Source of the DNA: Candidatus Zixiibacteriota bacterium | Lineage (GTDB): Bacteria; Zixibacteria; MSB-5A5; GN15; FEB-12 | Assembly (NCBI GenBank): GCA_029860345.1 | Contig: JAOUBJ010000012.1 | Coordinates: 1-64,000, forward strand | Reading direction: 5' to 3' | Length of the DNA: 64,000 nucleotides | In this document: positions 1-64,000 of the stretch, piece by piece | Numbering within the stretch: position 1 is the first letter of the stretch | Layout of the letters: the number at the start of each line of letters is the position of its first letter | Made by a program: the position numbers and the translations under genes | Notes under the pieces: generated by a model | Told to the model about the DNA's origin: nothing | Databases searched by the model: none | What the model saw: only the letters and a program-made list of their open reading frames with translations

Positions 1-344
1 AGGCGGTGATAATGACGGAGGATGCGCAGACCTTTGTTCTTTCACTTGATGACAGTTTGGTCTATTGGTGTTTGCGCGAGGTGGCGCCGACTTTTGCTGT
101 TTTCAAACAAGGGAAGTACCATGACACCCTCTGGCTTTCATCCAGCCACCAATAAACAATACCGACAAAGAGACGCCGTAACACCCATGGTCGGATTGTT
201 GCACCAGGGCTGACACCGTATGTTGTCCAAATGGTGACCGTTTCCGGCGTTGCGCCCTGGTAGAAAATGGAGTGGCCGTATCCATATTATTCTTGTCAAG
301 CGGTCCATTATTGTGTTATCTTCACAGAAATGAAGGAAACCAAC
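1..344. other. Intergenic left edge with a dispersed-repeat copy
   Basis: I see no supportable gene here. The short readable frames have no ribosome binding site and no family resemblance. Positions 195-243 form a copy of a dispersed repeat (called family C here) whose shared core runs from a 'TTGTxGCxC' block through a 'TACACC'-like block to a terminal 'GTGACCGTTT'. Other copies lie near 20.4, 30.5, 38.75 and 40.3 kb. The stretch just before the first gene carries that gene's Shine-Dalgarno sequence. Confidence 0.5.
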
Positions 345-1190
345 ATGGAGCCTTATATGAACGAAGCAAAAGAGTTTAGTTTTGGCGATTCCTCCGTCGC
401 ACACGGCTACGACAGCAGGCTGGTACCGATTCTCTTCGTGCCCTGGGCGGATCGCCTGATCGAGGAAAACCAACCGTGGGCAGGCCGAAGCGTTCTGGAC
501 CTGGCCACAGGAACCGGTGTGGTGGCGCAACGACTTTCGGAACATGTAGGTCCCGACGGCGAAGTGTTCGGGGTGGACATCAACGGCGAGATGCTTTCCT
601 TAGCTCAGAAACGATGCGCCGGTTCAACACCGGCTGTTGAGTTTATTGAATGTTCCGCCCATCCTTTGGAACTCACCAGCGACTCGCTTGACTTCGTCGT
701 CTGTCAACAGGGGTTCCAGTTTTTTCCGGACCGAGGCGCCGCCGTTGGGGAAATCTACAGGGTCCTGCGTGGGGGGGGAGAAGTCGTCGCTACAACCTGG
801 CGCCCGGTGGCGGAGTGTCAGTTTTTCGGAGCCATTTGCAGAGCGCTGGAGGACATCAGGGAGCCTGCGATAGCCGACATGATGCGTATACCCTTTGATG
901 TCATGCCGGGATCGGAACTGCCCCCTCACTTCGAGTCGGCTGGATTCGTAAATGTGCAGCTTGACCGACAAGAGATGGATTTGGTTCTCGACGGCGGAAT
1001 TGCCCAGGCGATAAAAGTATCTTACTCCACACCGATTGGACCGAAACTCAAGGAACTGCCCGATGAACGACAGAACCAATTCCGAGAGACGTTTACCGGT
1101 CTTCTAAATGAGCTGAGTCCGGATGGAATTACAATGGGGCGTATGGTGTCCAATGTGGTTACGGCTGAGAAGCCGACACAACGTTCCTAA
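345..1190 (+). CDS. Class I SAM-dependent methyltransferase
   Basis: Predicted 281-aa cytosolic methyltransferase of the UbiE/class I Rossmann type. Motif I is seen as LDLATGTGVVAQRL near residues 50-63, followed by an acidic GVDIN strand that should bind the SAM ribose, and a VCQQGFQFF motif IV region. The start at 345 is chosen because AAGGA lies 7 nt upstream; an in-frame ATG at 330 and an earlier start at 267 lack this. The next gene, an SRPBCC protein, begins 36 nt downstream, so the two are probably co-transcribed. The substrate cannot be read from the sequence; a ubiquinone/menaquinone-type or small-molecule methyltransferase is possible. Confidence 0.8.
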   Translation: MEPYMNEAKEFSFGDSSVAHGYDSRLVPILFVPWADRLIEENQPWAGRSVLDLATGTGVVAQRLSEHVGPDGEVFGVDINGEMLSLAQKRCAGSTPAVEFIECSAHPLELTSDSLDFVVCQQGFQFFPDRGAAVGEIYRVLRGGGEVVATTWRPVAECQFFGAICRALEDIREPAIADMMRIPFDVMPGSELPPHFESAGFVNVQLDRQEMDLVLDGGIAQAIKVSYSTPIGPKLKELPDERQNQFRETFTGLLNELSPDGITMGRMVSNVVTAEKPTQRS

Positions 1191-1226
1191 GTGACGGCGT
1201 CTGTAACCAAACATCCCGGAGGAAGT

Positions 1227-1667
1227 ATGAGAGTGAATGATGAACCAGTTGTGGTAGAACAGACGTTTAACGCGACCGTTGACACCGTGTGGAAAGCAAT
1301 TACCGAGATCGACCTGATGCGGCAGTGGTACTTTGAGAATATCCCGGTCTTCAAAGCCGAAGTGGGTTTTGAAACTCAATTCAATGTCACGAGTGAAGGC
1401 AGAGATTTCCTGCATATTTGGAGAGTTACTGAAGTGGTGCCGTTGAAAAAGATAGCATACACTTGGAAGTACGATAATTACCAGGGAGATGCCTTCGTTG
1501 AATTCGAGTTGTTCGAACAGGAGAACTCTACTAAGCTAAGGCTGACAGTCAATGTGCTGGAGAGCTTTTCTGAGGATGTTCCTGAATTCACAAGAGAGAG
1601 CTGCATCGGCGGTTGGGAGTATTTTATTGGTCAACGCCTGAAGGAGTACCTGGAGCCGTCCAAGTGA
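1227..1667 (+). CDS. SRPBCC (AHSA1/START-like) family protein
   Basis: Predicted 146-aa SRPBCC-domain protein, a hydrophobic-pocket fold that binds lipids or small hydrophobic ligands in the cytosol. The N-terminal strand VVVEQTFNATVDTVWKAITE, the RQWYFENIP segment and a C-terminal helix around GGWEYFIGQRLKEYL match the family layout and its usual length of about 140-160 aa. The start at 1227 has GGAGGA 3 nt upstream; an earlier in-frame GTG at 1191 immediately follows the methyltransferase stop and lacks a binding site. Four more SRPBCC genes lie in the operon at 17.3-19.6 kb. The ligand is unknown. Confidence 0.8.
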   Translation: MRVNDEPVVVEQTFNATVDTVWKAITEIDLMRQWYFENIPVFKAEVGFETQFNVTSEGRDFLHIWRVTEVVPLKKIAYTWKYDNYQGDAFVEFELFEQENSTKLRLTVNVLESFSEDVPEFTRESCIGGWEYFIGQRLKEYLEPSK

Positions 1668-2012
1668 ATGGCGTGTGTCAAGATGTTCTGCATCTGAAAT
1701 TCAATCATTCCCTAAGCCGGACATAAAGTTGTTCAAGTTCCGCGTTTGACTATCATGCCATCGTTGATGGTAACCTCTGCCATGTAACCCACCCATTCAG
1801 GCCGGGACGTCATCCGTCGATCTCAAGGATGAGTTTGCCATAAGCCAACGTGACACTCTTGCCGGTCATCTATCCACGTTCTATGAAAGTGTACAGCGAT
1901 CAAAGGTTTTGGTTACGACCGAATTGACATTGCGTTGACGAGACTGTATACTTTGTCCAAGTAATACCAAAAGAACAGCCCTAAAACTGTGTTTCCCAGA
2001 GGAGGAGTAGCC
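1668..2012. other. Intergenic region, nothing recognised
   Basis: I see no gene, RNA or clear repeat in this 345-bp gap. Its right end carries the GAGGAGG ribosome binding site of the glycine-rich gene that follows. Confidence 0.4.
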
Positions 2013-3515
2013 ATGGGATCGAATCGCAGAATCGCTTTGAGGGTGATCTTCACCTTTTGCGTCATCAGCATCGGGTATGGAACGGTACGTGGTGTCCATC
2101 AAAGCTCTGGTGCGCACGCGAAGCTGGACCAGAGCATACAAATCAGTAGTCCGGCGACGCTGGATACAGACAGGATGACTCTCACCGGGTATCCCGAGTT
2201 GCAGAAGAACGTCCAGCTGCAGCGTGGGACACCGAACTTGTTCCGACTGAGCGCTGAAACATTTGATATACTACCCGGTGGACACCTTAAGGTGGTTGGT
2301 TCTCGTCCACTTTTGATCCAAGCGAACTCCATCAGTATTGGTGGCATCCTTGATGCTTCGGGTCAAGCTGGCGCCCCCGGACTTGAGGGACAAGGATCTA
2401 GAGCAGGCGGCAACGGTGGAAATGGGATTAGTGGAGGCGCCGACGGTGGTGATGGGGGAGTCGACGGCCAAGGCGGAACGGGCGGTGACGGTTCTACAGA
2501 CCCTTGCGGGGGAGGTGGCAGCGGTTCCTCCGGGGCCAAGCCGCCGGGAGCCACCGGAGTCGGCGGTGGCGGTGGCGGTGGCGGGGGTGGCGCTGGTGTC
2601 CTTGCGGACGGTGGAGACGGAGCCGGCGGAGACCTGAATGGAACAGGCGGCGGCGGCGGCGGTGGCGGCGGGTGGCTAAATAGTGGTAATTCCGGCGTCG
2701 CTTCTACCGGTGGTACAGGGGGAACGTATATCTGTCCCTGGGTCGTGGGTTCAGGTGGGGCTGGCGGAAACGGTGGATCCCCGATGGGAGGCTCCGGAAA
2801 TCCCGGACATAACTTCCTCGTGGCTGGTGGAGGCGGCGGCGGTGGGGGTGGCGCCGGCGGATGCGGGAATACGGATGGTGGCAATGGCGGAAGTGGCGGT
2901 TCAGGCTGGCCGTATGGATACGCAAGCGGCGGTGGTGGCGGCGGCGGAGGTGGCTATAAGAATAGTTGTTCTAAGGCGTCGACTCCATTCGGGAATGGAT
3001 TTGCCGGTAACGGTGGCAACGGCACCGGTGCGGGATTTCAAGATGGAAAAGTGAGCGGGAGTAGCGGCGGCGGCGGTGGCGGCGGAAGCGACGCTGGTGT
3101 CGGCGGCGGTGGTGGTGGTGGCGGCGGTGTTGTCTTCTTGGTCGCACCAAACGAGATATCGATCGAAGGTCAGGGAATGATCCTGGCCAATGGTGGCGAG
3201 GGCGGACAAGGAATCGAGAACGCTGGATCAGGTGGGTCCGGCGGCGGCGGTCTGATTTGCCTTGTCGGTGGCGTGACCAGTAATGTCAGGCCAGGTGTAA
3301 ACGTCCAGTGTGAATCGCCTTGTTTGGAAGACTATGCCCAGGGGCAAGTAGTAGTCGGGACATTTGGTGAATTGGCTCTGCCGCGAGATTGTGATGGCTG
3401 CAATTCAGGTGTGCCGCTGGTACCCTCACTCTCTGTCTGGAGCTTCGTTACCCTGATTCTCGTGTTGTCCATCCTGGCTATTATGTTCATGAGGAGGCGT
3501 TGCGTGATCGGTTAG
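2013..3515 (+). CDS. Secreted glycine-rich repeat protein with IPTL-CTERM-like tail
   Basis: Predicted 500-aa exported protein. A hydrophobic N-terminal signal (residues about 6-30) is followed by a beta-rich segment ending in SISIGGILDASGQAG, then about 300 residues dominated by GG and GGG runs with interspersed N, S, A and D, resembling low-complexity beta-helical or PGRS-like surface proteins. The C-terminus has PLVPSLSVWSF, a hydrophobic helix and a basic MRRR end. This matches the layout of IPTL-CTERM sorting tails, with VPSLSVW in place of IPTLSEW. The start at 2013 has GAGGAGG 7 nt upstream. A surface or matrix role is inference. The proline-rich frame on the opposite strand is a by-product of the GC-rich glycine codons. 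Confidence 0.75.
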   Translation: MGSNRRIALRVIFTFCVISIGYGTVRGVHQSSGAHAKLDQSIQISSPATLDTDRMTLTGYPELQKNVQLQRGTPNLFRLSAETFDILPGGHLKVVGSRPLLIQANSISIGGILDASGQAGAPGLEGQGSRAGGNGGNGISGGADGGDGGVDGQGGTGGDGSTDPCGGGGSGSSGAKPPGATGVGGGGGGGGGGAGVLADGGDGAGGDLNGTGGGGGGGGGWLNSGNSGVASTGGTGGTYICPWVVGSGGAGGNGGSPMGGSGNPGHNFLVAGGGGGGGGGAGGCGNTDGGNGGSGGSGWPYGYASGGGGGGGGGYKNSCSKASTPFGNGFAGNGGNGTGAGFQDGKVSGSSGGGGGGGSDAGVGGGGGGGGGVVFLVAPNEISIEGQGMILANGGEGGQGIENAGSGGSGGGGLICLVGGVTSNVRPGVNVQCESPCLEDYAQGQVVVGTFGELALPRDCDGCNSGVPLVPSLSVWSFVTLILVLSILAIMFMRRRCVIG

Positions 3516-3937
3516 TCCGGCCAACCCGACGACCGTCAGGCGAGTCGCCTGACAGCACCAACACTGCGACGCAGGTCACCTGACGGCTTCTGGAGTTTGT
3601 CAACCCGCCCCGCCCCGGCGGGGCACGTTGAAGAAGTCCCGCTTGGCGTCATTGCGAGCGATCCCCGTCGCAGGCGGGGCGGAGAAGCGCGGCAATCTCA
3701 TACCGTGTGCCGCCCAACGAATTGAGATTGCCACGGTACGTCCGCCGCGGCGGACACCTCGCAATGACGAGTCCGTGGGTTTATCAACAAGCCCGGCGGG
3801 GTTGGGCCACCCAGTTCCGGTGATTGTGTTTAGACCCTCAGAAAAGGACTTATAATGGCCGAAAAAGATGCTTCAGCGGACGTGGGAGCGGTGCATCGCC
3901 ACGCTAGTTCGTTCACCATCAGTAGAGCGATTCGGAG
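3516..3937. repeat. Palindrome plus MITE-like element with GTCATTGCGAG inverted termini
   Basis: Two elements fill this gap. Positions 3535-3553 are a perfect palindrome, GTCAGGCGAGTCGCCTGAC, just after the glycine-rich gene; related copies lie at about 5667 and 12398. It may act as a terminator but has no T-run. Positions 3648-3768 form a 121-bp element bounded by perfect 11-bp inverted repeats, GTCATTGCGAG and CTCGCAATGAC. It has an internal second inverted pair, GCAATCTCA and TGAGATTGC in degenerate form. A second copy with identical termini is at 54205-54337. No transposase is encoded, so it is a MITE/REP-like non-autonomous element. Confidence 0.7.
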
Positions 3938-4495
3938 ATGAAGGGCGTTGTTGTCTATTTCAATGATGAAGAAGAGTACGGGTTCATACGCTCGAAGGAC
4001 CTTGACAGGGATGCTCATGTCCATATCAACTCGATACGAGGCAAGTTGCCTCTTTCCGTCGGGCAGAGTGTTGAATTCGAGGTTGAATGGAAGGACAAAG
4101 GACCATCTGCCTACAATGTGGTTCCCGGAAGGCATCAGATATCTCCCGTCTTGCTGTACGCCGGCATTGCATCACTGACCATCCTGATCGCTACGGTAGG
4201 GCTGACTTTCCGCGGTTGGAGCGAACTACTTGCGTACTTGCTGTCGATCAATGTTGTCACATTCATACTGTACGGTTATGACAAATATATCGCCGGTAGG
4301 GCCGGTCTCAGAGTTCCGGAGATCGTTCTGTATTTACTCGCATTCCTTGGAGGTAGCCCAGCAGTACTTGCCGGGCAGAGGATATTTCGACACAAAACTA
4401 TTAAGCGATCTTTTCAGTTTGTTTACTGGACTATAGTCGTACTCCAGGTAGCTGTTCTCATCTATAGTTTAACAAGAGGAGTCTCGAACCAATAG
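3938..4495 (+). CDS. Cold-shock-like domain fused to DUF1294 membrane domain
   Basis: Predicted 185-aa protein. Residues 1-65 form a cold-shock/S1-like OB fold: KGVVVYFNDEEEYGFI corresponds to RNP1 (KGxVKWFNxxKGFGFI type), and HVHINSI to RNP2. Residues about 70-185 hold three or four membrane helices with the DUF1294 signature YGYDKYIAGRAGLRVPE and an AFLGGSPAVLAGQRIFRHKT segment. This CSD-DUF1294 arrangement is a known architecture in many bacteria, and its role is unknown. A nucleic-acid-binding face anchored to the inner membrane is inferred from the fusion. Confidence 0.85.
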   Translation: MKGVVVYFNDEEEYGFIRSKDLDRDAHVHINSIRGKLPLSVGQSVEFEVEWKDKGPSAYNVVPGRHQISPVLLYAGIASLTILIATVGLTFRGWSELLAYLLSINVVTFILYGYDKYIAGRAGLRVPEIVLYLLAFLGGSPAVLAGQRIFRHKTIKRSFQFVYWTIVVLQVAVLIYSLTRGVSNQ

Positions 4496-4608
4496 ATACA
4501 CTGATCACGAGGTGCGCGGCTCACGGACTGTTTGGGATGATTGCCGGGTGCGCCAGAACTCGCCCCGGGATAGTAGACATTCTGATAGCGTCCTGAAGAT
4601 TCTCTTCT

Positions 4609-5418
4609 CTACTCCTTCCCGTAGATGTGCTTGCCGATGCGTCGGACGCGGTCCATGTCCTCGTCGTTAAGGGGCCCTGCGTTTAGCACCTTGAGGTTGT
4701 CCTCCATCTGCGCTGCGGTGGAGGGGCCGGTGACACAGACGTTCACGTCGGGATGGGAGAGAACGAAGCGGTAGCAGTCGGCAGCGGTCAACGGGTGATG
4801 GCCGGCCGGCATGAGTTTGGGTTTGAGCAGCTTGCGCCAGCAGGTGGCGGTGAAGATCACGATCCCCGGACGGTCTTCCCGTGGCAGGTGTGGAAAGACA
4901 TCATGCTCGGCCCCTGTGTGCACGGCGTTATAGCGAACGTGAAAAAAGTCCGCCGGTGCCTTCGCCTCTCCGCTGGCGACCCTGCCGAAGAGAGGCCGCT
5001 TGTGGCTGGACATGCCCACGAAGCGTACTTTGCCGTTGTCTCTGAGTCGGTCTACTCGGTCGGTGAGCCTTTGGCTCAGGGGCGGTCGCAGGTCTTGTAA
5101 CAGTAGATCAACCCAGTCGAGTTTGAGCTTCTTCAACCAGCGCTCGACGAAGCTCTCCAGACGGAGCCCCCCGAAACCGCCGAGATACGGCCGAGCCAGC
5201 ACGATACACAGCTCATCACGATGGCTGGCGGACAGGTTGCGGGTGGCCTCCACCATGTTGCTCAGGTTGAGCATGGGGGAAACGTAGAAGTAGTTGACGC
5301 CGTACTCGTGAAACGCCTTCTCGATGGCGGCGGCGGGTACGCCATAGCCTGAGGCTAACCCGATCCGGCTGACCATCAGTCCTGTCCTGCCTAAGGGAAC
5401 TCGCTGTTTGAAGTCCAT
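4609..5418 (-). CDS. Aldo/keto reductase family protein
   Basis: Predicted 269-aa cytosolic (beta/alpha)8-barrel oxidoreductase, about 50 residues shorter than typical NADPH-dependent aldo/keto reductases. The start VPLGRTGLMVSRIGLASGYG is a typical family N-terminus. DWVDLLLQDL, KVRFVGMSSHKRP and a late HPDVNVCVTGPSTAAQMEDNL (cofactor-binding region) follow in the expected order. The usual catalytic tyrosine segment appears as NYFYVSP. The start at 5418 is chosen for the GAAAGGA 5 nt upstream. The longer reading from 5511 runs into a dispersed repeat near 5444-5470 and is unlikely. The substrate is unknown. Confidence 0.8.
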   Translation of the reverse strand: MDFKQRVPLGRTGLMVSRIGLASGYGVPAAAIEKAFHEYGVNYFYVSPMLNLSNMVEATRNLSASHRDELCIVLARPYLGGFGGLRLESFVERWLKKLKLDWVDLLLQDLRPPLSQRLTDRVDRLRDNGKVRFVGMSSHKRPLFGRVASGEAKAPADFFHVRYNAVHTGAEHDVFPHLPREDRPGIVIFTATCWRKLLKPKLMPAGHHPLTAADCYRFVLSHPDVNVCVTGPSTAAQMEDNLKVLNAGPLNDEDMDRVRRIGKHIYGKE

Positions 5419-5979
5419 TGGCGTCCTTTCGTTCGTCATGTCGGGTGCCTCAGGGCTTGTCCTGGGTTTGGATGAATACCTGAGTTGAACAAATATGTAC
5501 TCATATCCCACTCCTGTCTATCGAAATATTATCAATTGTGATTTTTCACGGAGATTATCCGCATGAGGATTGTTGACAAGGTCTCTATGTTGGATTGAGG
5601 TGGGTCTTGCATACTCTAGCCAGCGGATTCGTGAGACGCGCCACCCATGTCCGACTACAGGCGCTGTCAAGCGACTCGCCTGACGGCTTTTTAGTAGCAA
5701 TGCAGGTGTCGGGCGAGGTGGCCCAACACCACCTGTATCGCGTGTTGGGTCACAACCCCCGCATTCTGCGGGGCCCAAGACCCGACACAACTTAAGAACG
5801 ACGACAGGTGGAGCTTCTTCAACATTCCCCAACTGAACGGGCCACCGGTGAAACTACAAAAAGGAAATTGCCGTAGTACCAACTATTGATTAGATTTCAA
5901 CACTTTTTGACCAGGTTGTCTGAAGATGTACACTCGATAGGTTGTGGATGCCAATTGTCACTGAATCTCCGGAGTTCCA
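5419..5979. repeat. Repeat-rich intergenic region (palindromic families A and B)
   Basis: No gene is supportable. Around 5445-5470 is a degenerate copy of the hairpin repeat CCCAGGGCTTGCCCTGGG (family B). Around 5667-5690 a GTCA-GCGA/TCGC-TGAC hairpin is followed by TTTTT. Positions 5706-5729 are a short family A palindrome (GTGTCGGGC ... GCCCAACAC). Positions 5742-5788 are a 47-bp family A element bounded by GTGTTGGGTC and GACCCGACAC, with a nested CCCCGC/GCGGGG stem. The last 60 bases carry the upstream region of the DUF5916 gene. Confidence 0.65.
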
Positions 5980-8631
5980 ATGAAAGTTCGTTCACTCACT
6001 CGCCTGCTTGTCACAGTCATGTTTGTCGTGGTAGCTGTTTCTTCCGCTGGGGCCCAGGACAAACAAACTACATCACAAAAAAAGCGAAAAGAAATGACCG
6101 CCGTTCGTGTGCCGAACGGGTCGATTGATATTGACGGTCGTTTGGATGATGCTGCCTGGAAGCAGGCCAAGTTTGTTGCCGATTTTTTGCAGGTGCTTCC
6201 CGTTGAGTATGGTGAGCCGTCCAACGCTACCGAAGTGGCTATCGTTTATGATGACGAGGCAGTGTACATCGGAGCCAGGATGTATGTTGACGATCCTGAG
6301 AATCTCAGAAAGGACCTCTCGCGCCGAGATGATCGCGGGTTGGGGGAACAGATAATCATCACACTCGATACATACCTTGACCGGCGGACATCATACGGCT
6401 TTGGCGTGACAACCGCCGGAGTGCGGTTTGATCGGTACAGTTCGGACGATACTCAGCACTCGGATTTTTCGTGGGACGCGGTCTGGGAGGTGCGGACATC
6501 GGTTGACGACAAAAGCTGGCTTGCCGAATTCAGGATACCAATATCGCAATTGCGGTTTAACAATACCGATGTGCAGACATGGGGGATCAATATCAACCGC
6601 TGGATTCCATATACTACGGAGGATGTTTTCTGGGTGCCGGTTCTGCCCAGTGAGACTGGGTGGGCTTCTCGTTTTGGTAATCTGGTTGGAATCGAGGGTA
6701 TAAAACCTTCCCGTCGGTTGGAACTCATGCCGTATGCGGCTTCCGATGGACAATTCACGAACAACTATTCTCCCGGTGATCCGTATGACGACGGCTCGGT
6801 ATTTAAGGGTCGACTCGGTGGTGATCTCAAAATGGGTCTGGGTCCGAACCTCACTCTTGACGCTACTTTTAATCCCGATTTTGGGCAGGTTGAAGCTGAC
6901 CCGGCAGTGGTGAATCTTTCGGCGTATGAGACCTTCTTTGCAGAAAAAAGGCCGTTCTTTACCGAAGGAAGCGATCTGTTTTCTGCAATCGGTCCGAACT
7001 GGTTTTATTCCCGAAGGATAGGCGCCCGCCCGCACGGAGAAGCGGATGGCGATTTTGTGAAGTATCCCAGTAATACGACCATTCTGGGTGCGGCCAAAGT
7101 GACCGGGCGGCTTAAGTCCGGAACTTCTATTGGCGGTTTGATTGCTGTGACGGATGCAGAAGAAGCGGAAGTGCACAATTTGTATAGTGAAGATACCACT
7201 TATAATGTGGATTCGACAATTGCAGGTATCGACACCAGCTTTGCGGAAACTCACTCAACCAAAGTCGAGCCAAGAACAATCCATGGCGTGATCAGAGTCA
7301 AGAAGGACCTTGGTGAAGGCGGTTCTACAGCCGGGTTGATTTTGACCGGCCTGGCTCGTGATATGGACGATGCCGATCCACTGGCTGAGCTTTTGACCAA
7401 ACAGGCATTTTCGGGGGGGCTTGACTGGCTACTACAGTTTAAGGACCGAACCTATGCTCTCTATGGCAACGCCGGGTTTAGTACAATCCGCGGATCTAAG
7501 AACGCGATCCTGGGCAGGCAGTTGAACAGCGCTCATTATTTTCAGCGGCCGGACGCAGATCATGTCGAAGTTGGCTATGATCGAGAGTCCCTTACCGGTT
7601 CAATCTTCAGTCTTGGATTCGAGAAGAACGGAGGTGAGCATTGGCTGTGGGAAATCGGTGCAGCAGTCGAGTCGCCCGATCTCGACTTGAATGATGCCGG
7701 TATTCTGAATGCTGCCGATGATATAGACTCGTGGGCGGAACTTACCTACCGGGAGACGCGGCCGGGTAAGTATTTCAGAAACTACCGAATCGAACTGAAT
7801 GGAAACAGTGGATGGAACTTTGACAAGGTCAGGCAATGGTCCAGCCTGCGTGCATCTTTTAACGGCCAATGGCTCAACTACTGGATGACCGAAGCATCGT
7901 ACAGTTATAATTTCGGTGGCCTGGATGACGCCATGACTCGCGGCGGTCCCCTGGCCGGTTCCCCCGACAGTTGGTCGTTGTCTGGTTTTGTTGCCAACAA
8001 CTTCAACGCCGTGACCACTTATAATATCAACGGCTGGTACGCGCGCAATGAACTGGGTGGATATGGTTGGAGAGTAGGCGGTCAACTGTCGTCGCGGATA
8101 GGTGATCGGATAAGGCTATCAATGTCGCCCTCCTACGAAGTAGTCGACTCCAAAAGGCAGTTTATCGGAACGGCGTGGAACAACTTGAACAGTCAGACCG
8201 ACTATGTGTTTTCCAATCTGAAGCAAAGTCAACTGGTCATGCATGTGCGCGGCAGCTATTTCTTTGGTCCCAATCTGTCCCTTGAACTTTACGCCCAGCC
8301 GTTTGCCTCAAGTGGACATTACTACAACTATGGCACTCTCAGAGAGCCGGGCAGCAAGTATCTTGACTCCCGGAATCCGTCTGATGACAACGATCCTTAT
8401 GATGCCTTCCCGACCGATGATGATTATGGCGGTCGTTCGTTCAGAAGCAGTATGGTTTTGCGCTGGGAGTTTTCACCGGGAAGCACCGCCTATTTTGTCT
8501 GGCAGAGAAGTATGACCGATAGTATCGATCCCGGTCGGTTGGTTCGCGCCGGGTCGCTCTTTGATGGTTTTTCCGGCGACGGAGTTGACATGGTGGCGGT
8601 CAAGATTTCTTACTGGATACCAATGTCGTAG
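5980..8631 (+). CDS. DUF5916/CBM9-like outer membrane beta-barrel protein
   Basis: Predicted 883-aa envelope protein. Residues 1-25 are a signal peptide ending SSAGAQ. Residues about 40-240 match the carbohydrate-binding family 9-like domain: IDIDGRLDDAAWKQA opens it, with an EVAIVYDDEAVYIGARM strand pair. The DUF5916 barrel follows, with the family signature LNPDFGQVEADP-like segment (TFNPDFGQVEADPAVVNLS) and EKRPFFTEGSDLF near residue 325, then many alternating strands to a short C-terminal strand. A GGAG lies just upstream of the ATG. DUF5916 proteins are common in Bacteroidetes-type bacteria; their exact role is not established. It is flanked by repeats and appears monocistronic. Confidence 0.88.
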   Translation: MKVRSLTRLLVTVMFVVVAVSSAGAQDKQTTSQKKRKEMTAVRVPNGSIDIDGRLDDAAWKQAKFVADFLQVLPVEYGEPSNATEVAIVYDDEAVYIGARMYVDDPENLRKDLSRRDDRGLGEQIIITLDTYLDRRTSYGFGVTTAGVRFDRYSSDDTQHSDFSWDAVWEVRTSVDDKSWLAEFRIPISQLRFNNTDVQTWGININRWIPYTTEDVFWVPVLPSETGWASRFGNLVGIEGIKPSRRLELMPYAASDGQFTNNYSPGDPYDDGSVFKGRLGGDLKMGLGPNLTLDATFNPDFGQVEADPAVVNLSAYETFFAEKRPFFTEGSDLFSAIGPNWFYSRRIGARPHGEADGDFVKYPSNTTILGAAKVTGRLKSGTSIGGLIAVTDAEEAEVHNLYSEDTTYNVDSTIAGIDTSFAETHSTKVEPRTIHGVIRVKKDLGEGGSTAGLILTGLARDMDDADPLAELLTKQAFSGGLDWLLQFKDRTYALYGNAGFSTIRGSKNAILGRQLNSAHYFQRPDADHVEVGYDRESLTGSIFSLGFEKNGGEHWLWEIGAAVESPDLDLNDAGILNAADDIDSWAELTYRETRPGKYFRNYRIELNGNSGWNFDKVRQWSSLRASFNGQWLNYWMTEASYSYNFGGLDDAMTRGGPLAGSPDSWSLSGFVANNFNAVTTYNINGWYARNELGGYGWRVGGQLSSRIGDRIRLSMSPSYEVVDSKRQFIGTAWNNLNSQTDYVFSNLKQSQLVMHVRGSYFFGPNLSLELYAQPFASSGHYYNYGTLREPGSKYLDSRNPSDDNDPYDAFPTDDDYGGRSFRSSMVLRWEFSPGSTAYFVWQRSMTDSIDPGRLVRAGSLFDGFSGDGVDMVAVKISYWIPMS

Positions 8632-8658
8632 AGACCGGGGTGCACGGTTTGCGGGTGC

Positions 8659-8676
8659 CCCAGGGCTTGCCCTGGG
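8659..8676. repeat. Family B hairpin repeat
   Basis: This is a perfect 8-bp inverted repeat, CCCAGGGCTTGCCCTGGG, just after the DUF5916 stop and followed by a conserved 'ATTAGA' flank. It also lies 65 bp past the convergent acyltransferase gene end. Near-identical copies are at 22556-22573 and 40344-40361, and degenerate ones near 5448, 9929 and 24060. There is no T-run on either side, so a terminator function is uncertain. Confidence 0.7.
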
Positions 8677-8740
8677 ATTAGATGAAGCCCCCGAGCCAGA
8701 CAAAAAGCTGTCCATAGTCTTCGCCTGACTATCATATACC

Positions 8741-9820
8741 TCATCCTCCGCTCAGCTTCATGCCGAACAGGGGTCGGATCCACTTCAATCTGCGGAGGAT
8801 GAACTCGTAAACCAACAGGCAAACGCCGAAAGTTCCTATCAGCAGAATTCCCAGTTTCAGAATTGCCGGCAGAGAAAGCGGGACGAGATAGTACGAGATG
8901 GCATACTGTATGGGGAAATGGATTATATAAACAGGGTAGACAGCCTTGCTGAAATAGGTGAGTGTGTTGGACGGCTTGTTGAGGTATGCCGAAGCAAACC
9001 CGAGAAGAGCTAGCATCCAGCACATAGACTCGAAAGCGACCAGGTAACTGGGAACGCCTTCGAACGTGTATGCAAACAGCCGGATCCCGAAAACGACTGA
9101 AGCCATCACCAGGCTGCTCCAGCGAGTCCTCTTCACCGCTGACCAGAAGACATCCCCCAGCGACACGAAAGCGTATCCCGTAACGAAGCAAACTGCGCCT
9201 AGGAAGTGTCCGTGGGGTGTTGGGTAGAGGGCAAAGTGCTCAGGATTCAGTATCCATGCCTCCAGCATGAGAGGGAGAGCAGCAGCGTAGATCATCCATG
9301 GCCTTCGGAGCCATCTCGACATAAAGCGAAGTATGACGTTATCCGGATACTCCTTCAGAGCCCACTGAATCCCTATGAAATATGTAACGTAACAGAGAAT
9401 GTTTATTAGAAACCACAGATGCCCGGCGTTGGGCTCGTAGCCGGTCTCCATATCGTAGTAGCTTCGCAGTACATAAGTGGTGATAGGGCAGATGAAGAAG
9501 ATGCCAAAGATAAGGGGAATCGCGATCCTAACAGATCGATCCACAAGAAACTGCCACCAACTGCGGCGCTCCATGGCAAAACGAGCACCCATGCCGGAGA
9601 CCATGAAGAGAATCGGAATGCGCCACACGTTGAGCATGGACATGGGGACCCAAAGCCATGTCAGTGTTTGGTCGTTCTGGATAAAGTTGATACTCTTCGC
9701 CCAGGGTTGGAAACTGATTACAATATGATAGACAATGAGCAAACCCAAAGCCACGGTCCGGAGCCAGTCTATGTCGTACCGTCGCTGGGGAGAAATGTTG
9801 GTTGTGTTGTCGTGATGCAA
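8741..9820 (-). CDS. Acyltransferase family 3 membrane protein
   Basis: Predicted 359-aa integral membrane O-acyltransferase (acyltransferase family 3, OafA/NodX-like), with about ten transmembrane helices. The family start YDIDWLRTVALGLLIVYHIV is present, containing the D-WLR and YH motif that carries the putative catalytic histidine. IPILFMVSGMGARFAMERRS and HLWFLINILCYV follow as usual. It probably transfers acyl groups to a surface polysaccharide or lipid; this is inferred from the family. The TTG start at 9820 has AAGGA 7 nt upstream; a longer reading from a TTG at 9862 adds 14 residues but has a weaker binding site. It is convergent with the DUF5916 gene. Confidence 0.85.
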   Translation of the reverse strand: MHHDNTTNISPQRRYDIDWLRTVALGLLIVYHIVISFQPWAKSINFIQNDQTLTWLWVPMSMLNVWRIPILFMVSGMGARFAMERRSWWQFLVDRSVRIAIPLIFGIFFICPITTYVLRSYYDMETGYEPNAGHLWFLINILCYVTYFIGIQWALKEYPDNVILRFMSRWLRRPWMIYAAALPLMLEAWILNPEHFALYPTPHGHFLGAVCFVTGYAFVSLGDVFWSAVKRTRWSSLVMASVVFGIRLFAYTFEGVPSYLVAFESMCWMLALLGFASAYLNKPSNTLTYFSKAVYPVYIIHFPIQYAISYYLVPLSLPAILKLGILLIGTFGVCLLVYEFILRRLKWIRPLFGMKLSGG

Positions 9821-10010
9821 CTGCTGATCCTTTGTCGCCGCCGGCCTTAATCTTCTATCCAAGAATGTTCTGTTGATAAAAAGAAGTCAATCCACTCCTT
9901 ATTGCAACCTAAACTCATGCGAGTATGCCCCAGGGTTTGCCCTCAGATCCGAGGAGTCGCCAAGCTGGTCAAAGAGTTCTCTTTGTTCCACTCATGTTTA
10001 TGTATTCATC

Positions 10011-10679
10011 TCAGACAAAAGTAGCTATATCGTCCAGCGGTTTCTTGCCGATGTCCGGAACGGTGGCGCCATCTTTGGGATAGCCGGCCACGACCATCAG
10101 GAAAGGTGTCTCGGTTTCGGGGCGGCCAAGCAGGTCCCTGAGAAAGGCCATCGGGCTGGGAGTGTGGGTGAGAGTAGCCAGGCCCGCGTTGTGCAGCGCC
10201 GTAATCAGAATCCCGGTAGCAATTCCCACCGAAGGTGTCTGGTAGTAGTTCCTGACCTTGTTTCCCTCTTTGTCAAAAGTATGACGGACGCTGAATACAA
10301 CGATCAGATAAGGCGCGTCTTCGATATACGATTTATCGTCATCGGTGCCAAGCGGCGCCAGGGCATCAAGCCAGGACTGGGGGGCACGGCGAGTGTAGAA
10401 GTCTTTCTCGACAATTTCTGCAGCTTCACGAATCTCTTTCTTCATCTCAGGAGTCGACACGATGACAAAATGCCACGGCTGCATATTGGCGCCACTGGGC
10501 GCAGTTCCAGCGGCACGGACAGAGTTTTCGATGATCTCCCGCGGTACGGCTCGACCAGAAAACTGTCTGACTGTGCGGCGTCTTTTTACGTTCTCGTAAA
10601 ACTCTTGGGAGCGGCTAAGCATCTCATCTTCGGGGTACTCGATATATTCACTCAGCGGCACGAACGGGTATTTCTTCAT
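10011..10679 (-). CDS. Nitroreductase family protein
   Basis: Predicted 222-aa FMN-dependent oxidoreductase, the usual size for the nitroreductase/iodotyrosine deiodinase superfamily. The flavin-phosphate motif is seen as [18 protein letters not shown] near residue 33, followed by [19 protein letters not shown], both characteristic of the IYD/BluB-like branch. [21 protein letters not shown] provides the second flavin-contact region. The ATG has AGGA 6 nt upstream. It is probably a cytosolic homodimer reducing a nitro or quinone or halogenated compound. The substrate is unknown and no neighbour informs it. Confidence 0.88.
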
Positions 10680-10952
10680 ACGAATTCCTATGAGTGTTCT
10701 TTTGGTTTAAGAAAGGTCAATGCACCCGGTAAATCAATGGTGGAGTTACGAGGATCAAACAGGCGCGGCTTGGTTAACGCTCATATTCACGTTGTGGTAG
10801 TGGGAGTTTCTCCACGTGCTGTTTCGGTGCTTACCAAACCAACTGTGGTGAAACGCAGTAGACTAGCGGTCAGATGCAACGCACTGGTAGGTTTCGTTAC
10901 TGTGTTCCGAAGGCACACGACACATTCCTTCGAGTGCACTTTTTCGACATAT
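10680..10952. repeat. Intergenic region with degenerate dispersed repeat
   Basis: No gene was recognised. Around 10750-10815 the sequence resembles family C (a 'GATCAAACAGGCG' block followed by 'CTCATATTCACGTTGTGG'), but it diverges after the middle of the element. The rest is unassigned. Confidence 0.35.
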
Positions 10953-11156
10953 CTATGGACCAGTGGGGTCGTCGGGAATGGTAGCCTCGGTGCCAGCGGG
11001 TTTGGGAGTAGGAGTGCCCGTGGCCACAGTGGTTTGTTCCCCGGCCGCCGTCAACGTGCGGCTGATCTTGCTGCTCTTTCTGAAGTACCAATAAGAGCCA
11101 GCACCACAAATCAGGCTAACCGCTGCAAGAATGTACCTTATCCAGTCTGCGTCCAT
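10953..11156 (-). CDS. Small single-pass membrane protein (uncertain)
   Basis: A 67-aa reading frame with a hydrophobic helix at residues 7-25 (YILAAVSLICGAGSYWYF), a basic RKSSK stop-transfer segment and a Pro/Thr-rich tail ending PDDPTGP. It lies 159 bp downstream of the VWA protein on the same strand and may belong with it. The upstream GGGAA is a weak ribosome binding site at a wide spacing. I do not recognise a family. The helix-plus-basic-stop pattern is the main support for its being real. Confidence 0.35.
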   Translation of the reverse strand: MDADWIRYILAAVSLICGAGSYWYFRKSSKISRTLTAAGEQTTVATGTPTPKPAGTEATIPDDPTGP

Positions 11157-11315
11157 AATTATTATTCCCGGTCAGGTGTCATTTTTTCGGGACCACTTTG
11201 AACTGGTCTTAACATAGTTATCGGCATACCTCTGAACTAATTCACGGTTGAGTTTTCCGGATGTTCACAGTATTCAACCACACTCTGAATTGTCCACTGT
11301 CTAATAATCAGCTAG

Positions 11316-12203
11316 TCAAGCCCGAGCCAGGACTAGGTTGAGTTTGCGTTCGAGCCTCCGGAAAGTTCTCCAGCCAAGGTAGAGGCCGAGAATTGAAGCC
11401 AGCGCTCCAACCACTTGTACAACATCACGAAACATGTCTCCGGTGTCTTTCCACGGAAACGGATCAGGGGGAGGCGGTGGCGTAGGCGGTTCACCTTCCT
11501 GCCTAAACCCCGCGATTGTCTTTTTCAGATTTGCCAAGTCAGTTTTGTCCAAGGGAAATTCCGTGTAGCAAGCATAATGGTTCGAGTCCGTGTTGACGAG
11601 CGTGTCTTTGGGGAAACCAACAGTGATTACAAACCACTCACCGCCATCCGGTAGATTCTCTAGCTGACGGAAGGCCTCTGATACTGGTGGCATCTTTTTC
11701 CATAACGACTCCTCAGCACCAATGTCAGCTATTCCATCGCTTATCAGCATAAGTACATTCTTCTTATCCAGGTTTGTTTTGCTCCGAGGTAAAAAGCCAT
11801 CTACGATTGCACAGTAGGTAGCGCACCTGAAGATCGTATATTTGGAGAGGTCGCCAAAGATTCTTCTTTCTTGTCTGTCGTCAAGAATTCGATCCACACT
11901 GTCCTTGAGGTCAGCATACAAGGTCGTCTCGTACCCCTCATACATAATCTCGCTAGATAGAACCTTTAGTGGATACATCCCAAAGACGGCAACAAACACA
12001 TAATCTCCCTTTTTGAGTGGAAGATACATCGTCGGTTTTACAGCTTGATCCAAATAGTCCTCTACGCCGTATTCAGTAATTGTCTCGGACACATCGATAA
12101 GCACGTAAACGGCAATCGTGTCAGTTTCCTTGGAGAAGGTGCCTGTGGAGCATAGAAGTACCAGCAAACACATGGCCAAAACTATATTGAACCCTTTTCT
12201 CAA
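11316..12203 (-). CDS. Secreted, membrane-anchored von Willebrand A-like protein
   Basis: Predicted 295-aa exported protein. Residues 1-24 are a signal peptide. A VWA/integrin-like domain follows: VYVLIDVSETI gives a metal-site D37-x-S39-x-T41, and NVLMLISDGIADIG gives the later aspartate-containing strand. After a PPTPPPPPDPFP linker there is a C-terminal hydrophobic helix (VVGALASILGLYLGW) with a basic end, so the domain should face the periplasm. The start is TTG at 12203 with GGGG 8 nt upstream. A calcium- or magnesium-dependent protein-binding role is inferred from the fold. A small membrane protein lies downstream. Confidence 0.7.
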   Translation of the reverse strand: MRKGFNIVLAMCLLVLLCSTGTFSKETDTIAVYVLIDVSETITEYGVEDYLDQAVKPTMYLPLKKGDYVFVAVFGMYPLKVLSSEIMYEGYETTLYADLKDSVDRILDDRQERRIFGDLSKYTIFRCATYCAIVDGFLPRSKTNLDKKNVLMLISDGIADIGAEESLWKKMPPVSEAFRQLENLPDGGEWFVITVGFPKDTLVNTDSNHYACYTEFPLDKTDLANLKKTIAGFRQEGEPPTPPPPPDPFPWKDTGDMFRDVVQVVGALASILGLYLGWRTFRRLERKLNLVLARA

Positions 12204-12587
12204 CTACAACACCCCTGCAAAAAGTGTTAAAATCCGATTCTTGACTGCATCATAAGCTTTTCTCCCCGGTGTGTCAAGCGATTCATAGACACTACAGTGT
12301 ATCTTAATGTGCGTAAATCGGAGGAACACCAATGTTCGTCGGACGCGGGTGGTGTTGGGCGACCCCACCCGACACCTGCCATCCGACCCACTGGCTGTCG
12401 GGCGAGTCACCTGACAGCACCTGCGGCGCAGAGGCTTTGTCAGCAGGCCGCTGGGGTTGGATGTACCATTGCACTAAACGAATATCCGTCCTTGTCTCGC
12501 ATCTGTCTATCATGTCATTGTGATTCGTAAAACTTGTCTGGTGACCCACCAAGCACAAGCGGGGGTGGGCCAGTGACCGATCAGACG
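12204..12587. repeat. Intergenic region with family A palindrome
   Basis: No gene was recognised in this 384-bp gap. Positions 12352-12375 are a short family A palindrome (GTGTTGGGC ... CCCGACAC), and 12396-12421 hold a variant of the GTCAGGCGA/TCGCCTGAC palindrome (GTCGGGCGAGTCACCTGAC). The same pair of elements occurs together near 5.67-5.73 kb, suggesting one composite repeat. Confidence 0.6.
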
Positions 12588-13463
12588 CTATGAACGCAGG
12601 TCTCTGGCGCAGCCCAGGTGGGCAGCGAACCAGAAGTTCTCTCCCAACTCAAGGCCCAATAACACCCAGTGTAATTCGATCGACTGTGCGTAAAACCTCG
12701 CTCTCGGCAAATACTCTTCCAGGCTGGGATAAGAGTTTTTCATCTTGCTTACGAAACTCTCGCCGTAACTGTTTATCAAGGTGCCTAAATCTGAGGCCGG
12801 GTCCCCAATTCCGGCGACGCCGAAATCGATCACGCCCGTCACCTTGCAGCTTTGACTGTCTATCAGAATGTGGTATGGTCTAAGATCGCCGTGAATCAAA
12901 CTCGGGTTGTACTCGAACGACTGAGGATTCTCAAGCATACTGTTGAGCAGATGTTCGGCCCAGTTCACCTGGTGTTTCCAGAGCAGCGGGTAGACTGTTT
13001 CTTTCACTCTGCTGTGAATATCCAGCCATCTCTGGCGGGTTACCGGCGCCAGCGTGGGTGGCGGTTTCTCTTTTGCCCCAGAAATATCAATGGTATGCAG
13101 GCTGAAAAGGAACTTACCCAGTTCTTCTGAGATTTGCTTCTTGGTGCTCTCCTTCAAAGCCATGATTCTCTCTTGTAAAAGCGGCTCACCATCGAGGAAG
13201 GGGTAGACAACACACTCTTCATCATGGTATAGGGGTGTTGGGACATTCACTGAGACATGGGACCGAATAAGGTCGAGGATTCTCGATTCGACTTTCAGAG
13301 TTTTGGCATATTCCTTTTTCTTGGCAAATCTAAAGACGTACAATCCATTGACGATTACGACATCGTTCACCAATCCATCGTTGTTTATCTCAAACCGTTC
13401 GACTTCCAGGTCCGGCATGATACTCCGGACCCGTTGTTGGAGAATCTCCGATCTGTTTGACAA
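12588..13463 (-). CDS. APH-type phosphotransferase (aminoglycoside/small-molecule kinase fold)
   Basis: Predicted 291-aa cytosolic kinase of the aminoglycoside phosphotransferase superfamily. The catalytic loop is seen as LIHGDLRPYHIL (HGD at 191-193) and the metal-binding segment as VIDFGVAGIGDPASDLG (D213). The usual asparagine of the HGDxxxxN loop is histidine 198 here, a substitution I associate with the APH(2'')-like branch. The TTG start has AAGGAG 8 nt upstream. Many chromosomal members phosphorylate metabolites such as homoserine or choline, so antibiotic resistance should not be assumed. No neighbour indicates the substrate. Confidence 0.82.
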   Translation of the reverse strand: MSNRSEILQQRVRSIMPDLEVERFEINNDGLVNDVVIVNGLYVFRFAKKKEYAKTLKVESRILDLIRSHVSVNVPTPLYHDEECVVYPFLDGEPLLQERIMALKESTKKQISEELGKFLFSLHTIDISGAKEKPPPTLAPVTRQRWLDIHSRVKETVYPLLWKHQVNWAEHLLNSMLENPQSFEYNPSLIHGDLRPYHILIDSQSCKVTGVIDFGVAGIGDPASDLGTLINSYGESFVSKMKNSYPSLEEYLPRARFYAQSIELHWVLLGLELGENFWFAAHLGCARDLRS

Positions 13464-13658
13464 TTCGTTCTCCTTTGTAACCGTTCAGTGGGCTCGAATC
13501 GAATGGTGCGGGTGGCCCGGGCCAAACAGAAAGTAATCCCAGTCCCGCACCCGTAAATCATGCCATCATGTTTCGTAACTCTTGCCCGGAGACCCGCTCC
13601 GCCGCAAGCAGATGGACCACCCGTCTGCTGTCGCTCACCTATCCCGGCCGCAGCAGTT

Positions 13659-14621
13659 TTATTGGGGGCCGTAGTGAACGATGGTGCCATCGGAGCCGAC
13701 CGCGAAGACATCGTCTCCGGCACTACCCCAAACGCTGTGAAGAACTCCCGAGGTACCAGTGCTCATGGAGCTCCACTTGGTTCCGTCATAGTGGAAAATA
13801 GTACCTCCAAACCCGACTGCGAAAACATCCTCACCGGAAGTTCCCCATATATCCATAAGATATCCGGTGGACAGCTTGCCCCATTCGTTTCGGATAGTGT
13901 ACCCATTGTAGTGAAGAACACTGCCACTGGTCGTTGTGACAAAAACGTCGTTCCACTTGGCGCCCCAAACGCCCATGCTCCTGTCAATCCCACTTATTCC
14001 TGTCCATTGCTCGCCGTCGTAGTGACGAACGCCGGACCACCCGGCCGCGAAAACAGTGAGTAACGACTGAGACACGGACGGGTGGACATAATCTCGCGAG
14101 CTCCAAACCGCGTACAGGTTTTGGGTCGTTTCACTTGTAATCCGACTCCAACCATGTCCATCGAAATGCAGAACGGTGCCGCCGTTGCCGACTGCGTAAA
14201 CACTGGAAGCCGAGGTGCCGTGGACATCGGCAAGATTCATTGATACTCCGCTGGCCATGGTTGTCCACTCCGTGCCGTCGTAATGAAGTATAATGTTGCC
14301 GGGTCCCACGGCGAAAATATTACTGCCGGAACTACCCCATATACTCTCAAGGGCTATTGTCGTTCCGCTATTCATTTCGGACCAGGTCACGCCGTCATAG
14401 TGGAGAATTGTGCCACCGTCACCCACCGCATAAACATTGTGCGCCGACGTTCCCCAGACTCCGTTCAGGGAGTTGGTTGACCCTGACACTTGCCGTTTCC
14501 ACGCGCCCTGGACCGGTTCCGTGGGATTATCGTTGCAGGAAACCACCGTTATCAACAAAACAACCGGCAAAAGAAGCAACGTCGAAAGCTTGAAACTTTT
14601 GGATGTCACAGGAAGCTCCAT
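13659..14621 (-). CDS. Beta-propeller repeat lipoprotein
   Basis: Predicted 320-aa exported lipoprotein. Residues 1-29 form a lipoprotein signal with lipobox VVSC, followed by an NDNPTEP linker. The rest is about seven tandem copies of a roughly 40-residue unit whose core reads VWGTSAHNVYAVGDGGTILHYDG, a pattern of beta-propeller blades. Blade 4 deviates (VWSSRDYVHPSVSQSLLTVFAAGWSG). Proteins with such blades are frequent on FCB-group cell surfaces; no enzymatic residues are visible. The ATG has no clear Shine-Dalgarno sequence. A surface-binding role is inference. Confidence 0.8.
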   Translation of the reverse strand: MELPVTSKSFKLSTLLLLPVVLLITVVSCNDNPTEPVQGAWKRQVSGSTNSLNGVWGTSAHNVYAVGDGGTILHYDGVTWSEMNSGTTIALESIWGSSGSNIFAVGPGNIILHYDGTEWTTMASGVSMNLADVHGTSASSVYAVGNGGTVLHFDGHGWSRITSETTQNLYAVWSSRDYVHPSVSQSLLTVFAAGWSGVRHYDGEQWTGISGIDRSMGVWGAKWNDVFVTTTSGSVLHYNGYTIRNEWGKLSTGYLMDIWGTSGEDVFAVGFGGTIFHYDGTKWSSMSTGTSGVLHSVWGSAGDDVFAVGSDGTIVHYGPQ

Positions 14622-14865
14622 TTTTAGCGATGCGGCGTATCTCTTAGAGGTTAAGCATAGATGTCAGAAATGTCCTTGTCCATCGTATCTTCATGGTCAA
14701 GTTACGAAATGAACATAACGAAATCAAGGTAAGCTTTGATTGAGGAGAAGGTCTGTTATCGAAAAGCATATAGACATAGCTGTAACCGGTTTTTTGATTT
14801 TTCGCCTTTTCTTCTGCCACATGATTTTGTATTCTAACAGTCAAGCAAAGGTGGAGAGATTAGTC

Positions 14866-15630
14866 TTGAAGTCGAACAAGACAGCGAGAGTTTGCACAGT
14901 TACGCGTTCCTTCAACACCCTGTTGGTATTGATGACAACCGTGCTGTTTACGATTGTCCCCTTACATGCAAAAACGATGATCGACAAAGGCGTAAAGGCG
15001 GGTATCAACTTCTCCAATATGTCCGGACACATTGGTCGGGGAGCCGACGCGAGTCCGAAGGTGGGAACTCTCTTCGGAGGTTTCTTGACCCTGCACCTCC
15101 ACCAAAAACTGGCCATTCAGGCGGAACTGCTGGTCAGCACCAAGGGCTTTCGCAGAGAAGTAGGCATGCAGGTTTTCGGCGGAAGAATTGATTTTATCGA
15201 AACGGCCAAACTGACCTACCTGGAAATCCCGATACTCCTGCAGTTGCCTTTTCCCGGTAATAAGGCTGTTCGGCCGAGCCTGTTCGTCGGCCCATCGCTG
15301 GGCATTGGTCTCACCGGCAGGAACCAAGGCAGCTATACCGTATCGGGCAACACATCATTGAGTAGCGGCTCATTCGACGGCCACCTCGGCAATCTGAAGA
15401 GACTGGATTTCTCAATAGTTGTAGGCGGCGCCCTCGGTTTTGGCGCCCGGCGTTTTACGATAGATGTCCGGTATGCCGCCGGCCTCAACGGCGTGCTGGG
15501 GACAACCGGCGAGATGTACTCAGTCCCACGAGGCGAGATTCCGCTTTTTGACCTGGAGAAAGAGCAAGCGTTAGACCTGCGGAATAACACGTTTTCGATT
15601 TCGGTAGGACTTCCGCTCGGAAGACGGTAG
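14866..15630 (+). CDS. Outer membrane beta-barrel (porin family, PorT-like)
   Basis: Predicted 254-aa outer membrane protein. A signal peptide (residues 1-35, ending PLHA) precedes KAGINFSNMSG, a typical first strand of OMP beta-barrel family proteins. Amphipathic strands follow throughout (FGGFLTLHLHQKLAIQAELL, LTYLEIPILLQLPF, RFTIDVRYAAGL), ending in the strand FSISVGLPLGRR. The TTG start at 14866 is favoured because GGAGAG lies 7 nt upstream and it leaves a well-formed signal peptide; an upstream in-frame start at 14740 gives an implausible extension. Its function in the outer membrane is not evident. Confidence 0.75.
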   Translation: MKSNKTARVCTVTRSFNTLLVLMTTVLFTIVPLHAKTMIDKGVKAGINFSNMSGHIGRGADASPKVGTLFGGFLTLHLHQKLAIQAELLVSTKGFRREVGMQVFGGRIDFIETAKLTYLEIPILLQLPFPGNKAVRPSLFVGPSLGIGLTGRNQGSYTVSGNTSLSSGSFDGHLGNLKRLDFSIVVGGALGFGARRFTIDVRYAAGLNGVLGTTGEMYSVPRGEIPLFDLEKEQALDLRNNTFSISVGLPLGRR

Positions 15631-15749
15631 CAGGAGGTGTCGACCGGTGGCTTGGCACTTTTGTTTACTATCCTCCTCTGTGATTCGAACCGACAACCCG
15701 TTGTGCGAACCCTGACTCCGGAAGCACAGATCGTTTGAAAGGAAGCTCC

Positions 15750-16445
15750 ATGACAGTTCGTCTTATGTGCACTATGGTCCTCGGTATCTGTCTTGTATGT
15801 ATGGGAGGTTGTGCCACCAAAGTGAACATTTTCCCCGAGGAGATCAATGCAAGTCAGGAGAAGACGTTTGTTATGGCGGTCGTTCCTGCAAAAATCGCCG
15901 GTGTTACGCTTTCTCCACCTGATTCGTCGGTCGGTGATAACCAGGAGTCAACACCGGATTCCAGCCTTGCAGAAAAAGCGGCACCGCAGGTAATAGCTTT
16001 CGACAGTCTGGGCGGGAGCCTGGATTCGAAGAGGAGAATCGTGACAGGGGTTGCCCGGGAAAGCACGTACATTGAAGTAGCCTTCGAAGACATTCTCTTC
16101 GTTCAGGTGAATGGGGTTGACCTGGCGGCACGATACGCGTCCCCAGAGGATCTGGTAGTGTCCAGAGATAACGCAATGGAGATGCCGCAGAACCGGATCG
16201 ACCCTGTTACATCGGCTTACTGGGACGTGGTACATTTCGATAAGCATGGGGGGAAATATGATCCATCAAAAGAACTGCTGGCAGGCACTTCGAAGAGAGG
16301 GAGACCGGTTGAGATAGAATTAGATCAGGTACACCATCTTCAGTTCAACATATATGATCTATATAAGAACATGCGCGTTGGTGTGGGTCTAACCGGTCTC
16401 GTTGTTTTCTTTCTGGGGGCAAAGAACGTATTTGGCCCCAGGTAG
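15750..16445 (+). CDS. Lipoprotein of unknown function
   Basis: Predicted 231-aa lipoprotein. The N-terminal signal MTVRLMCTMVLGICLV ends in a lipobox (CMGGC). The body contains two related segments, SKRRIVTGVARESTYIEVAFEDILFVQVN and SKRGRPVEIELDQVHHLQFNIYD. Both look like a small beta-domain repeated with a 'strand-GRPVEI-strand' theme. A C-terminal hydrophobic helix (GVGLTGLVVFFLGAKNVF) is present. The start at 15750 has AAGGAAG 6 nt upstream. It is 120 bp downstream of the beta-barrel gene on the same strand. I do not recognise the family. Confidence 0.7.
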   Translation: MTVRLMCTMVLGICLVCMGGCATKVNIFPEEINASQEKTFVMAVVPAKIAGVTLSPPDSSVGDNQESTPDSSLAEKAAPQVIAFDSLGGSLDSKRRIVTGVARESTYIEVAFEDILFVQVNGVDLAARYASPEDLVVSRDNAMEMPQNRIDPVTSAYWDVVHFDKHGGKYDPSKELLAGTSKRGRPVEIELDQVHHLQFNIYDLYKNMRVGVGLTGLVVFFLGAKNVFGPR

Positions 16446-16876
16446 GAACCCGGCCGGGTCTCTCAGGGCATGTGCGGGATTCCATATAACAGTATGGGTG
16501 GGCAGGTGAGCATCCATCTCCGGTGAGACCGAATGGTCTTCAATCCCCAGTTCGATGGCACCCTTCAATGTCGAAAGATACGGTAGGTGGATTCTCTCCG
16601 TTCACCGTCCGGTCGGGCCGGCGACATCTGTTCTGGGGAACGACCGAGTCTGTCCGCCTGGTTGACCTGACCAATCAGACACATCTGGCCGGATGCATCG
16701 ACGGCGAGTCCAAGCTGGGGCGGCAGATGATACAACTCAGCCGGTTCTGTTACTGGCGTGACCTGAACCTGTTAACGACCCCTTGTACGATCTTTGGAAA
16801 GACGACCGTCCGGGGATCACGAGGGAGTATCCGTTGTGACCAAGTGGCGATCGTCTCTTGACAGTTCAGAACTGTC
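16446..16876. other. Intergenic region, no supportable gene
   Basis: A 112-aa open frame at 16523-16861 (+) has no ribosome binding site, no family features and an arginine/threonine-rich composition unlike its neighbours, so I do not call it. A CCCGGCCGGG palindrome lies at about 16450-16460, just after the lipoprotein gene. Confidence 0.4.
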
Positions 16877-16990
16877 TCAGGGAGTCTTTTTCTGTTGCCT
16901 ATCCTGTTTCTTCTGTTGCTTTTGTTGGTCCTTGTTTTTCTTTTGTTTCTGACTTTTTGCCTTGTCTTTCTTACCACCCTTGTCACCCAT
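16877..16990 (-). CDS. 37-aa lysine-rich basic protein
   Basis: A very short gene: 37 residues starting MGDKGGKKDKAKSQKQKK and continuing as an almost pure K/Q/D/N sequence to QQKKTP. The start is strongly supported by AAAGGAG 7 nt before the ATG. Similar tiny basic proteins with an MG(D/N)KGGKKDKAKS start are, to my knowledge, widespread in environmental bacteria and uncharacterised. The composition suggests nucleic-acid or ribosome binding, which is inference. It lies downstream of the SRPBCC operon on the same strand but 341 bp away. Confidence 0.65.
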   Translation of the reverse strand: MGDKGGKKDKAKSQKQKKNKDQQKQQKKQDRQQKKTP

Positions 16991-17331
16991 TGTGTGACTC
17001 CTTTCCGTTTTACGTTCTACTTTTTTCGTTTTACGTTTCGCGATCAATTTGGCGCAACTCTCCCAATGATTCATCTTCATGGGAGGTCCAGTTGGTGGTG
17101 AATTTAACGCCGATAGCGGTAAAACACAAGTTTGAACCGCCGACTCGAAACGGTCGGTAGGAGCCCGGTTCCATGTGCAGCATGGTGGAGTTGAGGGAGT
17201 CGAACAGGTTCTTCCCGGCTGATGCCCATCTTTGCATCGTGCCAATCTCTGCACCAAGTTTCTGTTTTGGCCACTAATTTCTGCAACCAAGAAGGGACCT
17301 TCCAACAAAGGCCCCACGTCATAACGGATAG
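16991..17331. other. Gap with possible decayed coding sequence
   Basis: No intact gene. On the minus strand, fragments such as DVGPLLEGPFLVAEISG (about 17270-17330) and VGGSNLCFTAIGVKFTTNW (about 17080-17150) look like protein, but they are in different frames and joined only by a frameshift. A degraded outer-membrane-type gene is possible. I could not identify a parent. Confidence 0.25.
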
Positions 17332-17751
17332 CTATGCTCCCTCGTTTGGTGTTCCCTGGCCGGTTTCGCAGTACTTTTGAAGACTCGTCAGGTAGTACGC
17401 CCAGTGAAAGCTGCATGCCCCAACATATTCGGTCTGTTCTCTGAAACCGTAATGAGAAAAGCATACTCTAACACCCTCATCATCCTGGCTCAGCTCAAAC
17501 AAAACATGAGTTCCGATCCACTCGGTGTGGCCATCAACACATTCCCAACAAACCCTGGTCGGTTCAAGCAGTACTATCTTCATTTGGTTGAAAGCACCGG
17601 ATGCGAAACGGAATGTTGATACACTGCCGGGCGTTCCCTCTACATCGACGTCTTTAGTCCACCAGCCGGCCAGTCCCTCCTTGTCGGTTAGCGCCGAATA
17701 GATTTCTTGCAGGTGCGCACTTATGTGCAAGCAATGGTAAATCTCCTTCAA
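17332..17751 (-). CDS. SRPBCC (AHSA1-like) family protein, operon gene 5
   Basis: Predicted 139-aa START-like protein. HISAHLQEIYSALTDKEGLAGWWTKD is the classic AHSA1 opening (strand, helix, 'GLAGWWT'), and VLLEPTRVCWECVD and EGVRVCFSHYGF are the internal strands. The final helix (FHWAYYLTSLQKYCETG) completes the fold. Its ATG overlaps the stop of the preceding SRPBCC gene by 4 nt (ATGA), so translation is probably coupled. It is the last gene of the ArsR-SRPBCC operon. Ligand unknown. Confidence 0.85.
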   Translation of the reverse strand: MKEIYHCLHISAHLQEIYSALTDKEGLAGWWTKDVDVEGTPGSVSTFRFASGAFNQMKIVLLEPTRVCWECVDGHTEWIGTHVLFELSQDDEGVRVCFSHYGFREQTEYVGACSFHWAYYLTSLQKYCETGQGTPNEGA

Positions 17752-18236
17752 TTCGCAACTCCGACTTCAGGCGACCGGTAGGTTATGCCATCCTCTACGT
17801 AGAATTTTATGAGCGCAAGAAGTTCCCCCCAGTGCGCGGAGCATTCCAAGATGGACTTGAGACCTTCAGCGGTTTCCAGGTATCCGTCTTCAAAAAGCGA
17901 TAGCACCGTGCCATCGTGTTTTGTTTTAAGGTCCAATTGCGCTGTTGTCTTCTCACCCGGACGTCCCCACTCAAAGGCAAACCGCCGTGGTGGATCAATC
18001 TCCAGCACGTGGCCCGGTGATTCATGATTGTCCAGGTCGGGCCCCCAGTTTTTCCATTTGAAGTTACACACTCCCCCGGGCCTGGGATCGAGCTCCATCC
18101 CGGTGGTAAAGTACTTGTTCCAATGTTCGGAGTCAGTAATGGCTTCAAACACTTTCTCTCTGGGAGCGGCAATGAATATGCTCTTCTCGATCTTATATAT
18201 GCCCTCCGGCAATTGCAGTTTCTTATTTTCAGACAT
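17748..18236 (-). CDS. SRPBCC family protein, operon gene 4
   Basis: Predicted 162-aa SRPBCC protein. After a short N-terminus, KIEKSIFIAAPREKVFEAITDSEHWNKYFT and GMELDPRPGGVCNFKWKNWG give the family signature, and FYVEDGI closes it. It is clearly paralogous to gene 3 of the operon (shared FTTGMELDP-PGGVC-F-WK-WGPD), pointing to tandem duplication. The start at 18236 is used; an in-frame ATG at 18254 sits on the AAAGG that would serve as the ribosome binding site. It overlaps the next gene by 4 nt. Confidence 0.85.
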   Translation of the reverse strand: MSENKKLQLPEGIYKIEKSIFIAAPREKVFEAITDSEHWNKYFTTGMELDPRPGGVCNFKWKNWGPDLDNHESPGHVLEIDPPRRFAFEWGRPGEKTTAQLDLKTKHDGTVLSLFEDGYLETAEGLKSILECSAHWGELLALIKFYVEDGITYRSPEVGVAN

Positions 18237-18260
18237 GGCAAAACTACCTTTCATTAATGG

Positions 18261-18728
18261 TCAGATACTTGCGGTGTTAATCGCACTGTTGTAAACGATA
18301 CCGTGCTCCATATAGAATTTCAAGAGGGTCATGGCTTCGCCCCATCCGGAAGCACACTCCAGTATCATAGCGCGGCCTTTCGGTGTGTCTTTGTAACCAT
18401 CCTCGGAGAGCGTGACTACTGTTCCTTTGTCCGCGATTGTCAGCTCGATGCGGATCGTGGTTTCTCTTCCTTCGCTCCCCCACCGAAAGACAAAGAGCTC
18501 CGGCCGGTTCGCTTCGATCACCTTGCCGGGGACTTTCAAAGTGTAGTGGTCGGGACCCCAGTCCTTCCAACTGAATGAACAGACTCCGCCCGGCTGAGGG
18601 TCCAACTCCATACCGGTCGTAAAGAACTCATCCCAACTCTTGGCGCTCGTAATAGTGTCGTACACCTTTTCGGGTGAAGCGGCGATGAAAGTTCTCTGTT
18701 TGATTTTGCAGTCAAGTAGTTCCGTCAT
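18261..18728 (-). CDS. SRPBCC family protein, operon gene 3
   Basis: Predicted 155-aa SRPBCC protein. CKIKQRTFIAASPEKVYDTITSAKSWDEF and TTGMELDPQPGGVCSFSWKDWGPD match gene 4 closely, supporting duplication. The C-terminal helix WGEAMTLLKFYMEHGIVY is also shared. AAGGAG lies 7 nt before the ATG at 18728; the longer frame to 18803 overlaps the upstream gene and is not used. The upstream gene's stop is 1 nt before this start, so the genes are tightly coupled. Confidence 0.85.
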   Translation of the reverse strand: MTELLDCKIKQRTFIAASPEKVYDTITSAKSWDEFFTTGMELDPQPGGVCSFSWKDWGPDHYTLKVPGKVIEANRPELFVFRWGSEGRETTIRIELTIADKGTVVTLSEDGYKDTPKGRAMILECASGWGEAMTLLKFYMEHGIVYNSAINTASI

Positions 18729-18729
18729 G

Positions 18730-19644
18730 TTACTCTCCTTTATCGCGAGAAGGTATTGGATCGATCGTTGTAGTCGTGGCTTCTGTTCGCTCTTCATTGG
18801 CATATACTTTTGCCCGACTCCAATCAGGTCCCTCTTCGAGCATTGTTTTCAGGCGTGCTGCAAACTTGGACCACCCGATGAAGTAGTCTTCGTTGTCGCG
18901 ATCGGGAGCAAATCCACTTTGGACAATCGTCACGCGCGTCTTTCCACCCGATCCGCCGAGAGTCCAGGTTGCGATTGTCTCCGGCTCACCTTCCCATTGC
19001 CAAGAGTAGGCGAGCTTCGCGTCGGGTACAATCTCCAGTATCTTGATCGGTCCCATTCCCCAGCCAAAGTCGATTTTGCCGCCGGGTTTGGGATCGATTG
19101 CGCCTTTGCTACCTATCCAGCGCTCCATCTGAGTCGCATCGGTGAGCGCGCGGAACACCATTGACGGTACCGCGTCGATTTCGACAGAGACACGAACGTC
19201 GCCCTTTTGAACCTGCGAATAATCGAGAAGTTGATAGGCTCGGCCTCTCTCCAGCCAGTGTCGTAATCCTTCCAGCGCGTGCGACCAGAAGTCTCCTATG
19301 CTGCTCTGGTTGGGTCTGGACTGGGGGAAGTCACGATGATACATCGTCAGCACACAGCCTGGAGAACTGGTATGTAACTCGTATTGGACGATCGAGTCGA
19401 TGTCACGCAAACGCCACTCAAACTCGAGCAGTTTCTCTGGAATCACACGAATCAGTCTGTGACAGCCCTGTTCACGACTCGGGTTATCCGGCGTGGACCG
19501 ACCCCAGAAATCATAACGGCTATCCTCTATTGAGACGTCGGTGTGCTCGGCAAACCAGTTCGTCAAAGCCCTCGGATCGGTCAGCGCCAGGTAGACCTTT
19601 TCAACTGAGGCCTTGATATCGATTCCAAGATTCAGTTCAGCCAT
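18730..19644 (-). CDS. Tandem double-SRPBCC protein, operon gene 2
   Basis: Predicted 304-aa protein with two SRPBCC domains. Domain 1 (about 1-140) has LGIDIKASVEKVYLALTDPRALTNWFAEH. Domain 2 (about 155-285) has VSVEIDAVPSMVFRALTDATQMERWIGS, with a PKPGGKIDFGWGMG loop, and ends in SKFAARLKTMLEEG. Two fused domains are uncommon for this family and suggest one folded from duplication. AAGGAG lies 7 nt before the ATG, inside the end of the ArsR gene (8-nt overlap). A short charged tail follows domain 2. Confidence 0.85.
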   Translation of the reverse strand: MAELNLGIDIKASVEKVYLALTDPRALTNWFAEHTDVSIEDSRYDFWGRSTPDNPSREQGCHRLIRVIPEKLLEFEWRLRDIDSIVQYELHTSSPGCVLTMYHRDFPQSRPNQSSIGDFWSHALEGLRHWLERGRAYQLLDYSQVQKGDVRVSVEIDAVPSMVFRALTDATQMERWIGSKGAIDPKPGGKIDFGWGMGPIKILEIVPDAKLAYSWQWEGEPETIATWTLGGSGGKTRVTIVQSGFAPDRDNEDYFIGWSKFAARLKTMLEEGPDWSRAKVYANEERTEATTTTIDPIPSRDKGE

Positions 19645-20257
19645 TTTCATTCTCCTTATTCTGATCACCTTCTTTTTCTTTTAAGGGCGAGTAACAGGCA
19701 AGCATTAGACGATAGCTGTCATCATCGTTGTGCGTACTCTCAACTGAGCCACCGTACTTCTGAGCCAGATGTGAGAAGATCTCTTTGATCTCATTCAGAA
19801 ACCGGGCCCGGTCATTCTCGTCACTCAACTGTATTTGCGCGTTTACCCCAAGCGAAGGCGTCAACGCCGATCCTTCCCGCTCGATCATGTGGCCGATATC
19901 AACCTGCAAATCCTCAGCGAGCTGCATGAGATAGGCAAGGCTAGCCTGGTCCCTTGTTCGTGCACGATCACCCAGTTGGGTGACCAGCCGCGGAGAGAAC
20001 CAGAAAGATTTCGCTACCGCTTGATAGACTCCCTCCATCGTCCCTCTTTTGCGCCGTTCATCCACCAGGTGCACCAACCCTGCCAGCTTGAGTACTTTCA
20101 TGTGGTAGTTCACTTTTTGGGTGGTCATTCCAAGTTCCTTGGCCAGTTCCGGACAGGTTCTCGGCCGAGAAAGTCGCGACAAGATTTCGATTCTGGCCGG
20201 CTTAAGAACTTCCGAGGCCTCTTCAGCCTGCTCTATGAAATGAACTTCTTGCATCAT
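19637..20257 (-). CDS. ArsR-type winged-helix transcriptional regulator
   Basis: Predicted 206-aa DNA-binding protein. Residues about 18-85 form the ArsR/winged-helix domain: PARIEILSRLSRPRTCPELAKELGMTTQKVNYHMKVLKLAGLVHLV contains the recognition helix (TQKVNYHMKVL). No metal-binding cysteine pair is visible in the recognition helix, so an organic ligand is more likely than a metal. The C-terminal 110 residues are of unknown fold. It heads the operon of four SRPBCC genes, a common pairing in which the ArsR protein and ligand-binding partners are co-regulated. An inverted repeat overlaps its own promoter, consistent with autorepression. Confidence 0.85.
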   Translation of the reverse strand: MMQEVHFIEQAEEASEVLKPARIEILSRLSRPRTCPELAKELGMTTQKVNYHMKVLKLAGLVHLVDERRKRGTMEGVYQAVAKSFWFSPRLVTQLGDRARTRDQASLAYLMQLAEDLQVDIGHMIEREGSALTPSLGVNAQIQLSDENDRARFLNEIKEIFSHLAQKYGGSVESTHNDDDSYRLMLACYSPLKEKEGDQNKENENG

Positions 20258-20272
20258 TATCCTTTCGAGTTA

Positions 20273-20294
20273 ATATACCAAACGTATCGTATAT
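20273..20294 (-). promoter_or_regulatory. Candidate ArsR operator dyad
   Basis: The perfect inverted repeat ATATAC - 10 nt - GTATAT (20273-20278 and 20289-20294) overlaps the -10 box of the predicted ArsR operon promoter and lies about 16 bp before the ATG. Position and symmetry fit an autorepressor site, but binding is inferred. Confidence 0.45.
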
Positions 20295-20318
20295 ACAAAA
20301 AGTTCCGTATATTCGCAA
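20290..20318 (-). promoter_or_regulatory. Sigma-70-type promoter of the ArsR-SRPBCC operon
   Basis: On the minus strand a -35 box TTGCGA (20313-20318) is followed after exactly 17 bp by a -10 box TATATA (20290-20295). The ATG of the regulator is about 33 bp downstream of the -10. The region is AT-rich. The overlapping ATATAC/GTATAT dyad would let a repressor block it. Confidence 0.5.
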
Positions 20319-20395
20319 GTAATTCATCGTCGGGGGGAGCATTACACCACCGATCGACCTATAAGCTATTGTATAGTCACGAGTTATCCAAATGT

Positions 20396-20494
20396 CGGCG
20401 GGTGCGAACAGGTGCCGCCCGGCTGATTTCCATACTCGCCTTGTGGCGCAAGGAGTTACACCCTATTGTGGCCAGATTGTGACCGTTTTTTACA
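20396..20494. repeat. Family C dispersed repeat
   Basis: This copy runs from a 'GCGAACAGGTG' block through 'CATACTCGCCTTGTGG', 'AAGGAGTTACACC' and ends 'TTGTGACCGTTTT'. The same blocks in the same order are found at 38734-38831 and partly at 195-243, 30517-30583 and 40265-40337. No open frame is shared between copies. Confidence 0.6.
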
Positions 20495-20551
20495 CAGCCG
20501 TCTTCGTTACACAGGAATTGTCGTGGCGCTTTAAGCCGCACAGAACTCCGA

Positions 20552-20869
20552 TTACTCGTTCCAATCAGTTAACGGCCCGCGATCCGGTCGTAAGGGATAG
20601 AGCACCTCATAGACCTCTCGGCGAATTTCTGTGGCTTCGTAGGCGGTGGGTATCGTTTGCGCCAGTTCAGATTCACGGAATTTGGCCAACGCCTCTTTTG
20701 TCTCAAAGAAGTAGATTCCACACATCTCGCCAGTGGTTTCATCTTTGCCATAGACTTTTTGTGCCAGTCCAGGGATGTCGTGGAATTGTGGTTTGCGTTC
20801 CAGTAGTCGACGTTCAAGTTCTTTTTCGTCAAGCTCTGATTTTACTCGAACAAACAGAATGGTAGCCAT
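20552..20869 (-). CDS. YdhR-like monooxygenase-fold protein
   Basis: Predicted 105-aa cytosolic ferredoxin-like alpha+beta barrel protein. MATILFVRVKSELDEKELERRL, PQFHDIPGLAQKVYGKDETTGEMCGIYFFETKEAL and EVYEVL follow the YdhR/antibiotic-biosynthesis monooxygenase pattern, whose members are small cofactor-free dimers. The start at 20869 is chosen for GGAG 8 nt upstream; an ATG five codons earlier has no such site. Substrate unknown. Confidence 0.75.
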   Translation of the reverse strand: MATILFVRVKSELDEKELERRLLERKPQFHDIPGLAQKVYGKDETTGEMCGIYFFETKEALAKFRESELAQTIPTAYEATEIRREVYEVLYPLRPDRGPLTDWNE

Positions 20870-20987
20870 ATTGTATCTCCTCATTTCTTTGCCATAAACA
20901 ACAAAGCCCCCTCACCGGCGGTTTCTTTTATTTGTTGATAGAGGTGGGGGGAATCTCCAAAGGCAACAAAGCGGATTGCAGGCTTAC

Positions 20988-22337
20988 CTACTGAACACAT
21001 CCGCAGATCGGCGCAGAGCCACCAACAAACATATAGTCTACGAGGATAACCAGATCGCTGATGTCTATCCCACCGCCGGCATCCATGTCCGCTGCATGAT
21101 GGCAAGGCGGGGCTTGCCCTGCACTGAACATGAAGTCGACAAGGAAGACCAAATCGGCGATGTCCACAGCACCATCATCATTAGTATCACCGGCCAAATC
21201 GCAGCAACAAGGTGGAGTAGGATCAAAAATGGCCAGACCCTCATTGATTATGCGTGTATGGCTGAAAACAGAGGTGTCATTTTCCGGAAGGTTGACAGGG
21301 GTTATCACACTCACAAGGTTGGTGTCTGAATACTGCGGCATTGCCCAACTCTCAAAGACAAGATGATCCGGCTGACCGATTGCTGAATTGACCTCGTTAA
21401 TCCAGTCAATCGCGCCCACGTAATAGACTTCATCAGTGTACTGCCCATATTCCCAGAGTTGCGTGTTGAACGAAAGATCAATCAAGATGGGGGCGAAGGA
21501 TATGTTATGGGCGTGACAAAAAGTTTCGAGCTCCAGCATATCTGCCTTTGCCTGGGCAAGGGTCACTCTTCCATAGACTGGTCCCGCATAGTCGATAATT
21601 CTGAGCCCATGCACATCCAGATGTATGAACGGAAGATTAATACCCAGGTTTTCCAACTCTGCCACATAAGTTTTGATCCCTTCAACATCCACCTCGGGAT
21701 AGAGAATGATCTGCCCAACAATGATAGAGGGAGCTGCGTTGTTCATCATTGTGATAAAGTCCGCAACCATGGCGGCGATTTCAGCTAAACTTTCGGTCTT
21801 ACACTCAGGGCCGCCTGAAGGAGGGTAGATGGGGGAATACCATCTTCTGATTGGTTCATCTATGGCAATATAGCGGACTGTTCCCCCATTGGCCTGCACA
21901 TTGACAATTGCATCGACTGTCCAGTTGAAAGCATTCTGCGCAGCGGTTTGCATCTCCAGACTACAATCGACCGGCGTTCCATAAGGCGTTTGCGGTAGGA
22001 TACCCGCTCCTTCGATGCAGATATCAATTCCCCATTCATCCAATCTGGTGAACGCCTCAACCTGGGCAAAACTGTCAAGAATGTTATCGTTGCACAGGCC
22101 ACCCATGCATGGCCATGAGTTGACATGGTGCGTGAGAAACTGAAAGACATCGATTCTTGATCTGGCCGAATCCCACTGGTTTGGGTTGGTGAATAACACG
22201 AGCATGTCGGCGCTTCCCATGGCCGGTCCGAACCATACTTGGCCGCTGTCTGCAGGTTGGCTGCGGGCGGAGTTGCCCACAATGGTGATTGCAGGCAGAG
22301 ACAGCATGGCTGTGAGTAAGTATCGAGTTACGCTCAT
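20988..22337 (-). CDS. Secreted TIM-barrel-like protein with C-terminal dockerin-like doublet
   Basis: Predicted 449-aa exported protein. A signal peptide (about 1-26) is followed by a roughly 340-residue domain with alternating strands and helices (VRYIAIDEPIRRWYSP, SIIVGQIILYPEVD, FIHLDVHGLRI, ISFAPILIDLSF) resembling a glycoside-hydrolase TIM barrel, but I cannot assign a family. The C-terminus holds two calcium-loop repeats of dockerin type: AGDTNDDGAVDIADLVFLVDFMF and AADMDAGGGIDISDLVILVDYMF. The predicted ATG lies inside a dispersed repeat (family D, 22327-22442), so the start is less certain; the next methionine is ten codons on. Confidence 0.75.
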   Translation of the reverse strand: MSVTRYLLTAMLSLPAITIVGNSARSQPADSGQVWFGPAMGSADMLVLFTNPNQWDSARSRIDVFQFLTHHVNSWPCMGGLCNDNILDSFAQVEAFTRLDEWGIDICIEGAGILPQTPYGTPVDCSLEMQTAAQNAFNWTVDAIVNVQANGGTVRYIAIDEPIRRWYSPIYPPSGGPECKTESLAEIAAMVADFITMMNNAAPSIIVGQIILYPEVDVEGIKTYVAELENLGINLPFIHLDVHGLRIIDYAGPVYGRVTLAQAKADMLELETFCHAHNISFAPILIDLSFNTQLWEYGQYTDEVYYVGAIDWINEVNSAIGQPDHLVFESWAMPQYSDTNLVSVITPVNLPENDTSVFSHTRIINEGLAIFDPTPPCCCDLAGDTNDDGAVDIADLVFLVDFMFSAGQAPPCHHAADMDAGGGIDISDLVILVDYMFVGGSAPICGCVQ

Positions 22338-22831
22338 ATACGCAAGATACTATACGTCGGAGATTTTACAAAGGCGGAAGTATCAGCCGTTGTCGTAGTG
22401 TACTCTCTGACAGATCCCCTCGGCAGCGGCGGGGCACCCGGCAAAGTAGATGAAGACAACACCATATGCGGACATGACCCGGATAATGATAGGGTCCACT
22501 GCATCAAGTATTTTCTTTCTCAATTCAGTTCCCCTTTTCAATAGCCGTCGGGTGGCCCAGGGCTTGCCCTGGGTTTCCAAAGTGAATGTCGCAATGTCTC
22601 GTATTCAACCGCATCCGCGCTACGCAAAGTGCTCCGCCTCTTGGCGTAGGTTACTCTCATGTCACTAAGACACAATACATCGAGAGTTTCGCAAAGGCGG
22701 TGGTATCCAACTGGTGGAGCAGTATACTCTTCAACTAATCCCACCGCAAGCAGTGGAGCGCCCGATCGCAACAGCTTCCAGGAGTTTTACCCACACCCCA
22801 CCATCCGTGCGAGGACACCGACGTGGATGTA
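22327..22831. repeat. Two family D repeat copies and one family B hairpin
   Basis: Positions 22327-22442 and 22650-22768 are diverged direct copies of one roughly 115-bp unit. Shared blocks are GTTAC-CTCAT, CAAAGGCGG, GTATC, TACTCT and a final GG-GC-CCCG. A third, shorter copy starts at 24153. Between the first two lies the perfect hairpin CCCAGGGCTTGCCCTGGG at 22556-22573. The first copy supplies the ATG of the dockerin-protein gene. I see no other gene in the gap. Confidence 0.6.
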
Positions 22832-23737
22832 CTACTTCATGAGAAGCAAACTTAGAGCCATCACCGCCATACCTGCCAGAAGCCCGAAGAGGGAGTCATG
22901 CCCCTTACCATAAGCGCGGCTGGTCGGCAACAGTTCGTCGAGACTGATATAGACCATTATCCCCGCTACGCCACCAAACAGTATACCCATCACCTCTGGC
23001 GGTACGACACCGGATTCACCGCCAACCAGGAACACGATTATCAGATAGGCCACTATCGCTCCAACCGGTTCGGCCAGACCACTAAGCATTGAGTAGACAA
23101 AGGCCTTCTTGCGGTCGCCGGTAGCATAGAAGATCGGCACCGATACGCTTACTCCTTCGGGGATATTGTGGAGGGCAATGGCTATGGCAATCGCCAGGCC
23201 GAGTGTTGGGTCTTCCAGAGCGGCAAGAAACGTTGCTAAACCTTCGGGGAAATTGTGAATGCCGATTGCAAGTGCAGTGAACAACCCCATTCGCAGTAAC
23301 TTACGCTCCCGACCGCCGTGAATGTGAGAATCTCCACCCGGACTGCCGTGAGTTTCTTCGGCCAGCTTGTCAAAGTCGGGCAAGGGTGCAGTGCTATCCT
23401 GCAAAGGCGCTGTCTCCGCTTCGGAGTGCATCTCGTGCGGGTTGTCGGCAGACGGAATCAGGTTGTCGATAATCCCAATCAGCAGGATGCCGCCAAAAAA
23501 CGAGGCCACATTCACCCAGTGTCCCCAATACTCCCCATAACTCTCAACCAGGGCATCGGCACCTTTTATGAAGATCTCCACGAACGATACGTAGATCATC
23601 ACACCGGCCGAGAATCCAGTGGCTACGGATAAAAACCGGTAATTGGTCCGTTTAGCAAAAAAGGCTATAGCGCTACCGATACCGGTGGCCATGCCGGCGA
23701 ACACTGTAAGACCTAAAGCAAAAAGTACGTCGTTCAT
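22832..23737 (-). CDS. zupT: ZIP-family zinc/divalent metal transporter ZupT
   Basis: Predicted 301-aa inner-membrane ZIP transporter importing zinc and other divalent cations. Eight transmembrane helices are apparent. The metal pathway motifs HNFPEG (helix 4) and HNIPEG (helix 5) are present, with [13 protein letters not shown] in helix 6. A long loop between helices 3 and 4 (about residues 100-150) is His/Asp/Glu-rich ([21 protein letters not shown]), as in metal-sensing loops of the family. The length is somewhat above E. coli ZupT because of that loop. The upstream ribosome binding site is weak. No partner genes lie nearby. Confidence 0.92.
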
Positions 23738-24279
23738 AGTTCAGGTTTTTCCATTGGCGTATCAGCCTTTAGGGTAAAACATTGGATCGATGATGTCCAC
23801 AAAAAAGCACGATATCGTCAGGTATCAGAAACACAGCGACCACCAGCCATCCGGTGGAGTGCCAAGTCGCCGTATGTAAGCTTCATTGCAGAAGTTCAAC
23901 ATCTCCTGCGTCTCGGCGAGGCCTCCAATTAAGGAAACCTGAGAAACTCCTGCGCCCAAAAATCAAACCGAACGCCGAGACCGGTATCGGATTGTCCGGG
24001 GCCCCAACCAGGGTTATGTTGCTATCGCGGCAGAGCATCATGACGTACTGGCCCGGTGGCTCAGGGCTTGCCCTGGGTATCCAGAGGACATGGTGCAATG
24101 TCTCGTATCCATCATTATCCGCGCTACCCCAGGTGGTCCACCCTTTGGGTGGGTTACGCTCATGTATGTAAGATACAGCACATCGATAGATGAACAAGAG
24201 AATACCAGGCAATCAAGCCCCAACAGAATAGTGGTAGGCTCTTTGCCAGAATCCGTGGCTGGATCACGATACAAGCAAG
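23738..24279. repeat. Repeat-containing intergenic region
   Basis: There is no gene in this 542-bp gap. It holds a family B copy at 24060-24077 (CTCAGGGCTTGCCCTGGG). It is followed by 'ATGTCTCGTAT...ATCCGCGCTAC', also present after the 22556 copy, and then a partial family D unit from 24153. The order B then D is the same as at 22.55-22.77 kb, so the two families travel together here. Confidence 0.6.
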
Positions 24280-24807
24280 CTAAGAATTCTTACGGAAGTA
24301 TGATTTGATTACGCCGCCAGGTTTCTGAACCGACCAGACGGAGTATCCTTTTGACTTCAAGATGTCTATACCCGGCGCCGGAAGGAATGTCGTCACCAGT
24401 TCAATGATATCACCTTTCTTAAGGTTTTTCGCCTCCGTCAATACTCTGGCCAGCGTCAGCTTGTCCTCGTTGCCCAACGCAGCCTCTTCGATCGAAACGG
24501 AGATATTTTCTGCGGAGTACCAATCAGGCTGTGCTTGAAGGTAATCTTCCTGGTCGTAAGTCGCTTCGATTTCTGCCTGACCGACACATTTTCTGAGCCT
24601 ATTGATGAGTTCGGTAAGTGGCACATTTGCAACCGATGAGATGTGCTTTAGTGTAGCCACTTTGGCAACAGACCTTCTCAGGATCGGATTCTTCAGCTTT
24701 TTGAATGGTGGCGCAATACCAATGAGCACATCCTCCAGGTCAGGATAAGCTTCAAGCAGATCGTGAACCTTCACAGAGGGAGTGATATCCAGATTCTTCT
24801 CAGTCAA
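24280..24807 (-). CDS. DUF1858/DUF2249 domain protein
   Basis: Predicted 175-aa cytosolic protein. Residues about 5-70 match DUF1858: LDITPSVKVHDLLEAYPDLEDVLIGIAPPFKKLKNPILRRSVAKVATLKHIS, here without the cysteines some members carry. Residues about 100-175 match the DUF2249/TusA-like fold, with LKKGDIIELVTTFLPAPGIDILKSKGYSVWS. This two-domain protein is common in anaerobes with nitrite or NO-handling genes, and its function is unproven. The TTG start at 24807 has GGAGG 4 nt upstream; the longer frame to 24876 has none. Confidence 0.75.
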   Translation of the reverse strand: MTEKNLDITPSVKVHDLLEAYPDLEDVLIGIAPPFKKLKNPILRRSVAKVATLKHISSVANVPLTELINRLRKCVGQAEIEATYDQEDYLQAQPDWYSAENISVSIEEAALGNEDKLTLARVLTEAKNLKKGDIIELVTTFLPAPGIDILKSKGYSVWSVQKPGGVIKSYFRKNS

Positions 24808-25074
24808 AATACCTCCAGTAGATATTTGCCTATCAAATGTAATAAAGACACGCCACAATCTCCAGGTATTTGACACAGAACATGCAGATCGATTGTTGCG
24901 AGACGATTCTCAATGAAGGAACAACAGATCAGTTGCATTGACCATCTGACCAAATTGTGTCCACCGTCGTCAGAGGTTGTTGTCCGACACTCATAGTTAA
25001 AGCAGGGGGACGGGGTATAATAAAATGATCCAGCCCATTCGCATATACGTTTTCTTGGCAGAACCCATTTACGA

Positions 25075-25107
25075 CAAATAAAAAGGACAGGCGAAATGCC
25101 TGTCCTT
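25075..25107 (-). terminator. Rho-independent terminator of the beta-helix gene
   Basis: A perfect 10-bp stem, AAGGACAGGC/GCCTGTCCTT, with a 5-nt loop, lies 26 bp after the beta-helix gene's stop. On the minus strand it is followed by TTTTTATTTG. This is the clearest terminator in the window. Confidence 0.85.
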
Positions 25108-25132
25108 CTGTTATTGGTCAACGATTCCACTG

Positions 25133-28100
25133 TTATTTGAGCAGAATCATTTTCTTGGTTTCGATAAACGAACCTGCACTCAGGCGGTACAGATAGATAC
25201 CACTGGCATGATTACCTGATCCCCAGGTTACCTGATGGATTCCAGCATCCATTTGACCATCAATTACTGTGGTTACTCTCTGACCTACGATATTGAATAT
25301 CTCAAGCTTGACCTGAGCCGCAATGGGCAGAGCGAAATTGATTGTCGTTGATGGGTTAAATGGGTTGGGATAGTTCTGATCCAGGCTGAATACCCCCGGC
25401 AAGAGTGCAGGGTCGTCAGACACGCCGGCCCGCGGACTTCCCGTACATCCTACTCCCAATGCACCGATATCAGCACCGCTTTGGCCGGCGCCGTCGCAAG
25501 GAGAGGTAGAACTTATAGAGTAGTCATCGTTTGCCGTATCACAATAGTCCGGATCGGCACTGATGACTCCGGTACCGATGTAGTCAGATATATCGGCCGT
25601 GTCCCCAACGTCACAATAGTCGAACGATGGCGTACCGGCTGAGTTGTCAACACGAACATCTTCCCCGTGGTTTGCGTCATTTCCCCAGACGATTGTGTTG
25701 AGAACAGTGGATGAACTACTCGATTCAAAATAGATTCCACCACCGTATTTCTTGGCGTAGTTATCGCTCAGGGTGTTATTGGTTATATCGGGGGCGCTGT
25801 TATTGTGTAAGGATATGCCACCACCATAACCGTTGTTGTTGTCAACGTCGTTCTTACAAATAACGTTGCCCTCGATATCCGGCGAACTGGAATAACAGTA
25901 GATACCACCGCCACTCTTATTAGCGTAGTTGCCGATCAGGGTATTATCGGCGATGGTGGGTGAACTGCCGTTACAATAAATTCCGCCGCCATAACCAGCG
26001 GTAGTACTGGTACTGCAACTGCTAATGGTGTTGTCGCTGGTCGTACCGGAACTGCCGTTACGAAGGGCAATCCCCCCGCCACTTAATCCGGTGTTCAGGG
26101 TGATAGTGTTATTCGTGATAGAAAGCGAGTCGCTGCCGGTAGAATAGATGCCGCCACCACCGTAGTTTCCGGTGTTATCGCTGATGGTGTTGTTGCTAAT
26201 GACCGATGAGCTGTCAATGCCCAGGTAAATCCCGCCACCGGAAGAATGAGCGTAATTCGAATCAACGACGTTACTATCTACAGTAGCTGTACTGGCATGA
26301 CCAAAAATACCGCCACCATTGCCTTGAATTCCGTTATCGGCACTGTTTCCTCTAATAGTATTGTTGGTGATGGTTACCGTGCTGTTTTGCCAGAAATATA
26401 CACCACCGCCAGCCTCGCCGGCAGTATTTCCGCTTATGGTGTTGTCGCTGACACTAAGCGTACTTACCAGACAGTAAACGCCACCACCATGCCAGATTGC
26501 ATTGTTCCCGCTGATCGTGTTGTCGTTGACGGTAGCTGAACTGTACCAGCAGCATATTGCGGCGCCCGATCGGCCGTAGTTGCCGCTGATGGTGTTCTTT
26601 CGGATAACAGGTGAAGTGGTGTGGCAGTAAATCCCTCCACCGTTGTTACTGCTGCCATTCTGTATAGTGAAACCCATGAGCTCGGCGCTGCTGGTCTCAC
26701 CATTGGAAAAAGTGACAACCACATCTGTTGAATCACCGTCGATTACCGTTGTCGAGTTGTCCACGGTGTCCCCGATAACCTTGATATCGTTACCGCTGAA
26801 GTCGATGTTCTCCACATACGTTCCGGATAGAACCCGAACCGTATCACCATCTACGGTAGCATCGATTCCGTTTTGGATCACATTGAAGTCACAGTCAACT
26901 CCGATAGTGCCATCGTCATCGACAACCCAAACACCATTGCATCCAACGCCCAGGGCTCCGATATCAACCCCACCCTCACCGGCATCTACACAAGGAGAGG
27001 TGGTTCTTGTGGTGTATTCATCGTTGGCCGTATCGCAGAACTGCGGATCGGCCGTGATAACCCCGGTACCGAAGTAGGTGGATACATCGGTGGTGTCGTC
27101 GATATCGCAATAGGCGAACGATGGTGTACCAGCGGCGCCGTCCAGGTATATGTCATTGCCGTCGGTTCCCGCACTGTTGCCCCAGATTATACTGTTGACA
27201 ACATCCGATGCACTGGCCGATTGAAAATAGAGCCCACCGCCATAGCTATAATAGCCGTCAACGACGTTATCATAAATGACATTGCCGTCAATGTCCGGCA
27301 TACTGTTAACCAGGGAGATTCCGCCACCGTAGCCATAGTAGGCGTCGAGATAGTTCTTACATATTACGTTGCCACTGATAACCGGTGAACCGTTCTTGCA
27401 AGATATTCCGCCGCCATACTGACCGGCGGCGTTGCCGATCAGACTGTTATCGCTGATGACAGGAGAACTACCGTTACAATAGACACCGCCACCTTCAGAG
27501 CTGGCTGAAACCTTGGTGGTATTGTTGGTTATGCCGTTGTTGCTGAGAATGGCGGTACTGCTACCACCAAAACCAACCCCGGCACCTCGAAGAGCACTGT
27601 TGGCGGTAATTGTGTTGTTGGTGATGGAAGCTGAATCGCTGCCGGTAGAATAAACACCGCCACCATTGGAGTTACAGGTGTTGTCGCTTATCGTATTGTT
27701 GCTGATGGTCGATGCAGTGTCATTGTTGAGATGAATCCCGCCGCCGTCAAAATGAGCGTGATTCGAGTCGATGACGTTACTGTCTGCGAAAACGGCGCTG
27801 TTGAAACATGCGATGCCGCCGCCTCTACCTTTGCTTGAGTTATAGTCGGCGGTATTGCCTCTTATCGTATTGTCGATGATGGTAAGTGAGCTGTTGGTCG
27901 TGGCATAGATCCCGCCGCCATACTCGCCGATACTGTTTCCGCTGATAGTGTTGTCGCGTATGGTTAGTGTGCTACCATAGCTGTAGATTCCACCACCATA
28001 GAAATATGAAGAGTTGTCGCTGATGGTATTGCCGCTGATAGTGGAAGTACACATAACAGTAAAGGCAATCCCGCCCATCATCTGAAAAGCTTGGTTCCCA

Positions 28101-30049
28101 CTGATGGTGTTGTCGGTGAAGGTAGAGGAACAGGTGTCACGACAATAAGCTGCGCCACCTTGATATGCGTAGTTGTCGGTGATGGTATTGTTGGCGATAG
28201 TGGGATCACTATTGTCTTTGAAGTAAATCCCGCCGCCATGATGACCGACAGAATCACTGCTTATGGTATTATAGCTTATAGTGGGTGAACTGTTACTTAC
28301 GCAATAGATTCCACCGCCGTCATAAGCGTAGTTGTCGCTTATGGTGTTCTTGTGGATTGTGGGCGAGCTGCCGCTGCAATAAATCCCACCGCCGTTGGTG
28401 TTGTTGCCGTTTTGAATGGTGAACCCGGCGATGACGGCACTGCTGGTTTCGCTGGTGGAAAAAGTGACAACCGTTCCTGACGAGTTACCGTCGATAACCG
28501 TTGTCGAGTTGGTCACGGTGTCTCCGAGAACCAGGATGTCCTTGCCGTTGTAGTTGATATTCTCAGTATATGTTCCGGCACGAACCAGAACCGTATCACC
28601 ATCAATGGAGGCATTGATTCCGTTTTGAATCACGTTGAAATCGCAGTCAACTCCGATGGTGCCGTCATCATCGACAATCCAGGCACCGTTGCATCCAACA
28701 CCAAGTGCTCCGATATCGACCCCGCTCTGACCGGCGTCCACACACGGGGAGGTGGTTCTTATTGTGTAATCATCGCTGGCCGTATCACAAAACTGCGGAT
28801 CGGCAGTGATGACCCCGGTACCGAAGTAGGTAGATAGATCAGTCGTATCGCCGATGTCGCAGTAGTCGAATGACGGCGTACCGGCGGTGACAAATACATC
28901 TACATCATCGCCTGAAGTCCCCGCACTGTTTCCCCAGAATATAGTGTTGACAACAGTGGCTGCACTGCTGGTTATGAAGACAAGTCCGCCACCGTAAGTA
29001 CTGGCAGTGTTATCACTGATGGTATTATTGGTGATGTCAGGAAAACTGTTGTTAACACAGGATATCCCCCCACCATAGCTATTGCAGTCATTGCCGCAAA
29101 TAACATTGCCGGTTATGTCCGGTGAACTCAAAGCGCAGGAAATACCATTACCATTATTATCGACAATGGTATTATTGCTGATGGTAGGAGAAGTAGAGGA
29201 ACAACTAATACCGCCGCCGGCCGCATTAACCGCTCTCTGGGCAGTGTTGTTACTTATCGTATTGGAGTCGACAGTTACCTTAGTACTGGAGTGAACTGTA
29301 ATTCCCCCGCCGACCCAGGAGGTGTTGTCGGTAATACTGTTATCGGTGATGGAAAGAGAATCACTGGTCCAGGAATGAATTCCACCACCGGAAGAGCCGC
29401 TGGTGTTGTCGGCTATGGTATTGTCGCTAATGTCTGACATACTGTCTATATAGAGATAAATCCCGCCACCGTAGTCTTCGGCGAAATTCGAATCAATGAC
29501 ATTACCGGTTACGACGACGGTACTCCTATTGCAATATATACCGCCACCGCCACCGTCTAATCCAACCTTGGCGGTGTTGCCTCGAATTACGTTATCAACG
29601 ATGGTAAGAGAACCGCTGCCCCAGCAGGAAATCCCACCGCCGGTTTCAGCATAGTTGTCTATAATGGTGTTCTTGCTGATAGTAGGCGAACTGGTGCCGC
29701 ATAGAATACCACCGCCATCCTGATGGTAACCGTTTTGTATGGTGAAACCCATGATAGCGGCGCTGCTGCCCACACCACTGTTAAAAGTGACAACTGCTCC
29801 CGACGAATCACCGTCGATAATCGTCGTTGAGTTGTCCAGGGTGTCTCCGATAAGCACGATTGCCTTGCTGCTGATGAGAACGTTCTCCGTATACGTTCCG
29901 GCATCAACAAGTATCGTATCACCGGCAGTACTCGCGTTTACCCCGGCTTGAATCGTGCTATAGTCATCAGGGATGTTAATTGTTGCCGCGTTGACGAGAA
30001 CGGAAATCGATATCGCCAAAAGTGCGGATAGTATAGAGATATTTTTCAT
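25133..30049 (-). CDS. Giant beta-helix surface protein with type IX-style C-terminal sorting domain
   Basis: Predicted 1638-aa secreted protein. A signal peptide (1-22, ending VNAA) leads to three large modules of roughly 480-580 residues. Each starts with a Pel-type opening (YSTIQAGVNASTAGDTILV; CDFNVIQNGINASIDGDTVLV; CDFNVIQNGIDATVDGDTVRV), continues as right-handed parallel beta-helix coils rich in SNNTISDN and GGGI(Y/S), and ends in VDIGALGVGC. The last ~85 residues hold NYPNPFNPST and a GIYLYRLSAG...KKMILLK end, the FlgD-like/Por sorting domain used by type IX secretion. AGAGGG lies 9 nt before the ATG. Adhesin or polysaccharide-binding roles are possible; no catalytic residues are evident. 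Confidence 0.9.
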   Translation of the reverse strand: MKNISILSALLAISISVLVNAATINIPDDYSTIQAGVNASTAGDTILVDAGTYTENVLISSKAIVLIGDTLDNSTTIIDGDSSGAVVTFNSGVGSSAAIMGFTIQNGYHQDGGGILCGTSSPTISKNTIIDNYAETGGGISCWGSGSLTIVDNVIRGNTAKVGLDGGGGGIYCNRSTVVVTGNVIDSNFAEDYGGGIYLYIDSMSDISDNTIADNTSGSSGGGIHSWTSDSLSITDNSITDNTSWVGGGITVHSSTKVTVDSNTISNNTAQRAVNAAGGGISCSSTSPTISNNTIVDNNGNGISCALSSPDITGNVICGNDCNSYGGGISCVNNSFPDITNNTISDNTASTYGGGLVFITSSAATVVNTIFWGNSAGTSGDDVDVFVTAGTPSFDYCDIGDTTDLSTYFGTGVITADPQFCDTASDDYTIRTTSPCVDAGQSGVDIGALGVGCNGAWIVDDDGTIGVDCDFNVIQNGINASIDGDTVLVRAGTYTENINYNGKDILVLGDTVTNSTTVIDGNSSGTVVTFSTSETSSAVIAGFTIQNGNNTNGGGIYCSGSSPTIHKNTISDNYAYDGGGIYCVSNSSPTISYNTISSDSVGHHGGGIYFKDNSDPTIANNTITDNYAYQGGAAYCRDTCSSTFTDNTISGNQAFQMMGGIAFTVMCTSTISGNTISDNSSYFYGGGIYSYGSTLTIRDNTISGNSIGEYGGGIYATTNSSLTIIDNTIRGNTADYNSSKGRGGGIACFNSAVFADSNVIDSNHAHFDGGGIHLNNDTASTISNNTISDNTCNSNGGGVYSTGSDSASITNNTITANSALRGAGVGFGGSSTAILSNNGITNNTTKVSASSEGGGVYCNGSSPVISDNSLIGNAAGQYGGGISCKNGSPVISGNVICKNYLDAYYGYGGGISLVNSMPDIDGNVIYDNVVDGYYSYGGGLYFQSASASDVVNSIIWGNSAGTDGNDIYLDGAAGTPSFAYCDIDDTTDVSTYFGTGVITADPQFCDTANDEYTTRTTSPCVDAGEGGVDIGALGVGCNGVWVVDDDGTIGVDCDFNVIQNGIDATVDGDTVRVLSGTYVENIDFSGNDIKVIGDTVDNSTTVIDGDSTDVVVTFSNGETSSAELMGFTIQNGSSNNGGGIYCHTTSPVIRKNTISGNYGRSGAAICCWYSSATVNDNTISGNNAIWHGGGVYCLVSTLSVSDNTISGNTAGEAGGGVYFWQNSTVTITNNTIRGNSADNGIQGNGGGIFGHASTATVDSNVVDSNYAHSSGGGIYLGIDSSSVISNNTISDNTGNYGGGGIYSTGSDSLSITNNTITLNTGLSGGGIALRNGSSGTTSDNTISSCSTSTTAGYGGGIYCNGSSPTIADNTLIGNYANKSGGGIYCYSSSPDIEGNVICKNDVDNNNGYGGGISLHNNSAPDITNNTLSDNYAKKYGGGIYFESSSSSTVLNTIVWGNDANHGEDVRVDNSAGTPSFDYCDVGDTADISDYIGTGVISADPDYCDTANDDYSISSTSPCDGAGQSGADIGALGVGCTGSPRAGVSDDPALLPGVFSLDQNYPNPFNPSTTINFALPIAAQVKLEIFNIVGQRVTTVIDGQMDAGIHQVTWGSGNHASGIYLYRLSAGSFIETKKMILLK

Positions 30050-30634
30050 TTCCTTGAACCCTCTGTTGTCTTTAACCAAACCATTTCTTTAAGATTGTGG
30101 TTCGATAGTCGGTGTATCCAGAATGTCTTCGTTTGTACCTTCTTGCTGTATGTTGTAGTATTACCTCCTTGTTCTTTCAGTGTGTTCTGTTTTGCTCATA
30201 ACCCTCCCAGGCGCAGAGGACGGTATCCGTACATAACCTCTGTTTGCCTCGCTATACAACTTGAGTTTGGTTAGGGCTAAACCTCAAGTACACCACACGT
30301 CCTGCAATTCTCACATCAACGTATTACAGAGACAAGTCATTCGATTATCGAGACCATGCTTCATCCTTACAAAAGTATCCTAATACATCCATTTGGGTTT
30401 TTCAAGTACTTTGAGTACCTCTTTTGATTTGATTGCACGCCGGCTTGATTTGGTTCTGATAATCAACCGTCGAGAATGTGTTAATAGACGTGCAGGCACC
30501 TTAGTGGGAGTGGTGGGCAACCCAATACTGGCGTTGCGGCACAAAGACTTATATCCTGTTGGGACCAAGCCGTGACCGTCTTATGAGCTTAATCTCGTAG
30601 CCGGCAGGTCTTGGTGGTTTTTGATGGCTTTCGG
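30050..30634. other. Intergenic region upstream of the beta-helix gene
   Basis: There is no supportable gene in this 585-bp gap. Positions about 30517-30583 are a diverged family C repeat (blocks 'GTTGCGGCACAAAGACTTATATCC' reduced, ending 'CGTGACCGT'). The promoter of the beta-helix gene should lie in the AT-rich 30080-30180 part, but I see no clear boxes. Confidence 0.4.
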
Positions 30635-30994
30635 CTATGCGGATGGTGCAAGTATCCCAGCCAGAAGAAGCAAAACGCCGATTAGAATACCCACCACAAC
30701 ATTTAGGTTGAGCTTCTTCGATCCAACCTTCTTTATCCAGTCTTTATTAAAGTACATGTGCAAAGCCGTAAGCAGAACGAAGGCGATTGACGATAGAAAG
30801 TGGACTATCTTCCACACTCCCATGGAAAGCCCGTAGACTGAAAGTGAAATCGGATCAATAGCTGGGTCCAGCAATTGCATTTCTGGAAACTTCAGTAAGA
30901 GCACAAGCCCCGATGACATTACAATACAAGATATGAGGTACAATTTGTATGTGGTCGCGCTGTGGATCATGGGTTTTGAAGTATCCTTAGCCAT
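30635..30994 (-). CDS. DUF4405-type small membrane protein
   Basis: Predicted 119-aa inner-membrane protein with three helices (residues about 16-36, 58-82 and 96-115). VWKIVHFLSSIAFVLLTALHMYFNKDWIKK resembles the DUF4405 signature, in which two histidines on adjacent helical turns may bind haem, as in cytochrome b561-type proteins. Here H65 and H79 could play that role, which is inference. GGAGG lies 7 nt before the ATG. No redox gene is adjacent. Confidence 0.7.
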   Translation of the reverse strand: MAKDTSKPMIHSATTYKLYLISCIVMSSGLVLLLKFPEMQLLDPAIDPISLSVYGLSMGVWKIVHFLSSIAFVLLTALHMYFNKDWIKKVGSKKLNLNVVVGILIGVLLLLAGILAPSA

Positions 30995-31198
30995 GAAGCA
31001 TCCTCCAGTGCCAAATGAAGAAAACTACATTACAGTAACCCTCTTCTGAGGGAGACTGACAACCTTTCGCCTAAGTTAAGATTGGAATTTGGAATCCGGT
31101 CACACCCACCAAAAAGACAAGTGACTACACTCTCGCTAATGAGCTCTGCGGAGGGAAGGCGGTATGTCGGTAACAGACAAACGTATTGTAAGTGGTCG

Positions 31199-32299
31199 TT
31201 ATTCCCAAGGTCCTTCCTTTGTAACCTGGAAGACGGAATCGCCATCACAACGAAAGAGTCCCAACCAACCGCCAAGCCAAAGCCGTCCCTCTCTGTCTTC
31301 GAAGATGCACTGTATAGCATGACTGGCAAGACCTGCCTTTCTATGGAAATTGGTAAACGATTTTCCATCGTAGCGATACACACCATATCCTTCAGCGGGG
31401 AACCAGATGTTTCCACTTTTATCTTCATAGAGACTCCAAACCTCACCACCGCCGATAACTTCGCTCTTGGTAAAGTTGGTAAACGACTTTCCATCGTACC
31501 GGCTTACACCTTTATGATGTGTAGCGAACCAGAAATTCCCATGCATATCTTCTAAAACAGAATTCACGGAATTGTTACAAAGTCCGTCCTTCTCTGAAAT
31601 ATTGGATAAGGATTCTCCATCGTATATATAGGCGCCTCCATTGGTGCCAAACCACATTCTTCCCTGGCTATCTTCCATGATGCTATGGACTATTCTGGCG
31701 CTTGTAACCCCTCTTTGATAATCGGGCTCATCCTCTGGAAGGGCAAAAGGAGTGAACAGTTCTCCATTGAAACGACTTATCCCCTGCAAAGTACCTATCC
31801 AGATTATTCCATGACTGTCTATTACTATACTCCAAACGTCATTATTTATCAGGCCATCCTTCTCGGTATAATTGGTAAAAGATATCCCATCATATTTGGT
31901 TATTCCTCCCGAGGTACCGAACCAAACGTTACCTTCCTTATCATCCACAATTCCTCTTACCGCCCAACCACCGAAGCCCTCATTAATAGAGAAATACTCG
32001 AGAGAATCTCCATCGTAGCGGATGACCCCATCTCCATTAGTGCCGAACCATAGATTCCCACTAGTATCCTGAAATATCCTGCGTACGAACGCGCTAATTT
32101 GAAGCACAGAATTATGCCCTGACGGAATCTCTGGTGGCCCCCCAAATCGGTTATCAAGTTGGCTTCCTTGTAGCATTGTATCGTTTGGGATAGTACTCGA
32201 TCCAGCAGTGCTGTCCTGGTGCAAGTATGCTTCGTCTTGTCCGCAGCAGGGAGAACCGAATGTTAGCAACAGTAGTATCGTGTAGAATTGATTACGCAC
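31199..32299 (-). CDS. Two-component-regulator-type propeller protein (truncated or stand-alone)
   Basis: Predicted 366-aa exported protein. A signal sequence (1-20, ending SPCCGQ, possibly a lipobox) is followed by about seven Reg_prop blades of the form GNLWFGTNGDGVIRYDGDSLEYFS, the periplasmic sensor part of hybrid two-component systems. No transmembrane helix, kinase or GGDEF domain follows; the protein stops after the last blade, so it is either a free periplasmic propeller or a truncated sensor. The start is GTG with GAGG 6 nt upstream. Confidence 0.8.
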   Translation of the reverse strand: MRNQFYTILLLLTFGSPCCGQDEAYLHQDSTAGSSTIPNDTMLQGSQLDNRFGGPPEIPSGHNSVLQISAFVRRIFQDTSGNLWFGTNGDGVIRYDGDSLEYFSINEGFGGWAVRGIVDDKEGNVWFGTSGGITKYDGISFTNYTEKDGLINNDVWSIVIDSHGIIWIGTLQGISRFNGELFTPFALPEDEPDYQRGVTSARIVHSIMEDSQGRMWFGTNGGAYIYDGESLSNISEKDGLCNNSVNSVLEDMHGNFWFATHHKGVSRYDGKSFTNFTKSEVIGGGEVWSLYEDKSGNIWFPAEGYGVYRYDGKSFTNFHRKAGLASHAIQCIFEDREGRLWLGGWLGLFRCDGDSVFQVTKEGPWE

Positions 32300-32626
32300 T
32301 TAGTACCTCATCATTGTTTGGTAGATATGTTCTTTCAAAAGATCGTTTTTTGCGAGTCAGTTCTGGTTCACTGTCGCCCAAGCATCTTGGACAATGACAG
32401 TCCACATTCAATGATTGTTATACAACCTTATTGGCGGGCCAACGATATTTGTTGATATATGTCTGGTATTATCTTCAAAAGTGCGTTGAATGCGTCGCCC
32501 AAAACCAGGCAGCAGTTGTCAATGGTGATGAGTGCGTCTTTTCTGTGAACATCGTAAAAGTATTCACGTATTTTGATAACAACAGAGAATCTCAAGAGAG
32601 TGTGTCAAACTAAGGTGTGAATCATC
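32300..32626. other. Divergent intergenic region, nothing specific seen
   Basis: This 327-bp AT-rich gap lies between the divergent propeller and S41 peptidase genes and should hold both promoters. I see no strong -35/-10 pair, repeat or RNA. Confidence 0.35.
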
Positions 32627-33955
32627 TTGAGTAGAAGATTAAGGGTCAGTCTGTCTTTTCTAATCCTTGTTGGGGTTGGACTTTCAATTCATGTTGTGGC
32701 GAATCTTGCTGCGGATCTTGACAATGATAAACAGGGTGAGATCATTGATTCAGTGACATCTGCTTTCAATAGGTATTATGTTTTTGAAGATGTTGCTAAT
32801 GAAATGGATGAACATCTACACCAGAAATTTCAGAGTGGAGAGTACGAGAATACAAGAAATCGAACGGAGTTTCTCCGGACGTTGGTAAGGGACATGCGTA
32901 CTGTTCAGAACGATCAACATATCAATATCTATTACAGATCGGATGAATACTTTGAAAGGAAGCAGGAAGAAGAACTGACAGAAGAGGAGATTAAAAGGAA
33001 GATCGAGGAACAGCGACGGTATAACTATACATTCGAGAAAGTTGAAATACTACCCGGTAATGTAGGGTACATAAAATTCGATAGATTTAGAGATGCCACA
33101 TTCGCCGGCTCAACCGCTGCTGGGGCACTCAATTTTCTCGGCAATACCGATGCCATAATAATCGACTTGCGTGACAACGGAGGTGGAGAACCCAATATGG
33201 TTCAGTTGATCGCAAGTTACTTTTTTGATGAAAGGACACATTTCAATAGTCTGGTTACCAGAGGAGAAAGTACCGAAGAGCAACTATGGACGTATGCTCA
33301 CGTTTCAGGACCACGCCTGACTGGTAAAGATGTATACATATTAGTGTCGTATGACACTTTTTCCGCAGGAGAAGCATTGGCATACCATCTCCAGAAATCA
33401 GGGAAAGCGACTGTCGTCGGTGATTCAACCGGTGCCGGAGCACACCCTTGTAAATTTGTGGACGTGCCACATCTCAATACTGTAATCAAAGTTCCGTATC
33501 AGAGAGCTGTCAGCCCTTTCACTAATAGTAACTGGGAAGGAGTGGGGATTCAGCCCGACATAGAAGTACCTTCGTACAAAGCGTTTGATGTCGCTTACCT
33601 GCATGCTGTCAAGAAGCTAAGAGAAAACGGCAGCGATGATCAGTTCAATGACCGTCTGGATTGGCTGATTCCGGCTCTTGAATCAAATGTCGATCCGACA
33701 GTTGTAGACGAGGCCGCCTTAAAGAACTATGTTGGCCAGTACGGTCCGATCAAAGTCTTCTACGACCATGGCTCTCTTTATTTCGAATACAAGAACAGGC
33801 GACAGATGAAGATGTATCCTATGAGTGAAACGAAGTTTCGCTGTGGGGTGTACGATGAGTATCGAATAGAATTTCATCTGGATAATAACGGCATTGCGCA
33901 GTCCGCGACTATATTGTTCGAGGATGGAACTGAGTTTGATGAGTCAAAGAGCTAA
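32627..33955 (+). CDS. S41 family peptidase (tail-specific/IRBP-like)
   Basis: Predicted 442-aa exported serine peptidase. A signal peptide (about 1-29) precedes an N-terminal helical segment with a charged EEELTEEEIKRKIEEQRR coil. The tail-specific protease core follows: VGYIKFDRFRD, AIIIDLRDNGGGEPNMVQL and VSYDTFSAGEALAYHLQ, where the serine of TFSAGE is the predicted nucleophile. There is no PDZ domain, as in the IRBP-like branch. A C-terminal ~90-residue domain (VGQYGPIKVFYDHGSLYFEY) resembles DUF3471-type tails. The start is TTG with AAGGTG 9 nt upstream. The substrate is unknown. Confidence 0.85.
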   Translation: MSRRLRVSLSFLILVGVGLSIHVVANLAADLDNDKQGEIIDSVTSAFNRYYVFEDVANEMDEHLHQKFQSGEYENTRNRTEFLRTLVRDMRTVQNDQHINIYYRSDEYFERKQEEELTEEEIKRKIEEQRRYNYTFEKVEILPGNVGYIKFDRFRDATFAGSTAAGALNFLGNTDAIIIDLRDNGGGEPNMVQLIASYFFDERTHFNSLVTRGESTEEQLWTYAHVSGPRLTGKDVYILVSYDTFSAGEALAYHLQKSGKATVVGDSTGAGAHPCKFVDVPHLNTVIKVPYQRAVSPFTNSNWEGVGIQPDIEVPSYKAFDVAYLHAVKKLRENGSDDQFNDRLDWLIPALESNVDPTVVDEAALKNYVGQYGPIKVFYDHGSLYFEYKNRRQMKMYPMSETKFRCGVYDEYRIEFHLDNNGIAQSATILFEDGTEFDESKS

Positions 33956-34193
33956 CACTTGGAGTGTCTATGTATCGGATGGCGCACTCGAATTGTTGGA
34001 TTGGTATCACCGAGTTGTGACCACTTCGTTAATAGACTGATCGAAGTCAATTCAGTTCCATGCTTCTCCGAACGCCCCAAGCTCCGCAACGGCTTCAGTA
34101 ACGATATTTCCATTGAAACTCGGAAGCCATTGTTTTGTAACAGGACAATTCTGTTAGACTATGCAAATACTAGAATAGGTATGTTCTCTTAAC

Positions 34194-35732
34194 CTATTTC
34201 TCAAAGCTTCTACCATGTTTTATACCGTATTTTTTCATCTTATTTCTTAAGGAGCTGGGATTGACTCCAAGAATTTCTGCTGCACCTCCGGGGCCATGAA
34301 TCTTACCATTGGTTCTTACAACTACACTTCTTATATGATTTGAAATCAAGCTTTCAAGATTATCAGTTGAAACAGAATGTAATGGTTGTTCATGGGATTC
34401 TTTTTCTTTGCTTGGAATCAAGCTACTAAAATCCAGAGGACCCTTAGGATTAAGAATTGTGGCTCTTTCAACTATATTGCTAAGCTCCCTTACATTCCCA
34501 GGCCACTCATAACTCATTAGAGTCTCAATTGAACCCGGAGATGGTTCTGGGATTTGTGGCAGTTTCAACTCCCGAACCTTCAAGGAAATAAAATGCTGTA
34601 ACAGTGCCGGTATATCCTGCTTTCTTTCACGTAGTGGAGGTACCATAATAGGAAAGACATTCAGCCTGAACCAGAGGTCTTCTCTGAAATCACCGTTTTG
34701 GACCATTTGCTCAAGATCTCTATTGGTAGCGGCAATGATTCTCAAATCCAATTGAATTGTTTTGTCACCACCAATCCTTTCGATTTCTTTGCTCTGCAAT
34801 ACTCTTAACAAACGTACCTGTGCCTGTGTAGGAAGTTCACCAATTTCATCGAGAAAAATCGTTCCTTTATCCGCTCTTTCAAACCGTCCGCGCTTTTGGG
34901 TTAGCGCTCCTGTGAAAGCCCCTTTTTCATGACCAAAGAGTTCACTGTCAATCAACGTCTCCGGAATAGCGCCGCAGTTCACACTAACAAATGGACCATT
35001 TTTACGATTCGATGAATAATGTATTGCATTAGCTATTACGTCTTTACCAGCACCAGTCTCACCCAAGAGCAGAACCGGGCTGTCCAGAGATGCAACGTGG
35101 CCGGCCTTTTGCATGACGTCATTCAGTCCGAAATTCGCGCCTATGATTTCCTCACCGGAGAGCCGCCTTAGTTCACCATGCAGGTAACGGTTGTCATCAG
35201 CTAACACATCCTTCAACCTTAGTACTTCACGATGTTTGAGTGAGTTTGACATGGCAATTTTCATGGGACCTTTCAGCAATTCAATCAGCTCCAAATCGCC
35301 TTCCACGAATTTCGGCTCACCATCCGAATGAAGACCAAGAGTGCCTACCATTTTGTCTTTTGAGCGTAGCATCAAACCTATAATAGATGATGCAGACACA
35401 TTGAGAACCTTCATTGTGTGCTTGGTTAGCGGAAACTCTTGAGGATTCTCAATAAGCAAAACATCACCATAACTGGAGATATTTTCTGCAATTGCTGAAG
35501 CATCTTTTGGTAAAGGTACTATTAGATCAAGTTTTTCACTCATTTTCTCATCGGCATGAGCGATTATGCTCGTAGATTGCAATGTATCATCGTAGTATGA
35601 TAGATACATTCTTGCGACTGGCATGAAATTCTTTAGATAAAGTAGTAGAGAATGCAGAGCATTTTCTATTTCCAGATTACCGCATATTCTCAGGGTTGCT
35701 TCTCTAAAGAAATCGCTTTTTTCATTTGACAA
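34194..35732 (-). CDS. Sigma-54-dependent activator with N-terminal GAF domain (NorR-like)
   Basis: Predicted 512-aa bacterial enhancer-binding protein. Residues about 15-165 form a GAF sensor domain. The AAA+ domain has Walker A GETGAGKD (224-231), the sigma-54-contacting GAFTGA loop (271-276), Walker B GTIFLDE (290-296) and the R-finger region. The C-terminal Fis-type helix-turn-helix reads GGAAEILGVNPSSLRNKMKKYGI. The layout equals NorR, the nitric-oxide sensor, but the ligand is not provable here. The start is TTG with AAGGAGG 6 nt upstream. It is divergent from a flavodoxin/ferredoxin gene preceded by a sigma-54 promoter, and three inverted repeats lie between them. Confidence 0.92.
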   Translation of the reverse strand: MSNEKSDFFREATLRICGNLEIENALHSLLLYLKNFMPVARMYLSYYDDTLQSTSIIAHADEKMSEKLDLIVPLPKDASAIAENISSYGDVLLIENPQEFPLTKHTMKVLNVSASSIIGLMLRSKDKMVGTLGLHSDGEPKFVEGDLELIELLKGPMKIAMSNSLKHREVLRLKDVLADDNRYLHGELRRLSGEEIIGANFGLNDVMQKAGHVASLDSPVLLLGETGAGKDVIANAIHYSSNRKNGPFVSVNCGAIPETLIDSELFGHEKGAFTGALTQKRGRFERADKGTIFLDEIGELPTQAQVRLLRVLQSKEIERIGGDKTIQLDLRIIAATNRDLEQMVQNGDFREDLWFRLNVFPIMVPPLRERKQDIPALLQHFISLKVRELKLPQIPEPSPGSIETLMSYEWPGNVRELSNIVERATILNPKGPLDFSSLIPSKEKESHEQPLHSVSTDNLESLISNHIRSVVVRTNGKIHGPGGAAEILGVNPSSLRNKMKKYGIKHGRSFEK

Positions 35733-35756
35733 TTAACTCCTCCTTTTGTCAAAACA

Positions 35757-35824
35757 TTGTCTTATAAGACAAAATATATACAATATTGTCTAATACGACA
35801 ACAAGCAATTGTCTTTATTGACAG
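35757..35824. promoter_or_regulatory. Three enhancer-like inverted repeats (TTGTC-N6-GACAA)
   Basis: Three matching sites were found: TTGTCTTATAAGACAA (35757-35772, a perfect 16-bp palindrome), TTGTCTAATACGACAA (35786-35801) and TTGTCTTTATTGACAG (35809-35824). Their starts are 29 and 23 bp apart. They lie 52-119 bp upstream of a sigma-54 promoter and just upstream of the activator gene. This is the arrangement of upstream activator sites for a NorR-type protein. Binding by the adjacent regulator is inferred. Confidence 0.7.
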
Positions 35825-35875
35825 TTTATACCCCTTGATTTTTGTAACGTGCTGTTATTATTGAGCTTACGATTA

Positions 35876-35891
35876 TGGCACGCCAATCGCT
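35876..35891 (+). promoter_or_regulatory. Sigma-54 (-24/-12) promoter
   Basis: TGGCACGCCAATCGCT matches the consensus TGGCACG-N4-TTGC(A/T) at every fixed position except one (C for T next to the -12 GC). GG and GC are at the required spacing. It points toward the flavodoxin/ferredoxin gene at 35967 and lies downstream of three activator-type dyads. Confidence 0.75.
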
Positions 35892-35966
35892 TATAACAGG
35901 AGCAGAAAGTGAATCATACAAATTGAGAAGAGTGATTCACGATTAGATCTGGAAGGAGAACATGAT

Positions 35967-36788
35967 ATGAAAGTACTGATACTCTATTTTTCGCCCACAG
36001 GAAACACGGCTAAAATGGCCAAGGTCATTGAAGAGAGGTTTGTTGAGGTGGGGTGTGAGGTCACCATGGCGGATATGACCTCCTATGTTAGCAGACAGGA
36101 AGAGATTGATCTAACCCCGTATGAAGCCGTACTGTTTGGAGCGCCTGTTCACGTCAGGCGGGCTCCGAGAGTAATGAGAGAGTGGTTAAGAACGCTCAAT
36201 GGTCGGGGCAAGAAATGCTCGACGTACTTCACGTATGGCGGTTTTGGTGTCCACCCCACTCATTATTCCACACGACAGATATTGGAAGAACAAAACTTCC
36301 GCGTGGTGTCATCCGCTGAGTTCTTAAGCGTGCATACTTTTAATCTTGGCGGTTGGATGGCAATGGAGGGGCGACCTGATGAACGCGACTTTGCCGTCGC
36401 AAAAGAGTATGTCGATAAAACCTACGCGCGGTTCATCAATGAGGATGAGGACCTCTTAGGTGAACTGGAAAAGACAGAATATCCTGAAGAATTACTTGAT
36501 GCGGCTGAAGCATCGAGATTTAAGATACTCACACAACTCCCGACGCGAGGTGGTCAGGAGTGCGGCATGTGTTTGGAGTGTGAGAAGGTATGCCCAACCG
36601 GGGCCATCAAAGCTGAATCAGGCGAAGCTGACAAGGGGAGATGTATCGCCTGTTTAGCCTGTGTAGCCAATTGCCCTGAACAGGCTTTAGAGATTAACGA
36701 CATGTCTGAGAGTTGGCCGCTCAAGTTGAAAAAGGAAAATGCGACCGAAGAAAGCCTAAACGAACTGGAAAGCAGTATCTATCTTTAG
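35967..36788 (+). CDS. EFR1-type flavodoxin-ferredoxin fusion
   Basis: Predicted 273-aa cytosolic electron-transfer protein. Residues 1-150 are a flavodoxin: LYFSPTGNTAKMAKVI is the FMN-phosphate loop and FGAPVHVRRAP and TYFTYGGFGVHP are later flavin contacts. Residues 195-240 are a 2[4Fe-4S] ferredoxin with C199-x2-C202-x2-C205-x3-C209-P and C226-x2-C229-x2-C232-x3-C236-P. This is the EFR1-family order. GGAG precedes the ATG within 13 nt. It is the first gene behind the sigma-54 promoter, followed 75 bp later by a rhodanese, so it is probably induced by the GAF-AAA-Fis activator. Its redox partner is unknown. Confidence 0.9.
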   Translation: MKVLILYFSPTGNTAKMAKVIEERFVEVGCEVTMADMTSYVSRQEEIDLTPYEAVLFGAPVHVRRAPRVMREWLRTLNGRGKKCSTYFTYGGFGVHPTHYSTRQILEEQNFRVVSSAEFLSVHTFNLGGWMAMEGRPDERDFAVAKEYVDKTYARFINEDEDLLGELEKTEYPEELLDAAEASRFKILTQLPTRGGQECGMCLECEKVCPTGAIKAESGEADKGRCIACLACVANCPEQALEINDMSESWPLKLKKENATEESLNELESSIYL

Positions 36789-36863
36789 ATAGACTCGAGG
36801 ATCAAGTTTGATACAATCCCCTGCAAACAAAGCACTATGCATAGAAACTAGGAGGAATACAAA

Positions 36864-37334
36864 ATGTACTTCAAAAATCCTATCATTGTCTTAATCGCGA
36901 TTCTTACTTGGACTTTTGCGCAAGCACAGGTAAAAAGTGCAAAGCAAATTGTGGAGGAAACGGAAGCACAAATCGAGCAGATTTCGATTGACGAGTTGAA
37001 GACGAAGATTGATTCAGACCAGGAGTTTATACTGATAGATGTCCGGACAGAGAAGGAGTATCTAGCCGGACATGTTGAAGGCGCTGTTTGGATTCCAAGT
37101 GGAAAAGTGAAATTTGCTACTCAAAAAATAACCGAGGATCCAAATGTTGACATAGTCATCTATTGTAGAGCTCGCGGGCAAAGCGCCTTGTCCGTCTATG
37201 CTCTCGATGAAATTGGCTATGAAAAAGTATTCAATTTGGATGGCGGATTCAAAGAGTGGGTAAACGCAGGAAATAGCGTTTTCAACATGCATGGTGAAAT
37301 CAAAGTCATCAGTTTTGAAGAGAAGGAAGAGTAA
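36864..37334 (+). CDS. Periplasmic rhodanese-like protein
   Basis: Predicted 156-aa exported single-domain sulfurtransferase. Residues 1-21 form a signal peptide (TFAQAQ). The rhodanese fold follows: FILIDVRTEKEYLAGHVEGAVWIP, then the active-site loop CRARGQSA with the persulfide-forming cysteine C101, and NLDGGFKEWVNAG. AGGAGG lies 8 nt upstream of the ATG. It is probably co-transcribed with the EFR1-like gene from the sigma-54 promoter. It is unlikely to be the EanB-type ergothioneine sulfurtransferase because it is a short exported single domain. Confidence 0.88.
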   Translation: MYFKNPIIVLIAILTWTFAQAQVKSAKQIVEETEAQIEQISIDELKTKIDSDQEFILIDVRTEKEYLAGHVEGAVWIPSGKVKFATQKITEDPNVDIVIYCRARGQSALSVYALDEIGYEKVFNLDGGFKEWVNAGNSVFNMHGEIKVISFEEKEE

Positions 37335-37568
37335 TGTCCCAATATAGATTGTCTGATCAAACGATGATGAAAAATGAGTTAGCAATTTGAGTTCAATAAC
37401 GTTTGTAGATCTATGTCGTAACCGCAATGATCTCACGTTATTCGTGGTACAACAAGATGGGGAGGGGGAGTCGAATAGGGCTGTCTTTGTAACTTTTAGT
37501 GGTGCGTCAAACTACGGCATAACTTCTTAATCACCGTAAATTTCCTGATACTGAATCGATCGTATTGG

Positions 37569-38492
37569 CTACTCCTTATCAACAGGTGCACCAGATTTCC
37601 CGGTCAATTCATCCAGTGTCTCTTGAAGCAGCCGGTTGAATGTAGCTGGATCCTCCAATTGGACAAAGTGCCCTATACCAGGCATGAGCTTCAGTTCAAA
37701 AGATGCTGCATGTTTTCGATTGGACTCAAGATCGGTCGGCCACATGTCGGAATTGATGCTGCGAATCGGAAGTCGGACTTCCTTGAGCATATCTGCTGGG
37801 TGAACATCAATATAATTCTCAAGGGCACTTATGGCAACTTCTGGCGGAGCTGAACTCATATCGGTCGCAATCCTGTTAACCAGAGTGCTGTCAGCGTTTT
37901 TGGGGAACATGGCCCGAACAAAATCATCCATACTGGCTGCAAAGTTAGCCTTAAACGGAGTTGTGAATTCCTCCAACTGTTCCTGTGTGTATACCATTTC
38001 AAACTGATGATAAGTGTCCACTCCAATCAGACCGATAATACGATCGGGTAATTGCCGGGCAGCCTCAAGATTCACTTCACCACCCATCGAATGACCAATC
38101 AAAACCACTTTGTCAGGATCTATTTTGTTAACGACCGCCGCCACATCGGCACCGAACGCAGCCAAAGTCCAATCATCTCTGCCAAGCCCCGATGCACCAT
38201 GTCCCCCCATATCGACTGAAACAACCTCATATGTATCGTCAAACTCATCCACCTGTTTCTCCCAGTAGCTTCTATCGCAACTCCAGCCATGAACAAAAAC
38301 CAGAGTCGGTTCACCATCACCGCTAACTTCATAGTGGATCATGACGCCATCTGCTGAGGCTACACTGTCTACTACCGGAGTAGTCGAAGCCAGATCCGTT
38401 TCCACCTTCTGCTGACACGAAATCAGAAGCGAACCGGTGAGAGCCAGTAACAAGATCAGACCAATCGACAGCTTTAGCAAATTCATATGCAT
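37569..38492 (-). CDS. Alpha/beta hydrolase lipoprotein
   Basis: Predicted 307-aa exported lipoprotein. A signal with lipobox LISC is followed by QQKVETD. The hydrolase fold shows FVHGWSCDRSYW (oxyanion region), the nucleophile elbow GHSMGGEVN, an acid after strand 6 and the catalytic histidine in PGIGHFVQLEDP. The ATG at 38492 has AAGGG 9 nt upstream; the frame to 38543 is longer but less likely. Substrates of such periplasmic hydrolases are usually esters or lactones, and nothing here narrows this. It is convergent with the rhodanese gene. Confidence 0.85.
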   Translation of the reverse strand: MHMNLLKLSIGLILLLALTGSLLISCQQKVETDLASTTPVVDSVASADGVMIHYEVSGDGEPTLVFVHGWSCDRSYWEKQVDEFDDTYEVVSVDMGGHGASGLGRDDWTLAAFGADVAAVVNKIDPDKVVLIGHSMGGEVNLEAARQLPDRIIGLIGVDTYHQFEMVYTQEQLEEFTTPFKANFAASMDDFVRAMFPKNADSTLVNRIATDMSSAPPEVAISALENYIDVHPADMLKEVRLPIRSINSDMWPTDLESNRKHAASFELKLMPGIGHFVQLEDPATFNRLLQETLDELTGKSGAPVDKE

Positions 38493-38860
38493 AGAAAGTC
38501 CCTTCTCTTCCCGAGAATTCCTATATAGAGATTTCAAAAACATGATTTGTCCTTTCCGTCACTCTGAAGATACAATAGGCTCCCTGAATAATCTATGGTT
38601 TTCTCGTTTCCCAGAGTGACCGCTCCACTGAACATAAGAATAAAGGTATTGTTGAGAGGAACGTGGATGTGGCGGTGAGGATGACGAACCTCAAATCATA
38701 AGTTATTGTTGTACAATAATTCATATTGGGGGTGGGGGATCGAACAGGCAAGTCTGGCCGACGCCCATACTCACGTGGTGGCACAAAAGAGTTACACCAT
38801 ATTATGACTATATGGTGACCGTTTCTTGAGCCGGCCCCAAGCACCATCGGCAACGTGAGA
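38493..38860. repeat. Intergenic region with a full family C repeat
   Basis: There is no gene. Positions 38734-38831 carry the most complete family C copy: 'GGGGGATCGAACAGGC', 'GCCCATACTCACG', 'GGTGGCACAA', 'GAGTTACACC' and 'ATATGGTGACCGTTTC' in order. Its left block resembles the T-arm end of tRNA/tmRNA ('GGGGG-ATCGAAC'), which is notable near ssrA. Confidence 0.55.
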
Positions 38861-39382
38861 TTAGCCGGTCTCTCCCCACAATTGAGTACCATGATACTCA
38901 TACTTCGAAATACTCTGCGGCTCCAATGACAGGTTGCAGGGCAGGTTGAGTCGCGGCTTCACGCTCATTATCCCTTCAGTTTCCACACCCTGGAGCACTT
39001 CACATGCAGTCGGCTTTACCGAGTCACGCACCGTCTGCACTGCTGCTTCGCACCCCAACACGACCAGTGCGTCGTAATCCTTCGCGCGATTCTTCAACGC
39101 TGCCCGACGTTTCGATGTCCACATACAAAGCACAAACTGGTGCAACCACCTACTCTTGAAGACGTCAGTCTCGATCCCCTTCTTTTCCAACTTTGACTTG
39201 AGTCCCTTGATAAACCGCTCATAAGCGCCGGTCTTGAGAAACCTTCGGAATACCTCGAAGTAGGGCTCATTGTTCATCACGGCTGCACTCGCCGCTGGGC
39301 AGAATCTGCAAGGAATTATCAACACGGACTCAAACCGTTCATATGCAGATGTGTCATCAATCGCTTTCAGAATGAATGGCAT
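38861..39382 (-). CDS. Unknown protein with CxxC-containing N-terminus
   Basis: Predicted 173-aa cytosolic protein I cannot assign. The N-terminus has IIPCRFCPAASAAV, a C-x-x-C pair with proline and alanine context, followed by an amphipathic, Lys-rich helical part (FRRFLKTGAYERFIKGLKSKLEKKG). A Rossmann-like strand-helix YDALVVLGCEAAVQTV and a C-terminal RLNLPCNLSLEPQ follow. Five cysteines in 173 residues suggest a metal or cluster, or a thiol function. There is a GGAGG 5 nt before the ATG. The selenoprotein gene lies 123 bp upstream on the same strand, so co-transcription is likely. Confidence 0.6.
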   Translation of the reverse strand: MPFILKAIDDTSAYERFESVLIIPCRFCPAASAAVMNNEPYFEVFRRFLKTGAYERFIKGLKSKLEKKGIETDVFKSRWLHQFVLCMWTSKRRAALKNRAKDYDALVVLGCEAAVQTVRDSVKPTACEVLQGVETEGIMSVKPRLNLPCNLSLEPQSISKYEYHGTQLWGETG

Positions 39383-39505
39383 TAATCACCTCCTGTCTTT
39401 ACTTGAGAGTTCTTCATTGGCAGTTCTAATTCTAGGCTATTCTGAATATCCAGCATCAAAGCGTAGTGCTTACCAAAATGCACACGGCATCCTCTCTGGT
39501 TATCC

Positions 39506-39907
39506 TCAACCGTACCATGGCTTCTCATCCATCTCCATCTGCAGTCCATCCATGAGCTTGTTGAACCCACTGAACAGATCGACCACCGCCATCAGTTCAA
39601 CAATGCCCTCGTCATCCAGTCCGAGTTTCCGCACCGCGGAAGTATGCACCGTTAGTCAGTAGTGACAACCCATTACAGCGGACACGGCGACGGCAATGAT
39701 CTCTTTGGTGAGCGTATCCAGCTTTCCCGGAGTCTGCATAACAGTCTTTACTTTGTTCCAGTTTGCCTCCAGGAAGTCCGGCTTGACCGCCATCGCTCGG
39801 TACATATTGGGGACGAAATCGATACCAAGAGTCGCTCTGATTTCATCGTAGATTGATTTAGTCTGGCCGGCGGCATCGGCCTCTTCGATCATTCTGATTG
39901 ACGTCAC
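39506..39907 (-). CDS. Candidate selenoprotein: AhpD-like/carboxymuconolactone decarboxylase family (CxxU)
   Basis: Predicted 133-aa protein read through an in-frame TGA at 39656-39658. The first 83 codons (IRATLGIDFVPNMYRAM ... TKEIIAVAVSAVMGCHY) and the codons after the TGA (LTVHTSAVRKLGLDDEGIVELMAVV...) together make one complete AhpD/CMD-family protein. The TGA falls exactly at the second redox residue of the family's C-x-x-C-x-x-x-H motif, giving C81-x-x-U84-x-x-x-H88. A hairpin lies 15-29 nt after the TGA in the position of a bacterial SECIS. It is a likely thiol/selenol peroxidase-type redox protein. The GTG start has GGAGG 5 nt upstream. A TGT-to-TGA mutation or sequencing error is the alternative. 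Confidence 0.75.
39627..39641 (-). promoter_or_regulatory. Candidate bacterial SECIS hairpin
   Basis: On the minus-strand RNA, UUCCGC-GGU-GCGGAA forms a perfect 6-bp stem with a GGU loop, with 20 nt between the UGA and the loop. This distance and a G at the loop start fit the bacterial SECIS rules known from E. coli fdhF. Function is inferred from position and shape. Confidence 0.55.
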
Positions 39908-39913
39908 TCTTAC

Positions 39914-40055
39914 CTCCTTTTGTTTTGCGGATATGCTCCGAAGTAATGAAAAACTTGAGGGCTAGTCTGCGATGCAATTCTGTATCATAAGCCAGATACA
40001 CCTCTCCCATCACGTCGGCGCCGTTCTTCTCGACGATTCGGTAGTGCGACTCCAT
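39914..40055 (-). pseudogene. Decayed serine/threonine protein kinase N-terminus
   Basis: The 47 residues starting MESHYRIVEKNGADVMGEVYLAYDTELHRRLALKFF match the first lobe of Hanks-type kinases (SHYRIVEKLGAGGMGEVYLA...ALKFL). The glycine loop is damaged (G-A-D-V-M-G), and no kinase sequence follows after HIRKTKG. The fragment ends at the Shine-Dalgarno of the selenoprotein gene. It is a truncated remnant, perhaps left by a deletion that joined these genes. Confidence 0.6.
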
Positions 40056-40115
40056 CGCGCCCTTGGTCAGCACAATGTGAGTCTGGGTGCGATCATCATG
40101 TGATTCATCTGCCAC

Positions 40116-40618
40116 TATCGGAGTGACTCCTCACTTTCGAACCTGGTTACCAGTTATAAAAAGGCAATTCACTCCACATTGCAACTTAAACTCAACCGGA
40201 TCGGACTGTGGCCAAATTGTGTCTACGGTCGTCGCAAGTTTTTTCATGATTAGTCGCGATGTGGAGAAAGGTGGGGGAATCGAACAGGCGAGCCTGGCTG
40301 ACGCCCTTACTCGCATTACGGCACGAGGACTTACGCCCGGTGCCCCAGGGCTTGCCCTGGGATTAGAGACTTGCTCGAGCTAGACAGAGAATCGTCCGTA
40401 CACCGGACCTGTCCGTCATGCCATCGTCAAATGTTAGCCTTGCCTAGAAACCCACCCCGCCGAGGCGGGGATTGGCCACCCGCCTCAGATCAACCGAATT
40501 GAAGGCGTATTTTTACATTCAGAGTAGTTCCACGCACGGCCCGCCTTTTCTTACAACTAAAAGCTCTACATTGACATGTCTCCCTGGTTCTGATTCAGTT
40601 TAAGAGGCGCATCTAGAC
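40116..40618. repeat. Repeat-rich gap: families C and B
   Basis: There is no gene in this 503-bp gap. Positions 40265-40337 carry family C, with a left block GGTGGGGGAATCGAAC that matches the T-arm end of the nearby tmRNA gene. The element runs directly into a perfect family B hairpin (CCCAGGGCTTGCCCTGGG, 40344-40361). Around 40455-40475 a CCGCC/GGCGG hairpin (CCCCGCCGAGGCGGGG) is present. Confidence 0.6.
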
Positions 40619-41050
40619 TTATTGAGTCTTGGAATCCGGATCATCAGTGTACTGAATCGGCTCATCCTCGTGATGTACACGAAAAACTATCACCGTGGCG
40701 CCACTCTCTCCAGTGATCGCACGATGTAGTGCTCGATAGGGCACATGACCAACTGTACCAGGTGTGCCTTGAATTGATTCATTACCCTCGATTTCGATAG
40801 TCACTTGCCCTTCAAGATAATAATGAAACGCTTCCCCTGGGTGTCGATGCCATTGAAGAGTTGTGTTCGCTGGCATCTTAACATAGTCTATGATCGCGTC
40901 GCAACTATCAGCCAGTTGCTTGGAGAGTTGATTGTGAAGCAACTTTCTTATCTCGGGTTTTTTTTGTTCCTCAGAAAATCCGAGGTCGTACAAACCAAGT
41001 CCGATTGTCCCAATAATAACGTAAATACAGACGAGCTTCAGGTTTTTCAT
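40619..41050 (-). CDS. Exported cupin-domain protein
   Basis: Predicted 143-aa protein. The N-terminal hydrophobic helix (residues 5-22) acts as a signal peptide or anchor. The cupin core shows TTLQWHRHPGEAFHYYLEGQ, the metal-binding H-x-H-x3-E part, and VPYRALHRAITGESGATVIVF with the later histidine. Residues LADSCDAIIDYVKMPA precede it. The metal and substrate are unknown; exported cupins of this size often serve as dioxygenase-like or sensor proteins. Confidence 0.8.
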   Translation of the reverse strand: MKNLKLVCIYVIIGTIGLGLYDLGFSEEQKKPEIRKLLHNQLSKQLADSCDAIIDYVKMPANTTLQWHRHPGEAFHYYLEGQVTIEIEGNESIQGTPGTVGHVPYRALHRAITGESGATVIVFRVHHEDEPIQYTDDPDSKTQ

Positions 41051-41249
41051 TAGTTTTCTCCACTACTATTGTGTTCTAAGAGCGTAATTGTCGTTTTTTT
41101 TCTTAAGGAGTCAGCTCTATTCTCTCATCAATACTTCCCCACAAATTATTATAACATAATCGATAGGATGTAAAGGATAAAAGCGACTGAATACATCCAT
41201 GTTGATCCTTTTGCAACTGTGACCAAATAGTGACCAAAACGGTACCACG

Positions 41250-42221
41250 CTATTGGTGCACGGTAACTACTACCTTTCCTCGGGTGTGTCCTTCCTCCAC
41301 ATGTCGGATTGCCTCAGGAGTTTCACCCAAAGAGTATTTCCGATCAACGACAGGCACGACTTTGCCGGTTTCCAACAGTTCCTTGAGAACAGCCAAATCT
41401 TGCTGATTCACGTTGGCTATGAATGAAACAAGCTTTCTCCCCTTCATCCTTGAAATGAGAGGATTGAGAATCAGCGACCCCAGAATACTCGCAATAGATG
41501 AGGAGCCACCAACCAGAACATATACGCCGGTTGCCTTCAAGGCGTGCAGAGACTTACTAATCGATTGGAACGCTGCATTGTCAAGTATCAGATCGTATTC
41601 CTTCCCACTTTGCCAGAACTCTTCTTCCGTGTAATCGATCACTTGGTCTGCGCCAATCGACCGAACCATTTCCAGGTTCCGCCCGCTACACACGCCGGTC
41701 ACATGAGCGCCCATCGCCTTGGCAATCTGAACGGCAAAACTGCCTACACCTCCCGAGGCGCCGTTGATCAACACATGATGCCCTGCCTGTATCCGCCCAT
41801 GGTCTCGAAGACCCTGCAACGCCGTGATACCCGCAACCGGTACAGCCGCCGCCTGCTCAAAAGTTATGGCTTCAGGCTTTAGCACCAATTTGTCCTCGCC
41901 AACACGAGCATATTCTGCGAATCCACCCATACTCGAACCAAAGACTTCGTCACCCGGCTTAAACTGAGTTACATTCTTACCAACAGCTTCAACCCGGCCG
42001 GCCATATCGGCTCCGAGTATCTGGTGTTTCGGTTTCAGAAGTCCAAAGCCCATTAGTCGTACCAGAAACGGCTCCCCGCGTAGAACATGCCAGTCAAGCG
42101 GGTTCACCGCTGCCGCATGCACTCTTAGGAGTACTTGATTGTCCGTCGGATCGGGCTTATTTGTGTCCAGTAATTCAAGTACATCCGGCGATCCGTACTT
42201 GGTGCGCATTATAGCTTTCAA
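41250..42221 (-). CDS. MDR-family NAD(P)-dependent alcohol dehydrogenase/quinone oxidoreductase
   Basis: Predicted 323-aa cytosolic medium-chain dehydrogenase. The N-terminus reads LKAIMRTKYGSPDVLELLD. VHAAAVNPLDWHVLRGE, HQILGADMAGRVEAVGKNV and GDEVFG follow the zeta-crystallin/quinone reductase branch that lacks the structural zinc. The NAD(P)-binding motif is NGASGGVGSFAVQIAKAMGAHVTGV. The TTG start at 42221 has GGAG 7 nt upstream; the longer frame to 42266 is unlikely. It probably reduces quinones or enones; the substrate is unassigned. Confidence 0.88.
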   Translation of the reverse strand: MKAIMRTKYGSPDVLELLDTNKPDPTDNQVLLRVHAAAVNPLDWHVLRGEPFLVRLMGFGLLKPKHQILGADMAGRVEAVGKNVTQFKPGDEVFGSSMGGFAEYARVGEDKLVLKPEAITFEQAAAVPVAGITALQGLRDHGRIQAGHHVLINGASGGVGSFAVQIAKAMGAHVTGVCSGRNLEMVRSIGADQVIDYTEEEFWQSGKEYDLILDNAAFQSISKSLHALKATGVYVLVGGSSSIASILGSLILNPLISRMKGRKLVSFIANVNQQDLAVLKELLETGKVVPVVDRKYSLGETPEAIRHVEEGHTRGKVVVTVHQ

Positions 42222-42521
42222 CGGTTTTCTCCAAGATAATCGCGAACATGTCGTTCGGCGTGTCACCTCAACACATTCATGTGTATTAAACCTGCCAAGA
42301 GCGAACTGTTCTACCTGTTCACATTAGGAACACTTCAAATTACTTCTTCTGGAGTAGTGAATCAACATTAGAAATTCCATTTGGGTTGGTTGCACCTTCC
42401 GCGCCACGAATTGTGACTGCGATCGTGGCAAGTTATTGTATGATATTCAGTGATATAGCCAAAGGGTGTGGGGTATCAACCGAAATCTTCGGCACGGTCT
42501 GAAGGAGAAAGACCAATTTAT

Positions 42522-42882
42522 TGGTGGAGGTGGGGGGAATCGAACCCCCGTCCGAACATAACATCAGGCCGGTGACTACGTGCGTAGTCGGTCTTTAAAT
42601 CTCACCCCGCTCGCTGCCGACCGACAGGCCACAGGCAGGGCCAGCCTATTTAGTTTAAGTTCTCATTATAGACATCAGAGAACCGAGTCTTCTTTAATCG
42701 ACGCCGCATTCACAACTTGAAGACAAAGCTGTGAGGCGACGTGGCACTTTCCTAGCGAACTAGGCAGCCATGGCGTAGTTAGATTCGCCAAATAATAATG
42801 TGCCCGGTTTGTTAACGGGGCCCCAGACAACCCCGGCACGCCAACAACAATCCGCTATGCCCGTCGAAACCAAGTCACCCCC
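42522..42882 (-). ncRNA. ssrA: Transfer-messenger RNA (tmRNA)
   Basis: This 361-nt tmRNA rescues stalled ribosomes with SmpB. The 5' end GGGGGUGACUUGGUUUCGACGGG contains the tmRNA hallmark GGUUUCGACGG. The 3' end is a T-arm GGGGGUUCGAUUCCCCC followed by CACCUCC-ACCA. The 7-bp acceptor stem GGGGGUG/CACCUCC pairs fully with one G-U. The encoded tag, from a likely GGC resume codon at 42789 to the TAG at 42760-42762, reads GESNYAMAA (degradation tag with the alanine: AGESNYAMAA). The resume codon is a judgement. A TTGACA box lies about 51 nt upstream, but I see no good -10. Confidence 0.95.
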
Positions 42883-43034
42883 ATACAGAAATGACTCTAC
42901 GTGACAGGCGCGTAGGTTGTAACATACCTACCTTGTCAAAGAGCTACTATTCAATATAACCTATCGGTCGATGATAGCAAGTCGGCTTCTTAGTAACGAG
43001 AGAAGGCTACAATTGTTGCAAGATACCTGCAATG

Positions 43035-44084
43035 TCAACTATTACCGAACACCCGTGCAGCTTCGACCAAATATGCGATCTCCCTGCCAGGCGCCTGTCG
43101 CTCCGCTTCGAGCAAGGCTATTTTCCGGTGTCGCAACGAGAAAACGGCCTTCACAGCGTCCTTGAACTTGAGCTTAATGACGTCTTCTGCGACTTCCGCA
43201 ATTAGTGTAATAAGAGTTTCCGCGGTGGTGCTTTCAATCTTCAACTTGGCAAGCTTCATGTGCTCAGTGTACTCATGAGTTAAGTAGTCGAGTTCTTGTT
43301 CCAGTTCAGAAACAGATGTCGTATCCACGGCCAGCTCTTTGGCGACTTTACCCATCCAGTAGCGAAAGTCGAAGAGCCGTCTCTGTGTGTCAGGATGTCC
43401 ACGGAAATCCATGACAGCTTCCCAAGGCGTATCGGGGGACGGCGTTGGCATGTTCTTGATTACGACGTTGGCGACGACGTTTTCCCGCGCAGATGGCATA
43501 AGCAGGTCGTCGTGGTGCGGGTAATGGATCAAAGGAACAGCATCAAATTCTGGTTTCCCGCTCAACGAGACACTCTTCGCACGCGCCACAGAACACAAGA
43601 ATGCGGAGTGAAAATCACGTTGGTGCGTTTCAAGGTCGGTGGATTGAGCACCACCGAGTCTCCCATGCAACTTCTTGAATAGCATATATACGGACTCGGA
43701 CACCTGCTGCCTATTAATCTGGGCAATTGCGGCGAAGCTATTCACGAGGTCCTGAACGGACTGGCGGCTTGACATCTGTTCTAGGAGCCTCGGTTCCTTT
43801 GAGGCGTTACTCAGTATGACACTCAGGATCGCGTTAACGGACGCATGGTCTGTGTATTGCTGTTCAAGCGGACCTAGTTCTGCGTCGAGCCCCGCGTTCT
43901 GAAATGCGTCGATGACGACACCTTCTTGTGTCAAGTAGTCAATTGCCGCAGCAGCCTCTAGGTCGTGTATATCAGCGCGCGTTTTCGACAAGCTGCCTAC
44001 GGCAATATGGTCGAATAACAGGACATCTTGTTTCGTGGGAAAATGAACATCGAGATGTGTGACACCTATGAACTTCTTCTTCAC
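43035..44084 (-). CDS. Unknown protein
   Basis: Predicted 349-aa cytosolic protein without a signal or membrane helix. It is mostly helical and ends in a charged coil (TLITLIAEVAEDVIKLKFKDAVKAVFSLRHRKIALLEAERQAPG). The N-terminus MKKKFIGVTHLDVHFPTKQDVLLFDHIAVG resembles the openings of uncharacterised proteins from defence or mobile regions, but I recognise no family. The GTG start has GAGG 8 nt upstream. It lies on the 5' side of the tmRNA gene, 152 bp away, with no integrase nearby. Sporadic occurrence is likely. Confidence 0.6.
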   Translation of the reverse strand: MKKKFIGVTHLDVHFPTKQDVLLFDHIAVGSLSKTRADIHDLEAAAAIDYLTQEGVVIDAFQNAGLDAELGPLEQQYTDHASVNAILSVILSNASKEPRLLEQMSSRQSVQDLVNSFAAIAQINRQQVSESVYMLFKKLHGRLGGAQSTDLETHQRDFHSAFLCSVARAKSVSLSGKPEFDAVPLIHYPHHDDLLMPSARENVVANVVIKNMPTPSPDTPWEAVMDFRGHPDTQRRLFDFRYWMGKVAKELAVDTTSVSELEQELDYLTHEYTEHMKLAKLKIESTTAETLITLIAEVAEDVIKLKFKDAVKAVFSLRHRKIALLEAERQAPGREIAYLVEAARVFGNS

Positions 44085-44323
44085 TCCTAATTCCTCACCT
44101 GTGTGGCGCCATTGGTCCGGTCTCTAAAGATGACGTCGGTGTAGTGCTGTCACTGGGCAGAACCACCTGCATTTAATTGGGCTCAATTATTAGGGTAGAC
44201 CAATAGATCTGCCACCCGATGCTGTAGTATAACCTTGTTAATCCACGAAAGCAAGTAAACTGCTATACATCCCAACTCCCACAGCCCCGCCCAGGCGGGG
44301 TGGGCCACCAAACCTGTGTCCGG

Positions 44324-47300
44324 TCACCTACACGGCACGAAGCGGACAGAGGCGGTGTCGTCTTTGAGGATGCGGGTCATCGTTTGAAGGGTGCGTTCGA
44401 TGTCGTCGGAACTGTTGCGCCGGCCCAGCGAAAAACGGACGGCACAGTGGGCTTCGTCCTCGGAGAGGCCCATAGCCAACAGCGCGTGCGATGGTTTCGG
44501 CGATCCTGAACGACAAGCCGAGCCGGAGGAGATAGATACACCTTTTTGATCCAATGCGAGTGTCAATGACTCGCCGCGCGTACCGGGCAGAACCATGCAA
44601 AGAGTGTTGGGCAAACGCGGCGCGGTGGAGCCCAGCGTACGCGCATCCGGCAGTAAGTCGCGGATACCTGTTTCGAGTTGGTCGCGGAGGTCCTGGATGC
44701 TGTCGATATCCGGCAGATGTTTGTGAGCCGACTCAGCCGCCGCACCGAGACCGACGATATTGGCCAGGTTCTCGGTGCCGGAACGCAGGCCATACTCCTG
44801 CCTGCCGCCGTGGATTAGCGGATCGATCTCGATCTCCTTGCGTACATAGAACGCGCCCACACCCTTCGGTCCGTACAGTTTGTGTGCAGACAGAGAAAGC
44901 ATGTCGACACCAAGCGCGTCAACATCGACAGGTATCTTTCCGACTGCCTGGGTTGCATCGGTGTGGAAGATTGCGCCACGTTCATGCGCAATTGAAGCAA
45001 GTTCAGTAACAGGTTGGATGGCGCCGGTTTCGTTGTTAGCCATCATGAGACTTACCAGAAGTGTCTGATCGGTAAGCGCCTCTTTGAGAGCCTGCGGATC
45101 GATAAGGCCGCTTGAGTCGACCGGCAAGAACGTCACCTCGTAACCGAACTTCTCAAACCAACGACATGTTTCCAACACAGCCGGGTGTTCGATGGTGGAT
45201 GTAATGATATGCTTCTTATCGTTGAAGTTGGCGAATACGACGCCTTTGATGGCCAGGTTGTTTGCTTCCGAGCCGCCGCCGGTGAATACGATCCGTCGCG
45301 CCGTGCAGTTCAGCAGTTGCGCTAATCGTCGTCGTGCATCTTCCAACGCCGCGCGGGCCTGGCGGCCTTCGTGGTAAATCGCCGACGGGTTGCCGTACTC
45401 GTTATCCATGTAGGGTTGCATGGCGTTCTGAACGTCCGAGTCAAGATAGGTGGTGGCGTTGTGATCAAGGTAGATGCGGTGCGCCGATAAATCGGGTCTG
45501 TCCTCACTGATAGCACTCTCTGCACCTTGTTCGCCTGAGTCGACATCCACGGCGGCGACTTCCTGATCGACTAATGACACTTCACACAAGAGTGCTTTGT
45601 ATACCGGGAAGCCTGAGATCGGATCGTACTGGTTGAGGTCGGTGAGGTCGTTGATATTGCACTCCTGCCACGCCTTGGGACCCACCGGCCCGCCGCCGCC
45701 CATGTTGGCGTCGATCTGTCCTGGACCGATATCGTCGGTGACCAGCGCCCGCATGGATACCTGGCCGCGCGCGGTGGTGACGTGCACGAGGTCGCCATTG
45801 TTGATACCACGCGCTTCGGCGTCCGTCGTGTTGATGGTAACAGTCGGTTCCGGTCTGAGTTTCAACAGCGATTCGACACCGTGGTGCTGTGTGCGAAAAT
45901 CTGTTACGACCCGCGCGCCGGAGTTGAACACCAACGGAAAGCGATCACTCATCCCCGGCTGCGATTGCGGACTCTCGCCCGGTTCGGTGTAGACCGGCAG
46001 TGGTTCGTACCCATGTTCTTCGAGGATCGACGAAGCGATTTCGAACTTGCCGGATGGCGTGTCGAAGCCCGGTTTTCCGTCGGGTCGCAGGCCACCCTTC
46101 TCCCATTTCTTGAACTCGGTCATGACACTCGGCGATTGTACAACGCCGCCGGCCTTGCGAACATCGTCCAGCGTGAATCCGGTATTCGCAAGCACTCTCT
46201 CAAACAGTTCTTCTTCGGTTTGCGGATAGAGATGCCCATAGCCGAGCCGCTTGGCCAATTCGGCCATGATGAGAAAATCGTTGCGCGCCTCACCGACCGG
46301 TTCGACAACTTTCTCGCGCAGCCGGAAGATCGGTCCGTAGGTCATGTAGCTGTCGATTTCGTACATGGTCGTTGCCGGCAGCACGATATCGGCGTAGGCA
46401 CAATCGGCGGTCAGTTGACGGTCGATGCATACGACAAAGTCGAGAGCGTCGAGTGTTTTCCGCCAGATATCCGGTTCCGGCCACGACGTAGAGATCGATG
46501 CGCCCTGGATAACCAACGACCTGATGCGATACGGTTTTCCCTCAAGCACCGCCTGCGGCAGCGCTATGGCATGCGACTCGCCGCGGTAGGAGCTATAGAC
46601 GGGAAAACGGTCGCGGGCCAGCGCCTTCTTGAGATCGGGGTTGGCGATGTGTCCTGAGCGGTTCAAGGGGAAATGGTTTTGACGCATGGTAAAGCAGCGC
46701 CCGCCGGGAACATCCAACTGTCCGGCCAGCGCCCACAGAACCATGGTGGCACGAATGGTCTGTACGCCACCTTCGGAATACTCCAGCCCGCTGTACATTA
46801 TAGGCGCTGCACCGTGGGCAGAAGCGATCCGCCGAGCCAGTGACACTATAGTATCCGCGGGCACGCCGGTGATCCGCTCTACAACTTCCGGGTTGTAATG
46901 CTGCACATGGCGGGCGAAGTCCTCGAAACCAACAGTCCAGTCCTTCACGAAAGCGTCGTCGATAAGTTCTTCCTCGATCAACGCGCGGCACAGTCCAAGG
47001 GCCAGAGCGCCATCGGTACCGGGACGGATAGGTATCCACTCGGCCTCGGTCAGCTTGGCAGTGCGGGTGCGGCGGGGGTCTATGACAACGACCTTTGCAC
47101 CCCGTTTCCGGGCGCCCAGAACCCGTTCGTGGTCCAGCGGTGGACAATCAGTGGCCGGGTTGGCGCCCCAAATTACGATCAGTTCGGCGTTCTCCAGATC
47201 GGAGTACATGTTGAACAGCATGCCGCCCATGGTGACGTGCGGCGCAATCATCGCAAAGGCGACATAGCAGAGCGCTCCCACGCCCATTGTGTTGGGTGAC

Positions 47301-47743
47301 CCGAATGGAAAAAGTACGCTGGAGGCCGAGGACACGGCCACTCCTTCAGGCTGGAAGATATCACACAGTGAAAGTTCAAAACTGCCTCGACCGGTGTAGA
47401 TGCAGGTTGCTTCCGGTCCGGACTCGGCTTTGATACTGTTCAATCGCTCAACGATAGTCTCGTATGCTTCATCCCAGGAGATTCGTTCAAAGTCGTAGTT
47501 GCCTCTGGCTCCTTTGCGACGCATGGGGTAGAGCAGACGGTCCTTTGAGTACACGATGTCGGCTGAGTGTTCGCCCAACTTGCAGATGGTTCCAAACTCA
47601 GAAGAGTCATCGGCCTTTACCTGGTCGATACGTCCATCGGCATCATACTGAACCGTCACCCAGCAACCAGCCGGACAGATACCACAAAGGGAACGGCGTT
47701 TCTTGTTCGCCCACTGTTTTAGTGTTCCACTTTCGGAGATCAC
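44324..47743 (-). CDS. Molybdopterin oxidoreductase-cysteine desulfurase fusion (metallopterin-dependent ergothioneine synthase type)
   Basis: Predicted 1139-aa cytosolic enzyme. Residues 1-735 are a DMSO-reductase-superfamily bis-pterin enzyme: the [4Fe-4S] motif is C20-x2-C23-x3-C27-x26-C54, ELIVIWGANPATDCPP and VVVIDPRRTRTAKL bind the pterins, and C159 (GVGALCYVAF) may ligate the metal. After a linker, residues 757-1130 are a NifS/IscS-type cysteine desulfurase with PLP lysine K955 (SAHKLYGPKG) and persulfide cysteine C1077 (SSGSACRSG). This order matches the Caldithrix abyssi ergothioneine synthase, which adds cysteine-derived sulfur to hercynine without oxygen. The egtD gene lies 15 bp upstream. 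The start is GTG with GGAGG 4 nt upstream. Formate dehydrogenase-like activity is the alternative. Confidence 0.88.
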   Translation of the reverse strand: MISESGTLKQWANKKRRSLCGICPAGCWVTVQYDADGRIDQVKADDSSEFGTICKLGEHSADIVYSKDRLLYPMRRKGARGNYDFERISWDEAYETIVERLNSIKAESGPEATCIYTGRGSFELSLCDIFQPEGVAVSSASSVLFPFGSPNTMGVGALCYVAFAMIAPHVTMGGMLFNMYSDLENAELIVIWGANPATDCPPLDHERVLGARKRGAKVVVIDPRRTRTAKLTEAEWIPIRPGTDGALALGLCRALIEEELIDDAFVKDWTVGFEDFARHVQHYNPEVVERITGVPADTIVSLARRIASAHGAAPIMYSGLEYSEGGVQTIRATMVLWALAGQLDVPGGRCFTMRQNHFPLNRSGHIANPDLKKALARDRFPVYSSYRGESHAIALPQAVLEGKPYRIRSLVIQGASISTSWPEPDIWRKTLDALDFVVCIDRQLTADCAYADIVLPATTMYEIDSYMTYGPIFRLREKVVEPVGEARNDFLIMAELAKRLGYGHLYPQTEEELFERVLANTGFTLDDVRKAGGVVQSPSVMTEFKKWEKGGLRPDGKPGFDTPSGKFEIASSILEEHGYEPLPVYTEPGESPQSQPGMSDRFPLVFNSGARVVTDFRTQHHGVESLLKLRPEPTVTINTTDAEARGINNGDLVHVTTARGQVSMRALVTDDIGPGQIDANMGGGGPVGPKAWQECNINDLTDLNQYDPISGFPVYKALLCEVSLVDQEVAAVDVDSGEQGAESAISEDRPDLSAHRIYLDHNATTYLDSDVQNAMQPYMDNEYGNPSAIYHEGRQARAALEDARRRLAQLLNCTARRIVFTGGGSEANNLAIKGVVFANFNDKKHIITSTIEHPAVLETCRWFEKFGYEVTFLPVDSSGLIDPQALKEALTDQTLLVSLMMANNETGAIQPVTELASIAHERGAIFHTDATQAVGKIPVDVDALGVDMLSLSAHKLYGPKGVGAFYVRKEIEIDPLIHGGRQEYGLRSGTENLANIVGLGAAAESAHKHLPDIDSIQDLRDQLETGIRDLLPDARTLGSTAPRLPNTLCMVLPGTRGESLTLALDQKGVSISSGSACRSGSPKPSHALLAMGLSEDEAHCAVRFSLGRRNSSDDIERTLQTMTRILKDDTASVRFVPCR

Positions 47744-47758
47744 CGCACCTCCATCCGC

Positions 47759-48784
47759 CTATTGTTTTGATTCCGTAGAATCAACTTCCACCTTGTTTAC
47801 CTGCCATACCGAGTCGGTAAAGTATCGTTTGCCGTCGAAGAGATGTTCGACGACTGAAAACCCCGTATCGGCAGCCAGTCCATTGATGTCTGCATCATGA
47901 TACTTGTATGAGTATTCCACATGAATCGGCTCCCAGGGATCAAAATGAAACGACCGTCCTATCATCTCGATAAACACATCCTGAGCAACCGTGCTGACCA
48001 GATAGCTCTCCATGGCGCCGGTAAACACGTCGTAGGTGCCAAAGTGCCGAAACTTGGAAGTGTCGAACTGCCCGCCGAGTTCTGTGTTGATGCGCCTCAG
48101 CATGTTGATGTTGAATTCTGCGGTGACACCCTCTGAATCGTTGTATGCCTTTTCGAGCAAGTCGATATCTTTTTTGAGGTCGAAGCCGATTAACAGGTGG
48201 TCGTTGTTGCTGAGACAGTTCCACAGATTGCGCAAAAAGAACCGTGCATCGCGATGATTGAAGTTGCCGATGTTGGAGCCGAGAAAGAGAACGAAATTGG
48301 AGCGGTGTGAACTGTTACCAAGCCACGTAATACCCTCGAAGTAATCACACACCAGACCGTTGATGTTCAGGTCGGGATAGCGCAGGCGATAGTCCTCGAG
48401 CAGGCCCTCCAGCGCAGCTTTTGAAATATCAATGGGGACATATTGAAACTCCGCCTTCCGCCCAAGAAGTTCCTCGATGATGATGCGTGTTTTGCTGCCG
48501 TCGCCGGGACCGAATTCCACCAGGTTGAACGGTGTTGCGGCGGCATAGCCGGCGATCTTGGCTTTGTTACGTTCGAGGGTTTCATGCTCACATCGCGTGG
48601 GATAGTACTCCGGCAACCGGGTGATCAGGTCGAACAATCGGCTGCCTTCGGCGTCGTAGTGGTAGATAGTCGGGATAGACTTGCGGGCTTCCGACAGCCC
48701 GACCAGAACATCCAGTGCAAAAGCTTCACAGTCGGTGAAGGTGGCGCCGTTGTCGGTTCTGTTTAGAACATGAATCTGCTGCAC
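47759..48784 (-). CDS. egtD: L-histidine N-alpha-methyltransferase EgtD
   Basis: Predicted 341-aa cytosolic SAM-dependent enzyme that trimethylates histidine to hercynine, the first step of ergothioneine synthesis. GLSEARKSIPTIYHYDAEGSRLFDLITRLPEYYPTRCEHETL is the EgtD N-terminal signature. LVEFGPGDGSKTRIII is the SAM motif, and FVLFLGSNIGNFNHRDA and LLIGFDLKKD follow the family order; the length is usual. The GTG start has GAAGG 6 nt upstream. It sits in the operon directly before the molybdopterin/desulfurase fusion, which supplies the sulfur step, and after the transporter genes. No sulfoxide-synthase EgtB is present. Confidence 0.93.
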   Translation of the reverse strand: MQQIHVLNRTDNGATFTDCEAFALDVLVGLSEARKSIPTIYHYDAEGSRLFDLITRLPEYYPTRCEHETLERNKAKIAGYAAATPFNLVEFGPGDGSKTRIIIEELLGRKAEFQYVPIDISKAALEGLLEDYRLRYPDLNINGLVCDYFEGITWLGNSSHRSNFVLFLGSNIGNFNHRDARFFLRNLWNCLSNNDHLLIGFDLKKDIDLLEKAYNDSEGVTAEFNINMLRRINTELGGQFDTSKFRHFGTYDVFTGAMESYLVSTVAQDVFIEMIGRSFHFDPWEPIHVEYSYKYHDADINGLAADTGFSVVEHLFDGKRYFTDSVWQVNKVEVDSTESKQ

Positions 48785-48924
48785 GGGCGCCTTCCCAAAT
48801 TCGACAGGCAGGGTTGCTGTTGTTCGTACCGGTTCGGTGCGGTCCTTGTTCTGTTGGACGGGTAGACCCTCCGTGTCTTAGGGTTGCTGATGATACTGTC
48901 TACTAACAGAACGTCCATAGTTAT

Positions 48925-50448
48925 CTATTTGTTGGCCGTCTCAATCGACCTGTTCAAAACGACGGCGGCACTGTCTACCGAAGCATGGTCGACATCGACC
49001 AGTTTGTTACCGGTTCGCATGAGGTCGTCATCGATGGCGCCAACGAGTTTTCGTAACTGTACAACCACATCCGGCCTTTGCGCCGCCTGTGGCGAAAGCA
49101 GAAGCACGGCATCGTAAGGCGGCAAGGCCTGGCCGGGGTCGGCAAGCGCGGTCAGATCAAAGGCGACAATGCGGCCGTCGGTGGAGTAAGCCGATATTAC
49201 CTCGACTTGCTGTTGGTTGATCGCTGAGTACATTAATGTGGGATCGAGCGTGACCAATTCTTCAAACTTAAGGCCATAGGTATCTACCAGCGCCTGCCAT
49301 TCCGGACGCTGGAAAAACTCGTAGTCGCTACCCATGGCCATATTGCCGGATACCGGGGCCAGGTCGGCAATTGTTCGCAGGTTGTGTTGTTCGGCCAGGG
49401 TGCGCTTGACAGCCAGGGCATAGGTGTTTTCGAATCCGACCGGTCCCAGGCAGACGATTCCATGTTCTTGCTTAAGCCATGTAGTCATCTCGCTAAGGAT
49501 GGTGTCGCGCGAAGGCATATCGGTTCGCTTCATTACATTGGTCCAGATGGTGCCGGTGTAATCAACGTAACAATCGACCGAACCGCCGGCCAGGGCTTCA
49601 AACAGAATTATCGAGCCCATACCCGAACGGAGATCGACCGGCAAACCGGCTTCTTTTAGGCGGGTGGCTATCACTTGAGCGAGAAGGTACTGCTCGGTGA
49701 AAGGCTTGCTCCCGACGACAACCGGTTCGGAGGAACCAGATGCCCTCGAACTCGGCAATACCGGAATCAACGAGACAACCAGCAGAACCAGCGCGGCAAT
49801 GCCGACAAGTGAACCAAGTAGTCTACTGCGCCTGGTCACGGCCAGTTCGGCCAGACGAATGAGTTGATCGATACAGATGGCCAGCAAGGCGGCAGCGATG
49901 CATCCCACTATTATAGCTACGACGTTCTGTGTTTGCAGACCGCTGAAAACATAATTGCCGAGCGACGTGGCACCGACCGGGGTGGCCAAGGTAGCGGTAC
50001 CTACCACCCAGACCGCGGCCGTGCGAATCCCGGCGATTATCACCGGCAGGGCCAGCGGTAGTTCCACTTTGACCAGCATCTGACGGTCGGTCATGCCGAT
50101 GCCGCGAGCGGCTTCTGTTACGGCCGGATCAACAGAGTTAACACCGGTTACCGTGTTGCGCAAAATGGGCAGGAAACTATACAGAATCAAGGCCAGTACA
50201 GCCGGGGCAAATCCAATGGTCCCCAAAAGAGGAACCATCAGCGCCAGCAAGGCCAGCCCCGGAATCGTCTGCAAGACACCGGCGATGGTAAGCAAAGGCC
50301 ATTGCAGAACTCTGATCCGGGTGACCATGAGTCCGAAAGGTACGCATACCAGAATACCGGCGCTCAGCGCCAGCAGAGTGAGCAACAGATGATTGCCCAA
50401 ATACTCCGGGAGCAGTTCCAGTTGCGGCATGATCGCTTGGTTGTTCAC
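48925..50448 (-). CDS. egtU: ABC transporter permease fused to substrate-binding domain (EgtU-type)
   Basis: Predicted 507-aa inner-membrane protein. Residues 1-235 form an OpuC-like permease with six or so helices and the ATPase-contact EAA loop (EAARGIGMTDRQMLVKVELPLALPVI). Residues 245-500 form an osmoprotectant-type binding domain facing the periplasm (VVVGSKPFTEQYLLAQVIATRL, VDCYVDYTGTIW). This fusion of permease and binding domain is the EgtU layout known from H. pylori and S. pneumoniae, where it imports ergothioneine. Its stop is 140 bp before egtD. Choline or betaine uptake is the alternative; the neighbouring biosynthetic genes favour ergothioneine. Confidence 0.85.
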   Translation of the reverse strand: MNNQAIMPQLELLPEYLGNHLLLTLLALSAGILVCVPFGLMVTRIRVLQWPLLTIAGVLQTIPGLALLALMVPLLGTIGFAPAVLALILYSFLPILRNTVTGVNSVDPAVTEAARGIGMTDRQMLVKVELPLALPVIIAGIRTAAVWVVGTATLATPVGATSLGNYVFSGLQTQNVVAIIVGCIAAALLAICIDQLIRLAELAVTRRSRLLGSLVGIAALVLLVVSLIPVLPSSRASGSSEPVVVGSKPFTEQYLLAQVIATRLKEAGLPVDLRSGMGSIILFEALAGGSVDCYVDYTGTIWTNVMKRTDMPSRDTILSEMTTWLKQEHGIVCLGPVGFENTYALAVKRTLAEQHNLRTIADLAPVSGNMAMGSDYEFFQRPEWQALVDTYGLKFEELVTLDPTLMYSAINQQQVEVISAYSTDGRIVAFDLTALADPGQALPPYDAVLLLSPQAAQRPDVVVQLRKLVGAIDDDLMRTGNKLVDVDHASVDSAAVVLNRSIETANK

Positions 50449-51221
50449 GCCTTGGGGTCCTTCGTGATAATCGCCGCCAGCCGTTCCGCCTGCCGCCGGG
50501 GGGTGTCCAGAAGTTTTTCGACATACGGGTCGTGACCTGAGGCCAGCAGTTGCTGCGGCGTCCCCATGGCCAGTATGCGTCCTTGTTTCATAACTGCGAT
50601 GCGGTCGGCCAGGGTCAACGCTTCGGTCATATCGTGCGTGACCATGACCACCGTTAGTTTCAGTTCGCGCTGCAACTTTCGGAATTCATCGGAAAGCTCG
50701 GCCCGTGTGATCGGATCAAGGGCGCCGAATGGTTCATCCATCAGCATCAGTTTGGGCCGTGCCGCCAGAGCGCGGGCAACACCGACTCGTTGCTGCTGTC
50801 CACCGGAAAGCTCACGAGGGTACCGAGCCCCATACTCGGTCGGCGTCAGACCCACCAGGTGCATCAATTCGTCGACCCGGTCCGACACTTCCGATTGCGA
50901 CCAGCCGAGCAGTTTGGGCACGACACCGACATTTTCCGAAATCGTCATGTGTGGAAAAAGCCCGATCTCCTGAAAAACATAGCCGATCTTGCGACGTAGA
51001 GTGACCGCATCGGTCTGCATGATGTCGCGCTCTTCGATGGCGATGCTGCCCGATGACAACGCAATGAGCCGGTTGATCATTTTCAACGTGGTCGTCTTGC
51101 CGCAGCCGGATTCCCCCAGGAGCACTACAAGTTCACCCGTCGCTATCTCGCAGGTGACATCGCGCACCGCCCAGGTGGATTGGCCATCGTAGGACCTGGA
51201 TATCTGCTTAAGCGATATCAT
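50445..51221 (-). CDS. egtV: ABC transporter ATP-binding protein (EgtV-type)
   Basis: Predicted 258-aa cytosolic ATPase energising the permease encoded next. Walker A is GESGCGKTT, the signature is LSGGQQQRVGVARAL, Walker B is PKLMLMDEPFGALD and the switch histidine lies in VVMVTHDMTEA. It lacks the CBS-domain tail of osmolyte-gated OpuA/ProV ATPases. The ATG at 51221 has AGGA 7 nt upstream; the longer frame to 51422 runs into a dispersed palindrome and is rejected. Its stop overlaps the EgtU start by 4 nt (ATGA), so they are translationally coupled. It is the first gene of the operon. Confidence 0.88.
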   Translation of the reverse strand: MISLKQISRSYDGQSTWAVRDVTCEIATGELVVLLGESGCGKTTTLKMINRLIALSSGSIAIEERDIMQTDAVTLRRKIGYVFQEIGLFPHMTISENVGVVPKLLGWSQSEVSDRVDELMHLVGLTPTEYGARYPRELSGGQQQRVGVARALAARPKLMLMDEPFGALDPITRAELSDEFRKLQRELKLTVVMVTHDMTEALTLADRIAVMKQGRILAMGTPQQLLASGHDPYVEKLLDTPRRQAERLAAIITKDPKA

Positions 51222-51771
51222 CGATGGTCCTATCGTGCTATGAACTCCATGCCCATAATGGATGAAGATAATAGACGACCGTATGCGAGTCAACCGACAG
51301 CACCTGGAATTCCCTGTGGGGCATTGGCAATGACGGCAGTCAGGAGTTTTGTCACTACTCTCTGCGGACCTTGTTGATGAAAACCCAGATTGCAAGTGGT
51401 GTTGGGCGACCCCGCCCGACACCCCGCGCCACGCGGGGTTTTTCGCGCTTCGCGCGTCGTCTCTTTCTGCTAGCCGTTGCCAAGATGTCCTCGGTTCAGG
51501 TATTAAGGCTGTCAGGCGAATTGGGGGTATCGTGACATAGGTAACAGGTGTGTCGGGTCTTGGACGCGCCGAAGGCGTGGGTGTGACCCGACACTTAACT
51601 CCTTGTTTGACAGTGGCGGCGGGTCACACAAATCACGCGTTCCGCGTGATTCGCAAGATCCACCGCAACACACCAAAGGGACTCTCGCAACGTTCTCCCC
51701 CACATAAAACAACGCCGCAGCGGTTTCCCGCTACGGCGTGCGCGTCGCAACAACTCTGACGCAACGCCCCG
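51222..51771. repeat. Intergenic region with family A elements upstream of egtV
   Basis: No gene. Positions 51399-51422 are a short family A palindrome (GTGTTGGGC ... GCCCGACAC). Positions 51550-51594 are a full 45-bp family A element with perfect 10-bp arms GTGTCGGGTC and GACCCGACAC. A GGCTGTCAGGCGA half-palindrome lies at about 51507. The egtV promoter should be in 51230-51330, where I see no clear boxes. Confidence 0.65.
51702..51739 (-). terminator. Terminator of the propeller-dockerin gene
   Basis: ACGCCGTAGCGG-gaaa-CCGCTGCGGCGT on the minus strand forms an 11-of-12-bp stem with a GAAA loop and is followed by TGTTTTATG. It lies 32 bp after the stop at 51772. Confidence 0.75.
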
Positions 51772-53817
51772 CTAAGAGCATGGCGGCGGGATAGGTCCGC
51801 CTGAAAACATATAGTCAACGAGATAGACCAGATCGGCGATATCCGGTCCCGCGCCGTTGCCGTCGATGTCGGCCGCCTGGGTGCAAAAAGGTGCCTGGCC
51901 GCCTGAGAACATGTAGTCGACCAGGAAGACCAAGTCGGCGATGTCCGGTCCGGCGCCGTTGTAATCGAGATCCCCCCGGATTACACAGCAAAAGTTCGGG
52001 TTTGCCCAGTCGAGAAACTCCAGCGCCTGAGCCATCAGAGTGTCGCGCGGCGTGTACTGAGCGTTACCGTTGACGACCGCTTCCAGTCCGAACGAGCAGA
52101 AAAGCAGACGGTACTGGGCACTGTATGACACGGCTGCAAAGCCCGACTGATTGTAATACTTCAGCTCGGCCACAGCTTCCCCCAGCGGTGTTATCTGATC
52201 GGTAGCCGACTGGTTGGAGGCGCCGCCGGCTCCGCCGATGACAACATAGTCGGTAGTGGGGTGCAACACTTCGGCGCCCGGCGCACTTTCCAGGAACGTG
52301 GTCGTGTGGGTCTTGATATATTCAGACATTAGGTAGCCATTGAGGAAGGCCGGATCATCGTTGTTCAACTGGGCGGCGATTCCCTGACCGGTCAACAACA
52401 GGCTGCCGCCTGCGTCCATAAATTTCCTCAGGACTGCAACCTGCTCAGCGTCCAGCGGGTCTGCATGATAGTCGCCGGTGAACCAGAGTACCACGCCGTA
52501 GTTGCACAAGACGGCTGAGTCCGGGCTGGTATACTCTGTGCTGATCCAGCGATCATACAAAGTTCCCAGACTCAACAACGACATTTGCAGGTAGCTGGAC
52601 GAATTATCCCCACGGGTGTCGTCAACCAGCAGTACGCTGGCGCCGCCGATGGCCTTTTCCAGGCTGGTGACCACGGTGTCGACGCCATAGTCGGTGGTTG
52701 CGATTATTTCAAGCGAAAAACTGGTCATCTGCGACTCATAGGCTGCGTCTATCTCAAAGCTCAACGGTGCGCTTTGGTTGTCTCTCACCTCGCTGGGCGG
52801 TACGGCGCCCAACTGGACTGATCCGGTAACGATTGTCAAGCCGCCGTCACCGGTCGATAGATTGAGCGTCACTTCAGTCAGCGCGGCTACATGCTCGTTC
52901 AAATTGTCCACGACCAGTTCAATGGTCTCACCGGCTTCAAGCACACCGTCGCCGTCGCCGCCCACATCGTCGGAGAAATGATATCCGACCACACGACTGC
53001 TGAAGCGCATCGGAATGAGTGTAAGCTCGTTGGCGCCATAGTTGGGGATGGCCATCTCATACTTGTACGGATTGTAGAAAATGTCGGCTGGGTTGTTGTG
53101 ACCGTTGGAGGTTCGTGTGCGTGGATATTCAAAGTCGGCATCCCAACAGTAGATGGCGTCCGAGACCCAGTCGGATACATACCAGTTACCGTGTGCATCA
53201 CGAGTGATACCGTCGGTGGTAGACAGTCCGGTCGCCACCACTGTAGTGAATGTAGAGTCCTCGAGATTTACCTGGACGATAGGCGCGCCGACCGCTTGCT
53301 CGTTGAGTAGCAACACACGATTGTTGGCGGCATCGAAGTATATCCCGTTGGGCTGGTCCAGTCCGGTGGAAATGAACGTCGATACGTTGTGGTCGCTCAA
53401 ACGAATCTTATAGAGTCTATAGTAGTCGTAGTCGGTCGCATACAGATACCCGGATGTGTCGTGCGTCAGGTCGTTGACCATGCCCACGCCGGGAATAGGA
53501 ATGTAGAAAATCATAGTATCGCCGGTCAAGTCATACCCGACCACACCGGCATACTGCCCGTATGACGAGGATGCGTACAACGTGTCTCCAATGATGTGTA
53601 AACCGGTCGTGAATGAGAGCTGCGTGTTGAAATAGCTCTGCTCACCATCGGCGTTGATCTGAATTATGTTGCCGTCACCGACATTGGACACCAGGTAACG
53701 ATCACGAGGCGCGTCATACTCCACGCTTTCGGGTTCGTTCAACAGGTTGGCTGCTGTCGCCAGGCCGGGGACCATCGGCAGTAACAAACAGACTGTTGCG
53801 ATCGCAATTCTAAACAT
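51772..53817 (-). CDS. Secreted propeller protein with C-terminal dockerin-like doublet
   Basis: Predicted 681-aa exported protein. A signal peptide (1-22, ATAA) precedes an NHL/SMP-30-like beta-propeller (residues about 25-270: LLNEPESVEYDAPRDRYLVSNVGDGNIIQIN, repeated YVSDW and YATDY blades). An Ig-like domain (about 290-400) and a DUF4350/glutamine-amidotransferase-like flavodoxin-fold segment (VLLVDDTRGDNSSSYLQMSL ... LRKFMDAGGSLLLTGQGIA) follow. The end carries two calcium-loop repeats (RGDLDYNGAGPDIADLVFLVDYMFSGG and ADIDGNGAGPDIADLVYLVDYMFSGG). GGAG lies 5 nt before the ATG at 53817; the frame to 53964 is not used. Confidence 0.82.
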   Translation of the reverse strand: MFRIAIATVCLLLPMVPGLATAANLLNEPESVEYDAPRDRYLVSNVGDGNIIQINADGEQSYFNTQLSFTTGLHIIGDTLYASSSYGQYAGVVGYDLTGDTMIFYIPIPGVGMVNDLTHDTSGYLYATDYDYYRLYKIRLSDHNVSTFISTGLDQPNGIYFDAANNRVLLLNEQAVGAPIVQVNLEDSTFTTVVATGLSTTDGITRDAHGNWYVSDWVSDAIYCWDADFEYPRTRTSNGHNNPADIFYNPYKYEMAIPNYGANELTLIPMRFSSRVVGYHFSDDVGGDGDGVLEAGETIELVVDNLNEHVAALTEVTLNLSTGDGGLTIVTGSVQLGAVPPSEVRDNQSAPLSFEIDAAYESQMTSFSLEIIATTDYGVDTVVTSLEKAIGGASVLLVDDTRGDNSSSYLQMSLLSLGTLYDRWISTEYTSPDSAVLCNYGVVLWFTGDYHADPLDAEQVAVLRKFMDAGGSLLLTGQGIAAQLNNDDPAFLNGYLMSEYIKTHTTTFLESAPGAEVLHPTTDYVVIGGAGGASNQSATDQITPLGEAVAELKYYNQSGFAAVSYSAQYRLLFCSFGLEAVVNGNAQYTPRDTLMAQALEFLDWANPNFCCVIRGDLDYNGAGPDIADLVFLVDYMFSGGQAPFCTQAADIDGNGAGPDIADLVYLVDYMFSGGPIPPPCS

Positions 53818-54137
53818 CTTCTCCGTCTCCGTCTTTTCAGGTTTTGTGCGAACCACCACCGGGGGCTGGGTTGAACCGCTCTCCGTTTCGGCGTCCAACG
53901 TGGCTGCTCGCGTCAAACTTGGATCGATCCTCTTAACATGTTCGATGGTTCCGAAGCTGCTCAAATCTTACACAGGTGGATTGTGATTGTTATGATTTTG
54001 ATACCGGCACGGTTGGGACAGGTGGCCCATCCGCTTGGGGAGTGTTGAAAAAGTCCCCAAACTCAGTTGCGTCAGGTCTTGCGAATCTGCGCGAGCAGAT
54101 TTGTGTGACCTGACGATCTTGTCCAGCATGCAGTTAT

Positions 54138-54182
54138 GTGTCGGGTCACAACCACGCCTTTGGCGTGTCCAAGACCCGACAC
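54138..54182. repeat. Family A 45-bp palindromic element
   Basis: Perfect 10-bp arms GTGTCGGGTC and GACCCGACAC flank a 25-nt centre with a nested ACGCC/GGCGT stem. Sister elements are 54467-54511, 51550-51594 and, with one arm mismatch, 5742-5788. Confidence 0.8.
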
Positions 54183-54204
54183 AACACTTAAAGTTCCGTT
54201 TGGC

Positions 54205-54337
54205 GTCATTGCGAGCGAGCCCGCCGCTGGCGGGCCAATCTCATGGCTCGACTCCGCTCGGCATGACGGACGTGTAGCCGATTGAGATTGCCACGGCACG
54301 AATATGATAGCCACTTGTGGCCGTGCCTCGCAATGAC
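54205..54337. repeat. MITE-like element with GTCATTGCGAG termini
   Basis: This 133-bp element is bounded by perfect 11-bp inverted repeats and has an internal GCGAGC/GAGATTGCC-type core. It has no open frame. The second copy is 3648-3768; both are followed by a conserved '(T)CNGTGGGTNTATCAACAAG' flank. Confidence 0.75.
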
Positions 54338-54645
54338 GGTTCGGTGGGTCTATCAACAAGGGGAGTGTTGAAAAAGCTCCTTTTGTGTGTTGCGGTGGGT
54401 CCTGTCCGCCGCGGCGGACGCCAGCGAATCCGTGTGACCCGCTGCCGCTGTCCAACATGGAGTTAGGTGTCGGGTCACAACCATGCCTTCGGCCCGTTCA
54501 GGACCCGACACAACGTAAACCGGGGTTATCAGCAAGCCTTGGGTGCACCGGCCGGATGTTGACGGCTAATGTATGTTGCCATCACAATTGGTGGGGAGTA
54601 TATTGACGCCGCGAGACAACCGCGTTACGCCGGACACAATGACAG

Positions 54646-55185
54646 ATGAACCTCAACGACCTCTATAATTCGGCCCGCTCCGGTCAGCCAACAGCCCAGG
54701 AGGATCTTTTTCGAGATCTTTCTGTAAGATTGCGGGTTATTGCGAACCAAAAGATCTGGGACGAAAACGACGCCGAAGATGTAGCCCAGGAAGCGCTGGC
54801 CTATATCGCACGAGAGTACTCAAAGATCGAAATCCGCACCAGTTTTGCAGCCTGGGCGGCCAAGGTTCTGGACAATCGGGTTTTGAGTTACATTAAAGCC
54901 AAGCGTACTCAGAAAGAGAGAGTCGAAGCATTGCCCGACACCGAACAGTATTCGGCTATTGGAGATTCTGATGCCGAACTCAAAGTGACTTTATTGGATT
55001 GTCTGAAGAAGATCGCTCAGTCCAATCCGCGCTATGCTCGTATCATCAACCTGCATTACCAGGGCTACACCACCGAGGAAGTTTGCGGTCGGCTGAACAT
55101 GACGCCCAACCACTCTTACGTGGCCTTGTCGCGAGCCCGCTCGATGTTGACCGCCTGTCTTGAGAAAGGGGGTGTCGAGCTATGA
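54646..55185 (+). CDS. RNA polymerase sigma factor, ECF-like
   Basis: Predicted 179-aa sigma-70-family factor. Region 2 is seen in LFRDLSVRLRVIANQKIWDENDAEDVAQEALAYIAREY, whose DAEDVAQEAL is the family core. Region 4 is in LKKIAQSNPRYARIINLHYQGYTTEEVCGRLNMTPNHSYVALSRARSML. Its stop overlaps the start of the next gene by 4 nt (ATGA). That gene encodes an anti-sigma-like protein, so the pair forms a sigma/anti-sigma unit. The ATG has no strong Shine-Dalgarno sequence. Confidence 0.88.
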   Translation: MNLNDLYNSARSGQPTAQEDLFRDLSVRLRVIANQKIWDENDAEDVAQEALAYIAREYSKIEIRTSFAAWAAKVLDNRVLSYIKAKRTQKERVEALPDTEQYSAIGDSDAELKVTLLDCLKKIAQSNPRYARIINLHYQGYTTEEVCGRLNMTPNHSYVALSRARSMLTACLEKGGVEL

Positions 55186-57464
55186 GCAGTTGTTCCCAGA
55201 AACGTTTTCAGTCGATGTTACATCATTATGAACTCAAGCTGTTGAGCGATGATGAACAGTTGCAGTTTGAAGCCCACCTGCTGGAGTGCGATCACTGTTT
55301 GGAGGAAGTGAAGCGGTTTCAACGGGTGGCCAGACTGATGACTCACGATGTCGATGTTCGCGATACTGTCCGGAAGCTGGATGACGGTGTGACCGTTGAG
55401 CCTGAACTTGCCTCACAAAAGAGCTGGTTTAGCTGGTCGCGACTGGTGCCGACTTCGGCCATCGCAGTCGTGGTTCTTGTCTTTCTGGTGTTGAAAGATT
55501 GGCAAGTGGACATACGTCCATCGCAGGAAGCTTTCGCGGTGGAGAATCGTCTGGCCGTCATGCCGTTTGAAAACATGAGCGACTCAGAAGACGCAGATCG
55601 TATGGGGGAAATCGCCACCAATTTACTGATCACCGATCTGTCGCAATCGCGATTCGTACAGGTGCTATCCAGCCAAAGCCTGGATGACATTCTACAAAAA
55701 GCTGGTGCCGACTCAGAAGCTGACACCGAAGCTGTTCCTCTTGAAGCGGCGCGCAAGGCGCAGGCCCAGTGGATGTTGCAGGGTGCAATCGTCCAGACTG
55801 AACCTTCAGTGATAGTTACGACGCAACTCATTGAAGTGGCTGACGGCGCCATTGTCGCTTCGCATCGTGTCGATGGCCAACCGGGCGAAGACGTCTTTGC
55901 CGTTATCGATCGTCTCACCGTTGAGATTAAGAGCGATTTGAGCTTGCCTTCGGACGCAAAGCGGGAAGAGGATAGATCGATTGCCGACGTTACCACCAAT
56001 TCTGTTGATGCTTACAAGTACTACATAGACGGCATGCGATACCAGGCCAGCTTTTACGCAAAAGAAGCGATCGCCGCCTTTCACCGGGCGCTCGAATACG
56101 ACTCCACTTTTGCCATGGTCTATTATTACCTGGCTGAAATCGAGAACCGAAATCTGATCGAACAGGCGGTGCTTTATTCAGAAGGGGCCAGTTGGAAAGA
56201 ACAGCGCTACATCCTGGCCAAGCAGGCGGCAACAGCCTATGACAACAATGGGGCCATCGCCTATCTGAAGGAGATCATCGAACGTTTTCCTGATGAAAAG
56301 AATGCGCTGATGCGGTTGGCCATGAACGAGTACGCCATGGCTCGGTTTGACGAAGCCGCCGAACACTTTATGGACGTAGTCAGAATCGATCCCGACGACA
56401 AGGGCGCGTTTAACCAGTTGGCTTACACCTTTAGCGCCATGGAAAACCTGGACTCGGCTATCTGGGCGGCTAACAAGTATATCGAGCTGGCCCCCGACGA
56501 AGCCAACCCATACGATTCGCGCGGTGATCTCTACGCCGTGCGCGGCAAACTGGATGAGGCTATTGAATCGTTCAAGATGGCTCTTGAGGTCAAGCCGGAC
56601 TTCTATGCATCGCTGGAAAAACTCGGACACATGTATGTCTTCCAAGGTGAACACGAACGAGCCGACTCGGTATACCGTCGGTTGGAACAACTCGATGATG
56701 ATGCTTTGCGTTCCTGGTCGCGATACTTCCTTGCCTATGGCACCTTGCGCCGGGGGCGACGGCGGGAGGCGCTGGGAATACTCGACCAGGGAATCGTGCG
56801 CTGTCGGGATGAAAACCTTCTGCATGAACAATGCCACCTGTATCGCATGAAGGCGCTCATATATGAAGACATGGGACAGTTCGACCGGGCGCTAATTGAG
56901 CTTGACAGTTGCTTTGCCTTTTACGCGCTGAAGTACCCCAACGATCACTTGTCTTTCCAGGATATCCGAGCCCGCCTACTGGCTCAATTGGGGGAGCATG
57001 ACAAAGCCTTGCAAGTCACCGAACAATTGCGCCGGACATTGATCGACAGGGGCGCCCGGTTGGGCAGGTATGACTACGCGGCGGCTATTACAGCCTGGTA
57101 TCGCGGCGATGAAGATGAAGCCCTGATATTCGCCGACAAGTATGCACCCACCTATGAAAACAAGTTCGGCTACGGACGACGGTACACCCTGGCCCGGCTG
57201 TATTTCGACGCCGGTCGTTTGGAGGATGCCATCACCGAGTTTGAGAATCAGGTGAGGGACCTTGAGTGTTCACGTTTGTACTGGGGTGCTTTCAACGTGC
57301 GCACCTACTACTACCTTGGCCGTGCTTACGAGCAGTCGCACTGGTACGAACGAGCCATTGCGCAGTACCGTACTTTTCTTGAGTTGTGGGGTAGCGGCGA
57401 CGAGGACATCGAAGAGATCAACGACGCCCGTGAGCGCCTGGCGCGACTTGAGAGTGAGTCGTAG
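55182..57464 (+). CDS. Anti-sigma zinc-finger protein fused to TolB-like and TPR domains
   Basis: Predicted 760-aa membrane protein. Residues 1-60 are a zf-HC2-type anti-sigma domain with H-x3-C-x2-C (AHLLECDHC) in the cytosol. A transmembrane helix at about 85-105 follows. Residues 120-265 are a periplasmic FlgO/TolB-like domain (RLAVMPFENMSDSEDADRMGEIATNLLITDLSQSR). Residues 290-750 are about ten TPR units (YLAEIENR; LAYTFSAMENLDSAIWAANKYIELAPDEANPY; ARLYFDAGRLEDAITEFENQ). The cytosolic end should hold the sigma factor encoded just upstream, while the TPRs sense periplasmic partners. This last point is inference. Confidence 0.85.
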   Translation: MSSCSQKRFQSMLHHYELKLLSDDEQLQFEAHLLECDHCLEEVKRFQRVARLMTHDVDVRDTVRKLDDGVTVEPELASQKSWFSWSRLVPTSAIAVVVLVFLVLKDWQVDIRPSQEAFAVENRLAVMPFENMSDSEDADRMGEIATNLLITDLSQSRFVQVLSSQSLDDILQKAGADSEADTEAVPLEAARKAQAQWMLQGAIVQTEPSVIVTTQLIEVADGAIVASHRVDGQPGEDVFAVIDRLTVEIKSDLSLPSDAKREEDRSIADVTTNSVDAYKYYIDGMRYQASFYAKEAIAAFHRALEYDSTFAMVYYYLAEIENRNLIEQAVLYSEGASWKEQRYILAKQAATAYDNNGAIAYLKEIIERFPDEKNALMRLAMNEYAMARFDEAAEHFMDVVRIDPDDKGAFNQLAYTFSAMENLDSAIWAANKYIELAPDEANPYDSRGDLYAVRGKLDEAIESFKMALEVKPDFYASLEKLGHMYVFQGEHERADSVYRRLEQLDDDALRSWSRYFLAYGTLRRGRRREALGILDQGIVRCRDENLLHEQCHLYRMKALIYEDMGQFDRALIELDSCFAFYALKYPNDHLSFQDIRARLLAQLGEHDKALQVTEQLRRTLIDRGARLGRYDYAAAITAWYRGDEDEALIFADKYAPTYENKFGYGRRYTLARLYFDAGRLEDAITEFENQVRDLECSRLYWGAFNVRTYYYLGRAYEQSHWYERAIAQYRTFLELWGSGDEDIEEINDARERLARLESES

Positions 57465-57552
57465 GTGATAAATCACGTCGTGATAAATCACGTCGTGATA
57501 AATCACGTCGTGATAAACCACGTCGTGATAAACCACGCTGTGATAAATCACC
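57465..57552. repeat. Tandem 15-bp repeat, about six units
   Basis: The unit GTGATAAATCACGTC is repeated from 57465 with five full copies and one partial. Copies 4 and 5 have C for T (AAACCAC), and copy 5 ends GCT. Each unit is itself a near-palindrome (GTGAT-AA-ATCAC). It starts one base after the TPR gene's stop codon. It is not a CRISPR array: the unit is short and there are no spacers. Confidence 0.9.
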
Positions 57553-57847
57553 AATAAATGGCTCCATGTGCTTCGCTCTTTCCTTACTTCACACTGAGTC
57601 TTCTCTTGTAGGTCATTCTGGCGAAGGCCAGAATCCAGTCCTCGGATCAAAGAGTGGATTCCGGGTCAAAGCCCGGAATGAAGGAACGAAGGAGTCTTGT
57701 AGATCGTCACTCCCGCAGTCTAGTAGGGCAGGTCGGTCTTTGAACCTGCCACCTGATGCTCTGGGCGGCAGACGTCCTCGTCTGCTCCGTGATTACGATG
57801 GATACATTCCCGCAACGGGCAGACCGGGAGGTCTGCCGCGCACACTT
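57553..57847. repeat. Intergenic hairpin repeats
   Basis: No gene. Positions 57615-57640 hold the inverted pair ATTCTGGC/GCCAGAAT, and 57655-57680 the pair ATTCCGGG/CCCGGAAT, both typical of REP-like intergenic hairpins. GGCAGACG/CGTCTGCT-type pairs occur near 57768-57790. Confidence 0.5.
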
Positions 57848-58429
57848 TCAGAATCGCAGGGTCAAGGCCAAACCGTGCGTCTTGTTTTCTGGTAAGTAGA
57901 CATGCCCAACTGAAAACTCGGGCGCCGCATGTTTGCGGTTACAGGCATCGACCGAACGGCCGACAGTGGCAATGTCCAGGACGGCAGTGAGAGTGTAGCC
58001 GCCCATACCAATGATGAAACCGAGATTGGATTCGTCCGACTGTACATTGATTGACTCCGAGAAAGACCTCGCTTCGATTGTCTGCCCTTTCATTGCTAAT
58101 GCAAATGCAGCGAAACCAAGACAGAGTGTACGCACCACGGCACCTGCGGCGAACCGCACCGGTCGGTCGGCGTAGGCATGGCCGGCGCCCGGACCGAGAA
58201 CTAATCCGCCGCCGATCAGAAAAATGCCCAGATCGGAGTACGCTTCGGATTCTGATCTTGTCAAGGTTGCGCCCAGCGCTACCGGCAGGATTGTACTTCC
58301 CAGTGACAGCATCCAGCCTTTGACTTTTGACTTGGGTGCATCCACGACTTGTTCATCGGTTGAGGATTGTGCCGTAACAACAAGCGTCAAGTTCATCAGG
58401 ATAGCCAGCATGATTCCATATTTGCGCAC
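57848..58429 (-). CDS. Exported hydrophobic protein of unknown function
   Basis: Predicted 193-aa protein. A signal peptide (1-21, VVTAQ) precedes four hydrophobic segments: MLSLGSTILPVALGATL, LGIFLIGGGLVLGPGAGHAYA, VRFAAGAVVRTLCLGFAAFALA and LGFIIGMGGYTLTAVLDIATVG. A final strand HGLALTLRF could be an outer-membrane C-terminus. It resembles DUF5683-like or small barrel proteins, but I cannot assign it. The start is GTG with GGAG 8 nt upstream. Confidence 0.7.
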   Translation of the reverse strand: MRKYGIMLAILMNLTLVVTAQSSTDEQVVDAPKSKVKGWMLSLGSTILPVALGATLTRSESEAYSDLGIFLIGGGLVLGPGAGHAYADRPVRFAAGAVVRTLCLGFAAFALAMKGQTIEARSFSESINVQSDESNLGFIIGMGGYTLTAVLDIATVGRSVDACNRKHAAPEFSVGHVYLPENKTHGLALTLRF

Positions 58430-58553
58430 AACCGATCTCCCCAGTCATAGAGGTTAGTCTTTGTCTGTTCTAATGATTAGACATTTGGGCAGGGAATTCG
58501 TTCGATCTGTTCTGCCGATGCGATGGATGCCAATGTTTTGTCTGCGGGCGCAG

Positions 58554-59333
58554 TTAGGTATCACTGTCGGCCAGTGCATACCAACTCATCATCTGAGCAT
58601 GCGCCTGCTCAAAAGTCAGATCGGTAGACATAACTTCGTCGAAAGTCAGCCCTTGAATCTCGCTGAGATACTCCACGGCGAGGGTCCATGAAAAGTACTC
58701 ACGGGCGCGTTCTGCCATCGGACCGGATTGCATGATTTCGATCCGTTTGGACAAGGTTGCCTCCGGATCATTTCGGCGTGCCGCCAGACTAGCTGCATAC
58801 TCGGCATAACCTTCCGATTTCCACGTTGGCAGATTCAAATTGGTGAGAAAGCCCAGTCGGGCCACCATACAATCATGAACCAACTCATGGGTGGTGGTGT
58901 GGACGATCTCACCACCTATGGCTGAGTACTCCGGCCATGCTCCGGTATGCAGGCGACGCTTTTCCAGCAGGCTGAGTGACAGAAACGAGTTGTCAGCCAG
59001 GCTGAGGTTGAAACCCGGCACCTCAGCCGGAACCAAAGTCAGCCTTGCGAAAAAACGATACAGGCCGTGATCTCGACAGAGGAAAACATCGAGGTCTTCG
59101 TGCCGGTCGTAGATCTCGATAGCCTGCAGTCGTCTGTCAACTTCCTGCGCTATTGTCTGCATTTCAGTGTCGAAGTCGGCATCGGAGTAGAAGTTGAGAT
59201 TCCCGGCTCTGAATTCGTGGTCGAACAGTGGGTGGGGGAAGGCCAGCGGCGCCAGCCACATCAGAATGATAGTCATCATCGAGACCAGGCCCCAAAGGGT
59301 CCATTTCATCGGTTTCCATAAGCGTCGTTTCAT
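58554..59333 (-). CDS. Membrane-anchored gluzincin-type peptidase (peptidase MA-like)
   Basis: Predicted 259-aa protein. A hydrophobic helix at residues 12-32 anchors it in the inner membrane, leaving a periplasmic domain. The zinc motif HELVH is at 149-153 (TTTHELVHDCM), followed by WKSEGYAEYAASLAA, where a glutamate 20-24 residues later should complete the site. An FYSDADFDTEM segment and helix EVDRRLQAIEIYDR precede it, as in peptidase MA-type proteins. Its substrate is unknown. A possible 42-aa leader gene lies 33 bp upstream. Confidence 0.78.
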   Translation of the reverse strand: MKRRLWKPMKWTLWGLVSMMTIILMWLAPLAFPHPLFDHEFRAGNLNFYSDADFDTEMQTIAQEVDRRLQAIEIYDRHEDLDVFLCRDHGLYRFFARLTLVPAEVPGFNLSLADNSFLSLSLLEKRRLHTGAWPEYSAIGGEIVHTTTHELVHDCMVARLGFLTNLNLPTWKSEGYAEYAASLAARRNDPEATLSKRIEIMQSGPMAERAREYFSWTLAVEYLSEIQGLTFDEVMSTDLTFEQAHAQMMSWYALADSDT

Positions 59334-59366
59334 TTGGTAGACCTCAGTTTATTCTATTTTCATGCT

Positions 59367-59495
59367 TCAGTTCTCTCTACGACTAAACCAGAACAGAGTT
59401 CGCAATAGAATCGGAGCGGGCCATCTTCGATTCGGCCTATCCAGCCAATAGGTAGCAAGATTATATCGCCATCCCGTCCGGGTGAATGGCTTCAT
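59367..59495 (-). CDS. Possible 42-aa small protein (uncertain)
   Basis: A 42-codon frame starting MKPFTRTGWRYNLATYW, with AGGA 4 nt upstream and a position 33 bp before the peptidase gene on the same strand. It has no family features and a tryptophan/arginine-rich composition (WLDRPNRRWPAP), so it may be chance. The rest of the 59334-59762 gap holds nothing else on this strand. Confidence 0.25.
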   Translation of the reverse strand: MKPFTRTGWRYNLATYWLDRPNRRWPAPILLRTLFWFSRREN

Positions 59496-59762
59496 AGTTT
59501 CCTGTCCAATACGAAGCTTTGGCGCCTGTCTGCCGAAAGTAGAAGAGTGGATATGTTGTTGCATAATGAATGAAGTTTACCCGTTGATGTGTGATCGTTA
59601 GGACTGCAATCCGTAGCTGTAACGGGATTTAATCGACCCCCGATGGTCTTGACAAAAGACATCAAGGAGTTATCATCCGGCCAAAAGATGCCGGTCGTAC
59701 TTGACAGGTGTATAAGGATAATGTAATACTGTTATAGAGATCGTCGATGATCGAGGCATGAG

Positions 59763-61022
59763 ATGATGAATAAGATAAAGACAGTTGCTCTGACAACCCT
59801 GACGCTCCTCGCTTTTGTGGGGACGCTTAAGGCACAAACCGACGCCGGCTGTGTAACCTCCGAGTGCCACGCCGAGATCGGAACCAAGGAATTCGTGCAT
59901 GGACCGGTAGGAGCCACAATCTGTACCGTTTGCCATGTTAAGCAGGGGGGTAAAGACCACAAGTTCAAACTCTACCTGGAGAAAGAAGAACTCTGCCTGG
60001 CCTGCCATGAGGCCAAGCGAGACATGATGCTGGAAGAGCACCTTCACACGCCACTGGTTGAGGGTAACTGCGTCGGTTGTCACGACCCACACCAGAGTGA
60101 CCACCGTTACACGCTGAAAGGTCGCGCCGCCGACCTCTGCTTTCAATGTCATGACCGCGCCAAGTTTACCGATGAACATGTGCACGGACCGGTAGCCGAG
60201 GGAGATTGCAATATCTGCCACAACCCCCACGCCTCACCCTATGAACAACAGTTGGTCGATCCGCCGGATCAGATTTGTTACCGATGTCACGCTGAAAAAA
60301 TCGAGGAGATGCAAAAACGACATGTCCATCCTCCGGCCGCCGAAAAATGTATCAACTGCCACGATCCGCATGCCGGCCCCGAGAAGAGTATGTTGGGCCA
60401 ACTCATGCCGGACTTGTGCTTTGGCTGTCACGGTGAAGTCGGTATCGAGGACGTGCCGCACCCGCCGGTGGCCCAGGGTCAGTGCGAATCATGCCACGAC
60501 CCGCACTCCTCGGATAACCCTCGTCTGTTCCTGAAGCCCGGAACCGAACTCTGTTTTTCGTGCCACACCGACCTGGGACAATATGTGGCCGACCAGAGCT
60601 ATCTGCACGGACCGGTCAAACAGGGAGACTGCAACGCCTGCCACGACCCGCACGGCAGTGATCACAGTCGTATCCTCAAGAAGTTTTTCCCCAAAGAGTT
60701 TTACATGCCGTACCAGACTGAGAACTATGCCCTCTGTTTCGAGTGTCACAACAAAACCGTAGCCCTGGACCCCAAGACCAAAAAGTTGACGGATTTCCGT
60801 GACGGCGAACGTAACCTGCACTTCGTCCATGTCAACAAAGATCCCAAGGGTCGCAGTTGCCGGTCATGCCATCAGGTCCACGCCACTGACCAACACAAAC
60901 ATATCAGGCGGTCCGTGCCGTTCGGTTCTATGGCTTGGGACCTGCCGGTAAAATACACCAAACTTGAGGATGGCGGCCGATGCGAGGTTGGCTGTCATGC
61001 TGTTAAGGAGTATCACCGTTGA
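59763..61022 (+). CDS. Multihaem c-type cytochrome with doubled CXXCH repeats (13-15 haems)
   Basis: Predicted 419-aa periplasmic cytochrome. A signal peptide (about 1-24, LKAQ) is followed by 13 canonical CXXCH motifs, one N-terminal C-x4-CH (CVTSECH) and one C-terminal C-x3-CH (CEVGCH). Most motifs alternate as LCFxCH ... HxPVxxGxCxxCHDPH, the doubled-CXXCH repeat, with conserved histidines (HGPV, HPPV) supplying distal ligands. GAGG lies 6 nt before the ATG. A TTGACA at 59701, 17 bp from a TAATAC, may be the promoter. It heads an operon with two TPR proteins, a LolA-like protein and another cytochrome, suggesting an extracytoplasmic electron conduit. Confidence 0.92.
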   Translation: MMNKIKTVALTTLTLLAFVGTLKAQTDAGCVTSECHAEIGTKEFVHGPVGATICTVCHVKQGGKDHKFKLYLEKEELCLACHEAKRDMMLEEHLHTPLVEGNCVGCHDPHQSDHRYTLKGRAADLCFQCHDRAKFTDEHVHGPVAEGDCNICHNPHASPYEQQLVDPPDQICYRCHAEKIEEMQKRHVHPPAAEKCINCHDPHAGPEKSMLGQLMPDLCFGCHGEVGIEDVPHPPVAQGQCESCHDPHSSDNPRLFLKPGTELCFSCHTDLGQYVADQSYLHGPVKQGDCNACHDPHGSDHSRILKKFFPKEFYMPYQTENYALCFECHNKTVALDPKTKKLTDFRDGERNLHFVHVNKDPKGRSCRSCHQVHATDQHKHIRRSVPFGSMAWDLPVKYTKLEDGGRCEVGCHAVKEYHR

Positions 61023-61561
61023 TGAACCGTTCAGTCGGTATCTGTATCATGTTTTTGGCGCTTCTGCTTGCGGCCGCTTTGCCCAAGAATACGAACGCCC
61101 AGGATGCCTCTGCCTCGGACGCCCGTGAAATCAAGAAACAGGTGCGCAAAATGCTGAAGAGTGGTACGGACTTTTTCGACGAAGGACTGGTCGACTCCGC
61201 CACAGCTCAGTTCCAGGGCGTCCTTGCGCTGGATTCGGTCAATCCTGATGCCTTTTACTACCTCGCCCGCGTAACTCTCACCCATGGTGACAGCGCGGCC
61301 ACCCTGGCCGATCTGAAAGAGGCCGTGGTTAAAGCGCCGCGCTCGTTTCGACTCAAGCGGTTTCTCGCCCGAATGCACCTGGCCCTGAACGAGCCGGCCG
61401 AGGCGCAGAAACTGGCCGAAGAGGTGTTGATGATCCGTCAGCGAGACGGCGAGGCTCTCTATCTGAAAGGTTGCGCCCTGCTTATGGCCGGAGATTCCGC
61501 ACAGGCGGTCCAGATACTGGGGCAGGCCCTGGAGATCACCGAAGCCAGGGGCAAGAAATAA
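61022..61561 (+). CDS. Periplasmic TPR protein
   Basis: Predicted 179-aa exported protein. A signal peptide (1-26, NTNAQ) precedes three TPR units (FFDEGLVDSATAQFQGVLALDSVNPDAFYYLARV; LALNEPAEAQKLAEEVLM; LLMAGDSAQAVQILGQALEI). Its ATG overlaps the cytochrome stop by one base, and a TTG three bases earlier would also work with the AGGAG upstream. It probably scaffolds assembly or the interaction of the cytochrome operon products. Confidence 0.85.
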   Translation: MNRSVGICIMFLALLLAAALPKNTNAQDASASDAREIKKQVRKMLKSGTDFFDEGLVDSATAQFQGVLALDSVNPDAFYYLARVTLTHGDSAATLADLKEAVVKAPRSFRLKRFLARMHLALNEPAEAQKLAEEVLMIRQRDGEALYLKGCALLMAGDSAQAVQILGQALEITEARGKK

Positions 61562-62679
61562 TGACGTTTTGGTGTTCCAGGACAGGCCGATGGTCTCTAT
61601 TAATTATGCTGGCCCTTATCTGTCTGTTTACGGCCCCGGCTGCCGCCGCCTTTCGCCATCTTACCGAGGGCATGGATGCACCCGACTTCACCGGCAAGGA
61701 TATCACCAGCGGCCAGAAAATAGAATTCAGCCGACTGATCAAAAGCAACCTGGTAATCGTGGTTTTCTGGTCGACCTGGTCGCCCCGTTCGCTGCAGCAA
61801 CTTACCGACCTGAAGGCTGTCCTGGCCAAGTATGAGGGCCATCCTGTCAAAGTTGTGGCCGTCAACGTCAACGCTCCCAAACTAACTCCCGCCTCCCGCG
61901 CCTTAATCGAAAAAACTGTCGTCGATCTGAACCTGCCCTTTGACGTTATCATTGATGACGGCCTCAAGATATTCTACAGTTATGGTGTGATCGCGGTACC
62001 CTCAACCGCCGTGGTCGATACATCCGGCGCTATACGCTATGGTCCCAGCGGCTACTCGCTGGCCACCAGGGACATTATAGTCGATTCTATTGAGATGTTT
62101 CTGGGACTCAGCCAACCTGACACGGTCATTACTTTCTTCCGTCGCTACCGCCCCACCCGGCGAGCCACCCGCTACTATAATATGGCTGTTAATCTCAAAC
62201 AGCGCGGGATGTTCGAACGGGCTCTGTCCAGCCTGGACTCGGCTCAAGTGTCCGACGCCAATTTTGCTGCCGTGCATTCTCTGCGCGGTCAGATTTATCT
62301 TCACCTGGACAAACTGCCCGAGGCTGCAGAAGCCTTCGAAGCCTCAATCCAACTCGATAGCGCTTCGGTCCCCACCTGGGCCGGTTGGGGACAGGCCCTG
62401 TTGAAATCAGGCCAGATCGAGGCGGCCAAGGAAAAACTAAACATGTCGCTATCTATTGAGGATACGTACACACCGGCTCTGATGGATCTGGGTCTGTGCT
62501 GGGCTGAGACTGACAGCCTGGATCATGCTATCGAGAATCTCGAAAGAGCGGCCGAGCTGAATCAGATGGACCCGCAGATTCACTATTACCTGGGTCGGCT
62601 CTACCAAAAAGCCGGGGACTCAGCCAAGACGATTCAATCATACGTGAAAGCGTTATCAATTCATTATCCGGGCGAGTAA
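61561..62679 (+). CDS. Thioredoxin-fold (cysteine-less) plus TPR protein
   Basis: Predicted 372-aa exported protein. A signal peptide (about 1-30) is followed by an AhpC/TlpA-like redoxin domain (MDAPDFTGKDITSGQKIEFSRL ... VIVVFWSTWSPRSLQQL ... GVIAVPSTAVVDTSG). The usual W-C-x-x-C active site reads W-S-P-R-S, so both redox cysteines are absent and thiol chemistry is impossible; the cis-proline (VPST) is kept. Four TPR units follow (about 210-370). The ATG overlaps the preceding stop by one base. A structural or ligand-binding role in the cytochrome operon is inferred. Confidence 0.85.
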   Translation: MTFWCSRTGRWSLLIMLALICLFTAPAAAAFRHLTEGMDAPDFTGKDITSGQKIEFSRLIKSNLVIVVFWSTWSPRSLQQLTDLKAVLAKYEGHPVKVVAVNVNAPKLTPASRALIEKTVVDLNLPFDVIIDDGLKIFYSYGVIAVPSTAVVDTSGAIRYGPSGYSLATRDIIVDSIEMFLGLSQPDTVITFFRRYRPTRRATRYYNMAVNLKQRGMFERALSSLDSAQVSDANFAAVHSLRGQIYLHLDKLPEAAEAFEASIQLDSASVPTWAGWGQALLKSGQIEAAKEKLNMSLSIEDTYTPALMDLGLCWAETDSLDHAIENLERAAELNQMDPQIHYYLGRLYQKAGDSAKTIQSYVKALSIHYPGE

Positions 62680-62697
62680 TCAAGGAGATGTACTGAT

Positions 62698-63633
62698 ATG
62701 GTACTCAGAAGAAATGCTGCAATGAATGACCTAAGTGACACCCGATCAAAAGGCAGGGTAGCCTGGACTTTTCAGGCCTTGATGTTTGGTCTTTTGTTGC
62801 TGGCTGCGGCTGGGGTTGTCGCCGATCCAACTGATCGCGGACTGGCCCCCCACGATACAACTAAAGCCAATCCTCCCCAAATCGGCGCTTACCACGGACA
62901 CCCTACGCCCACAGGACAAAAACTCAACTACGATTCCCTCTTTCGCAATGCAACCTCGTTCCGAGTAGCACCCAAAGCTCAGGCTCTCATCGACAATGTC
63001 ATGCTCAGGTATGGAGGCCGCTCAGAGCTTTCGAAACTGACTTCCCTCGCCCTTGAGTACGCACCTGAAGATGGTGCAGGCACAGGTGTAAAGGTTACCA
63101 AGGTGTGGAGTTCCGATCGTCGTCTGAAGTACTCCAAGCTCGCAGTCCAGCCTGTTTCACGGTTCCTGAACGGCCAGGAATGTTGGCTGATCGTCAAGGG
63201 GCAGGTCCAGCCCGCTTCGACGCAACGCTACGTTGCGGAGTTGTACAGCTACCTGGTTCTCGCATTGCCGCTGGCAATCGAGCAGGAGTCCTTTAACGGG
63301 ACCAGGCACGGCCTACGAGATGACGATTCTCTTGAATATCTCTATCTGCTTAAAACGGACAGCCTCATGATTGTCCTCGGAGTTGATACTGACGAGCACC
63401 TAATCAAGTCGGCCGAAGGAGTCGTTTACGGCGAAGGCAGCAGAACGATCTTCAAGAATCTGTTTTCAGATTTCAGAGAAGTCCAGGGCTATACTTTCCC
63501 CCACCGGATACACAATTTCTCAATGGGTTTGGATATGGGAGCGCTCATCTTGAAAGATGTCCAGATCAATCCCACTTTGCCGGAGAACCTGTTCCGGCCG
63601 AACAAGAAAATAGAGGCAGCTCATCCGCACTAG
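62698..63633 (+). CDS. Periplasmic LolA-like protein of unknown function
   Basis: Predicted 311-aa exported protein. The signal anchor lies at about 24-42, after a longer polar N-terminus. MLRYGGRSELSKLTSLALEY, YVAELYSYLVLALPLAIEQESF and FSDFREVQGYTFPHRIHNFSMG follow the strand-helix order of LolA/LolB-type or DUF6503-like outer-membrane lipoprotein-sorting folds. AAGGAG lies 10 nt upstream of the ATG. It is in the cytochrome operon 18 bp after the TPR-redoxin gene. The resemblance is by pattern only. Confidence 0.65.
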   Translation: MVLRRNAAMNDLSDTRSKGRVAWTFQALMFGLLLLAAAGVVADPTDRGLAPHDTTKANPPQIGAYHGHPTPTGQKLNYDSLFRNATSFRVAPKAQALIDNVMLRYGGRSELSKLTSLALEYAPEDGAGTGVKVTKVWSSDRRLKYSKLAVQPVSRFLNGQECWLIVKGQVQPASTQRYVAELYSYLVLALPLAIEQESFNGTRHGLRDDDSLEYLYLLKTDSLMIVLGVDTDEHLIKSAEGVVYGEGSRTIFKNLFSDFREVQGYTFPHRIHNFSMGLDMGALILKDVQINPTLPENLFRPNKKIEAAHPH

Positions 63634-63664
63634 GCAAAACTCGATGACGTGATAGTCGCTGACC

Positions 63665-64000
63665 ATGTCTGTTTCCACAAACACCCACCGCAAATGGTGG
63701 TTTGCCGTTCTGATTTGCCTGCTTGCGACAATTCCGGTCGAAATCACGCGAGCAGGCAAGAAAGATGACAAAGAGAAAACCTGCCCGGATTGCCACCCCA
63801 AGATCCACAAGGAAATGAAGGGGGAATTCAATCACAAGCCTTTTGACAAGCGAAACTGCGAAGCCTGCCACGCCGGCCACGGTTTTCGTAATAATCTGGT
63901 TCTTAACGGTTCTGTCATGGAAGTCTGTACTTCCTGCCACGAGACTATCGAAGACCTGCCTCAAGTCGGCTTGCACTACCCTATTCTTCAAGAGAACAGT
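63665..64000 (+). CDS. Multihaem cytochrome c, 5' part (runs off the window)
   Basis: Partial gene cut by the window edge after 112 codons, with no stop. A signal peptide (about 1-30, EITRAG) is followed by the haem motifs CPDCH, CEACH and CTSCH, with an intervening histidine-rich HKPFDKRNCEACHAGHG. It resembles NrfB/doubled-CXXCH or decahaem cytochromes and is the fifth gene of the cytochrome operon. The first in-frame stop upstream is at 63653, so the ATG at 63665 is the first possible ATG. Confidence 0.8.
   Translation, partial: MSVSTNTHRKWWFAVLICLLATIPVEITRAGKKDDKEKTCPDCHPKIHKEMKGEFNHKPFDKRNCEACHAGHGFRNNLVLNGSVMEVCTSCHETIEDLPQVGLHYPILQENS

Follow-up and report, generated by a model that had tools for sequence, protein, structure and literature searches.

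The locus considered here raises the question of whether four adjacent minus-strand genes form a unit for making the antioxidant ergothioneine without O2, and whether the ABC importer encoded at the head of the run belongs to it. We argue that the four genes very probably do constitute such a unit, to which the importer probably contributes by uptake of ergothioneine or its precursor; gene order, family membership, residues, phylogeny, linkage and co-occurrence come from the present analysis, and the chemistry is carried over from published work on the Caldithrix abyssi enzyme (CaMES).

Within the window (the whole stretch of 64,000 nucleotides analysed) the run comprises genes for an ATPase, a permease–binding-domain fusion, EgtD and a molybdopterin–cysteine-desulfurase fusion (Table 1). 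The first-pass annotation had described this run with exact coordinates, including the 4 nt overlap of the ATPase and permease genes (50445–50448), the gap of 140 bp between the permease gene and egtD and that of 15 bp between egtD and the fusion gene, and the gene contents that it assigned agree with the Pfam/NCBIfam domains: ABC_tran in the ATPase, BPD_transp_1 and OpuAC in the permease fusion, and Molybdopterin and Molydop_binding followed by Aminotran_5 (NifS/IscS-like) in the last protein, where Molybdop_Fe4S4 lies slightly below its cut-off (20.1 vs 22.7 bits). The ATPase ORF spans 50445–51422, with the ATG taken at 51221, and about 44 nt ahead of this start codon lies a consensus match, TTGACT-17-TATCTT, that is a possible operon promoter, sites of this type having been found 8 times against 3.7 expected. 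The identical four-gene order recurs in two further genomes of the class, where the flanks are unrelated, and so did not come together by chance; those relatives with this operon that bear a name are Candidatus Zixiibacteriota.

Table 1. Positions of the four genes and of the promoter-like site in the window
Feature	Coordinates	Strand	Length	Basis
MES (metallopterin-dependent ergothioneine synthase)	44324..47743	(-)	1139 aa	Pfam/NCBIfam, tree, residues vs PMC9516567
EgtD, L-histidine N-alpha-trimethyltransferase	47759..48784	(-)	341 aa	PF10017, TIGR03438, PDB matches, pocket residues
ABC importer permease-SBD fusion, type F-III quaternary-ammonium binding domain	48925..50448	(-)	507 aa	
ABC importer ATPase (ProV/EgtV type)	50445..51221	(-)	258 aa	
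Promoter-like site TTGACT-17-TATCTT	51265..51293	(-)		consensus match only

The fusion protein among molybdopterin enzymes

Residues 1–735 of the fusion form the MPT module (Fe4S4 Cys20, Cys23, Cys27 and Cys54, metal ligand Cys159 and an invariant Cys720), and residues 756–1139 form the cysteine desulfurase (PLP Lys955, persulfide Cys1077, Cys1100, and Cys1138 in the C-terminal tail). Alignment to the Caldithrix synthase, which had been proposed as a check, gave 68.5% identity over 1137 residues with a Caldithrix abyssi MAG protein and recovered the full set of nine residues by which PMC9516567 defines CaMES: C20, C23, C27, C54 and C159 correspond to CaMES C14, C17, C21, C48 and C153 (offset +6 throughout), and K955, C1077, C1100 and C1138 to CaMES K952, C1074, C1097 and C1135 (offset +3 throughout). 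The MAG protein itself carries the nine landmarks at the published CaMES numbers if its ninth residue is taken as the start. CaMES requires Cys153 (metal), Lys952 (PLP), and Cys1074 and Cys1135 (sulfur relay); its Cys14, Cys17, Cys21 and Cys48 are presumed to hold the Fe4S4 cluster, and Cys1097 is conserved, its mutation lowering activity only about two-fold (PMC9516567). All nine landmarks are invariant across 38 full fused MES, and the same holds for a tenth position, Cys720 at the MPT module's end, on which the main text of PMC9516567, in the part available, is silent.

A scan of the genome collection for the MPT module returned 141 relatives, from which 80 loci were retained, including the Caldithrix abyssi MAG protein. 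In the maximum-likelihood tree the 81 MES modules (window plus 80) separate from acetylene hydratase, formate dehydrogenase and polysulfide reductase, and the five paralogues encoded in the same genome likewise fall outside the set, as do further MPT proteins (SH-aLRT 99, with long outgroup branches and a tight MES set). Phylogeny had been named beforehand as a point on which the assignment could fail, and the tree puts the fusion in one group with the enzyme of Caldithrix and a further 79 MES homologues, away from formate dehydrogenases and acetylene hydratases. Judged by its sequence, the window fusion is a metallopterin-dependent ergothioneine synthase (MES) of the described kind. In the AlphaFold2 model (mean pLDDT 84.8) the MPT module resembles acetylene hydratase 2e7z (TMt 0.84) and the second module resembles NifS/IscS/Nfs1 (TMt up to 0.96); among the stretches of lowest confidence are 1076–1081 and 1130–1139, which hold both persulfide cysteines (Cys1077 and Cys1138), and this fits, but does not prove, that they are mobile sulfur-carrying loops. 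Homologues of MES are spread over many lineages, among them anammox bacteria and archaea, and some natural MES, such as that of L036, are without the desulfurase module.

A case could be made that the protein is some other oxidoreductase, similar to formate dehydrogenase or acetylene hydratase, with a desulfurase that matures only its own cofactor, given that the MPT module is homologous to both. Its position inside the MES clade and the retention of every MES landmark rule out formate dehydrogenase, acetylene hydratase and polysulfide reductase as identities; considering also that the gene lies 15 bp from egtD and that four MES homologues of diverse origin yielded ergothioneine in E. coli (PMC9516567), we regard this other reading as barely credible. 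It is slightly less improbable, though still very unlikely, that the enzyme is an MES and that the product of the unit is not ergothioneine but a related thione or selenone of imidazole (e.g. thiohistidine or selenoneine). The substrate range of MES is not readable from sequence, and fluorinated trimethylhistidine was accepted in published work (PMC9516567); against this, the adjacent EgtD scores as a histidine trimethyltransferase equivalog, and the operon is without selenium genes.

EgtD, the route of sulfur insertion and oxygen

The window EgtD matches PF10017 (Methyltransf_33) at 313.5 bits and TIGR03438 at 294.1 bits (cut-off 290.9), its best PDB matches are solved EgtD structures, and it is the sole Methyltransf_33 protein of the genome. 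It retains Y39, Y56, N166, Y206, E282 and S284 (Mycobacterium EgtD numbering), which we take to be the histidine-binding residues of M. smegmatis EgtD; the M252 position, variable among homologues, is Ser. A loss of histidine-binding residues was the other observation named as able to overturn the pathway, and all six are kept. The absence of EgtB and EanB, claimed earlier for the locus, extends to the genome: a whole-genome profile search found no EgtB (the sole match, in which an FGE-sulfatase domain is joined to a protein kinase, was rejected at 26 bits vs a cut-off of 360), and a search by rhodanese architecture only brought up no EanB-like protein. The rhodanese matches in the genome, namely two single-domain ORFs (160 aa and 180 aa) and a weak match within a MoaE-ThiF protein, were set aside as too small or unrelated. 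Because this MoaE-ThiF protein and five other molybdopterin-family members are encoded, the sequence suggests that the host makes the molybdopterin cofactor. The oxygen-independent ergothioneine pathway put forward in the first-pass annotation is supported by the MES tree, the nine residues, the EgtD pocket and the lack of EgtB.

By analogy with CaMES, EgtD would methylate histidine three times to give trimethylhistidine (TMH, hercynine), and the desulfurase module would draw sulfur from cysteine via PLP on Lys955 and carry it in persulfide form at Cys1077 and at Cys1138 of the tail. The persulfide would then recharge a metal-sulfido group on a bis-MGD cofactor bound by Cys159, and this group would sulfurise C2 of the TMH imidazole, forming the C–S bond without O2. 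The ABC importer probably supplies a histidine betaine (ergothioneine or hercynine).

‘Oxygen-independent’ refers here to the chemistry, and the host is not necessarily anaerobic. The genome encodes a full caa3-type oxidase cluster, and of 50 genomes that carry an MES homologue 20 have a CtaD/CoxA-type oxidase match (8 of them above cut-off), which speaks against taking MES to mark strict anaerobes. Such oxidase genes are no proof of aerobic life either, since C. abyssi has them and yet does not respire O2 (PMC5317091).

The importer and its ligand

The importer, the genome's only PF04069 protein, carries its TMD and then its substrate-binding domain (SBD, residues about 236–507) in one chain (EgtU/OpuF topology), with a cognate ATPase. 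Its SBD retains the cage (Y297, N341, Y343, Y421 and Y445), the carboxylate contacts (K248, T300 and R381) and E377, the equivalent of EgtU Glu375, which meets the imidazole. The SpEgtU signature G244, F293, Y337 (positions from PMC9732360, mapped via aligned homologues, not the pneumococcal sequence itself) is replaced by F250, Y297 and F339, and membership of the pneumococcal-type EgtU group was rejected on this ground. The signature is not universal, since H. pylori EgtU departs from it too, with Ser, Tyr and Phe at these places. Considering that the cage is kept, that the SpEgtU signature is absent and that HpEgtU also deviates, the SBD sequence is compatible with ergothioneine, hercynine or glycine betaine and does not decide among them.

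Genomic context favours a role in the pathway. An SBD of the PF04069 kind lies within the examined flanks of 10 of the 81 MES loci, and among the searched MES genomes and the window genome 10 of 27 PF04069 matches adjoin MES, against about 0.1 expected at random placement, several of these ten loci being close relatives. The MES-adjoining importers fall into three or more distant types, and in two of these the SBD precedes the permease. Moreover, within the phylum (a sample of 132 Zixibacteria-like genomes) close relatives of the window importer occur in 18 genomes, 17 of which carry EgtD (P about 4e-16, kinship ignored), within about 2 kb of the importer in 14. The importer tree resolves the window's place poorly.

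These data also bear on the most serious competing explanation, in which the importer is an ordinary glycine betaine osmolyte transporter that travels with egtD and the ergothioneine unit is EgtD plus MES only. Such a view gains from the SBD being nearest to Archaeoglobus ProX (185 bits, vs 131 for Lmo1422 and 126 for 8dp6; 39% identity to this glycine-betaine ProX, vs 30–32% to solved EgtU) and from its ProX-type Phe at the SpEgtU G244 position. It has to contend with the association with EgtD across the phylum and with the occurrence of two other, reverse-order importer types, only 30–35% identical, beside EgtD–MES in Scalindua/Brocadiaceae, Gemmatimonadota and a Myxococcota MAG; further, the base of the cage is Asn in the window SBD, as in both EgtUs, and Asp in ProX, and no second PF04069 protein is encoded in the genome. 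We therefore consider an osmolyte transporter unlikely, albeit a contender, and lean towards an importer that takes up a histidine betaine, either ergothioneine or hercynine.

A proposed exchange of sulfur enzymes in the phylum, and known systems

Among the same 132 genomes EgtD was found in 22, MES in 3 and EgtB above cut-off in 12 (three more fall below it). The transporter–EgtD pair stands beside MES in three genomes and beside the O2-dependent EgtB in six, the latter as clusters of importer, EgtB and EgtD (L120, L121, L122, L125, L129 and L130). MES and EgtB occur together in none, a weak exclusion (P 0.036) with only three MES genomes. In the EgtD tree the window copy is sister to an EgtD of its own family that has EgtB about 11 bp downstream, lies inside the group of the phylum's EgtB-partnered EgtDs and stands apart from most MES-operon EgtDs of other phyla. 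Since EgtB lies downstream of the closest EgtD, in the position that MES takes in the window, an exchange of sulfur enzymes within a shared transporter–EgtD module is suggested. Its simplest reading, we infer, is that MES replaced EgtB in a resident importer–EgtD module; loss of an older MES is an alternative, less simple history.

Within the phylum the importer–EgtD pair recurs as a module combined with either EgtB (O2-dependent) or MES (O2-independent). Somewhat tentatively, we propose a fixed importer–EgtD scaffold on which EgtB and MES are interchangeable, the importer being a ProX-like ergothioneine/hercynine transporter without the pneumococcal EgtU pocket. What is new here is the operon context, with the importer linked to EgtD no matter which sulfur enzyme accompanies it, and with a probable swap from an O2-dependent to an O2-independent enzyme. 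The result would extend ergothioneine synthesis of the anaerobic type to another phylum, and to a genome that encodes an oxygen-reducing oxidase as well; in the literature searched, no report linked Zixibacteria or anammox bacteria with ergothioneine. The shared module makes testable both the cargo of a pathway-side importer and the exchange of O2-dependent and O2-independent enzymes between lineages.

Compared with CaMES (PMC9516567), the window system has the same two-module architecture, the nine landmarks at constant offsets and an EgtD in the genome. It differs in that egtD and MES follow an ABC importer, none being described in PMC9516567, and in that the host encodes a caa3-type oxidase. 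With the EgtU/EgtUV importers (PMC9732360; PDB 8dp6, 4z7e and 7txk) it shares an ATPase gene overlapping a permease–binding-domain fusion, the aromatic cage, the carboxylate-binding Lys/Thr/Arg, the Glu375 equivalent and Asn at the cage base, whereas the limited identity noted above, the Phe, Tyr and Phe at SpEgtU G244, F293 and Y337, a loop one residue shorter near T275 and the location in a predicted ergothioneine producer set it apart. Archaeoglobus ProX (1sw1, glycine betaine binding), the nearest solved structure by sequence, has in common with it a Lys-Pro-Phe motif and a four-Tyr cage; the window SBD departs from ProX in the Asn that replaces Asp at the base of the cage, the shortened loop, fusion to the permease and linkage to egtD. 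Finally, the EgtB clusters of the phylum combine the same importer and EgtD families but add sulfur by the O2-dependent EgtB, which the phylum's MES genomes lack, and in L122 EgtB comes about 11 bp after EgtD, at the very place that MES occupies in the window.

Genomic setting and distribution

Neither gene flanking the ergothioneine operon (window 43035-44084 and 51772-53964) has a Pfam match; at the end of its product, the latter has two repeats that follow the pattern DIADLVxLVDYMFSGG. Homologues of the metallopterin-dependent ergothioneine synthase (MES) occur in the anammox bacteria Scalindua, Brocadiaceae, Jettenia and Kuenenia (loci L026, L028, L030, L032, L033, L034 and L044), and our literature search found no paper linking anammox to ergothioneine. 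A CtaD/CoxA-type oxidase match is present in 20 of the 50 genomes with MES homologues. Clusters of importer and EgtD with no adjoining sulfur enzyme were found at L118, L119 and L135 (genomes G033, G034 and G122, respectively); G033 and G034 each carry elsewhere a divergent EgtB-like gene scoring below the cut-off (338-341 bits), and a search of G122 for such a gene found none.

Positions of features in the window and compared loci
Feature	Position	Remark
Cys720 codon of MES fusion	window 45584-45586	
caa3-type cytochrome oxidase cluster	L113:465-4147 (G000:C1 near 477593)	window's genome
Desulfurase-less MES homologue	L036:7099-9285	
Desulfurase-less MES homologue	L039:1918-4107	
Desulfurase-less MES homologue	L045:3123-5312	
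Desulfurase-less MES homologue	L050:374-2536	
Desulfurase-less MES homologue	L053:485-2758	
FMN-reductase-like ORF	L036:10415-11065	matching ORFs in L039 and L045

MES homologues ending after the MPT module

The five desulfurase-less homologues (720-757 aa) stop after the MPT module, and no desulfurase is encoded in the loci around them; egtD adjoins in four of the five. At all three archaeal loci of this kind (L036, L039 and L045) MES-egtD is followed by an FMN-reductase-like gene, possibly encoding an electron partner. Cys720, which is invariant across 38 fused MES and is also kept in the short forms, may be where the MPT module accepts sulfur; the paper on the Caldithrix abyssi enzyme, CaMES (PMC9516567), does not discuss its equivalent in the main text. 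Since the short forms are scattered at three positions among fused forms in the MES tree, their placement suggests that the desulfurase module has been lost repeatedly, although for CaMES its own desulfurase is required in cis (PMC9516567).
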